Notes under the pieces: generated by a model
Told to the model about the DNA's origin: nothing
The model's input: only the letters and a program-made list of their open reading frames with translations
Database searches by the model: none
IMG/VR virus record: IMGVR_UViG_3300009008_000100
Span: 1 to 38,773 of that record
Direction: 5' to 3' (one strand)
Source of the DNA: a virus
Length of the DNA: 38,773 nucleotides
In this document: positions 1-38,773 of the stretch, piece by piece
Position numbering within the stretch: the first letter of the stretch is position 1
Layout of the letters: every line of letters begins with the position of its first letter
Program-made: the position numbers and the translations under genes

Positions 1-86
1 CAGCAACCCTGACCCTCGGGCGGGCGGGTCGGGCGCGGTCAGTAGTCAGGTACGCGGTCGCAGGGGACGCACGAGTGGAGGACGGG

Positions 87-500
87 ATGCTGATAGAGCA
101 GCTTATCACACTGACGCAGGTACCACCTGGCGAGGCCCCCATCCAGTGGATCGCTCCGGTGGCGAACGATATTGGCTGGGAGTACCTGGCCGGGATTATC
201 GCAGGAGGGGCGGCGCTGTTTACGTTCGGAGTGAGCAGGATCGTCAGGTTCATGACGGAGCCTCTTGGGAACCGAGAGGAGCGGATGGTTGAGGGTGCCG
301 CAAGGCTGGCCCTGATCCTGATCTGCTTCGGGCTCGGAGCCTTGGCGGGCTGGCGAGTCTGGGACTGGGTGCTCGGGGGCCTCGCAGGGGCGGTAGGCTC
401 TGGGGCATCGCCCACCCTGGTACGGTACATCTTCAAGGCGGTCGGGATGCTCCCGATCTTCAGGGGTTCGGACACGTCCGGAAAAGGGTCAGCGGAGTAG
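87..500 (+). CDS. Small membrane protein, holin-like
   Basis: The product is about 137 residues with two hydrophobic stretches, a Gly/Ala-rich one near residues 35-55 and a longer one near residues 75-105, separated by a charged loop. It ends in a polar tail. This is the look of a small phage inner-membrane protein. Its position upstream of the transglycosylase and peptidoglycan-binding genes makes a holin role plausible, but no family was recognised. I chose ATG 87 because GGAGG at 77-81 sits 5 bases upstream; the in-frame GTG at 75 would overlap that site. The frame is open back to the window edge, so a longer 5'-truncated gene is possible. Confidence 0.6.
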   Translation: MLIEQLITLTQVPPGEAPIQWIAPVANDIGWEYLAGIIAGGAALFTFGVSRIVRFMTEPLGNREERMVEGAARLALILICFGLGALAGWRVWDWVLGGLAGAVGSGASPTLVRYIFKAVGMLPIFRGSDTSGKGSAE

Positions 501-516
501 TTGAGGTCGCAGCGGG

Positions 517-587
517 GGCTCCTGGGTCGGTTCCAGGGTTTTCCCTTCTGGGGTGGCGTCCTTGGGGTCGAGTGGCCCCCAGGAGCC
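517..587 (+). repeat. 10-bp inverted repeat in intergenic region
   Basis: GGCTCCTGGG at 517-526 is matched by its perfect reverse complement at 578-587. The enclosed loop itself contains a smaller hairpin, AGGG-TTTT-CCCT at 535-546. The structure fills most of the gap between the membrane protein and the zinc-ribbon gene. It may be a terminator, an RNA-processing structure or an operator. There is no U-run directly after the outer stem, so the function is open. Confidence 0.5.
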
Positions 588-629
588 TACCGCTGTACGA
601 CTTGGCTATTGGCGAGTGGAGGTTGAGAG

Positions 630-1121
630 ATGGCGGTGAAGGAGTTGGAGCGGAGGATCAGGGAGCAGCTGGATGAGCTGTTCGAGGCCCGCCCGCCATA
701 TACCGTCGAGGTTATGCCCGGCAGGGAGCCGGGCACCGTTACAGCCGACATAATCTGGGAGCCTGGGCCGTCAGCCGAGGTGGTCCGAGAGGTCCTCAAG
801 CGGATGGCTGAGAACGGGGAGCTCAACGGGGTGGCCGCGTCCGTAGGTGGCGTGGCGGTTCGTTCTGTCGTCCCCCAGCCCGAGGGATCCGAGGTCATCG
901 AGGAGCGGGGCAACTACCAGGTCCTGCGTCTACCGTCCACCAGGTTGTTCGGGAAGCGGGCGACGGTGATCAGGTGTCTCATCTGCGGGAGGACCAGCCA
1001 CCATCCCGAGGACCTCACGAACAAGTACTGCGGCAAGTGCGGGTGGCTGACTCCCGAGGGCTTCGACCCGAGGCTCGCACCAGCCGAGGATGAGGGCCAC
1101 GCCGGACCAGGGGAGGGCTGA
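630..1121 (+). CDS. Zinc-ribbon protein of unknown function
   Basis: The product is 163 residues. It opens with an amphipathic, charged helix-like segment (residues 1-20). A mixed alpha/beta region follows, and then a four-cysteine zinc ribbon: Cys116-x2-Cys119 (CLIC) and Cys134-x2-Cys137 (CGKC), with His residues between. The ribbon probably binds structural zinc. Similar ribbons occur in nucleic-acid-binding and protein-docking proteins. ATG 630 follows a GTGGAGG site. The stop is one base before the next start, so the two genes are probably co-translated. The N-terminal domain was not recognised. Confidence 0.7.
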   Translation: MAVKELERRIREQLDELFEARPPYTVEVMPGREPGTVTADIIWEPGPSAEVVREVLKRMAENGELNGVAASVGGVAVRSVVPQPEGSEVIEERGNYQVLRLPSTRLFGKRATVIRCLICGRTSHHPEDLTNKYCGKCGWLTPEGFDPRLAPAEDEGHAGPGEG

Positions 1122-1122
1122 G

Positions 1123-1794
1123 ATGCGGGCCTCCAGATACGTCCTGCTCATTTCTCCCCACTCGGATGACGAGGTACTGGGGGCGGGCGGGACGTTGATG
1201 AAGCTCCGAGAACAGGGGGCTGAGGTGTTACTTGCCCTGGTCGCTTGCTCGGATGTAGAGCAGCGACACATCGGCCACGTCCGAGCCCAGGAGCGTGAGC
1301 AGGAATTCCTTGCGGCGTCCGAGCACCTTGCGACCCTCCCACCCCTGGTCTTCTGGCACCCAGACGGCGCGCTCGATCTCGTGGGCCAGGGGAAGATGGT
1401 CAAGCAGCTGGACACCCTCCTGGACGACTACAAGCCCACGGACCTGTTCATCCCAGAGCCATCCTACCACCAGGATCACCGGGCCGTGAACCAGGCCTGT
1501 ATCGCCGCTCTCAGGCCGACTGGTACGTGGCGCCCGAATAGGGTGTACGAGTACGAGGTGCCCGCCATGTTCGGGCGCGGGGAGCGGGACGCCTTCATCC
1601 CCAACGTGTTCTACGACATCGACGTGGACCGCAAGATCCAGGTGTTCCGAGAGTGCTACCCGTCCCAGTTCACCGAGGATGAGCGTGGACCACTCGCGGC
1701 TTCGGGGATCCGGAAGCATGCCGCGTTCCGAGGACTCCAGGCAGGGCTTGAGAGCGCCGAGGCATTCCATCTGGTCCGAGAGGTGGTACGATGA
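1123..1794 (+). CDS. PIG-L family (GlcNAc-PI de-N-acetylase-like) deacetylase
   Basis: The product is 223 residues, the usual size for the PIG-L/LmbE family of zinc-dependent N-deacetylases, which remove acetyl groups from N-acetylglucosamine-type substrates. The N-terminal motif is SPHSDDE, with His13, Asp15, Asp16 and Glu17. The second metal/catalytic motif is HQDH, with His116 and His119. Together these match the family's HPDDE ... HxDH pattern. ATG 1123 is preferred over the in-frame ATG at 1090 because GGGAGGG at 1111-1117 lies just upstream and it begins next to the previous stop. The substrate cannot be read from sequence; host cell-wall or surface glycan is the natural guess. Confidence 0.85.
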   Translation: MRASRYVLLISPHSDDEVLGAGGTLMKLREQGAEVLLALVACSDVEQRHIGHVRAQEREQEFLAASEHLATLPPLVFWHPDGALDLVGQGKMVKQLDTLLDDYKPTDLFIPEPSYHQDHRAVNQACIAALRPTGTWRPNRVYEYEVPAMFGRGERDAFIPNVFYDIDVDRKIQVFRECYPSQFTEDERGPLAASGIRKHAAFRGLQAGLESAEAFHLVREVVR

Positions 1795-2006
1795 AGGAAC
1801 GGACGAATGAGGGTGTGCGACGGGCTCGGGCAGTGGAAGGTTCAAGGAGAGCCGCGGAGAACCGGGAGCCCAAACCCAAGCTCGCGTCGAAGTACAGCCA
1901 GACTCGCAGCAAACGCAACAAGCTCCCCACGATCACCCGAGCGGACCTCCCACCAGGCTCGGACTACATCTGCCCTGACCGCCTCAAGGAAGACATCCGC
2001 GGCTGA
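1791..2006 (+). CDS. Short basic hypothetical protein
   Basis: The product is 71 residues, highly charged and rich in Arg and Lys, with one Cys near the C-terminus. It has no recognisable domain. The start overlaps the deacetylase stop as ATGA (1791-1794), with a GAGAGG-like site before it, which supports translational coupling. An overlapping alternative frame starting at 1807 has the composition of a shadow. The basic character hints at nucleic-acid binding, but that is only inference. Confidence 0.5.
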   Translation: MKERTNEGVRRARAVEGSRRAAENREPKPKLASKYSQTRSKRNKLPTITRADLPPGSDYICPDRLKEDIRG

Positions 2007-2083
2007 GCTGAAGCTCCAGAACCTCAGAACGAATCCACAGTGAAGAGACCACCGCAATAGTCAGAGGTGGGCATGGCGCCTAT

Positions 2084-2138
2084 GGACAGGGCTGGTCCTC
2101 CTTGGCGTTGGAGATAAACCAGCCCTGTCCTTTCCTTT
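2084..2138 (+). terminator. Probable intrinsic terminator
   Basis: A perfect 13-bp inverted repeat pairs GGACAGGGCTGGT (2084-2096) with its complement at 2118-2130. The loop can extend the stem through CTCC (2098-2101) and GGAG (2110-2113). A pyrimidine tract, TTTCCTTTCC, follows from 2131. It lies in the 171-base gap between two runs of overlapping genes, so it likely ends the upstream transcript. The U-tract is imperfect, interrupted by C. Confidence 0.7.
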
Positions 2139-2177
2139 CCTCCGCCACCACCGTAGTCTCCTCCAAAGGGGGTCCGG

Positions 2178-2378
2178 ATGGGCTGTAGAATATTGGCGAT
2201 AAACGATGACGGGATGGCCTGGTTATCGGCTGGAGGTCCCTACGATGGGACCCTGGTCGAGGACGTGGCCAGCGTGGATCCGGAATACCTCCAGGGGCTC
2301 CTCGACAATCGTGTGGCGACGCACGTCCAGGACGTCAACGTCATACGCGACGCGCTCTTGGAGGGGACGAATGGATGA
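2178..2378 (+). CDS. Small protein resembling the ExoX-like C-terminal domain
   Basis: The product is 66 residues and starts at ATG 2178, about 6 bases after an AGGGGGT site. The pattern GPYDGT, then DPEYLQGLLDN, then a helix with IRDAL, resembles a small domain found at the C-terminus of ExoX-like exonucleases and often stand-alone in phages. The family assignment is tentative and no catalytic residues are expected. It is the first gene after the terminator and overlaps the next start by 8 bases, so it begins the lysis-region operon. Confidence 0.6.
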   Translation: MGCRILAINDDGMAWLSAGGPYDGTLVEDVASVDPEYLQGLLDNRVATHVQDVNVIRDALLEGTNG

Positions 2379-2580
2379 GACGATTGTACTGACCGGGGTT
2401 GTGAACCATACAACCGAAAAGGCCATCCTGCTGAAGGGGGAAGGTGGGCGACCCGCGGACCGCTGGAAGCTGTGGATCCCCAGGTCCGTGATCACCGAGG
2501 AAACGGACGATCTTGGGAGGGGTGACCTTGTGGACCTGTCGGTCGCCAAATGGTGGGCTGAGCAGGAGGGCCTGGATTGA
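2371..2580 (+). CDS. Small hypothetical protein
   Basis: The product is 69 residues. ATG 2371 has a strong GGAGGGG site and overlaps the end of the previous gene; an in-frame ATG at 2206 lies inside that gene and has no site. The sequence reads as a small beta-rich fold: an N-terminal strand pair, WKLWIPRS in the middle, then a short Trp-containing tail. No family was recognised. Its stop overlaps the TTG start of the transglycosylase. Confidence 0.55.
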   Translation: MDETIVLTGVVNHTTEKAILLKGEGGRPADRWKLWIPRSVITEETDDLGRGDLVDLSVAKWWAEQEGLD

Positions 2581-3026
2581 TCCTCGGTCCCCACCTATTC
2601 TACCTGTTCTGGATCACCGCGATTCACCCGCCACAGCCCGAGGTCTACCAGCTGGCCCGACTCCATGGGATTGACCCTGTGGTCGCTGAGGCCGTGGCGA
2701 TGGTCGAGAGCACAGAGAAGCTGCGACCACGCCGCTCCAAGGTTGGCGCCTGTGGGCTCTTCCAGACGCTTGGTGGGCGGTACGGGAACCTCCCATGCCC
2801 TGTTGTCGAGCTGTTCCCAGTCCTGTCTGCTCTGGATGGGGCTCGACTGTTGGCCTACTTCAAGAAGCACTGTGGACTTGAATGGTACCTGCCCGCGTAC
2901 AACGGCGGGTGGGCGAATTGCTGTGGCGGGAGCTACTACAAACGGAACAAGGACCGACGCACCTTCAGGTGTTCGACCAGCTACAGGTGGAAGGTCCGGC
3001 AGAACGTGAAGAGGAGGGCGCGATGA
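2577..3026 (+). CDS. Lytic transglycosylase-like endolysin
   Basis: The product is 149 residues with a lysozyme-like SLT fold. Glu44 in the MVEST segment is the likely catalytic acid. GACGLFQ at residues 57-63 matches the family GAxGLMQ motif, and AYNGG at 107-111 matches the AYNxG motif. These enzymes cleave the MurNAc-GlcNAc bond of peptidoglycan. The start is TTG 2577, overlapping the previous stop as TTGA, with AGGAGGG at 2564-2570; no better start exists before the catalytic region. The first 17 or so residues are hydrophobic and could serve as a signal or anchor. A basic Cys-containing tail ends the protein. It may act in lysis or, less likely, in entry. Confidence 0.8.
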   Translation: MILGPHLFYLFWITAIHPPQPEVYQLARLHGIDPVVAEAVAMVESTEKLRPRRSKVGACGLFQTLGGRYGNLPCPVVELFPVLSALDGARLLAYFKKHCGLEWYLPAYNGGWANCCGGSYYKRNKDRRTFRCSTSYRWKVRQNVKRRAR

Positions 3027-4075
3027 TTCTGAAGCGAGGGATGGTGGACTCAACGCCGACAGGAGGGCCAATCTGGACCCTCCAGGATCGGCTCAACCGG
3101 ACCCATCACCCGGCAGGGGTCCTGGATGGGAAATTCGGGGGCATAACTCAGGCCGCGGTCATCGATGCCGAGCGCCACCATCGCCTCAACGTCACAGGGG
3201 TGGCGGACGCGGCAGTTCAGGAGGTCTTGAAGCGGATGCTCTCGGTCGCTGAGGCCCACATGCCTACCGAGGCCATCGACACCTTCGCAGAAGTGGACCG
3301 CCTCGCGTCGCACCTCCCTAAGACAGCGCTGGACCGTCGTGTCTCCGAGATCATCAAGCTCCAGCAGACCTGCGACGGGGGCCAGGGGCTTCGGTACGGG
3401 GGCTGGATCAACCCGTACCAGTTCGACCAGGCGGCATTCCGAGAGGGTGGGGTGTTCCCCATCCCCTTGGTAGGACGCATCCAGACCAAGGCGTGCCTCA
3501 CGAAGCCCATCCACGGCGGGACCTGCTCCCCCTGGGCAGGAGAACAGCTGCTCTGTCTCTACTGCGGCAACCAGGACTACAACTTCAGGATCGGGCGCAG
3601 CGCGAGGTGGCTCGCCACTTGGCGTCACGACCACGTGTACAAGGGCCGCGTCCACCCAGGCCTCGGGGAGTACACGGAGGTCCACGGGAAGCTGCGCCTG
3701 GAGCACCGCCCGATGAACGAGCTGTATGGGCTCTGGGAGTGGCTGAACCAGGTCAACATCATCGAGATGTCCCACCACATTCGGCTGCTCCTCAAGGTGG
3801 GCGGCTTCGACGGCTTGAACCTGGAGGATCCCCACAACCCCGGCAAGGCGCTCAAGGCGGGCCTGTACCTCTGGGCTGCGGACGGGTTCTATCCCACGAA
3901 GGGGCGGTACAGCGGCACCAAGCAGACGTTCAGGCGTATGGGGGCGGTTGAGAAGTCCAAGCAGGCCTGGGATGTCTACCGCTGCGACGACCTGGACCCC
4001 GATGATTGCTGCCCGCTGACGGGTCCGTGGCTCGGGCGGGAGCCCTGGCCGATGGTCTTGGAGGTGTCGGCATGA
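3023..4075 (+). CDS. Peptidoglycan-binding-domain protein, probable lysis gene
   Basis: The product is 350 residues from ATG 3023, which overlaps the transglycosylase stop as ATGA and has AGGAGGG just upstream. Residues 15-75 look like a PG_binding_1 repeat (LQDRLN, then GxFGxxTQAAV, then VLKRM). The rest is rich in Cys, His and Trp, including a CLYCG knuckle and several HxxH-like clusters, but I do not recognise a known hydrolase. It may be a second, cell-wall-targeted enzyme working with the transglycosylase, possibly of a novel catalytic type. The next gene overlaps its stop. Confidence 0.65.
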   Translation: MILKRGMVDSTPTGGPIWTLQDRLNRTHHPAGVLDGKFGGITQAAVIDAERHHRLNVTGVADAAVQEVLKRMLSVAEAHMPTEAIDTFAEVDRLASHLPKTALDRRVSEIIKLQQTCDGGQGLRYGGWINPYQFDQAAFREGGVFPIPLVGRIQTKACLTKPIHGGTCSPWAGEQLLCLYCGNQDYNFRIGRSARWLATWRHDHVYKGRVHPGLGEYTEVHGKLRLEHRPMNELYGLWEWLNQVNIIEMSHHIRLLLKVGGFDGLNLEDPHNPGKALKAGLYLWAADGFYPTKGRYSGTKQTFRRMGAVEKSKQAWDVYRCDDLDPDDCCPLTGPWLGREPWPMVLEVSA

Positions 4076-4497
4076 TGACTCCGAAAGCTGCCGTCCACAC
4101 CAGGATGCCGGACGAGCGCTGCTCCATCACGCACAAGTTCAACGTCTCAGGCCACGAGGGCTACGTCACCGTGGGCTTCTACAAGGAGCCGAAAGAGGTT
4201 GAGCGTGGGTGGTCCGAGGAGTCGAAGATTGGTGAGGTCTTCATCACCGTTTCCAAGCAGGGCTCGACGGTGTCGGGGCTCCTCGATTGCCTCGGGATCG
4301 CTGTGTCCGCGGCACTCCAGCGCGGGATCGATGTTGACGTGTTCTACGACAAGTTCATCGGCCAGCGCTTTGAGCCGATGGGGCACTCATCCAATCCCGA
4401 GATCGGTCAGGCCAACTCAATCGTGGACTACATCTTCAGGTGGATGCGCCACCGTTTCAACCCAGAGCTGGTACCCAAGCTGGAGGGGGAGAAGTGA
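4072..4497 (+). CDS. TSCPD domain protein (class II ribonucleotide reductase C-terminal domain)
   Basis: The product is 141 residues, nearly all matching the TSCPD domain found at the end of adenosylcobalamin-dependent (NrdJ-type) ribonucleotide reductases. Recognisable segments are ITHKFNVSGHEGYVTVG, GEVFITVSKQGSTVSGLLD, FEPMGHSSNPEI and SIVDYIFRWM. In some bacteria this part is a separate subunit (NrdJb). No catalytic reductase subunit lies in the window, so it may pair with a phage gene elsewhere or with the host enzyme. The start is ATG 4072 (ATGA overlap); a second ATG follows at 4075. Confidence 0.8.
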   Translation: MMTPKAAVHTRMPDERCSITHKFNVSGHEGYVTVGFYKEPKEVERGWSEESKIGEVFITVSKQGSTVSGLLDCLGIAVSAALQRGIDVDVFYDKFIGQRFEPMGHSSNPEIGQANSIVDYIFRWMRHRFNPELVPKLEGEK

Positions 4498-5090
4498 GCC
4501 GGAACCTAGTCATTGTTGATGGGCTGGAAGGGACGGGCAAAACGACGCTCATCCGGCCCATCGCACGCTGGCTCAAGATCGAGCCGATCAAGATCCACGA
4601 CCGAACATCCCCGCTCACAGGGGAGCTTGAGGTGCTCGCGAAGCAGTACGGCTGGACGTATCGAGGCTGCTTCGAGCACATGGTCGTGGCCCGAGCCCTC
4701 GCCACCCTCGGTGTGGACGCGATACTGGACCGCTCGATTGTCTCCTCAGTTGTCTACGGGCTCTGTACCAAGGCAAGCGCTGAGAACCTCAGGACGATGG
4801 CTGAGGCCCGCACGATCCTCGGCCACTGGCTCGCCCAGTACAAGGAAGCGGGTTACACTCTCCACTTCCTCAGCCTGACGGCCTCCAGGGAGGCTTGCGT
4901 CCAGAGGCTTGGGGAGGAGCGAGGCAAGGTCCTCACGCGCTCGCGCTACGACGCTACACGCGACGCATTCCTTTCAGTCGCAGACTACCTCGGTGCCGCA
5001 GGCTACCGTAGCCGCGTTTTGGATGTGACTGAGCCCTCCCCAGGGGAGGTCTTCGATCTCGCCTTCAGCTGGCTGCGGCAGAGCCTGTAG
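4494..5090 (+). CDS. P-loop nucleotide kinase, thymidylate-kinase-like
   Basis: The product is 198 residues starting at GTG 4494, which overlaps the previous stop and follows GGAGGGGGA. Walker A is GLEGTGKT at residues 10-17. DRS at 79-81 followed by SS matches the DRY/H...S nucleotide-binding segment of dTMP kinases. The C-terminal part keeps the LSL, then a lid-like Arg-rich region. The likely role is phosphorylating deoxynucleoside monophosphates to supply dNTPs. Pairing with the TSCPD gene makes a small nucleotide-metabolism cassette. Strict substrate identity is uncertain. Confidence 0.75.
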   Translation: MSRNLVIVDGLEGTGKTTLIRPIARWLKIEPIKIHDRTSPLTGELEVLAKQYGWTYRGCFEHMVVARALATLGVDAILDRSIVSSVVYGLCTKASAENLRTMAEARTILGHWLAQYKEAGYTLHFLSLTASREACVQRLGEERGKVLTRSRYDATRDAFLSVADYLGAAGYRSRVLDVTEPSPGEVFDLAFSWLRQSL

Positions 5091-5224
5091 CCACTATCCA
5101 ATCCTCCACTTCGGAAACTTCAGAGGTTCAAGGACTTCCCTGCTTCAGATGCGGGGTCTGCTGTAGTTCAAGCCGATGACGCCAGGGTTGGCGTAGGCAA
5201 GTACATCTCAAGGGAGGTTTTCAG
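5091..5224 (+). promoter_or_regulatory. Leader region with small hairpin before virion-protein cassette
   Basis: This 134-base gap separates the overlapping lysis and nucleotide genes from a cassette of strongly codon-biased structural genes. It holds a hairpin, ACGCCA (5179-5184), loop GGGT, TGGCGT (5189-5194), about 30 bases before the GGGAGG site at 5212-5217. A late promoter here is likely on context, but I cannot point to convincing -10/-35 boxes. Confidence 0.35.
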
Positions 5225-5521
5225 ATGGCGAGCGGAAACAACTTCTTCCAGGGTTCGGTCGTGGGCACGGGCTCCGACATCGACGTGGAGCTGCCCGGCC
5301 GCAAGGCGCGGGTCGTGAAGCTGGTGAACGCCGACAGCGCGGATCAGCTGTACTGGCAGGACACGATGCCGGACGCGTACGGGCTCAAGACCGTGGCCGC
5401 GGGCACCTCCAGCTACCTCACCAGCAAGGGCATCACGCCCATCGACAAGGGCTTCACCATCGGTGACGACGCGGACATCAACGCCGCGGGCGAGGTCATC
5501 CACTACGTTGTGTGGTTCTAG
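5225..5521 (+). CDS. Putative capsid decoration or other small virion protein
   Basis: The product is 98 residues, without Cys, beta-rich in appearance and Gly/Asp-rich. ATG 5225 follows an AAGGGAGG site. The gene uses almost only C- and G-ending codons, much more strictly than the lysis-region genes and as strictly as the major capsid gene. This suggests very high expression and so an abundant virion part. A capsid decoration protein is the best guess from size, bias and the following neighbours. No family was recognised. Confidence 0.6.
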   Translation: MASGNNFFQGSVVGTGSDIDVELPGRKARVVKLVNADSADQLYWQDTMPDAYGLKTVAAGTSSYLTSKGITPIDKGFTIGDDADINAAGEVIHYVVWF

Positions 5522-5548
5522 TACCAGACCACTCACAAGGAGGCCCCG

Positions 5549-5899
5549 ATGCTCAGCATAAACCAGAACACCTGGACTGATATCCGCTCGGTGACCGCTA
5601 ACGATGCCGCCACGCCGGATGATGCGGCACTCGCGGCGTTCCAGGCAATCGAGTACGTGGAAGGCCAGCTCGCGGTTGAACTGGGTGCCGGGGTCACCTC
5701 GCTGACGGTGACGATGTACGTCCAGGTCGAGGGAGAGTGGCACCTCGCGTTCGACGCGGACGGGAACCTCATCCAGCACATCTTCACGGCGAACAAGGCA
5801 GTCATCCTGCCGCTCCTCAAGGCTCCCACCGCACTCGCGGTATCCGGATGGGCCGGGGCCGCGGCTGCGACCGTCTTGCGCGTGCTGGCGGTAAAATAG
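5549..5899 (+). CDS. Putative virion protein
   Basis: The product is 116 residues. ATG 5549 follows a clear AAGGAGG site. The sequence alternates hydrophobic and polar residues in strands (for example SLTVTMYVQVEG) and ends in an Ala/Val-rich segment ending at VLAVK. This is typical of small beta-sandwich decoration or fibre-like phage proteins. It sits between the putative decoration gene and the signal-peptide protein. No specific family was recognised. Confidence 0.5.
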   Translation: MLSINQNTWTDIRSVTANDAATPDDAALAAFQAIEYVEGQLAVELGAGVTSLTVTMYVQVEGEWHLAFDADGNLIQHIFTANKAVILPLLKAPTALAVSGWAGAAAATVLRVLAVK

Positions 5900-5907
5900 G
5901 GGGAAGC

Positions 5908-6969
5908 ATGAAGTGGATCCTGGCCTTGCTCACTCTCTTGCTGGTTGGGGTCATTTCGGCCCCCGCTGCTGCTCAGCCGTTCCCTTATGACTCCACCGGG
6001 CTCAAGGATCCGAATGGGGCGGGATACGGGATCCCGCACACGGACGGCCAGCCCCACATAATCGTCACTTCAATCCCTCCGACTCCCCCACCCGCTGGTC
6101 AAGCGACAGAAGCTAAGCAGGATGACGGGATCACCGCACTGGGTAACATCCTTGCCAAGCTCACCGCTGATCCATCGACCGATACGGAGCTACACGCTGT
6201 ATGGATTGCCGTGTCTGATCTGGCCACTCCGATCCTAATCCGCGAGGATACGGCAGCGATTGATGCCGCCACGGCGGTGACTGCGTCGGTGGGGGCGACC
6301 GAGGCAAAGCAAGACGACATTCTCACGGAGCTTGGGATCCTCATCCTGGACGTCAAGGACATCCTGATCGGCCAGACTGACGGCACCCAAGAGTGCCGGG
6401 CGATGTGGCTGGATGATGAAGGCAGCCAGGTTCAGCCGATTGTGGACCACGCTCTAAATGTTCCAGTCGTGATGTCTTGGGCCCACCACCTGGTCCACGA
6501 GGGAAAGCTGTTCACTGTGTCGGATGTAGACCTCGATGTCGACACCGGAGCATCCAAGTATTGGCGGTTCACTACACCAGCCGATACCGAGTGGCACGTG
6601 GCGTGTTCCCTTGGGGTCTCCCAGGGCTCCCTCATTTACTGGCTGGAAGACCCTGACATCGATGCCGCCGGCACCCAGATCGGCATCTTCAACTACAAGC
6701 GCGACGCGGGCGACATCCCCGCGGGCTCCTCTTGGTTTTTCAAGGACACGACTTTCAATGGCGCCGATGATGGTGACCAGATCAAGGTCTACTACTCCGG
6801 CACCCCAGGAGGCCCCGGCCAATCTGGGGAGGGCGGGGCAGGCACCGCACGCGTCGGCGTCGAGTGGTACACGGAAGCGAGCACGAGCTATGTAATCAAG
6901 GTCGATGTCCAGTCGGATAATACCGTCGTCACCATCGACTGCGATATGTATGATGAGGAAACCCTGTAG
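5908..6969 (+). CDS. Virion-type protein with Sec signal peptide
   Basis: The product is 353 residues from ATG 5908 (AGGGGGA site). Residues 1-22 form a classic signal peptide: a short basic start, a Leu/Val core and an Ala-x-Ala type cleavage region (APAAAQ). The motif ATEAKQDD occurs twice, each followed by a leucine-rich helix, as in short-helix repeats of phage fibre and structural proteins. The C-terminal half, with ADGDQIKV-like segments, resembles a beta domain common in phage structural proteins. A signal peptide in such a protein is unusual; it may be exported, or the N-terminus may be an anchor. Confidence 0.6.
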   Translation: MKWILALLTLLLVGVISAPAAAQPFPYDSTGLKDPNGAGYGIPHTDGQPHIIVTSIPPTPPPAGQATEAKQDDGITALGNILAKLTADPSTDTELHAVWIAVSDLATPILIREDTAAIDAATAVTASVGATEAKQDDILTELGILILDVKDILIGQTDGTQECRAMWLDDEGSQVQPIVDHALNVPVVMSWAHHLVHEGKLFTVSDVDLDVDTGASKYWRFTTPADTEWHVACSLGVSQGSLIYWLEDPDIDAAGTQIGIFNYKRDAGDIPAGSSWFFKDTTFNGADDGDQIKVYYSGTPGGPGQSGEGGAGTARVGVEWYTEASTSYVIKVDVQSDNTVVTIDCDMYDEETL

Positions 6970-6987
6970 AAGGGGAGGAGGAACGAG

Positions 6988-8481
6988 ATGAGCATCACAG
7001 TCGGACAGACTCTCAACCCCCGCGAATTCGACGGGACCGGGCTCGCAACCGGTCACGATCACGCGGACTTTTTCACCTGGCTGAACACCATCAGCGAGCG
7101 CCTCAAGACGGGTGGTGGCGATGCGATGGACCTCGCGTCCTTCGATGACGCCGCGAGCCGACTGCTCCCCGCAGCCCAGGCCGCGGGTGTCGTGGCGGGC
7201 CTGCCGACTGCTGGCGACCCGGTGGCCAAGATGAGCGATGTCGCCGCGGTGATCGCGGGCCTCAGCTGGAAGGAGCCCGTCCTCAGCACGACCGAGCTGG
7301 ATGACCTGGCCATCGCTCCCCCGCCCACGGTGGGGAACCGCTACTGTATCAACGGTGTCGGCGCCAACGGCTTCGTGGGTCACGACTACGAGATCGCAAC
7401 CTGTACCGGCACGGGGCCGTTCACGTGGTCCTTTGAGGTTCCCCAGGTCGGCTGGGCCGTCTGGGATCTCACGATTGCCGGCGATGGCTGGGTCTACAAC
7501 GGCGCCGCCTGGGGTCGTGCCTTCGGTCGCGAGGCCGCGGAGATCGACTACACCAGCGGGACGTTCCCCCCGCTCAGCGCCGTGAACGTGGGCGCTGCGC
7601 TCGATGAGCTGAACGACACGCTGAACCTGGGCTTCCCCTGGCACATCCCGGTGATCGACTCGACCATCGTGGACAGCGCGGCCATCGTGGGTCCCAGCCC
7701 TGGTGACCGCTACCTGATCAACGGGATCGGCGTCAACGACTTCCTGGGCCACGACAACGAGTTTGCGGTGTGGAACGGCTTCAGCTGGTTCTTCCTGGCG
7801 CCCCAGGTGAGCCACGCCGTGGTCATCGACATCACCAACAACTACCACCTCCAGTGGGACCTGCTGGGCGGGATGTGGATGACGGGCTTCGGGCTGGGCG
7901 TCAGCTCGGACGGGAGCCACAGCCACGCCCTGAGTGTGCCGCTGGCCTCCACCAGCAACACGGTCAGGGACACTGCGGCTGGTGTCGGCATCCAGGTGTT
8001 CTTCGTGATCGACGGGAACGGCCACGGCCACTTCGAGTCGGCCACTGTCGGTGGGTTGGGCATCGTGGTGGACTTCGGCGCTGGCGCTGAGATGGTCCCG
8101 ATCCTGTCGAACGCGGTGCCCCAGGGCTATCCGGTCGAGATCGATCCCACCCAGCCCGCTGCGCTGGCGCTGTGCGTCGACAACTCCGCGCCGCCCGTGG
8201 CTGGCCCTGCCCTCCCGGCAGCTGCCCTCGGGCAGTTCCTGGTCTCCACCGTCGATGGCTCCTCCATCGGCGTCCAGATGTTGGGCGCTCCCTCTGGTGG
8301 GGCGATGCTCCTCGCGGACGACGCTCAGGCACCCGCGGACATCCTGGAGGCCGATCTCACCGGGGCAGGGACTCCTGGCCCCAAGGACATCTCGACTGCT
8401 GCGGTGTGCTCGGACATGTCCTGCCTCCTGGCCTATGGGACCACGGATACGGCTGCGGATCACAGCCACACCCTTTCCTAG
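6988..8481 (+). CDS. Putative head or tail fibre protein with tandem DUF2793-like domains
   Basis: The product is 497 residues, start ATG 6988 after GGAGGAGG. Two similar blocks at about residues 91-180 and 212-305 share the pattern PP(S/T)xGxRYxINGxG, then GHD, then W-F-x-x-P-Q, then a Trp-containing strand and GxxW. This matches the DUF2793-like modules found in phage fibres. The N-terminus contains GHDHADFFTWLN, a likely attachment helix. The C-terminal part is Ala/Gly-rich and beta-like. Codon use is strongly C/G-ending, consistent with an abundant virion protein. It lies directly upstream of the terminase. Confidence 0.65.
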   Translation: MSITVGQTLNPREFDGTGLATGHDHADFFTWLNTISERLKTGGGDAMDLASFDDAASRLLPAAQAAGVVAGLPTAGDPVAKMSDVAAVIAGLSWKEPVLSTTELDDLAIAPPPTVGNRYCINGVGANGFVGHDYEIATCTGTGPFTWSFEVPQVGWAVWDLTIAGDGWVYNGAAWGRAFGREAAEIDYTSGTFPPLSAVNVGAALDELNDTLNLGFPWHIPVIDSTIVDSAAIVGPSPGDRYLINGIGVNDFLGHDNEFAVWNGFSWFFLAPQVSHAVVIDITNNYHLQWDLLGGMWMTGFGLGVSSDGSHSHALSVPLASTSNTVRDTAAGVGIQVFFVIDGNGHGHFESATVGGLGIVVDFGAGAEMVPILSNAVPQGYPVEIDPTQPAALALCVDNSAPPVAGPALPAAALGQFLVSTVDGSSIGVQMLGAPSGGAMLLADDAQAPADILEADLTGAGTPGPKDISTAAVCSDMSCLLAYGTTDTAADHSHTLS

Positions 8482-8584
8482 TCATAGTCAGCTAGCCTAC
8501 CACACTAATCCCAAGCCTACAATCGGCTCAGTAGACTCTCAGCGCCAGACCCGTAGTATATCCTGAACAGCACGGGGGACGGCC

Positions 8585-9121
8585 ATGCCTACCGATGTGA
8601 CCAAGTGGAGACCTGACTATCTCAGGACCGCACTGGACTTGCTCCTGATCTTCCTGACCAAGGGGCTGAACGACCGCAGGATCACCGAGGAGATGGGGCT
8701 GGAGCTTGCCGAGGTGAGTCAGCTGAAGGGGATCCTGCTCCACGAAGTCGGGGACCTCGACATCAAGGATGACCCCCATCGCGTCTACCTGGGCTACAAG
8801 CTCCGCCAAGAGGGGCTTCTGTCGGAGTTGGAGGACCTCGGGAAAAGGCTGCGGCACAGCGGCCAAGCGAACGCAGAGTTGGGAGCAATCCGAGCCCGCT
8901 CAGACCTCATCGACAAGATCCTCAACGCGGGCCAGAGCCTGGGTGTGATCCCCAAGGAGGCAAAGAAACATCAGCTGCTCGGCGGCATCATGGTCGCAGA
9001 CATGACTCCCGAGGACATGGAGAAGATGCTCCTGGAGAGGGAGCGCAGGATGTCTCGCCTCCAGAGGAATTATGGCTCAGGGAAGTACATCGAATCCGGC
9101 GGGGGGAGCAGTGGGGAGTAG
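8585..9121 (+). CDS. terS: Terminase small subunit
   Basis: The product is 178 residues. It contains a helix-turn-helix-like segment (about residues 25-50) and a central helical oligomerisation region with repeated Leu. It lies immediately before the large terminase gene and overlaps it, which is the normal arrangement. Small subunits recognise the packaging site and load the large subunit. The start is ATG 8585 after GGGGGA. Sequence alone is weakly diagnostic for this family, so the call rests mainly on position, size and helix content. Confidence 0.7.
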   Translation: MPTDVTKWRPDYLRTALDLLLIFLTKGLNDRRITEEMGLELAEVSQLKGILLHEVGDLDIKDDPHRVYLGYKLRQEGLLSELEDLGKRLRHSGQANAELGAIRARSDLIDKILNAGQSLGVIPKEAKKHQLLGGIMVADMTPEDMEKMLLERERRMSRLQRNYGSGKYIESGGGSSGE

Positions 9122-10559
9122 CAAGCCCGAGATCCTCAGCCCGGCATCAGACCTCATCCTGGCTCGGAAGCAGGATACGCTCAGGGAGCTTGAGCGCCAG
9201 GAGGAGGAGTATGAGACCTGGATCAAGTACCAGGTCCTGAAGAACGACCGAATCGACATCCTCTGCGAGGAGGTCCTGGGGTACACGCTGGAGCCGTTCC
9301 ACCACGACATCCTACGCTTCCAGTTCCAGAATGATCAGGGGCTGATCTTGGCCCCACGCGGGTTCGGAAAGACCACCATCGGGACTATCGGCAAGATCGT
9401 GTTCGAGATCCTCAAGGACCCCAACATCTCAATCCTGCTCGCCTCCAGGGTCACCGGCAACGCTGAGGATATGCTGAAAGAGGTCCGTGGGCACTTTGAG
9501 GATAACGAGAAGTTCAAGCGGATCTTCGGGAGCCTGGTAGGGAAGGGGTGGTACAGCCGTCAGATCACAGTTGCGAATCGCACCAAGGTCGCCAAGGAAC
9601 CGACCGTCAACACGGTGGGCTCTGACTCTGGTGTCGTCGGGAAGCACTATGACCTTGTGATCTGCGACGATCTCGTGGACGAGGAGAACAGCCGCACGGA
9701 ACACATGCGGGTACACGTCCGGAAGTGGTTCTACATGTCGCTGCTCCCCACGGTGAAGCCGGGGGCTCGGATGTGGGTCATCGGGACGCGCTACCACTTC
9801 GATGACATGTATGGCTATCTCATTGATCACGAGTTCAAGGACCGCTTCCTCCACATCCCAGCTTTGGATGAGAACGGCAGGTCCATCTGGGAGGCCCGAT
9901 TCAGCACCAAGATCCTCCTTGAGCGCAAGGGGGCGATGGGGACCGTCATCTTCAATGCTCAGTACATGAACGACGTGGAGATGATGAAGGGCGAAGTCTT
10001 CCAACCTGAGTGGTGTCCGCTGATCCATCCGGAGAACGCGCCGGACTTCATCAAGGGGACCTATGTAGGCGTGGACCTCGCTATCGGGGATGAGTCCAAG
10101 CATGACTTCTACGTCAGGGCAGTCATCGGCGTCGATGCCGAGCTGAACATCTACGTGATCGATGTCCTGATGAAGCACCTCACCTTCCACCAGCAGACCT
10201 CGGACATCCGGATGGCCCTGATGGAACACCAGCCGATTCGCTCGGGAATCGAGGCCAACAACTACCAGCGAGCCCAGTACCAGAACGTCAAGAAAGAGGA
10301 GCCTGACTTCCACCTCATCCCGATCACCACCAAGGTGGACAAGATGACGAGGGCGTGGAGGGCCACCAAATACTTTGAGGCGGGCAGGGTGTACTTCTAC
10401 AGCACCCTTGAGAACATGCGGGACCTCCTGGTGAGGTTCCCCGATGCGAAGGGCAGCAAGGATCTATTCGACGCCTTGGACATGGCCATCTCGGTGGCGT
10501 TCAGGAAGATGCGCAGGAAGACAAGGGATCCAGGCTCAGAGCCTGGGGTCTTGGGGTAA
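9072..10559 (+). CDS. terL: Terminase large subunit (packaging ATPase/nuclease)
   Basis: The product is 495 residues. Walker A is APRGFGKTT with Lys100. Walker B is LVICDD at Asp199-Asp200. The RuvC-like nuclease begins with GVDLAIGDE (Asp335), has an IEANNYQ segment, and ends with an acidic DLFDALDMAIS motif near residue 467. It pumps DNA into the prohead and cuts concatemers. ATG 9072 overlaps the small subunit by 50 bases; GTG 9111, with GGGGGGAG just upstream, is an equally good start and would remove 13 residues. The N-terminal ATPase and C-terminal nuclease domains are both intact. Confidence 0.95.
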   Translation: MAQGSTSNPAGGAVGSSKPEILSPASDLILARKQDTLRELERQEEEYETWIKYQVLKNDRIDILCEEVLGYTLEPFHHDILRFQFQNDQGLILAPRGFGKTTIGTIGKIVFEILKDPNISILLASRVTGNAEDMLKEVRGHFEDNEKFKRIFGSLVGKGWYSRQITVANRTKVAKEPTVNTVGSDSGVVGKHYDLVICDDLVDEENSRTEHMRVHVRKWFYMSLLPTVKPGARMWVIGTRYHFDDMYGYLIDHEFKDRFLHIPALDENGRSIWEARFSTKILLERKGAMGTVIFNAQYMNDVEMMKGEVFQPEWCPLIHPENAPDFIKGTYVGVDLAIGDESKHDFYVRAVIGVDAELNIYVIDVLMKHLTFHQQTSDIRMALMEHQPIRSGIEANNYQRAQYQNVKKEEPDFHLIPITTKVDKMTRAWRATKYFEAGRVYFYSTLENMRDLLVRFPDAKGSKDLFDALDMAISVAFRKMRRKTRDPGSEPGVLG

Positions 10560-10574
10560 CAACAGGAGAACGAT

Positions 10575-12185
10575 ATGAGCGGTGAAACAGGGGTGAAGGC
10601 AAAGGTGGTCACATCGACCGAGCCTGTCGAGCGGACGCCGAACAAGACTGTGCTCAAGGCCATCGTCCTTGGTGGGTCTGCGGAGGTCCCCGCATCAAAG
10701 GCTGAGGTGGACGAGTGGCAGGAGGTTGCCGCCTCCACGGTCCCTCCACCGTATGATCCGAAGCTGCTGGCCGAGCTGCCCGAGTATTCAGCCGCTCTGG
10801 GCCCAGCCATCGAGGCGATGGTCACGAACACCGCGGGCTTCGGTCATCGCATCGTATCCGCGCTGCGGATCTCGGACAGCGACGACAAGCTCAGGAAGGA
10901 GGTCCAGAGGGAGGTGGACAGCGCAGCCAACTTCTTCAGCGCAGCGTACATCGGCGGGACCACGTTCGACCAGCTCCGGATCCGCACGCGCCGGGACCGT
11001 GAGACGGTGGGCTATGGCTTCTGGGAGGTCATCCGCGATACCAAGGGGAAGGTCGCAGGGTTCAACTACCTCCCAGCGACAGAGATGCGGCTGGGCCGTA
11101 TCACGAAGGACCCCATCAAGCTTGAGCGCACCGTCCCCCACCACGAGGACGGGGTGATGTCGACCAGGAAGCAGGTCTACCATCGCCGTGTTCGCACCTA
11201 CTGCCAGAGCCTGGGGGCAAAGAAGGTGTGGTTCAAGGACTACGGCGACCCTCGCACCATCGACCCTCGCACAGGCGACGTCAACGACAAGTTGTCCAAG
11301 GCTGAGGCCGCCAACGAGGTGATCTATTGGCCCCTGATCCTCACCAAGACGGCATACGGGCTCCCCCGGTACATCGGCAACCTGCTTTCGGTGACGGGCT
11401 CGCGGAGCCGGGATGAGATGTGCTACTACCTGCTCCGGCACAACAACGTCCCCGCGCTTGCCCTGCTCGTATCGAACGGGAACCTGACGGACCCCTCCAT
11501 CACTCGGATCCAGGAATTCCTGGACACTGCCGTGAAGGGGGAGGGGAGCTTCGCAAAGGTGGTGATCATCGAGGCTGAGAGTGCCTTCGACGGCTTTGAG
11601 GGCACACCCAACATGAAGATGGAGATGAAGCCCCTCATCGAGGCCCAACACACGGACGCCATGTTCAGCAACTACGACCAGGAGAACCACGACAAGCTCC
11701 TCCAGTCGTTCAGACTCCCACCCGTCTTCATCGGGCGCTCCAAGGATTACAACCGGGCGACGGCAGACACCGCTCGCAAGCTCGCAGATGAGCAGGTATT
11801 CGCTCCGGAACGGTCCGCGGAGGAAGCGGTCATCAACCAGCTCCTCATGGACATGGGGTACGTGTGGGCAAGGTTCAGGGTCAGCGGGCCGAATATCACC
11901 CACAACGAGGACATCGTCAACGTGATGTCTCACGCTGAGAAGGCAGGCGGGATGACCCCGGCCATCTCGCGCCGGATGGTAGAGGACATCATGGGCCAGG
12001 ATCTTGGTGAGGTCACGGGCATCGACCCGGACATCCCGTTCACCGCCCAGATGGCTGAGCTCGTCAAGAACCTCGGCAAGCCCAACGAACCATCCCAGCA
12101 GGTCACAGCATACAAGGCCCTGCTCACCGCCGCAGGGGTCCACGACGATCTCGGTGAGTATCTGTTCGGGAGGACGACAACTTGA
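10575..12185 (+). CDS. Portal protein
   Basis: The product is 536 residues. Features of PBSX-type portal proteins are visible: RRDRETVGYGFWEVIRD near residue 135, PRYIGNLLSVTGSR in the middle, and LPPVFIGRSKDYNRATAD near residues 375-392, followed by a long helical crown. The portal forms the dodecameric DNA channel at the capsid vertex and docks the terminase. ATG 10575 follows AGGAGA. Its stop overlaps the TTG start of the MuF gene. Length is usual for the family. Confidence 0.88.
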   Translation: MSGETGVKAKVVTSTEPVERTPNKTVLKAIVLGGSAEVPASKAEVDEWQEVAASTVPPPYDPKLLAELPEYSAALGPAIEAMVTNTAGFGHRIVSALRISDSDDKLRKEVQREVDSAANFFSAAYIGGTTFDQLRIRTRRDRETVGYGFWEVIRDTKGKVAGFNYLPATEMRLGRITKDPIKLERTVPHHEDGVMSTRKQVYHRRVRTYCQSLGAKKVWFKDYGDPRTIDPRTGDVNDKLSKAEAANEVIYWPLILTKTAYGLPRYIGNLLSVTGSRSRDEMCYYLLRHNNVPALALLVSNGNLTDPSITRIQEFLDTAVKGEGSFAKVVIIEAESAFDGFEGTPNMKMEMKPLIEAQHTDAMFSNYDQENHDKLLQSFRLPPVFIGRSKDYNRATADTARKLADEQVFAPERSAEEAVINQLLMDMGYVWARFRVSGPNITHNEDIVNVMSHAEKAGGMTPAISRRMVEDIMGQDLGEVTGIDPDIPFTAQMAELVKNLGKPNEPSQQVTAYKALLTAAGVHDDLGEYLFGRTTT

Positions 12186-14254
12186 GCGACTGGCTACAGA
12201 CTGCTCTAGCGTTCCAGGGGATGGATGTGGTCTTCTGTGCCGCAGCCAAGCGGGACCTCCCCAGCCAGATACATCGAGCGTTCCACACCATGGCACGGGC
12301 GCAGGTTGCGCTCTATCGTCGCTTCGCAAGGACCCTGGCCGAGGACCTGGTGAAGAAGGTCCCGCCCGCTATGGTTGGTGCGGCAGACGCAGAGAAGGCC
12401 CAGGAGGCGGCAGGGAAGATCATCGGCAGGGAGGTGGCCCGCATCTTCAAGCCGCTCCCTGCTCAGTCGGCCAAGCTCATCGAGCCATCGCTGGCCACGA
12501 TCTACATGCTCGCCAAGACCTGGAGCTATCGCCAGGGGCTCGGGATCGAGGAGCCAGGGGATTTCACGGAGTCCACACCAGGGCGATTCGGCCACACGGG
12601 GAAGGGCCAGGACCCAGGGATCTACATCGTGGCCAAGGCGCCATCCCAGGCGACCATCAACGTGGCCTTCAACGCGGTGGACAAGAAGGCTATCGCGGCG
12701 CTGATGAAGACCCAGAGGTTCTGGATGACTCGGCAGTTCATCGAGGACTACAACTTCAGCCAGCGGATCCGAGCCGCCGTGCGCAACGGTGTCTACCTGA
12801 AGGGGCTCCCAGCAAAGGAAGTGGCTGAGAACCTGAGAGGGAAGTTGGACCCGCTCCTGGACCAGATCGAGAGGACCGCTGGTGGGCTCCCCATGGGTCG
12901 TGCGGCATACGTCGAATTCCTGACCGTGAACACAGCCTCGGTCGCCAAGACCTATGGCTCCATCTCGGGCCTCGCGGAAGCTGGGGTCACGACCTACACG
13001 ATCATCAACCCGCTTGATGAGCGAACCTGCCCTGTTTGTTCGTTCATGGAGGGTACAGTCTACCAGACCAAGCACGGTGTGGACCGTATCGAGGCTCTCA
13101 GCGGGATGGACCCGGCTGCGATGAAGGAGTCTTGGCCCTGGATGTCGAGCGGGGCCGATGTACGGTCAGTAGCGGGCTCCTCAGTCCCAGGGTCGATGTC
13201 TCCTGAGGCCAGGGGCGATGTGATGGGGAAAGCAGGGCGCTCCTTCCCACCGTATCACGGGCGCTGCCGGTGTGTTGTAGCCGCGGGCTCGATGTCGAGC
13301 GTGGTATGGGATGTCGGTACCAAGCCGCCTGTGCCTCCCAAGCCGAAGTCTCCACCCAAGCCGAAGGTCAAGAAACCTCGCAAGGCAAAGAAGGTCAAGT
13401 GGACCCCGAAGCAGGGCCGCACCAAGGACTGGAAAGAGGCCAATGAGTACTACCTCGCAGAGATCGAGCGCAAGGTGGATATGGATTTGCTCCGCAGGGA
13501 CTATTGGTCCCTGACTCCCGGCAAGGAGCAGGTGGCTTGGTACGATGAGGCCGACAAGCTGAAGAAGGTGGTGGATCGGTTCTTCGGCAAGAACCTCACT
13601 CCGGCACAGATGCGCAGCATTGGCGTTACCACCCACAACCCCGAACAGTCCTTGAGGGCATTCGCCAAGCAGGGTGGGTCATATGCGAAGATGAAGGTGG
13701 ATGAGTTCAAGGAGAGGATCTCACGCATCCTTGGTAAGTTCATGGAGGACGAGGAGATAGCCACCTGGCTCAAGAACCACAGGGTGTACTACGAATACGT
13801 CACCGACCGGGCAGGGTACAACGTGTACGCTAACAGCATCACGGCTCGGGACGCTCGCAGCCTGCTTCACGAATTCGGACACCACCTGGAGTACGCTGCC
13901 CGATTCGCAGCCAATCCCGAGCTAACCACAGCCCAGCTCGCATACCCAGGAGTCGCGGAGTTGAAACCGCTCGGGAAGGGCTGGGAGGGCACCCACCGAT
14001 TCTTGAAGGCGCGTACCAAGGGTGAGCAGTGGACGAAGCTGAAGCGTTGGGACCCGCAGTATGAGGACTGGGAGAAGACCAAGCCCGACAAGTTCAGGAA
14101 CCCATACACCGGCAAGCATTACGATAGGGGATCGACTGAGGGTGTCTCCATGGGGGTCGAGTGCCTGCTTGACGAGATGACGATGAGGTCTGCGATTGTC
14201 TCGGACCCGGAGCACTTCGCCCACACCATCTCATTCCTCGCGGGGGCCATCTGA
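12182..14254 (+). CDS. MuF-type minor head protein fused to HExxH metalloprotease-like domain
   Basis: The product is 690 residues. The MuF head-morphogenesis core ends with Asp279-x-Arg-Thr-Cys283-Pro-x-Cys286 and PPYHGRCRC (His359, Cys362, Cys364), the family's usual signature. A Pro/Lys linker (about residues 380-410) joins a second part. There HEFGHH at 563-568 gives a zinc-metalloprotease HExxH motif, and a later STEGVSMGVE segment may supply the third ligand. MuF proteins sit inside or at the neck of the head and can be injected, so the C-terminal domain is a candidate delivered effector or a maturation protease. The start is TTG 12182 (TTGA overlap) after GGGAGG. Confidence 0.85.
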   Translation: MSDWLQTALAFQGMDVVFCAAAKRDLPSQIHRAFHTMARAQVALYRRFARTLAEDLVKKVPPAMVGAADAEKAQEAAGKIIGREVARIFKPLPAQSAKLIEPSLATIYMLAKTWSYRQGLGIEEPGDFTESTPGRFGHTGKGQDPGIYIVAKAPSQATINVAFNAVDKKAIAALMKTQRFWMTRQFIEDYNFSQRIRAAVRNGVYLKGLPAKEVAENLRGKLDPLLDQIERTAGGLPMGRAAYVEFLTVNTASVAKTYGSISGLAEAGVTTYTIINPLDERTCPVCSFMEGTVYQTKHGVDRIEALSGMDPAAMKESWPWMSSGADVRSVAGSSVPGSMSPEARGDVMGKAGRSFPPYHGRCRCVVAAGSMSSVVWDVGTKPPVPPKPKSPPKPKVKKPRKAKKVKWTPKQGRTKDWKEANEYYLAEIERKVDMDLLRRDYWSLTPGKEQVAWYDEADKLKKVVDRFFGKNLTPAQMRSIGVTTHNPEQSLRAFAKQGGSYAKMKVDEFKERISRILGKFMEDEEIATWLKNHRVYYEYVTDRAGYNVYANSITARDARSLLHEFGHHLEYAARFAANPELTTAQLAYPGVAELKPLGKGWEGTHRFLKARTKGEQWTKLKRWDPQYEDWEKTKPDKFRNPYTGKHYDRGSTEGVSMGVECLLDEMTMRSAIVSDPEHFAHTISFLAGAI

Positions 14255-14577
14255 TGCCGAAGATTGAAGTCACAGCAGAGATGGTCTTGAAGCGGGACAC
14301 AGTCCTGGTCTACACCTTCAGCGGGGAGTCCACCGAGGCGGGCCGTTCCATGGTGGCCGGCTTGCCCGATTTCAAGGACGAATTCTACACCCTGGTGACC
14401 TATGAAGCCCTGACGCCCTACTCACCAGCGGTAGGCAGCTTCCAGGTGACCGACCCGAACAACCTTTGGCACATGCTGGCCTGGTTCTATGAACTGGCTC
14501 GGCTTCACGGGGCCGATGTCACGGAGACAGGCGCACCAAAGCTGAAGGCTCGGCCAAAGCGAGATACAGAGGACTGA
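14254..14577 (+). CDS. Hypothetical protein next to MuF gene
   Basis: The product is 107 residues, starting at ATG 14254 in a TGATG overlap with the MuF-protease gene. It has no Cys and looks alpha/beta with a central aromatic segment (NNLWHMLAWFYELARL) and a basic tail. I do not recognise it. The tight coupling to the MuF-zincin gene suggests a related role, such as a head component; an inhibitor of the metalloprotease domain is a speculative alternative. Confidence 0.6.
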   Translation: MPKIEVTAEMVLKRDTVLVYTFSGESTEAGRSMVAGLPDFKDEFYTLVTYEALTPYSPAVGSFQVTDPNNLWHMLAWFYELARLHGADVTETGAPKLKARPKRDTED

Positions 14578-14589
14578 GGAGGCAGCACG

Positions 14590-15645
14590 ATGGATCTGAA
14601 GACACTGCTAGCGACAGAGTTCACACCCGGCTCGGGAGCGGAGTACACCACCGCGGACCTCCAGAGCCTTGAGGCCGTGGACAGCCTTTCAGACGCTGAC
14701 TTGGAGTCGGTCCACTCCCAGCTCCACACCCAGTGGGACGGGATCAGCTCACCGACCAGCGACAACCTGCGCGGCATCATGGACCTGATCGCAGCCCACA
14801 AGTGGGTGGCGATGGCCCTCAACGGCAGGAAGCTGAACCATCCCAACCTGTCGGGCCTCGATAGCGGGACGATGACCGATGACGCAGGGGAGCCCGAGGA
14901 AGGGGCCACTCAGGCTGCGAAAGCCCTGGGGAGGCTCCCTGATGAGATCACCTGGGTTCCTGACTTCGTTTCCATCGGGAAAGCGGCAGGGATGGACGCA
15001 GCCGTCGTGTATGGTGCCGAGCAGGGCGCTGACGGGCTCGCACTCAAGGTGGACGGGGAGCTCAGGGAGGGCCTGACGAACGCAGTGAAATCCCTCCTGG
15101 CCTTCCACAACCACGAGCTACCCGACGCGGGCAAGCTCCTCAGCCTGTATGATCTCAAGCTTGTCCGCAAGGCCGAGCCCGAGGTCATCGATGGTCCGGA
15201 GCCAGAAGCCAACGAGCCTGATCCTGAAGCCAGTGAAGCCACTACCAAGGCGTTCAGCTCCGACATCCAGATCGTCAGCAAGAAGAAAGCCCAGCAGGTG
15301 CTCACCGGGATCGTTCTATCCCCTGAGGAAACCGATGGTCACAACGAGGTCATCGGCGCGGACGTGATCGAGAAGGCAGCGTATGACTTCCTGGCGCACT
15401 ACAACACCCAGACCCGCGTTGGGCTCCTCCACCTCCAGATGAACCGGGATGTCCACCTGGTGGAGAGCTACATAGCACCAAACGACCTGAGCATTGGCGG
15501 TCAGGCAGTTGTGAAGGGCGCTTGGCTAGTTTCTATCAAGGTCATCGACCCGGTGATCTGGGCAGCTGTCGAGGACGGCACCCTCACGGGGTTGAGTATT
15601 GGGGGCCTCTACCAGACGGTGGAAGAGACGGATGGCGACACCTGA
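14590..15645 (+). CDS. Prohead protease, XkdF (Peptidase_S78_2) type
   Basis: The product is 351 residues. The N-terminal 220 residues are helical and acidic. The protease domain follows: QQVLTGIVLSPEETDGH, HLQMNRDVHLVES with His281 and His289, IGGQAVVKGAWLVSIKV, and TGLSIGG with Ser336. These match XkdF-type serine proteases of PBSX-like phages, which trim scaffold and capsid proteins in the prohead. The acidic N-terminal region may act in assembly. The start is ATG 14590 after GAGGAGGCAG. The 3' end overlaps the next gene by 14 bases in another frame, and the usual LSxVDxxAN segment is found in that frame. Confidence 0.8.
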   Translation: MDLKTLLATEFTPGSGAEYTTADLQSLEAVDSLSDADLESVHSQLHTQWDGISSPTSDNLRGIMDLIAAHKWVAMALNGRKLNHPNLSGLDSGTMTDDAGEPEEGATQAAKALGRLPDEITWVPDFVSIGKAAGMDAAVVYGAEQGADGLALKVDGELREGLTNAVKSLLAFHNHELPDAGKLLSLYDLKLVRKAEPEVIDGPEPEANEPDPEASEATTKAFSSDIQIVSKKKAQQVLTGIVLSPEETDGHNEVIGADVIEKAAYDFLAHYNTQTRVGLLHLQMNRDVHLVESYIAPNDLSIGGQAVVKGAWLVSIKVIDPVIWAAVEDGTLTGLSIGGLYQTVEETDGDT

Positions 15646-16561
15646 TAGAACCGCAAAGAAGCGTATCACGGGCCTGGTGGTCGGTGAGCTTTCTATCGTG
15701 GACTACGGCGCCAACCTCAAAGAGTACCTGGTCACGAAAGGACAAGACGGGAGGAGACTCATGGAGATCACCGAGAAGGCCAAGAAGCTGGCCCAGTTGG
15801 CGAAGCACCTGGAAGAGGGGATCGCGGTCCTCAAGGGGTTCGCACCCGAGGGCGACGCGGCCGAGGGCTTCAACACGGCAGTCAAGGCCCTGACCGATCA
15901 GGTCGAGGGGCTGAAGGCCGTCAAGGTCGAGGAAGCCGACAGCGCCACCGAGAGCCTCCAGGGTGTCTCCAAGGCCGTCACCGACGCGCTGGCCGTGCTC
16001 AAGGAGATCACCGAGGAGAAGCCCGAGGGCTTCGACACGGCGGTCAAGAGCCTGGAGGAAGCCAACGCGGGCTTCAGCGCCGCAGTCGAGGCGCTCACGG
16101 TCGAGAAGGCCGGAGCCGCCATCTCCAAGGCCCGCTTGGAGAAGCTCAAGGGTATCGCCAAGACGCTCCAGGACGGCGCTGCCGGCCTGACCGCCTTCAT
16201 CAGCGAGCACGAGCCCGAGCCCGCCGCGAAGTCCACCGAGGAGCCCGAGCCCGAGCCCGCCGCGAAGTCCACCGAGGACCCCGCGCCCGAGGCCACGACC
16301 GAGGAGCCCGAGGCCACGACCGAGGAGCCCGAGATTGCCACCAAGGCGCTCACGGACCTCCTGGCCGTCACCAAGGACCTTGCCGGGGCGGTGGGCGAGC
16401 TTCGCGATGGCCAGAAGGGCATCAACGAGCGCATCGACGGCATCGAGTCGGCGGTCACCACCTCCAAGGCAGCGGAGGGTGATCCCGAGCCCGCCGCCAA
16501 GCGCAGCCCCTTCAGCGGCTTCCTCTTCAAGGGGACCGGCAAGCCTCCGGAGCGCAGCTGA
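15632..16561 (+). CDS. Scaffold-like protein carrying a protease-type LSIVDYGAN motif
   Basis: The product is 309 residues from ATG 15632, inside the protease gene, in the +1 frame relative to it; a GGAAGAG stretch precedes the start. The first 36 residues include ELSIVDYGANLKEYLVTK, a segment normally part of prohead proteases. The rest is helical, Ala/Glu/Lys-rich, with a Pro/Glu repeat region (about residues 190-235) and a C-terminal SPFSGFLFKG motif, all typical of a capsid scaffold. Codon use is strongly C/G-ending, fitting an abundant assembly protein. The next gene starts in its stop (TGATG). Confidence 0.75.
   Translation: MATPDRTAKKRITGLVVGELSIVDYGANLKEYLVTKGQDGRRLMEITEKAKKLAQLAKHLEEGIAVLKGFAPEGDAAEGFNTAVKALTDQVEGLKAVKVEEADSATESLQGVSKAVTDALAVLKEITEEKPEGFDTAVKSLEEANAGFSAAVEALTVEKAGAAISKARLEKLKGIAKTLQDGAAGLTAFISEHEPEPAAKSTEEPEPEPAAKSTEDPAPEATTEEPEATTEEPEIATKALTDLLAVTKDLAGAVGELRDGQKGINERIDGIESAVTTSKAAEGDPEPAAKRSPFSGFLFKGTGKPPERS
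16211..16330 (+). repeat. Direct repeats encoding Pro/Glu/Ala-rich linker
   Basis: A 32-base unit occurs twice at 16211-16242 and 16247-16278. A 21-base unit is repeated in tandem at 16289-16309 and 16310-16330. They encode PEPAAKSTEE- and EATTEEP-type residues in the scaffold protein. Near-identity at the DNA level suggests recent slippage expansion. Confidence 0.8.
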
Positions 16562-17016
16562 TGAACAGCGTCGAGAAAGCCATGTTCTCGATGATGCCCG
16601 ACGCCGCGGCAGTCCTTCGGGATGAGCTGCGGTGGCGGACGCCGAAGCCCATCGAGGTCTACTGGGAGGAAGATGGCGCAAACGGCACCAAGGGGGTCTA
16701 CACGTCCGATGAGGGGGACATCCTGTTCCACCTCAAGGCGAAACCCTCCGAGGGCGGCGAGGTCTACCACCGCTGCTACTACATGCCTGCCGCATCCATC
16801 GAGGGCGGCGCAGCACTCGCCCAGGGGTTCAAGGATCGGCTCGCAACCGAGGAGCCCGCACCTGAGCCCGTCGTTTCCCAGGCGACTGAGGGCGAGGCCA
16901 CAACCAGCAAAGAGCGCCCTGCCGATGGTGGGGACAAGAACGTGTTCAAGGGTTTCTTCCAGGCAGGGAAAGCCGTGATGGACGAGACTGAGACCAAGCA
17001 AGGTCAGGAGGACTGA
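16561..17016 (+). CDS. Hypothetical head-module protein
   Basis: The product is 151 residues, with the start at 16561 in a TGATG overlap with the scaffold gene and the stop one base before the major capsid ATG. The N-terminal 100 residues look beta-rich (EVYWEEDG, GDILFHLKAKP). An acidic Pro/Thr linker follows. The C-terminus contains NVFKGFFQAGKA, similar to the SPFSGFLFKGTGK end of the scaffold protein. It could be a decoration protein, or an assembly factor using the same docking peptide. No family was recognised. Confidence 0.6.
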   Translation: MNSVEKAMFSMMPDAAAVLRDELRWRTPKPIEVYWEEDGANGTKGVYTSDEGDILFHLKAKPSEGGEVYHRCYYMPAASIEGGAALAQGFKDRLATEEPAPEPVVSQATEGEATTSKERPADGGDKNVFKGFFQAGKAVMDETETKQGQED

Positions 17017-17017
17017 G

Positions 17018-18214
17018 ATGACGAACCAGGAACTGATCCAGAAGGCCATCATCGCGCTGAACGATCTCTCGACGGGCGGCGCGCTGAACACCGAGCAGGC
17101 GCTCGCGTTCATCGACTACGTGTGGGATGAGTCCTCGATGGCCACCCACGCCCGCCAGGAAGTGATCACGGCGCAGGACAAGGAGATCTACAAGATCGGG
17201 ATCAACTCCCGCGTCGCCATGACGCGTGGCGTGGCCCAGGACCCGCAGCGACGGCGCGGCGTCACCACGACCAAGGTGGCCATCGCCTGTCACGAGCTGG
17301 TGGTCCCGTTTGAGATCGAGGACTTCTTCAAGCGCTTCAACGTCGAGGGCGACGCGGTGGAGGACCACATCTTCCGCATGTTCGCTGCCCAGACCGCGAA
17401 CGACATGGAGGAGCTCAACTGGACGGGCGACACCCTCGGTCCCGCACGCCTGGAGTCGGACCTGTTCGAGGGCGGCGACACGACCCGCTACATCAAGGAC
17501 GACTACATCGCCCTGAGCGACGGCTGGCTCAAGCTGGCCCGCGGCGGTCACCAGTCCGATGCGAACGCGGCGAACATCTCCGCCACGATCTTCTCCAACC
17601 TGCTGAAGGCCCTGCCCGAGAAGTACAAGCGGGACCGCACCAAGCTGCGTTTCTTCTGCTCCCCGGACCTGGAGCAGAATTACCGCGAGAAGACCGCGAC
17701 GCGGGCCACGGTGGCGGGCGACAACGCCCTGAACTCCACCGCTCCGCTCACCCCGTTCGGTGTCCCGCTCCTGGGCATCCCGCTGATGCCCTTTGAGCCC
17801 CTCACCGTCGAGGACGTGACCATGACGGGCGTGGTGGTCCAGAACCTGCTCTACAAGAACATCACCAACGTGATCGTGACGCCGAACACCATCACGGGCA
17901 AGACCCCGGTGACGCCCTACGTGTCCGGCGTGGACTACACGCTCGATGCCGCGGCGGGCACCATCGTCCGGATCGGTGGTGGCGCCATCGGCGCTGGCCA
18001 GGTGGTCAAGGTCACCTACAACGCCAAGCCGATGGTCATCCTGACCCACGAGATGAACCTCATCCAGGTCATGCGCTCCGACGACATCAGCGTCGAGAAC
18101 GACCGGGACATCTACAAGAAGGTGGACGAATTCGTGCTGTCCGCCTGGGTCGGGCAGCAGATCGAGAACCTGGACGCCCTGGCGCTGGCCTACAACCTCG
18201 GCACTGGCGTGTAG
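17018..18214 (+). CDS. Major capsid protein, HK97-fold
   Basis: The product is 398 residues, following the protease and scaffold as expected and with the most restricted C/G-ending codon use in the window. The N-terminal arm (residues 1-60) is helical. Segments such as VAIACHELVVPFEIEDFF, then a helix with NDMEELNWTGD, look like the HK97 E-loop and spine of PBSX-type (XkdG-like) capsid proteins. Near residues 283-337 an inserted beta segment (SGVDYTLDAAAGTIVRI) resembles a small surface domain. ATG 17018 follows AGGAGGA. It assembles the icosahedral shell. Confidence 0.88.
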   Translation: MTNQELIQKAIIALNDLSTGGALNTEQALAFIDYVWDESSMATHARQEVITAQDKEIYKIGINSRVAMTRGVAQDPQRRRGVTTTKVAIACHELVVPFEIEDFFKRFNVEGDAVEDHIFRMFAAQTANDMEELNWTGDTLGPARLESDLFEGGDTTRYIKDDYIALSDGWLKLARGGHQSDANAANISATIFSNLLKALPEKYKRDRTKLRFFCSPDLEQNYREKTATRATVAGDNALNSTAPLTPFGVPLLGIPLMPFEPLTVEDVTMTGVVVQNLLYKNITNVIVTPNTITGKTPVTPYVSGVDYTLDAAAGTIVRIGGGAIGAGQVVKVTYNAKPMVILTHEMNLIQVMRSDDISVENDRDIYKKVDEFVLSAWVGQQIENLDALALAYNLGTGV

Positions 18215-18223
18215 CGGGAAGCC

Positions 18224-18712
18224 ATGCCCACCTACACCGTAAAGCTGATCGGCTGCTGTTCTTTCCGCTCGGGGGACATTGTCTTCCGCAAGCGGGGGGA
18301 GCAGCAGACCATCAACGATGAGGAGCAGCTCGCGACTGTGCGCCGAGCCAAGGTGTTCCGGATCACCGAGATCAGGATGCCGAAGCCCACGCCTGAGCCG
18401 CTCCCTGAGCCGAAGCCCGAGCCGAAGCCTGAGCCGAAGCCCGAGCCCCTGCCGAAGCCCGTCAAAGCGGAGCCTGTCTCCGAGTCCACCTCTGAGCCTG
18501 AAGCGGTGCCGAGCCCTGTGCCCGAGCCCGAGGCAGACGAGGAAGACCTGGACGACGAGGACCTGGGCCTGGACGCTCTGAAGAACCTGAAGGCAACCGA
18601 GCCCTCAGCGCCCAAGGAGAAGCCCAAGACCAGACCCTCCAAGAAGCCCGCTCCCAAGAAGGGAAAGGCCAAGGGGAAGGGCAAGGCCAAGGCCAAGCCG
18701 AAGGCCAAGTGA
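18224..18712 (+). CDS. Head protein with Pro/Glu linker and lysine-rich tail
   Basis: The product is 162 residues. Residues 1-50 form a compact domain (GCCSFRSGDIVFRKRG) seen in small phage proteins next to capsid genes. Residues 52-110 are a PEPKPEP-type linker with acidic stretches, and residues 125-162 are almost pure Lys/Pro/Ala/Gly, ending KAKAKPKAK. The basic tail could contact packaged DNA and the acidic part could contact other proteins. ATG 18224 follows GGGAAG. It may be a decoration or head-completion protein; this is inferred from position only. Confidence 0.65.
   Translation: MPTYTVKLIGCCSFRSGDIVFRKRGEQQTINDEEQLATVRRAKVFRITEIRMPKPTPEPLPEPKPEPKPEPKPEPLPKPVKAEPVSESTSEPEAVPSPVPEPEADEEDLDDEDLGLDALKNLKATEPSAPKEKPKTRPSKKPAPKKGKAKGKGKAKAKPKAK
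18407..18442 (+). repeat. Tandem 12-base repeats coding EPKP
   Basis: GAGCCGAAGCCC (or T as the last base) is repeated three times in tandem, giving the EPKP units of the linker. The pattern continues less exactly on both sides. Confidence 0.8.
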
Positions 18713-18725
18713 GGAGGAACCAGCA

Positions 18726-19028
18726 ATGGCCCGATACCAGATCCTGGCGAAGCACCTGACGACGCTCGACGTTCCTCAGGGACTCCAGCGGAGCGTGGAA
18801 GGCGCGCTCCACCTGGACCCCGGTGAGGTCCGTGACCTGACCGACGATGAGGCGGCATACGCCAAGGACATGGGTGTCCCCCTCAGGTCGATCAGCATGC
18901 GTCCCCGCAGGAACATCAACACGCCTCCGAAGCCCGCCAAGAGCGCGCCGAAGGGGAAGACCAACCCCAAGGACTCCGAGCCTGTGAAGGGTGAGGACAA
19001 GCCGAAGGGGAAGGGCAAGGGCAAGTGA
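18726..19028 (+). CDS. Small head-region protein with lysine-rich tail
   Basis: The product is 100 residues with ATG 18726 after GAGGA. The N-terminal 55 residues form a small domain (LHLDPGEVRDLTDDEAAYAKDMG), like the short post-capsid proteins seen in many phages. The C-terminus is a Pro/Lys/Gly tail ending KGKGKGK, echoing the tail of the previous protein. Paired post-capsid genes with the same kind of basic tail suggest a shared task, possibly DNA or capsid contact. No family was recognised. Confidence 0.6.
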   Translation: MARYQILAKHLTTLDVPQGLQRSVEGALHLDPGEVRDLTDDEAAYAKDMGVPLRSISMRPRRNINTPPKPAKSAPKGKTNPKDSEPVKGEDKPKGKGKGK

Positions 19029-19032
19029 TGGG

Positions 19033-19368
19033 ATGCTCCTCGTCACTACCGCAGACGGGAACACCCACCGCTTCCTGCTCCCTGAGATAAGGGAATCCAC
19101 GCTTTCCGCACTCCCCGACAGGATCACCTCCCTAGCCATCAAGTTCAACGGGACAGCGTACACCGTCCCAGCCCCGCGCTTCACCAAGCGGCTGAGGTGG
19201 GGAGCCGAAGTGGACAAGGGGGAGGATGGGGAGCCCCGTGCGGTGCGAGTCTGGTACCAAGCTGGGCCCGCGAGGTTGACGATCACAGGCTACATCCGCA
19301 CCAAGCACTTCAGAGCGGATTTGGCCCTCACAGGCGAGATGAGGTACCACCATGCCAGCGATCAGTAA
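19033..19368 (+). CDS. Hypothetical protein at head-tail junction
   Basis: The product is 111 residues. The start used is ATG 19033, 5 bases past the previous stop; the site before it is weak, so reinitiation is likely. The sequence alternates strands and turns (TADGNTHRFLLPEI, AIKFNGTAYTVPAP, ARLTITGYIRTKHF) and looks like a beta-barrel. The end overlaps the next gene by 17 bases. Its place suggests a neck or decoration protein. No family was recognised. Confidence 0.5.
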   Translation: MLLVTTADGNTHRFLLPEIRESTLSALPDRITSLAIKFNGTAYTVPAPRFTKRLRWGAEVDKGEDGEPRAVRVWYQAGPARLTITGYIRTKHFRADLALTGEMRYHHASDQ

Positions 19369-20332
19369 AACTAGCCAGCTCGGGTATGACCTGCTGTGGT
19401 ACATCTCGGTGGACGATGACGGCTGGCTGACGACCCCTGATACGGTCGTGTTCCAAGTCGAGGATGCCTCTGGCGCAGCGGTCTACCCAACTCCAGGGGA
19501 TCCTACAGCGTGGAAGGCAGCGCTCTTGCGCACAACTGGCTGGTACTACCCTGATTGGACCCCTGACGGGGCTCTTCCAGATGGGGAGTACACGGTGAAC
19601 TGGAAGGCCACGACTGGGGCTGTCGACACCGAGCGCCGCCAGGAGTTCATCTTGGTCCCTGCCGGGGAGGGCGACAACTGGCCTTCATACGTCAGCGTCG
19701 CAGAGGTTTACCAGAGCCCGCTTGTGGACATCGACCCGACCATCGTGACGCCTGGGATGCTCTCTCAGCTTGTGGCTGTCTACCAACAGCTCATCGAGGA
19801 GTACTGCGGGCAGAAATTCATGCCCTACCTCGCCACCTTGAAGCGGGCCACAGCGGGGACCATCCTCCACCTCAAGGAGCCCGTGATCGGCGTGGGCCAG
19901 ATCCAAGAGGTTGTCGGTGTGGGGGCGAATCGTGGGTACACGGAGGTCACGGATACAGACGTCACCATCCACCATTTCAGGGAGGACGGCGCGCTCAAGA
20001 ATCCGAAGCTGACCAGGGCCTCAAGCTCGCTGCTGGAGATGTGGGTGGAAGGCGTGTTCGGCTACTTGGACCCGCAGAGTTGGGAGTGCCCCTATGGTGT
20101 CCGCTTGGCGCTCCTCAAGGCGATTCTCAAACACGCTGAGGAGCTGGAAGCAGACGCAGCCCTCCTGCCTGTCGGGCCAGTGGAAGAGGAGCAGGTGGAC
20201 AAACACCGAGTCAAGTACGGCTCGGTCACCTCCACCAAGGTGGGTTCCCTGGCCAACCTGATCTTCGGCTCCCCTGAGATCCGAGCCCTCCTGTCCATGT
20301 ACCGTAGACCCACATCGATGAGGACCGTCTGA
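19352..20332 (+). CDS. Head-tail connector with N-terminal Ig-like domain
   Basis: The product is 326 residues. Residues 1-105 form a beta-sandwich with PDxxVFQVEDxSG and LPDGEYTVNWKATTG, resembling BppU/Ig-like domains. From about residue 110 a helical connector of the gp6/adaptor type begins (SVAEVYQSPLVDID, then TPGMLSQLVAVYQQLIEEYCG). It would sit under the portal and extend the channel. ATG 19352 follows ATGAGG. The next gene starts in its stop codon. The fusion of an extra Ig-like domain to an adaptor is unusual. Confidence 0.65.
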   Translation: MPAISKTSQLGYDLLWYISVDDDGWLTTPDTVVFQVEDASGAAVYPTPGDPTAWKAALLRTTGWYYPDWTPDGALPDGEYTVNWKATTGAVDTERRQEFILVPAGEGDNWPSYVSVAEVYQSPLVDIDPTIVTPGMLSQLVAVYQQLIEEYCGQKFMPYLATLKRATAGTILHLKEPVIGVGQIQEVVGVGANRGYTEVTDTDVTIHHFREDGALKNPKLTRASSSLLEMWVEGVFGYLDPQSWECPYGVRLALLKAILKHAEELEADAALLPVGPVEEEQVDKHRVKYGSVTSTKVGSLANLIFGSPEIRALLSMYRRPTSMRTV

Positions 20333-20724
20333 TGGTACAGCCGCGCCTGATTCAGCCTGTATGGATCACGATCACGCCTCGGGACACCACCGCCACCAGC
20401 TATGATCCGGACTCGCGGGAGCCCATCGGCCAGGTCACGCGGTACAAGGCGGCAATCCGCATCAAGGCCCAGGTTCACTACCCAGACCGGAACAGCCCCG
20501 ATTACAGGGCTGATGAGGCAGAGAGCCGGATCAACCTGATGTTCCGCTACAAGGACCTCGGCAAGCTGGGGTACGAACCTGCCCGAGGGGACAAGGTCAC
20601 GGCTATCGGCAGGACTACCGCGAGCCTGTACATGAATCGCTTTGAGCCGTGTGGCCACTACCCAGACAAGGATGGGGCGACGCTCCTGCTGGTGTACCTG
20701 GTGGAGAACGAGGGGATGCGATGA
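20332..20724 (+). CDS. Head closure or neck protein
   Basis: The product is 130 residues, ATG 20332 in a TGATG overlap. The sequence is beta-rich (KAAIRIKAQVHYPD, INLMFRYKDL), with GDKVTAIGR and a C-terminal strand, similar to small stopper proteins that sit below the adaptor and close the channel. Placement between the connector and the HK97 gp10-like gene supports this. No strict family match is visible. Confidence 0.6.
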   Translation: MVQPRLIQPVWITITPRDTTATSYDPDSREPIGQVTRYKAAIRIKAQVHYPDRNSPDYRADEAESRINLMFRYKDLGKLGYEPARGDKVTAIGRTTASLYMNRFEPCGHYPDKDGATLLLVYLVENEGMR

Positions 20725-21338
20725 TCAGCGTCAAGACCCCAGGCCTGGATGAGGCGATCCGCAAGGTCGCAGCCATCCCAGGCGCGACCCAGCGCCAGGG
20801 GCTCCAGGCCATGACCCTCTCCACCATCGCAGTACGGGATGAGATCAGGAGGAAGATCCAGAGTGGTGTGGCGCCGGGCAACGCGGGCCTGACGTCGATG
20901 CTGAAGGGGTCCTCAAAGCCCTTGATAGGCATAACGAATCAGCTCTGGCTCAGCGTCACCAACGTTGTGATCTCCTGGAAAGAGGGCTTCGCAGGGGTGA
21001 ACCGGAAAAGCGGCACGGCGGGCATCTCCACGATGGACATAGCTCAGACCGTCCACGATGGGGCCGTGATACCCGTCACCTCAAAGATGCGGAACATGTT
21101 CTTCATGCTCTGGATGGCCTCAGAGGGGAAGATGGACCCCGCGGATCTCCGAGGCCGGGCAAAGGAAATGTTCGAGCAGGCCAAGGGTGACTTCTACCCA
21201 CTGAGCCCCAACACCCGGCAGATCATCATTCCTGGGCGTCCGTTCTTGCTCCTCGCTGCGAAGGATCCGAAGCTGCTGAAGCGGCTTGAAGACATCTGGG
21301 CACGGGCGCTCCGGAGTGCTCTGAGGGGGACCCCATGA
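20721..21338 (+). CDS. HK97 gp10-like / tail completion protein
   Basis: The product is 205 residues, ATG 20721 (ATGA overlap). It has an N-terminal helix with KTPGLDEAIRKVAAIPG and a TxAVRDEIRRKI helix. A long middle part has TGxS- and HDGA-type segments. The C-terminal RPFLLLAAKDPK(L)LK(R)L is characteristic of tail-completion proteins of the gp10/gpG type. It would cap the tail tube at the neck. ATGA coupling continues into the next gene. Confidence 0.7.
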   Translation: MISVKTPGLDEAIRKVAAIPGATQRQGLQAMTLSTIAVRDEIRRKIQSGVAPGNAGLTSMLKGSSKPLIGITNQLWLSVTNVVISWKEGFAGVNRKSGTAGISTMDIAQTVHDGAVIPVTSKMRNMFFMLWMASEGKMDPADLRGRAKEMFEQAKGDFYPLSPNTRQIIIPGRPFLLLAAKDPKLLKRLEDIWARALRSALRGTP

Positions 21339-22537
21339 AGCGCCAAGGCATGTATGATTTCCCGATTGATCAGTCGCTGGCTCCGCAGATCACCCTCGGT
21401 GACCCTGCCCTCCTGACTCTCAAGAACGGAGCGTTGGAGCTGTACTACCACCCGATCAACGGATACGCGACGGCACCCCAGGAGGCCCGCATCGACTTCG
21501 GGGAGCCCATCGACGGTCACCAGGGCTGGGCAGCCGCACAGGTTGTCCGTTCGATACCTGCCGGCACAAAGGTGGAGTATCGGCTGGAGGATACCGCTGG
21601 AGCAGTGTTCTACTGGAGTGGAGCTGCCTGGGCCCTCGCTGTGGCCCCAGCGGACTGGTGCTCCCACGATGATCTCCAGGACGGGATTACAGCCTGGACC
21701 GACCCCATCATCCTCCATGTTCTACTCACGCCGGATTCAAAGGGGCTCACAACACCAAGCGTGGACCGGGTCCTCTTGCTCTATTCCGGCTCATTCGGGG
21801 TGATCGACAACACAGTGTATCGGAGCTTCGCGAGGTGGTTCAAAGGCAATGTGAGGCCCGAGCGCCGCGTTGTCTTCAAGAGCCCAGGGGGCAACACATT
21901 CGCTCTCACAGACCTCGGGCTACCTGACGAACCAGAGGGCTACACAGCCACCGAGGTGTACGACCTCACAAGCGATCCCGAGCGCCTCACGGACATGTTC
22001 CAGGCGTTCGACCCAACCACCAAGGTGACCACCCTCACCGCACCCGTGGCTGTGGACGCTGACCTCTATGTTGTCTACACCTTCCAGCCGGACCTCCGAT
22101 TTGTTGGAAGTCAACGCTACTTGGAATTCGCTGGCGTCCCTGTGGGCGTTGTCGTAGGTATAGACAGAGCCGACCGCCGACAGATCGTGGACGCGTGTGG
22201 GATGACAATCAGCGAGGCCCGTGGGGAAGGGGTGGTCTTTGAATGGGCGACCGTTCAGGACTACCGAATCACCCTTGATCTCGTGGCCGAAGGTGGGGTG
22301 GATCTCCTTGCTTTCTGCGAAGCCTTTGACAGGCTGACGCTGGATGAGGAGCCCTTCATCCTTGCTCCAGACGGGATCAAGAGGCTGAGGACAGAGCCGG
22401 CAACGGCTTGGTCCCCTGACTCAGGGAAGGTACGGCAGACCAGTCGCTTCCTGGTGACGATATACTCAGTGGGCGACTATGGTGCGGTGAGGACGAAAAC
22501 GGTTGTGAGCAACTTCGACTTGAGCTTGGGTAAGTAG
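21335..22537 (+). CDS. Structural protein between neck and sheath
   Basis: The product is 400 residues, start ATG 21335 (ATGA overlap). It is beta-rich, with a segment IPAGTKVEYRLEDTAGAVFYWSG in the first third and a C-terminal part including VRQTSRFLVTIYSV. Its place directly before the sheath gene is that of a tail terminator or a neck-associated fibre or whisker. The C-terminal 150 residues could be the terminator part and the N-terminal beta domain an extension. No family was recognised with confidence. Confidence 0.55.
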   Translation: MKRQGMYDFPIDQSLAPQITLGDPALLTLKNGALELYYHPINGYATAPQEARIDFGEPIDGHQGWAAAQVVRSIPAGTKVEYRLEDTAGAVFYWSGAAWALAVAPADWCSHDDLQDGITAWTDPIILHVLLTPDSKGLTTPSVDRVLLLYSGSFGVIDNTVYRSFARWFKGNVRPERRVVFKSPGGNTFALTDLGLPDEPEGYTATEVYDLTSDPERLTDMFQAFDPTTKVTTLTAPVAVDADLYVVYTFQPDLRFVGSQRYLEFAGVPVGVVVGIDRADRRQIVDACGMTISEARGEGVVFEWATVQDYRITLDLVAEGGVDLLAFCEAFDRLTLDEEPFILAPDGIKRLRTEPATAWSPDSGKVRQTSRFLVTIYSVGDYGAVRTKTVVSNFDLSLGK

Positions 22538-22549
22538 GGAGGAACGATC

Positions 22550-25363
22550 ATGGCGACAAAGCGATTTGGCCCCGTTCTGGGAGCGGGAACGGCGGTGGTG
22601 GAGAAGAGCGGGGCCAACCCGATCTTGCCCGCTTCCCTCGGGAACGCGTGCTACACCGGGAAGGTGGAGAAGGGCGAGGCAGGGAGCCTCATCCGCACCA
22701 CTTCCTTCGCGGACTTCCAGAAGAAGTGCGGACGGGTGCTGGACGGCTTCCCGCTGTCCCTGAACGCCCAGCACTTCTTCGAGGGTGCCGGCAAGACCGT
22801 CAACCTGTTCGTGATGCCGGTGACCGACGACAACGAAGACTACGCCCAGTGGGAGCTGTGGAGCCGCCACATGGGTTCCTACTTCTTCACGGACCACCCG
22901 AGCTACGATGAGACCCCCACCAAGCTGGCCACCTTCAAGGCCAGCCACGGCGGGCGCTGGTCGGGGCGCCAGTGGACCTACCGTGACACCCTGGGCGGCG
23001 CGGGTTCGATCCTCGCCAACTCCATCAACACGGGCGTGACCTCCTGGAACAAGGACCGCTGGGTGTACGGCTTCATCCACCTGATCGGGCCGGACAAGGT
23101 GTACCCCGTCATCGGCTCCAGCGTGACGGGCGAGCTCACCATCCCGGCCACCTACAACGCCGCGGCCGACTGGGCCCTGTACGCAGCCGGGGGCGGCGCC
23201 AACCTCCAGTACGCCCTGACCCTGCTTCCCGAGATGCTGGACAGCGGGGAGATGGTCGGACTCACCATGGAGGTGAAGCCGGGGGAGAAGGACAGCGACA
23301 ACCTGTTCGGCGTCTACGTCTACTACAACGGCGACCTCCTGTACAAATTCCCCAACCTGTCCTTCGACACCGCCAGCCCGTACTACATCGACACGGTCAT
23401 CAACCAGGCTGAGGGTGTGGACGACATCGAGGTGGACATCGACTGGACGGGCGGGCACAGCGTCCTCTACATGGGAGCGAACCACGTCCATGAGGCGGTC
23501 GCGTACGGCGCGACCGGGGCCAACAAGGTTGGGGTCATCCCCGCCAAGATCCTCAACTACACGGGGACCGGGAACGGCACCGTCGCAGCTTGGGACTTCA
23601 CGGGCCTCACCGACTGTACCCCCACGGACATCCGGATCCTCATCACGGGCGGTGGCGCCACCTTCAACGTCGAGGACCCCGCACACCACGGTACGCTCCC
23701 CAGCGGCACGGTGGGCGTGGCCTATCCGGTCAACGGCTGGAAATCCCTCCCTGGCTTCACCGTCACGGCGGGGACGATCCCGTTCACGGACGGCGATGAG
23801 TTCAACGTGCGCATCGACCCGCTGCCCTGGTGGTACGGGCTGGAGTGGTCCCCGACCATGAGCCCCTCCACTTACAACCAGCGGCTTTCGCGGAAGTGCT
23901 ACCTGTACGAGATGGACCCCTCGGTCCCTGCGATGACCGCCGCCAAGCGCCACCTCATAAGCAAGTTCACGGCGACCACCATCGAGGTGGAGGGCACGCT
24001 CAAGAACAGCATCCAGATGCCGACCGCCGCGGTGATCACAGGCGCAGAGGTCACCCTGCCCCTCACCTTCGGGGCTGGCGTTGACAACATGTTCAAGGTG
24101 GCCACACCGACGACTCCCGCGGGCGTCACAGGGACGGCCATCGGGGTCGCGCTCGCGACGGGCGCAGCGGTGGTCCTCGCACTGAACACGGCGTGGGGCC
24201 TCGCTGGTGGTGCTGGGGCACCCTTCACCTGGACCGACACGGACCTGGCCCTCGGCAAGGGGACCGTCACCTACACCGACACCGAGGGGCTGCTCACCGC
24301 CAAGGGGATGGACTCCTGGGGGCAGGTCCTCGCCCAGGCCACCGACTGCTACACGGTCATCGGCTTCACGGTGGGCGCTTCCAAGACCTATGGTATCCCT
24401 GGTGCCCGGCTCGTGGTCTCCAGCTATGACGTGATGGAGGGTGGTGAGGACGGCTTCGCGGACATCGTGGACACGGACTACACGAACCGCCTGAGCCCGC
24501 TCTCCACGCCGCTCCTCCAGGCCCTGGGCCAGGACTACGGGCTCATCAAGTGCGCCGCACCGGGCGTCTCAACGACGGCTGTCCAGAAGGCCGGGACCTA
24601 CATGGCCGAGGAGCTCAACCTCCAGTGGCGCCGGGACCTGCCCGACTCCATCAACGATGGCGAGGATGAGTCCGCGGTTCAGGACCACATCGACAACACC
24701 CTGGGGCGGTCAGACTTCGCGGTCGTGACCTTCCCCACCTCTGCGATGATCGCAGACCCGTTCGGATCCTCGGGTCTGTACCGGACCTCGCTCACGGGGA
24801 TGATCCACGGGGACGAGGCCAAGGTGGCCGTGAACAACGGGGGCTACCACAAGGCAGAGGCAGGGGTCGAGACCAACCTGCCGAAGATCGTCAAGATGCC
24901 CTGGGCCTCCAAGGACTGGGAGCCGGATCAGGAGATCCTGAACCCCCGCGGGATCGGGATGCTGATGAAGAAGTCAGGGCGGTGGATCCTCTGGGGCGAC
25001 CGTACCAACTACCTGAACACGGAGTGGGTGTGGAAGCACCAGCGGGAGCAGATGTCCCACTACGAGCACGTGCTGATGGCCAACTTCGACTGGATCATCT
25101 ACGCACTCCCGAGCAAGACCCTCTGGGCCAAGGCGGCTGCGGTCCTCCGCGCCTACTTCACCCCTGAGTGGGACAAGGGTGCCCTGGACCCGGATGTTCC
25201 CTTCGATACGGCGTGTGTGATCGCCGTGGACGACTCCCTGAACACGGACGCAACCGAGGCGACGGGCGACCTGTACGCCGCTGTGGAGCTGAAGCTGGTC
25301 GGGGTGGTCGAGCGATTCGTCATCATGATGTCCAAGGCGGGCATCTTCGAGAAGTCCGCGTAA
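22550..25363 (+). CDS. Tail sheath protein, unusually large
   Basis: The product is 937 residues. The N-terminal region (NACYTGKVEKGEAGSLIRTTSFADFQKKCG) and the C-terminal part (LNPRGIGMLMKKSGRWILWGDRTN to the end) carry the conserved contractile-sheath core, with LLQALGQDYGLIKCAAPG in between. Sheath proteins usually have about 350-700 residues, so the middle third, roughly residues 180-520, is extra beta-rich material probably exposed on the outside. The sheath contracts to drive the tube through the envelope. ATG 22550 follows GGGAGGA. Codon use is strongly C/G-ending. Confidence 0.88.
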   Translation: MATKRFGPVLGAGTAVVEKSGANPILPASLGNACYTGKVEKGEAGSLIRTTSFADFQKKCGRVLDGFPLSLNAQHFFEGAGKTVNLFVMPVTDDNEDYAQWELWSRHMGSYFFTDHPSYDETPTKLATFKASHGGRWSGRQWTYRDTLGGAGSILANSINTGVTSWNKDRWVYGFIHLIGPDKVYPVIGSSVTGELTIPATYNAAADWALYAAGGGANLQYALTLLPEMLDSGEMVGLTMEVKPGEKDSDNLFGVYVYYNGDLLYKFPNLSFDTASPYYIDTVINQAEGVDDIEVDIDWTGGHSVLYMGANHVHEAVAYGATGANKVGVIPAKILNYTGTGNGTVAAWDFTGLTDCTPTDIRILITGGGATFNVEDPAHHGTLPSGTVGVAYPVNGWKSLPGFTVTAGTIPFTDGDEFNVRIDPLPWWYGLEWSPTMSPSTYNQRLSRKCYLYEMDPSVPAMTAAKRHLISKFTATTIEVEGTLKNSIQMPTAAVITGAEVTLPLTFGAGVDNMFKVATPTTPAGVTGTAIGVALATGAAVVLALNTAWGLAGGAGAPFTWTDTDLALGKGTVTYTDTEGLLTAKGMDSWGQVLAQATDCYTVIGFTVGASKTYGIPGARLVVSSYDVMEGGEDGFADIVDTDYTNRLSPLSTPLLQALGQDYGLIKCAAPGVSTTAVQKAGTYMAEELNLQWRRDLPDSINDGEDESAVQDHIDNTLGRSDFAVVTFPTSAMIADPFGSSGLYRTSLTGMIHGDEAKVAVNNGGYHKAEAGVETNLPKIVKMPWASKDWEPDQEILNPRGIGMLMKKSGRWILWGDRTNYLNTEWVWKHQREQMSHYEHVLMANFDWIIYALPSKTLWAKAAAVLRAYFTPEWDKGALDPDVPFDTACVIAVDDSLNTDATEATGDLYAAVELKLVGVVERFVIMMSKAGIFEKSA

Positions 25364-25381
25364 GGCAGGAGGAGAGATACC

Positions 25382-25828
25382 ATGGGAGTCAAAGGCAAGC
25401 TGAAGCCCGATCATATCCCGCAGAACAAGTATGAGCTGCTGGTGGTCGGCATCCCCATTCCGCTCACGTTCGTGACGGTGGGCGCCATCGAGGAGGAGCT
25501 GGACATGGTGGACCTCCCTGATCGCACCCGTGCGTCGGGCGGGAACACCAAGCCCGTCGAGTTCACCGGATCCCTCCCCATGCACCACCTCGCGGAGCAG
25601 GCGGCGATGGAGCTGTGGTACACCGAGGGCAAGGAGCCCGTCAGCGCCACCTACAAGAAGGTGGGTACGCTGGTCCTCCAGTCCATCTCCGGTGCGCTGA
25701 TCCGCAGCTACTCCCTCGATGGCCTCTGCGTCACCAAGCGGGGCCTGCCCGAGTTTGGGATGGAGAACGAGGGTGAAGCGGCCATGGTCGAGTGGTCCTT
25801 CAGCGCCGACCGCGTCAACCCGCTGTAA
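25382..25828 (+). CDS. Tail tube protein
   Basis: The product is 148 residues, following the sheath as in nearly all myoviruses. It starts at ATG 25382 after AGGAGGAG. It is beta-rich with GxTYKKVGTLVLQS, SYSLDGLCVTKRGLPEFG and a final strand ending EWSFSADRVNPL, a T4 gp19/XkdM-type tube pattern. Hexamers of this protein stack to make the DNA channel. Its codon use is strongly biased, as expected for a very abundant part. Confidence 0.88.
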   Translation: MGVKGKLKPDHIPQNKYELLVVGIPIPLTFVTVGAIEEELDMVDLPDRTRASGGNTKPVEFTGSLPMHHLAEQAAMELWYTEGKEPVSATYKKVGTLVLQSISGALIRSYSLDGLCVTKRGLPEFGMENEGEAAMVEWSFSADRVNPL

Positions 25829-25830
25829 TC

Positions 25831-25844
25831 GGCCCCACGGGGCC
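25831..25844 (+). other. Short GC-rich hairpin after tail tube
   Basis: GGCCCC-AC-GGGGCC lies 3 bases after the tube stop and could form a tight stem. No U-run follows, so it is unlikely to be a complete terminator. It may reduce or stabilise the transcript between the abundant tube gene and the low-level chaperone gene. Confidence 0.4.
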
Positions 25845-25888
25845 ACAACCTTCAACAAGCCCGGTGACGGGTATTTGGGGAGGATGAG

Positions 25889-26860
25889 ATGACCCGCAAG
25901 AACGCACCTGAGAAGAAACCCAAGCACAACCCGGTAGATCCCGACGCCCAGGGGCCCACGCCCGAGGACGGATCCGAAGCTCAAGGGGCTTCTACCAACC
26001 AGCCTGACGCTGAGGCATCGCCACGTGTCGTGACCCGCTCGATCTCCGAGTGGAGGAACAAGCTGGCCATCGGCGTGAGGACAGGGGAGGGCCCACCCAA
26101 GCGTGACTTCGGCTTCGTGGACTACTACACCTTCCACGAGCGCTGGATCCAGCAGCAGCGCCGGAAGCAGAAGGGGATCACCGAGGCCACCATCGCCACG
26201 ATGCTCGCGGCTCGGATGCTCACCCACCTGGGGGACCAGGAGTTCCACATCCCCCAGGATGAGCGGACGATCCCCCAGGACTTCAACCAGCGGATGCTGG
26301 CCGTCGAGTCCCTGACCCAGGACGACTTCCTCACCATGTGGGTCAACTTCCGCATCGAGGCTATCGGGACCGACCTGGAGTTGGACCTGATCTGCCCGCG
26401 CTGCGGTCGGGAATTCGGGTGGGTGTCGGACCTCAGCACGATGGACGTCAAGGTGGTTGGCGACGAAGCAGCCACCCAGTGGGAGGTCGAGCTGGAGACG
26501 GGTGTACCCTATCCCGAAGGCCGGGCAAAGAGGCTCCTTGTGGACCGCCCGCGCTGGAAGATGATGACTGAGGCAAGGCCCGATGGAACCGATGACTTCG
26601 GGACCATCAAGGCCCTGTCGATGAAGCACGGTATCGTCAAGCCGCTCGATGTCGAGTCGAGGACCGTGCTGACGCTGGATCGGCTCGACATGGTCCGGAA
26701 GCTGGATCTGGAGACGTTCACCGCGGAGATGGACGCCCACTCTGCGGGCGTGGACTTCGCGTTCGACTCCCAGTGTCCTCGCTGTCGCCACGATTGGACC
26801 CATATCGTGGACTGGACCGTTGACAGTTTTTTCTCAATTTCCTCGGGGTCTGCCCAGTAG
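25889..26860 (+). CDS. Tail assembly chaperone, short form
   Basis: The product is 323 residues. Residues 1-50 are charged and Pro/Lys-rich. A helical core follows (DFGFVDYYTFHERW, ATMLAARMLTHLGDQ), and then two zinc-knuckle pairs, CPRCGREF and CPRCRHDW. These last features resemble T4 gp26-type baseplate/chaperone proteins. Position between tube and tape measure is that of the gpG-type chaperone that coats the tape measure during tail building. The stop codon lies 8 codons after a -1 slippery heptamer. The start at 25889 follows GGGGAGGATGAG. Confidence 0.85.
   Translation: MTRKNAPEKKPKHNPVDPDAQGPTPEDGSEAQGASTNQPDAEASPRVVTRSISEWRNKLAIGVRTGEGPPKRDFGFVDYYTFHERWIQQQRRKQKGITEATIATMLAARMLTHLGDQEFHIPQDERTIPQDFNQRMLAVESLTQDDFLTMWVNFRIEAIGTDLELDLICPRCGREFGWVSDLSTMDVKVVGDEAATQWEVELETGVPYPEGRAKRLLVDRPRWKMMTEARPDGTDDFGTIKALSMKHGIVKPLDVESRTVLTLDRLDMVRKLDLETFTAEMDAHSAGVDFAFDSQCPRCRHDWTHIVDWTVDSFFSISSGSAQ
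26827..26833 (+). promoter_or_regulatory. -1 programmed frameshift site T_TTT_TTC
   Basis: In the chaperone reading frame the heptamer is T TTT TTC, a perfect X_XXY_YYZ site. Eight bases after it, CTC (26842-26844) and GGG (26846-26848) can pair with CCC (26853-26855) and GAG (26860-26862), a small stem that could stimulate slippage. The -1 frame after the site stays open for 62 codons. Confidence 0.8.
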
Positions 26861-27021
26861 AGCACTTGAGGGCTCAAACCTTCTATCTGCTCTACGGCTC
26901 CGAGGGAGGAACAGGGATGACTCCGGAGTACATCGACAGGATGAGCCCGGAGGAGCGGACCTGGTACTATGAGGAGCTGGTTGACGTGAACCAACGAATC
27001 GCCAAGAAGCTGAAGAAGTAG
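26833..27021 (+). CDS. Frameshift-encoded C-terminal part of tail assembly chaperone (long form)
   Basis: Reading in -1 after the slippery site gives 62 residues, so the long form would have about 377 residues (25889-27021). The extension contains a QTFYLLYGSEGG segment and MTPEYIDRMSPEERTWYYEELVD, then a KKLKK tail, the usual look of the T part of G/GT-type chaperones. The segment ends at TAG 27019-27021, one base before the tape-measure ATG, so translation of the long form would couple to that gene. An independent start at ATG 26917 after GGGAGGAACAGGG is possible and would give a 34-residue protein. Confidence 0.78.
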   Translation, partial: LNFLGVCPVEHLRAQTFYLLYGSEGGTGMTPEYIDRMSPEERTWYYEELVDVNQRIAKKLKK

Positions 27022-27022
27022 G

Positions 27023-29833
27023 ATGGCTGCTACCACACAGCTAGGATTCGGCATCCGTGTCGGCTGGAACGACAACGCCGTCAAGCGAGGGGTGACCCGC
27101 CTCCAGGCGTCGCTCAAAGCGGTCCAGGCACAGGCTCGCAGAGTCTCAGCGGGGCTACAAACCGCGGGGGCGGGGCTCCGGAACCTTTCGATGGCGGGGG
27201 CGGTTGTCGGGGTCGGGCTCGGTGTGGGGATCAAGACGGCTGCGAATTTCGAGCAGTCCATGGCTGATGTCAAGGCCATCGTCAAGCGGACCTCGACAGA
27301 TGTCGCAGGGGATATGGCCAAGATCGAGAACCAAGCCATGGCCCTGGGTGCTACCACCAAGTTCACGGCATCCGAGGTCGGGTCAGCGCAGCAGGAGCTA
27401 GCACGGGCGGGCTTCAAGACGGGGGAGATCCTTGCCTCCACCACGGGCCTGATCCACCTCGCGGGCGCGGAAGCAGGGCTGAGTGTCGAGCGTGCCGCGG
27501 AGATCAACGCCGCAGCGCTGAACCAGTACGGGCTCGCAGCCGATCAGTCAGGGCGGGTGTCCGACGTGCTAGCGGCTACCTCAGCTGCCGCAGCCACCAA
27601 CGTCGAGGCGCTTGGGGAGTCCCTCAAATATGTTGGTACTGAGGCATCCCAGATGGGTGAGTCCATCGAGGATACCAACTGGATGCTCGGGAACATGGCG
27701 AACGCAGGCATCAAGGGGTCCTCCGCAGGGACCAGCTTGGCCAACGCATATCGCAAGTTCCAGAAGGTGTCGGGGAAGGGCCAGAAGTACCTTGATGAGA
27801 TGGGGATCAAGCTGACCGATGCCGAGGGGAATTTCAGGGGGATGCAGGCCATCATGCCTGAGCTCCAGCAGGGGCTCGGGAAGTACCAGGGGAACCTGAA
27901 GAAGTCAGCTGTTCTCCTGGAGCTGTTCGGCATCCGTGGTAAGCGCGCCGTTGCCGCCGTCATCGGCCAGATGGAGAATTCCCCAGAGAAAGTCAAGGCC
28001 GTCGATGACGCCATCAAGAACGCTGCCGGCGCAGCCAAGATGATGAGTGAGACCCGCCTCGATACGGTCCAGGGGCAGTGGACGCTGCTCAAGAGCGCCG
28101 TGGATGGGTTCTTCATCTCCACATTCAAGCCAGGGCTCGGGGGCCTCAAGGAAGGGCTCCGCACCATCACCAATCTCATCGGGGATGCGACGGTTGCCTG
28201 GAGGGTGCTATCCGGCCAGAAGCTGTCCGACGAGCAGACCGCCCAGATCTCAGGTATCAGCGCTGGGACGTGGTCATTCGTTCACGGGCTCCGGCAGGGT
28301 ACAGCCCTGGTCAAGCAATTCTTCGGTAGCATCAAGGCGGGCTTCCAGTCCATCGGGACGATGTTCGGGAACACCTTCGGGGCTGGGGGTGTGAGCACCC
28401 TCACGAAATGGGGGACGGTCCTGGTTGGGATCACCCCAGCAATCGCAGGTGTGGCCGCGGGCGCCAAGGTCGCGTTCTTCCTCCTGTCCGGATACGCCAA
28501 GGTGTTCACAGGGGCGCTCCAGGCAGTCCGCGGGGCGGTCGGGATGCTGCGAGTCGCGATGCTGGCCCTGGCTTCGGGGCCTGGTCTCGTGCTGGCGGGG
28601 GTCCTTGGGGGGATCGGCCTGGTGATATCCTCGCTGAAGAGCGACACTGAGTCCTGGGGAGAATTCGCCACGAGGATGTTCACCCAGATCAAGGACGTGA
28701 TCACACGGTTCATGGAAGGGGCGATGGGGCCTCTGCGCCGAAGCTGGGAGTTGTTCAAGACCACCATCAAGACCGCCTGGGACGAGTCCGTGCGCTACCT
28801 CCAGACCGTGTATGGCGGGCTCGACATGTTTGAGGGGAAGGCAGAGGATGTCGGGAACACAGCCGGATCCGCGCTCGGGGCGATCCTCCAAATGGCTGGC
28901 GATGTCCTGGGGACGATCATCAAGGTCTCAGCCACCATCGCATCGATCCCGATGATCCTCAAGATGGGCTTTGAGGATGCCTCCGACTTCGTGACTGACT
29001 TCATGCTCGGGGTCGTGGTAGCGGGGGCCAACATCAAGGGGAACATGCTCCACAACTTCGGGCTGATCTTCGACTTCTTCAGCGACAAGATGCTGGACAT
29101 GAAGGTCGCGCTCGTGAACATCGGCATCTCGGTAGCCAATGTAGTCAAGGGCGTCATCGGTAAGATCATCACATTCGTAGGCACAGCCCTCCAGAAGGTC
29201 CTTGATCCAATCGCAGAGGTTGTCTGGCACGTGGACGAGGGGATGGCGAGGACCCTCTGGAACGCGGGCTCCAATATGGCCGCGGCCGGGGGAGAGATCG
29301 GGAAGGGTGATGACCTGAAGACCGCGGCTGACTATGGTGGCTACTCGGCACCTCGGGCACCGCGGAAGGATGAGACGATTGAGTCCATGTTCGGCTCCTC
29401 AGCGGCACAGGACCGATCCCGCAAGAGGGACCGGGAACGCACCCGCCAGGAGGAGAACAGGATCAACAACAAGCGAATCGCAGCGGAGCGAGCCGCTGCC
29501 GCCGCCCAGGAGAAAAAGGGCCAGGAGCTACGAGATCAGTGGTCCAAGACGGCACCTGTTCTTGAGGCCAAGTGGAACGCCCTCAAGGAGCGTGTTGCCG
29601 GGGCGCGGGCCGCGAGTGCTTCCCCCACCGTCAAGAACGAGGTGGACGTCAACCTCAAGGATGAGCGCTGCGTCAAGGCCGACGTCAACCTGGACGGGGA
29701 GAAGATGGCCACAGCGATGGCCAAGGTGGGCGAGGAGCAGGTGGCCCGAGCCGGTATCACCCTGTCGGCGTGGCAGAAGAGGCAACTGGCGGAGGGCTCC
29801 AGCATGACCGCTGCTCTGAAGGCTGGGAGGTAA
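27023..29833 (+). CDS. Tail tape measure protein, TP901 type
   Basis: The product is 936 residues. Residues 50-340 hold the phage TP901 core (FEQSMADVKAIVKRTS, ALGATTKFTASEVG, AGIKGSSAGTSLANAYRKF). Hydrophobic stretches near residues 465-500 and 513-535 are the usual membrane-active part. Residues about 790-840 are a charged coiled coil. Its length sets tail length, it blocks the channel, and it is ejected first on infection. ATG 27023 follows the chaperone extension by one base and has only a weak site (AAGTAGG), so it depends on coupling. Confidence 0.9.
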   Translation: MAATTQLGFGIRVGWNDNAVKRGVTRLQASLKAVQAQARRVSAGLQTAGAGLRNLSMAGAVVGVGLGVGIKTAANFEQSMADVKAIVKRTSTDVAGDMAKIENQAMALGATTKFTASEVGSAQQELARAGFKTGEILASTTGLIHLAGAEAGLSVERAAEINAAALNQYGLAADQSGRVSDVLAATSAAAATNVEALGESLKYVGTEASQMGESIEDTNWMLGNMANAGIKGSSAGTSLANAYRKFQKVSGKGQKYLDEMGIKLTDAEGNFRGMQAIMPELQQGLGKYQGNLKKSAVLLELFGIRGKRAVAAVIGQMENSPEKVKAVDDAIKNAAGAAKMMSETRLDTVQGQWTLLKSAVDGFFISTFKPGLGGLKEGLRTITNLIGDATVAWRVLSGQKLSDEQTAQISGISAGTWSFVHGLRQGTALVKQFFGSIKAGFQSIGTMFGNTFGAGGVSTLTKWGTVLVGITPAIAGVAAGAKVAFFLLSGYAKVFTGALQAVRGAVGMLRVAMLALASGPGLVLAGVLGGIGLVISSLKSDTESWGEFATRMFTQIKDVITRFMEGAMGPLRRSWELFKTTIKTAWDESVRYLQTVYGGLDMFEGKAEDVGNTAGSALGAILQMAGDVLGTIIKVSATIASIPMILKMGFEDASDFVTDFMLGVVVAGANIKGNMLHNFGLIFDFFSDKMLDMKVALVNIGISVANVVKGVIGKIITFVGTALQKVLDPIAEVVWHVDEGMARTLWNAGSNMAAAGGEIGKGDDLKTAADYGGYSAPRAPRKDETIESMFGSSAAQDRSRKRDRERTRQEENRINNKRIAAERAAAAAQEKKGQELRDQWSKTAPVLEAKWNALKERVAGARAASASPTVKNEVDVNLKDERCVKADVNLDGEKMATAMAKVGEEQVARAGITLSAWQKRQLAEGSSMTAALKAGR

Positions 29834-29836
29834 CAG

Positions 29837-30661
29837 ATGGCCAGTGACGCTGCGAAAGCCACCCAGGCAATCGGCGCTGCCGGGGCGATAGGAGGTGTGC
29901 TCCTATCGCTTCTGACTTCCAAGGGCTCACTACCATGGGTCATGGTCACGGAGAAGGGAGAGGAGATCAAGGGCCAGTTCACGGCCCAGGACCTCACCGA
30001 GAGCGCATCAGGCCAGTGGGCCAAGGGTCGGACCATCGGTCGCAAGGAGCCTGTCCTCCAGTACATTGGGGGCCAGGGGCACCGCCTGACGTTCACCACC
30101 CGAATCTACAGCATGTACCAGAGCGTGATGTTCGGGATCGGGGAGGGCCACGACATTGTGCCGCTCCGGAACAAGATCGTCGCACTCGTTGACCCAGATC
30201 CGGACCTGGGCCGACCGCCCATCTGTACGTTCTCACTTGGTGATGACTTCGCCGTCGAGTGCGTGGTTGAGAGTGTTGGTCGCATCAAGTACGATGAGTT
30301 CACCAAGAAGGGGACGATGCGAGGGGCGGTGTTCTCCTTCACCCTCCTGGAGTACGTTGCCTTCCAGATTGAGGAGTCGGGCGACGAGGAGCCTGGTGAC
30401 TCTCTCAACTACGGCATGAGGGAGGGAGACACCTTTGAGCGGGTCGCCAGCGAGGTCTACGGCAGCGCCAAGCTCGGTGTCTGGCTCGCCCAGAAGCATC
30501 CGGAGGCCCGTTGGCCCCAGCCGGGCCAGAGGATTCGTGTTCCAGACCGCACCAAGGCGCTCCGGAACGTCCCTGCCCCGATCTCCACCCAGCTGTCCGA
30601 TGACGGGATGAAGGCAATCCTGCTCGACTTGGCGAGGGAGCGGGGCGATGCGAGTATTTGA
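29837..30661 (+). CDS. LysM-domain baseplate protein
   Basis: The product is 274 residues. The N-terminus has a Gly/Ala-rich hydrophobic helix. The middle is beta-rich (HRLTFTTRIYSMYQ). Residues 192-237 hold a LysM-type module (REGDTFERVASEVYGS ... PQPGQRIRVPD). This matches the XkdP-type proteins between tape measure and hub, which fix the end of the tube to the baseplate and may bind peptidoglycan. ATG 29837 follows GGGAGG. The next gene starts 14 bases before its end. Confidence 0.8.
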   Translation: MASDAAKATQAIGAAGAIGGVLLSLLTSKGSLPWVMVTEKGEEIKGQFTAQDLTESASGQWAKGRTIGRKEPVLQYIGGQGHRLTFTTRIYSMYQSVMFGIGEGHDIVPLRNKIVALVDPDPDLGRPPICTFSLGDDFAVECVVESVGRIKYDEFTKKGTMRGAVFSFTLLEYVAFQIEESGDEEPGDSLNYGMREGDTFERVASEVYGSAKLGVWLAQKHPEARWPQPGQRIRVPDRTKALRNVPAPISTQLSDDGMKAILLDLARERGDASI

Positions 30662-31745
30662 CCCCAAGTTTGATCTCCTTGTCGAATCCGAGGGCCAGGA
30701 TGTAACCAATGCCTTCATGGATGCGGTCGAGCAGCTAACCTTCTCCAACTCTATCGGCTCCCTGGATCAGCTCAAGGCTACGCTCCTCAACCCGAGGCAC
30801 GAGCTCACCAGGAAGAAAATGATCCAGCCGGGGAACACCATCGAGATCTGGACGGGCTGGGGTGGTGAGGTTGCCTTCCTCGGGGCAGTCACCCTGGAGA
30901 ATTGGCTCGGGAAATTCCCCACCGAGGGGATGCCGAAGATCAACATCAACGGCCTGTGCGGGGGCTCCAAGCTCGCGGCTCGGAAAGAGGAGGAGCTGTT
31001 CATGTTCTCGCGTCCCTCTGACGCGGTCCATATCATCTCCGAGCATCACGGCTTCCTCACCGATGTCGAGCAGGCAGGGAAGCGGGACGACTTCGCCAAG
31101 GAAGCCGGCAACTCAGATTGGGAATTCCTGATGGGCCTCGCGGGGACCGTTGGCTTCGACTTCTATGTGGAGTGGGACCCCGCCAAGAAGATCTGGGTGA
31201 CTCACTGGCACTCGCAGAGACAGGATCAAGAGACCACCTTCAGGTTCCGATATGACCCAGACGGCCAGCGCTCGACGCTGTTCAATATCGACATCAGTTT
31301 CGGCATCCAATACGACAACGCATCCCAGGTCGTGGTCTACGCCTGGAATGGAGAGGAGTACGTGGAGCTGAAGACCGAGGAGGAAGATGGTGCCGACGTG
31401 GACACCAAGAACGTGGGTCAGCCGGACCTCACGACCTTCCCTGACGAGTTTGTTCCGCTACGAATCGGCATCGGCGGCAACGCTGTAGATGTCCTCCCCA
31501 ACATCCCCATCCTTGACGCAGACACGGCGTACACCTACGCAAAGGATCTCCTGGAGAGGCGCAAGAGGGAGTTCATCACCGCCAAGGGACGGCTCATCGG
31601 CATCGAGGGGCTCAAGGCTCGGCAGGTCCACACGATTGAGGGCCTGGAGCAGTTCTCAGGGGAGTATTTCTTCACCAAGGTTGACCACCGGATCGGCAGC
31701 GACGGTTACTGGTGCGACTTTATCGCCAATAAGGTGCTCAAATGA
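30648..31745 (+). CDS. Baseplate hub protein, gp27/gpD/XkdQ type
   Basis: The product is 365 residues. It has a first strand-rich part with LLVESEGQDVTN and TIEIWTGWGG. A central part with SDWEFLMGLAGTVGFDFYVE is typical of late-control D/hub proteins, with the segment between two beta-barrels. A final barrel ends in WCDFIANKVLK. The hub joins the tube to the spike. ATG 30648 is preceded by GAGGGAG and overlaps the LysM gene. The stop overlaps the spike start. Confidence 0.8.
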   Translation: MRVFDPKFDLLVESEGQDVTNAFMDAVEQLTFSNSIGSLDQLKATLLNPRHELTRKKMIQPGNTIEIWTGWGGEVAFLGAVTLENWLGKFPTEGMPKININGLCGGSKLAARKEEELFMFSRPSDAVHIISEHHGFLTDVEQAGKRDDFAKEAGNSDWEFLMGLAGTVGFDFYVEWDPAKKIWVTHWHSQRQDQETTFRFRYDPDGQRSTLFNIDISFGIQYDNASQVVVYAWNGEEYVELKTEEEDGADVDTKNVGQPDLTTFPDEFVPLRIGIGGNAVDVLPNIPILDADTAYTYAKDLLERRKREFITAKGRLIGIEGLKARQVHTIEGLEQFSGEYFFTKVDHRIGSDGYWCDFIANKVLK

Positions 31746-32311
31746 TGGACGAATACCCAGCCACCGTCACCAACATCTCGGACCCAGAGAAGCGGGGCCG
31801 GATCAAGGTGAAGTGCGAGGCTGTACTCGCCTCTGGTGCCGAGCTACCAGGATGGATTGAGCCGAGCTTCCCGCTTGACGACACCGAGGCTGGGTGGTTC
31901 GGCATCCCCAAGGTAGGCAGCAAGGTCACCCTTGCTCACCGAAGGGGGATCGGCGGGACGGGCCTGGGGAGTCAGATCTCAGCCCGAGTGTTCCAGTGGA
32001 AAGCGGGCTTCAACACGGGCTTACCCAATGAGTTCAAGGACTTGTACGAGGACGGGTGGGGCTTCTACGCAAGCGGGGTCCTGTTCGTGACTGATCGGTC
32101 CACCGGGGAGGTCTATATCAGCAACCCTGGTGGGGCGAAAATAACCCTGACAGCAGCGGGGGATCTCGTGGTGGACATGGCCACCTCAGTAAAGTTAGGA
32201 GGGGAGGCCCTCACCGCCGCGCTTGATGGGGTGGTGACGAAGAGTTGTATCTGTGCCTTCACGGGCGCTCCGCACCCTGATGCGAGTACGTCCGTTATGG
32301 CCAAGAAGTAG
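31742..32311 (+). CDS. Baseplate spike protein, gp5/gpV-like
   Basis: The product is 189 residues, ATG 31742 (ATGA overlap). Residues 5-75 form an OB-fold (DPEKRGRIKVKCEAV, GWFGIPKVGSKVTL). A short beta-helix-like part follows (GGAKITLTAAGDLVVDM). The C-terminus CICAFTGAPHPDASTS contains two Cys and a His that could bind metal at the tip. The spike punctures the outer envelope. There is no lysozyme domain. The usual spike-hub order is kept. Confidence 0.82.
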   Translation: MMDEYPATVTNISDPEKRGRIKVKCEAVLASGAELPGWIEPSFPLDDTEAGWFGIPKVGSKVTLAHRRGIGGTGLGSQISARVFQWKAGFNTGLPNEFKDLYEDGWGFYASGVLFVTDRSTGEVYISNPGGAKITLTAAGDLVVDMATSVKLGGEALTAALDGVVTKSCICAFTGAPHPDASTSVMAKK

Positions 32312-32320
32312 GGGGAGGAT

Positions 32321-32563
32321 ATGCCGCTCACGGACCCAGCCGCGATCACAGCGACCGCCACCCTCATCGTGAACGATCTTGTCCCAGGGCTCCCCGCAGC
32401 TGAGAAGGTCCATGTACAGGCCGCGTGGGAGAAGCTGCTGACGAGGACGATGGCCCACATCCCGGCAAACGGCCAGATCATCACCAACCCAGGCCAGCTG
32501 GTCGCCACACCCGACACCTTGACGGGTACCACCACCGCGCCGGGGACCGGGAGCATCCTATGA
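32321..32563 (+). CDS. Small baseplate-region protein
   Basis: The product is 80 residues, ATG 32321 after GGGGGAGG. It begins with a helical segment and ends in a Thr/Pro/Gly-rich stretch (TLTGTTTAPGTG). It lies between the spike and the gp25-like gene, where several phages carry a small tip or wedge accessory protein. No family was recognised. Confidence 0.55.
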   Translation: MPLTDPAAITATATLIVNDLVPGLPAAEKVHVQAAWEKLLTRTMAHIPANGQIITNPGQLVATPDTLTGTTTAPGTGSIL

Positions 32564-32916
32564 CGGTCAAAGGGATCAGCCTACCGTTCGCAGGGACCCA
32601 TACAGGGGGCCTCGCGACCGCGACCGATGACGGGTACATCAGGCAGCTCTTGCTCACGGCGCTTTCGGACTGCTCCAACGCCAACCCATTCAACGACATC
32701 GGCTTGGGCCAGGATCACGTGTTCCAGCCCAACACCCAGAGATCCAGGGGTCAGATCCTGGTCCGCGTACGCAAGGTGTTTGAGGACTTTGAGCGCCGCA
32801 AGCTCGCACGCCTCAACGGCCAGCCGCGCTGGGGCAAGAGCGAGGACGGGGTGGTCCAGCTCAACGTGAGCTACTACAACCTGGAAACGGACAAGCCTGA
32901 AGAGCTGACCTTGTAG
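32560..32916 (+). CDS. gp25-like baseplate wedge protein
   Basis: The product is 118 residues, start ATG 32560 in an overlap with the previous stop. It contains YIRQLLLTALSDCSNANPF, then RSRGQILVRVRKVFEDFE, and a strand VVQLNVSYYNLETD. These segments fit the gp25/W-type wedge protein that starts sheath assembly and sits at the centre of the baseplate. The next gene, J-like, follows after a short gap, as in P2- and PBSX-type phages. Confidence 0.75.
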   Translation: MTVKGISLPFAGTHTGGLATATDDGYIRQLLLTALSDCSNANPFNDIGLGQDHVFQPNTQRSRGQILVRVRKVFEDFERRKLARLNGQPRWGKSEDGVVQLNVSYYNLETDKPEELTL

Positions 32917-32928
32917 GGGAGAACGACG

Positions 32929-35055
32929 ATGGCGACCATCCCAGATTTTGAGTACACAGCCCGGTATTACTGGGAGATCCTCAAGAGCCTTGAGACATGG
33001 CGGGACGGGAACGTGCCGGGCATCTCTGAGACGAGCCCGTATGAGCCCTTCAACCAGACCCTCCGAGCCTATGCTCTGGTGGGCCACCTCGGGGCCATCG
33101 CCCTGGACGCTGTCGCTCGCGAAACCTTCCTGCCCACCGCCAGGCTCAGGCAGAGCGTCACCTCACTCCTCAAGCTCATCGCCTACCCAGTCAAGAGCGA
33201 CAACCCCTCAGCGGCGCTCCTCCAGGTAGACCTGACCCAGATTTTCCCCGCCACTCAGGAGATCGTCAAGGTCTACTCCAAGTTTGGGACGCTTGGTGTC
33301 GGCGGGGTGGACCCGATCATCTTTGAGTCGCTGGCTGCCGTCGAGATCACGCGGGACGATCAGCCCACCCACGTCTTGGCTGAGGAAGCGGGGGTGTTCG
33401 CAGACCACACGGTGAGCTTCAACGGGGCCATCCCGTTCAACCCATGGGCAGCAGCACCAGCCCCAGGGGACATGTTCTACTTCGGGCACCCAGACATCAT
33501 CTGGGACACCCTTGGCCTCACGATTGGTGTCCCGGCAGTCGGCCTCACGGGGGTGTGGGAGGCATACACCTCGGTGCTGGATCAGACCGAGCCGGATTCG
33601 CTTGGCGTGACCGTGATCGGGCCCACCCTGCGATTCGACATCAACGACCTGTTGGGAACCTCGGACAGAACGGGCGCGGTCGTGAGGGTGAAGCTCCAGG
33701 CCACGGGGACCTACCAGGACCTCACCAGTCAGTGGGACGGCGTGGACAACTACATCGTCACCACAAACTACCTGGGCCAGATCATCCCCTCCACCAACCC
33801 TGGCGACTACCTTGTCGGGGCCAACTGGAGGGAGGTCAGCAGCCTGGTCGATAACACCTCTGACCTCACAGCCACCGGGCTTGTTGAGTGGAAGCCTGTC
33901 GAGCCTCCTGTTCCGGGGGAGTTTTACCCATACTGGGAGAAGACCACCGTCAACAGCCTCTTGGCCCGGTGGCTCAGGTATCGGATCATCTCGGTCGCAG
34001 CCCCGGCATCCCCCACGATAGCGGGCGGGGACTTCACTCAGGGGACTCACACCCTAGACTTCCCCGTTGTCCAAGGGCAAACGTACATCAGAGCCGAGCT
34101 TGCCGTTTCAACGGGTCTCCCCAACCAGAGGTACACGGCGGCTTCCTCGCCATACATTCAGGGCTCCGCTCAGTGCTGGGTGGCGGGGGATGAGTGGTCG
34201 CTGGCTGAGGACTTCCTGTCCTCTGGGCCCCAGTCCCGCCACTTCCTCGCGGATGTCGATGACGACGGCAACGTCACCTATGTCTTCGGGGACGGCACCA
34301 ACGGCAAGATCCCCACGGTTGGGGACTCCATCGAGGTCCAGTACAGGTACGATGCGAGCGAGGACGGCAACGTGGGGGCCTACACCATCGCGAGCAACCG
34401 AGGCGGTGTACCCTACGCCACCAACATCCGGAACATGCTCGCGGCGGCTGGCTGGACACCGAAGGATGGGTACGATGAGGACGATCTGGAGCGCCTCAAG
34501 GTCGCTGGGCCGGCATCGCTTCGGAACCTCGGGAAGGCCATCGCCGCAGAGGACGTTGAGAACCTATCCCTGGACTGGGTGAGCGCGGCGGGCTCCCAGC
34601 CGATTGAGAGGGCCAAGCTGAACGAGGGCACCTATGGGCCCAAGTCATCGCAGCTCCTGGTTGTAGGCACCAACGGGGATCTCCTGTCTTCCGCGGTCAG
34701 GACTGAGCTGGCGGAGTGGTTCAACGGAGGGGAGCGGCTGATCCTGAATCAGAGGGTTGTGGTAGACAACTACATCCCTGTTCCTGTCCCGATTACAGCA
34801 ACCGTGACGGGCGGGGATCAGTCCACCATCGAGAACGCGCTCCAGGTGTACCTTGATCCACTGGCGAGGAAGGCAGACGGGGTGTCGTGGTTCTGGGGCT
34901 TTGGGGATGTCCTCGCTGTGGCCAAGATCATCGCTGTGATCTTCGCTGCCGACTCGGATGTTACCAACGTGGTAATCGCAGCCCCTGCCGCGGATCTGCC
35001 GCTCGCAGCCGATGAGCTCCCTGTCGTGGGTGCGCTCGCGATCACGATAGTGTAG
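32929..35055 (+). CDS. Baseplate J-like protein
   Basis: The product is 708 residues. The N-terminal part (RQSVTSLLKLIAYPV at about residues 66-80) and the C-terminal part (AAGWTPKDGYDEDDLER, VSAAGSQPIERAK) match the J/gp6/XkdT core. Compared with P2 gpJ at about 300 residues, the middle holds insertions. Residues 231-296 form a small beta domain also seen in the tailspike. J-like proteins form the ring of wedges around the hub. ATG 32929 follows GGGGAGAA. Confidence 0.85.
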   Translation: MATIPDFEYTARYYWEILKSLETWRDGNVPGISETSPYEPFNQTLRAYALVGHLGAIALDAVARETFLPTARLRQSVTSLLKLIAYPVKSDNPSAALLQVDLTQIFPATQEIVKVYSKFGTLGVGGVDPIIFESLAAVEITRDDQPTHVLAEEAGVFADHTVSFNGAIPFNPWAAAPAPGDMFYFGHPDIIWDTLGLTIGVPAVGLTGVWEAYTSVLDQTEPDSLGVTVIGPTLRFDINDLLGTSDRTGAVVRVKLQATGTYQDLTSQWDGVDNYIVTTNYLGQIIPSTNPGDYLVGANWREVSSLVDNTSDLTATGLVEWKPVEPPVPGEFYPYWEKTTVNSLLARWLRYRIISVAAPASPTIAGGDFTQGTHTLDFPVVQGQTYIRAELAVSTGLPNQRYTAASSPYIQGSAQCWVAGDEWSLAEDFLSSGPQSRHFLADVDDDGNVTYVFGDGTNGKIPTVGDSIEVQYRYDASEDGNVGAYTIASNRGGVPYATNIRNMLAAAGWTPKDGYDEDDLERLKVAGPASLRNLGKAIAAEDVENLSLDWVSAAGSQPIERAKLNEGTYGPKSSQLLVVGTNGDLLSSAVRTELAEWFNGGERLILNQRVVVDNYIPVPVPITATVTGGDQSTIENALQVYLDPLARKADGVSWFWGFGDVLAVAKIIAVIFAADSDVTNVVIAAPAADLPLAADELPVVGALAITIV

Positions 35056-35070
35056 GGGGAAGGTGGCGCT

Positions 35071-36267
35071 ATGACCGAGCGAATCAACTGGGACGCCTTG
35101 GAGGACTTCGCCACCGAGACTGGCCTGGAATTCCCATGGGCCACCTACGAGTACATCCCCCAGGTGATGCGGGACCAGGATCCGTTCGGCATTTTCAAGG
35201 CGCTGTTCCAGGGGATTCAGGCCGAGATGGAGCTGTACCATACCAAGCTCCACAGGACCACCCAGCTCCAGGACCCGCGCCTGTGTATCCCTGAGGTCCT
35301 CAAGCACCTGAAGGCCAACGTTGGTTTCTCACCTGACCTCGACTACCTGACCGCCAACCTCGATGATGTTGGTCTCAGGAAGCTCATCGCCCTGGCCGTG
35401 GCGATGTGGAAGGAGAAGGGTACCAAGGACGGGATCATCAACATGATCCGCGCCTTCACGGGACGCCCAGCGCTGATGAAGGATTGGTTCGACTACCGCT
35501 GGCTGGTCGGAGTGGGCGGGCAGCTCTGGAACGGCACATACACCGTCGCACCCTGGATTATCGGCGGTCAGTACGGTGTGATGGCGGAGTACCTATCCAG
35601 CATCCGAATCGAGCGGGATCCAACCACTCCGGAGGACCGAGAGGTGATCCGAGGGCTCCTGGATCTCATCCGCCCTGTCCAGGAGAATTTTGAGGTCGCA
35701 TATCCGGACTTCCTTGAGCTGTTCGAGTCGGTCGATAGGTGGACGACGCTCGCGGGCCTCATCGAGGCTATCGAGGCCGACCCGCCCTACATGCGGATGA
35801 CCGGGCCAGCCCTGGTCCTATCCCAGTGGGCCCCTGCTACTCCGCTGTTCCAGATCAACACCCACCTCAAAACGGCGGCGGCAGTCGGCTCCGCGGCAGC
35901 CTTCAACTACATGCTGATGGCAGCCGACCCGCTCAACGGATACATCCTTCAGTTGGTCCAGAGCCCGACCAACACCGTTACACTCTATCGGCGGGTCGCA
36001 GGGGTGGATGTGCCCTTGGGCTCTGCGGTGATACCAAACCTCCTGGATCCCCAGTACTTCTACGGGGTCCAGGTTACAGCCACTCAGACCGCCATTGCGC
36101 AGACCCGACTGCGTGTGGCCATCGACGGACACTTGAAGCTGGATGTCATCGACGCTACCTACAACAGCGGGGACCTGTACCTTGAAGCGGTCACTCCGGA
36201 TCGGTTCATGGCTGAGTTTCTGGAGGCGTTCGATCTACCGCTGCTTGTTGAGTACATCGAGGCATAG
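35071..36267 (+). CDS. Tail protein I-like with C-terminal lectin-like domain
   Basis: The product is 398 residues. Residues 1-220 are the gpI/XkdU part, with WKEKGTKDGIINMIRAFTG at 113-131 as the signature. From about residue 240 a beta-sandwich follows: NYMLMAADPLNGYILQLV, TVTLYRR, LRVAIDGHLKLDVIDATYN, SGDLYLEAV. This looks like a LamG/concanavalin-type domain. The I protein links baseplate and fibres, so the extra domain may bind sugars or a fibre. ATG 35071 follows GGGGGAAGG. The next gene has its own site just after the stop. Confidence 0.8.
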   Translation: MTERINWDALEDFATETGLEFPWATYEYIPQVMRDQDPFGIFKALFQGIQAEMELYHTKLHRTTQLQDPRLCIPEVLKHLKANVGFSPDLDYLTANLDDVGLRKLIALAVAMWKEKGTKDGIINMIRAFTGRPALMKDWFDYRWLVGVGGQLWNGTYTVAPWIIGGQYGVMAEYLSSIRIERDPTTPEDREVIRGLLDLIRPVQENFEVAYPDFLELFESVDRWTTLAGLIEAIEADPPYMRMTGPALVLSQWAPATPLFQINTHLKTAAAVGSAAAFNYMLMAADPLNGYILQLVQSPTNTVTLYRRVAGVDVPLGSAVIPNLLDPQYFYGVQVTATQTAIAQTRLRVAIDGHLKLDVIDATYNSGDLYLEAVTPDRFMAEFLEAFDLPLLVEYIEA

Positions 36268-36276
36268 GAGGATACA

Positions 36277-38773
36277 ATGGGGACGATGGACAGCAGGGCG
36301 AATCTCTACGACAAAAAGATCATGCCTATCGGGATGTTCAAGGAACGCTTCCTGGACTTCCTGGAGACGCTCGTCACCGAGAGATCCGCCAAGCTCTGGC
36401 CCCTCCCAGGTTGGTGGGCGCTCCCCACGGTCGCAGCTGGGGCCGGGAACGACACGCTCACCATCAATGCGGACGGGACCGACGGCACCACCGACGCTGG
36501 GAAGCTGATCAACCTCCACGCCAGTGAGGCTGCGTACCTCACCGACATCCCGTTCCTGAACACCGCGGCGCTCACCTACTATGTGGGGATGCCGTCAGCG
36601 GAGATGCCTGAGGATGTCGAGGTCAACGCGAGGACCGCTGAGGTCGAGTACACCGCCATGGTGAAGCGCCTGGGCCACCGCGAGTACGCAGACCTGGTCG
36701 CAGTTGCTGGGCCGGGGCTCACCATCCGCGTGAACTCGGCAGTGGGCCAGACCATCGACAACACGGGGCGCAAGGTGTCGGTGTGGCTCGTGGATCCCGT
36801 GAGTGGGGACCCGACTGTGGCCATCGAGGAGTGTACTGTGGCCTGGGACGGGGCCAACAACTACATCACCACGACGGGCCACTTCGGCCAGGCCACTCCG
36901 AGCATCGGCGCACACGACTACTACGTCATGCTCCACGGACCCATCGTGACGGAGGCCCTGGACATCGTCTCCAACGTGGAGTGGGCCTACCTCGGGAAGG
37001 TGGTCGGGACGGGTCCTGCTGCGCCCGCGGGCGTGTTCGATCAGACCCAGGTGGTCGTGTTCCCTGCCGGAGGGCTCTGGAACCTGGCCTGGATCCTGGA
37101 GCTTTGCCCCCATGGATACCCCAAGGTGAACGTGAAGACAGATCCGGCGCCAGCGGGACCGGGCGAGAACCAGGTGGGGGTCAAGAACACACCGACAGGG
37201 CTTCAGGCATTCTCGGTTGACGAGTTTGGGATGGTGTACCTCCACGCCGCGCTCGGGGCCGGGATCTCCATGGTGGACTTCGCCAGCGTCGTGAACGACC
37301 CGACAGCGCCCGTGATCTTCCCCATGACGGCGGGCTCTCAGATCCAGATCATCGGGCGGGGGACCGACCTCATCATCGAACAGCTCGGGGCAGACAACAA
37401 CAAGCGGGTCTACATCCAGCACTCCAACCCAGCGCGATTCTTGGACCTCCAGGTCCAGGGCTCCATTGGTGCGGACACAGGGGAGTTCAGGACCGATCCA
37501 GGGGCCACGGTGAACATGAACTTCACCGACGTCATCCTCACCAACCTCCCCATGACTGAGACCGGGGACGTGGCCACACTTCAGGGCTACTCTGGGAGCG
37601 TCAAGGGAACGCTCGATGAGCTGGTCTCGGACTTCTCATATCTGTACCGCTCGGGCGTGTTCGACGGGCTCACCCTCGCAGCCCCAGTCGGCTTGAACCA
37701 GGATGTCCGGAACGGGCTGTGGTTCTTCGACGGGAAGGCATACCCTGCCGCAGGGAACACGGTCACCTACACGGACAACGCGATCAACTACATCTACGTG
37801 GAGAGCGGAGCGCCAGGGACCGTCGTCATCACTACAACACCCGCAAACGTGTGGGCAAACGACGGCTGCCTCATTGGGGTGGGGGAAGCCAAGACTGGCG
37901 CCATCACCTGGTACAAGGACGCTCGCAAGCTGCTCCTCGACAAGGACGTGCGCCCGTACATCACGGTGTCCGATCACGACGAACACAGCCCTGACTTCAA
38001 GACGCTGGAAGGAGCCCTGGCCTGGCTGGACGTGATCTACCCCACGACGGTGTACGGGCTCCCAGACATCGTCATCAAGGGGCTCGTGACGCTCGACCAG
38101 CCCGTCAACATCATCCGAAACTACGTCACGATCCGCGGGGACAACGGGGTGATCGACTGTCCCGCGGGCGGGCTCGCGGCGTTCAACCTCTTTGGCTCAG
38201 GTCTCAGCTTCAAGGACCTGTTGTTCTCGGGCGGGGATCCGGCGTCAGGGCTCGATGTCCTCTTCCAGGCTACGAACGACCTGGAGGACATCACCATTAC
38301 CAGGTGTGCCTGCCTCTCCAGCGCGGACGTTGCGACCATCTGGGAGTCGACTGCGTTTGAGGTCCTGAATCTCCAGATGGAGGACTGCTACTGGAACCCC
38401 AGTGATCGGGGCCTGGTCGGGCTGAACGCCAACAACGAGAGTTGGGACATCATTCGGACCACCTTCGACTACCAGGCGCTGGTGGGCGGTGTACCAGCCA
38501 GAGGGGTCGAGTGGGCCGGGGTCGATATGCGGGTGCGTGACTGCGTGCTCCTGAACAGCCCCGATGGTATCACGGTCACACCCTCGGGCTCGGTCCAGAT
38601 CGCGGGCAATCGGCTCCTCAACCCGTCCAACCGAGGGGTGTGGATCGTCGCTGGCTCAACGGGCTTCGGCCACATCGTCTCCGGCAACTATGTCGACACG
38701 GCTGGCGCCCAGGCGTTCTGGATCAACGACGCACCCTATGCGACGGTGACCGACAACTGGTGTACGGGCTCGG
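36277..38773 (+). CDS. Tailspike or tail fibre with right-handed beta-helix, 3' end cut by window
   Basis: The frame from ATG 36277 (AGGAGG at 36266-36271) is open to the last base, at least 832 residues. Residues 145-220 share a beta domain with the J-like protein. Residues 300-560 are beta-rich, including GSQIQIIGRGTDLIIEQLG and NVNFTDV-type repeats. From about residue 595 the pattern of IKGLVTLDQPVNII, YVTIRGDNGVIDC and later ITVTPSGSVQIAGNRLLN shows a right-handed parallel beta-helix, as in tailspikes that bind or cut surface polysaccharide. Strongly C/G-ending codon use suggests a major virion protein. The C-terminal catalytic or trimer part is missing. Confidence 0.8.
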   Translation, partial: MGTMDSRANLYDKKIMPIGMFKERFLDFLETLVTERSAKLWPLPGWWALPTVAAGAGNDTLTINADGTDGTTDAGKLINLHASEAAYLTDIPFLNTAALTYYVGMPSAEMPEDVEVNARTAEVEYTAMVKRLGHREYADLVAVAGPGLTIRVNSAVGQTIDNTGRKVSVWLVDPVSGDPTVAIEECTVAWDGANNYITTTGHFGQATPSIGAHDYYVMLHGPIVTEALDIVSNVEWAYLGKVVGTGPAAPAGVFDQTQVVVFPAGGLWNLAWILELCPHGYPKVNVKTDPAPAGPGENQVGVKNTPTGLQAFSVDEFGMVYLHAALGAGISMVDFASVVNDPTAPVIFPMTAGSQIQIIGRGTDLIIEQLGADNNKRVYIQHSNPARFLDLQVQGSIGADTGEFRTDPGATVNMNFTDVILTNLPMTETGDVATLQGYSGSVKGTLDELVSDFSYLYRSGVFDGLTLAAPVGLNQDVRNGLWFFDGKAYPAAGNTVTYTDNAINYIYVESGAPGTVVITTTPANVWANDGCLIGVGEAKTGAITWYKDARKLLLDKDVRPYITVSDHDEHSPDFKTLEGALAWLDVIYPTTVYGLPDIVIKGLVTLDQPVNIIRNYVTIRGDNGVIDCPAGGLAAFNLFGSGLSFKDLLFSGGDPASGLDVLFQATNDLEDITITRCACLSSADVATIWESTAFEVLNLQMEDCYWNPSDRGLVGLNANNESWDIIRTTFDYQALVGGVPARGVEWAGVDMRVRDCVLLNSPDGITVTPSGSVQIAGNRLLNPSNRGVWIVAGSTGFGHIVSGNYVDTAGAQAFWINDAPYATVTDNWCTGS

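Follow-up and report, generated by a model that had tools for sequence, protein, structure and literature searches.

The window (the whole 38,773-nt stretch of viral DNA analysed here) carries a tail assembly chaperone gene of the T4 gp26/gp51 type in which, judging from sequence comparison, a conserved -1 programmed frameshift very probably yields both forms of the chaperone from one gene. An earlier, sequence-only reading had proposed a G/GT-type -1 frameshift beside the tape measure gene. That reading stands as the best one, with support now from eight homologues, an excess of RNA structure and homology to a known chaperone family. The features referred to below are as follows:

22550 to 25363, plus strand: tail sheath, 937 aa (phrog_23, E 4e-14).
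25382 to 25828, plus strand: probable tail tube protein, from its position between sheath and chaperone; no family match; bait for homologous loci.
25889 to 26860, plus strand: chaperone gene, 0-frame short form (TAC-N, 'G'), an ORF of 323 aa, PF12322/T4 gp26-type.
26827 to 26833, plus strand: slippery heptamer T_TTT_TTC, in frame with ATG 25889 and in the same register in eight homologues.
26827 to 27021, plus strand: -1 frame extension (T, gp51-like tail), ending with TAG 27019-27021; peptide conserved in nine sequences.
26838 to 26908, plus strand: predicted stimulatory stem, 26838-26850 pairing with 26896-26908, with inner helices between.
26917 to 27021, plus strand: internal ATG with upstream GGAGG in the sequence, a rival start that would give a 34-aa T peptide alone.
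27023 to 29833, plus strand: tape measure protein (PF10145/TIGR01760).

The in-frame heptamer near the end of the chaperone gene, as first described, holds at these coordinates. The 0 frame ends with ..GAC AGT TTT TTC TCA ATT TCC TCG GGG TCT GCC CAG TAG, leaving eight zero-frame codons between the heptamer and the stop at 26858-26860. After the heptamer the -1 frame has 62 open codons (64 with both slipped Phe codons) and its TAG is one base apart from the tape-measure ATG, again as had been read from the letters; the predicted GT product is of ~376 aa. The presence of the heptamer alone says little, because TTTTTTC, of which this is the sole copy when both strands of the window (62% GC) are counted, is expected 0.54 times by chance. 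For the window alone, a -1 frame of equal length would be open by chance with a probability of about 0.06 (shuffling). None of the 11 other Phe-Phe pairs in the window has the T_TTT_TTC form.

A homologue hunt with the tail tube protein as bait, and then with a chaperone profile, gave eight IMG/VR loci (L002, L003, L004, L005, L008, L010, L012, and L013), whose chaperones are 23-31% identical to that of the window. The window chaperone as a single-protein query had no match among the viruses of IMG/VR or the phages of GenBank, scanning bacterial and archaeal genomes by alignment turned up no relative, and tblastn of the L010 and L013 proteins gave no match in phages. All nine family members, including the window, bear T_TTT_TTC in frame at the same Asp-x-Phe-Phe (D-x-FF) site, at GC contents spanning 43-67%, and the same form is seen in 2 of the 33 other Phe-Phe pairs of these loci. 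The -1 frame is open in 9/9 members, against 1-9 stops in each of the remaining two frames. The -1 peptide can be aligned in all eight homologues (FFRxFFPxxxxxxLREExFxLTY..G....DI..M...R.WY..RL.K over the nine sequences), and its conservation starts at the heptamer, upstream of any ATG. Past the stop, nucleotide identity by -1 codon position is highest at position 2 (60%) and lowest at position 3 (34%), a measure biased in favour of coding, as the alignment was protein-based. Such a comparison of the -1 frame across homologues had been suggested along with the sequence-only reading, which took relatives lacking both slip site and open -1 frame as evidence against itself; all nine members keep both.

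The small stem noted at first 8 bases downstream of the heptamer understates the predicted structure: within 80 nt it is replaced by a 13-bp stem that starts 4 nt after the heptamer (-37 kcal/mol). This stability stands out against dinucleotide shuffles (z -2.85) and synonymous shuffles (z -3.3); the 50-nt fold alone is not unusual, and the excess shows at 80 nt. For the family, mean z is -2.3 to -2.5 for folding segments placed at +7, and also at the overlapping +12, versus +0.2 to -0.6 at seven offsets elsewhere. The excess survives shuffling confined to synonymous codons in the -1 frame (family mean z -2.0 for 56 nt and -2.3 for 81 nt), and hence is not a by-product of the peptide. Several other members have a stem from about the same start point with different 3' partners, L008 being an exception. 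A search of Rfam gave no match. An upstream Shine-Dalgarno-like stimulator, of the kind enriched in cyanophages, was looked for in the window and not found.

Profile comparisons and a modelled fold place the window chaperone in the T4 gp26/gp51 family (PF12322). Its own match to PF12322 (T4_baseplate; E 0.002, 18.1 bits) is below the curated cut-off of 24.5, which homologues exceed at 29.6-46.7 bits (44.8 for L002 and 46.7 for L010); L003 and L004 are over it in a six-frame search, and 7/9 family members match at E 0.01. Over 207 columns the family profile aligns by hhalign with a gp26 profile built from T4 plus 13 further phages (Prob 97%, E 6e-11), and this alignment ends with the Phe-Phe of both. 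The best BFVD viral matches of an AlphaFold2 model of the window chaperone (pLDDT 77) include T4-like baseplate hub assembly proteins, with E down to 2e-14; fold and sequence searches in the PDB returned no solved relative. It had been described as a zinc-knuckle chaperone unlike the usual G. Its family is indeed different from that of lambda G, but profiles and fold match argue for a chaperone of the PF12322 T4 gp26/gp51 type and not for an odd version of G. The protein has two CxxC pairs (C172..C175 and C296..C299), of which the second aligns with the CPEC of gp26, and they presumably bind zinc. Both pairs are lost in L013 (2974-3786), where slip site and tail are kept; L013 is also the sole member to match P2-type Phage_TAC_7, below cut-off.

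The tail on the long form was compared with gp51. T4 gp26 and gp51 both belong to PF12322 (E 9e-64 and 4e-52) and are, on this similarity, paralogues, gp51 having ~48 extra C-terminal residues relative to gp26. The -1 peptide of L002 matches phrog_634, 'baseplate hub assembly catalyst' (gp51), at E 6e-4. At family level, the -1 peptide aligns with the 'gp51' tails of cyanophages (hhalign Prob 96%, E 3.5e-9), scoring 46.5 where the top one among 100 column shuffles reached 12.6, and the cyanophage tails in turn match T4-type gp51 at its C terminus (Prob 96-97%). The link between the window tail and T4 gp51 runs through the cyanophages, the direct match of the window-family tail with the T4-type gp51 tail being weak (31 columns, Prob 43-80%). 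The predicted long form of the window ends with M.P.ER..Y. The MSPEERTWYYEEL motif, taken at first as typical of a chaperone tail, is a real tail motif, which we can refine as the conserved end of the gp51-type tail, with M.P.ER as its common form.

The chaperone gene is directly upstream of the PF10145/TIGR01760 tape measure in the window, and adjoins the tape measure in relatives too. Taken as a whole, the virus does not fall within the T4 superfamily, its tape measure being PF10145 and not PF25671; it also has an XkdF-type protease (PF14550) and the P2-like PF04717 and PF09684. The tail sheath is unusually long: the best sheath profile covers only residues 480-925, with ~480 N-terminal residues outside the match. 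Elsewhere in the window we observed a PIG-L family de-N-acetylase gene (1090-1794, E 3e-18) and a 163-aa protein (630-1121) with a CxxC..CxxC stretch weakly like ribosomal protein L37e, below cut-off.

In cyanophages, gp26 is accompanied by a short 'gp51' annotated as a gene of its own. In cyanophage-type IMG/VR loci, T_TTT_TTC stands in frame one codon before the gp26 stop in 80/80 and the tail is open in -1 in 79/80, with 3/271 other Phe-Phe pairs taking the same form; these loci are related, so that the counts are not independent events. TTTTTTC is present in S-SSM5, P-SSM3, P-TIM68, P-HM2, and KBS-M-1A, and also in Stenotrophomonas YB07, Delftia phiW-14, and Desulfovibrio 7757. HTVC008M, Melnitz-1, Ochrobactrum OC, and phiM12 have TTTTTTT, Rhizobium N34 has TTTTTTG, and Vi01, Vibrio K351, and Cygsa01 are without the heptamer. 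S-SCSM1 (L019 4671-4874) and Bacillus phage SP-15 (L119 35606-35929) have a T run, yet their gp51-type tail lies in +1 when gp26 is taken as frame 0; this might reflect a +1 or -2 shift, a tail with a start of its own, or an indel. In the deposited records of cyanophages and one Pelagibacter phage, the genes named 'gp51' or 'baseplate hub assembly catalyst' begin at differing ATGs inside the -1 frame (L103:1917-2099, L020:4732-4869, L113:1944-2036, and L107:1953-2090), which suggests that a gp26-gp51 fusion tail was annotated in shortened form. Upstream of the slip site in the cyanophage-type loci (L023-L102), conserved Glu-Gly codons favour GAG GGG (GAG 48/80 vs 30% background; GGG 27/80 vs 7.5% background), resulting in a Shine-Dalgarno-like GAGGG ~9 nt before the heptamer. 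A similar arrangement is that of dnaX, with a Shine-Dalgarno-like element upstream of its slip site.

We infer that slippage takes place, and likewise its rate and the chaperone action of the products. Most ribosomes would pass T_TTT_TTC and stop at 26858-26860, producing the gp26-like short form (G). A minority, held up by the stem ~4 nt downstream, would slip back one base, with both Phe tRNAs re-pairing on TTT TTT, and would go on to 27021, producing the gp51-like long form (GT). If these forms act as lambda G and GT do, numerous short copies and a few long ones may line the tape measure encoded by the following gene and bring in tail tube subunits, to be displaced as assembly proceeds.

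It is unlikely, though conceivable, that both processes coexist in the window phage, the frameshift giving GT and internal initiation giving free T, with a GGAGG that the stem would mask until a ribosome moving through unfolds it: the 3' arm of this predicted stem does include or adjoin the GGAGG, yet the GGAGG/ATG start is found in the window only and is not conserved in the family. We consider very improbable that T is a separate small gene starting at ATG 26917 behind GAGGGAGG, with no frameshift and open frames that merely abut. The GGAGG lies 7 nt before this ATG, but the ATG has no counterpart at the aligned place in L002, L004, L005, and L012, and the -1 frame is conserved from the heptamer on, before any ATG. 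Cyanophage records do annotate 'gp51' as a stand-alone ORF, although with starts that differ widely among phages (30 to 61 aa), and while phages without the heptamer (Cygsa01, Vi01) may use a separate T gene, such a gene would need no conservation of a heptamer that is nonetheless invariant. That the six-T run and open frame arose by chance, or through a sequencing error in a single gene, as the chance values for the window alone (0.06 and 0.54) might allow, borders on the impossible given a site common to 9/9 family members and 80/80 cyanophage-type loci.

The logic of the programmed -1 frameshift that we favour is already known from earlier papers on T4-like chaperones and poly-T slips. T4-like phages use gp26/gp51-type chaperones, some with poly-T frameshifts, according to Vladimirov, Gautam & Davidson (2022, Virology 566:9-15) as cited in PMC10885494 and PMC12846349, and some have, in place of a frameshift, one short gene plus a long copy that is fused (PMC10885494, citing Vladimirov). 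A two-gene form is found in phage 0305phi8-36 (PMC2147016), and gp26 and gp51 have been listed as hub assembly chaperones, gp51 being essential and of a function given there as unknown (PMC3004832). Nor is it new to read T4 gp26 and gp51 as the short and the long form of a chaperone, as later papers cite Vladimirov et al. for it. Our analysis adds this phage group, the pairing with a PF10145 tape measure, and an RNA stem tested against synonymous shuffles. We lean towards a broader view in which the T_TTT_TTC frameshift in PF12322 chaperones is ancestral across contractile phages, T4 having lost it by gene duplication into gp26/gp51, and many genes annotated as stand-alone 'gp51' are frameshift tails. 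If true, this would span phages of cyanobacteria, Pelagibacter, Rhizobium, Stenotrophomonas, and Desulfovibrio, as well as the environmental PF10145 myophage group.

Compared with T4 gp26/gp51 (PF12322, phrog_150/phrog_634), the 0-frame protein of the window aligns with gp26 to the C-terminal FF and the second form bears a gp51-type tail. In T4, however, genes 26 (short) and 51 (long) are separate and divergently transcribed, no frameshift is needed, and the tape measure is PF25671, whereas that of the window is PF10145. Cyanophages (Kyanoviridae), with gp26 and a short 'gp51', share the in-frame T_TTT_TTC at the gp26 end, followed by a -1 tail and then the next tail gene. They differ in a slip site one codon before the stop, compared to eight in the window, in the upstream GAGGG that is enriched in cyanophages and absent in the window, and in the next large protein, which is not PF10145 in KBS-M-1A (the one phage examined). 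Lambda G/GT and P2 E/E+E' are established -1 frameshifts, the latter slipping at T_TTT_TTG; they have the same logic, position and -1 direction as the window, while the window chaperone differs from them in protein family. Lastly, PMC12846349, with reference to Vladimirov, describes poly-T as a known slip signal of these chaperone genes, and the -1 frameshift that it reports at GTTTTT in Vandenendeviridae/Andersonviridae resembles ours in its poly-T slip and in a -1 frame that is conserved, open and followed by the tape measure, in a lineage other than that of the window phage.
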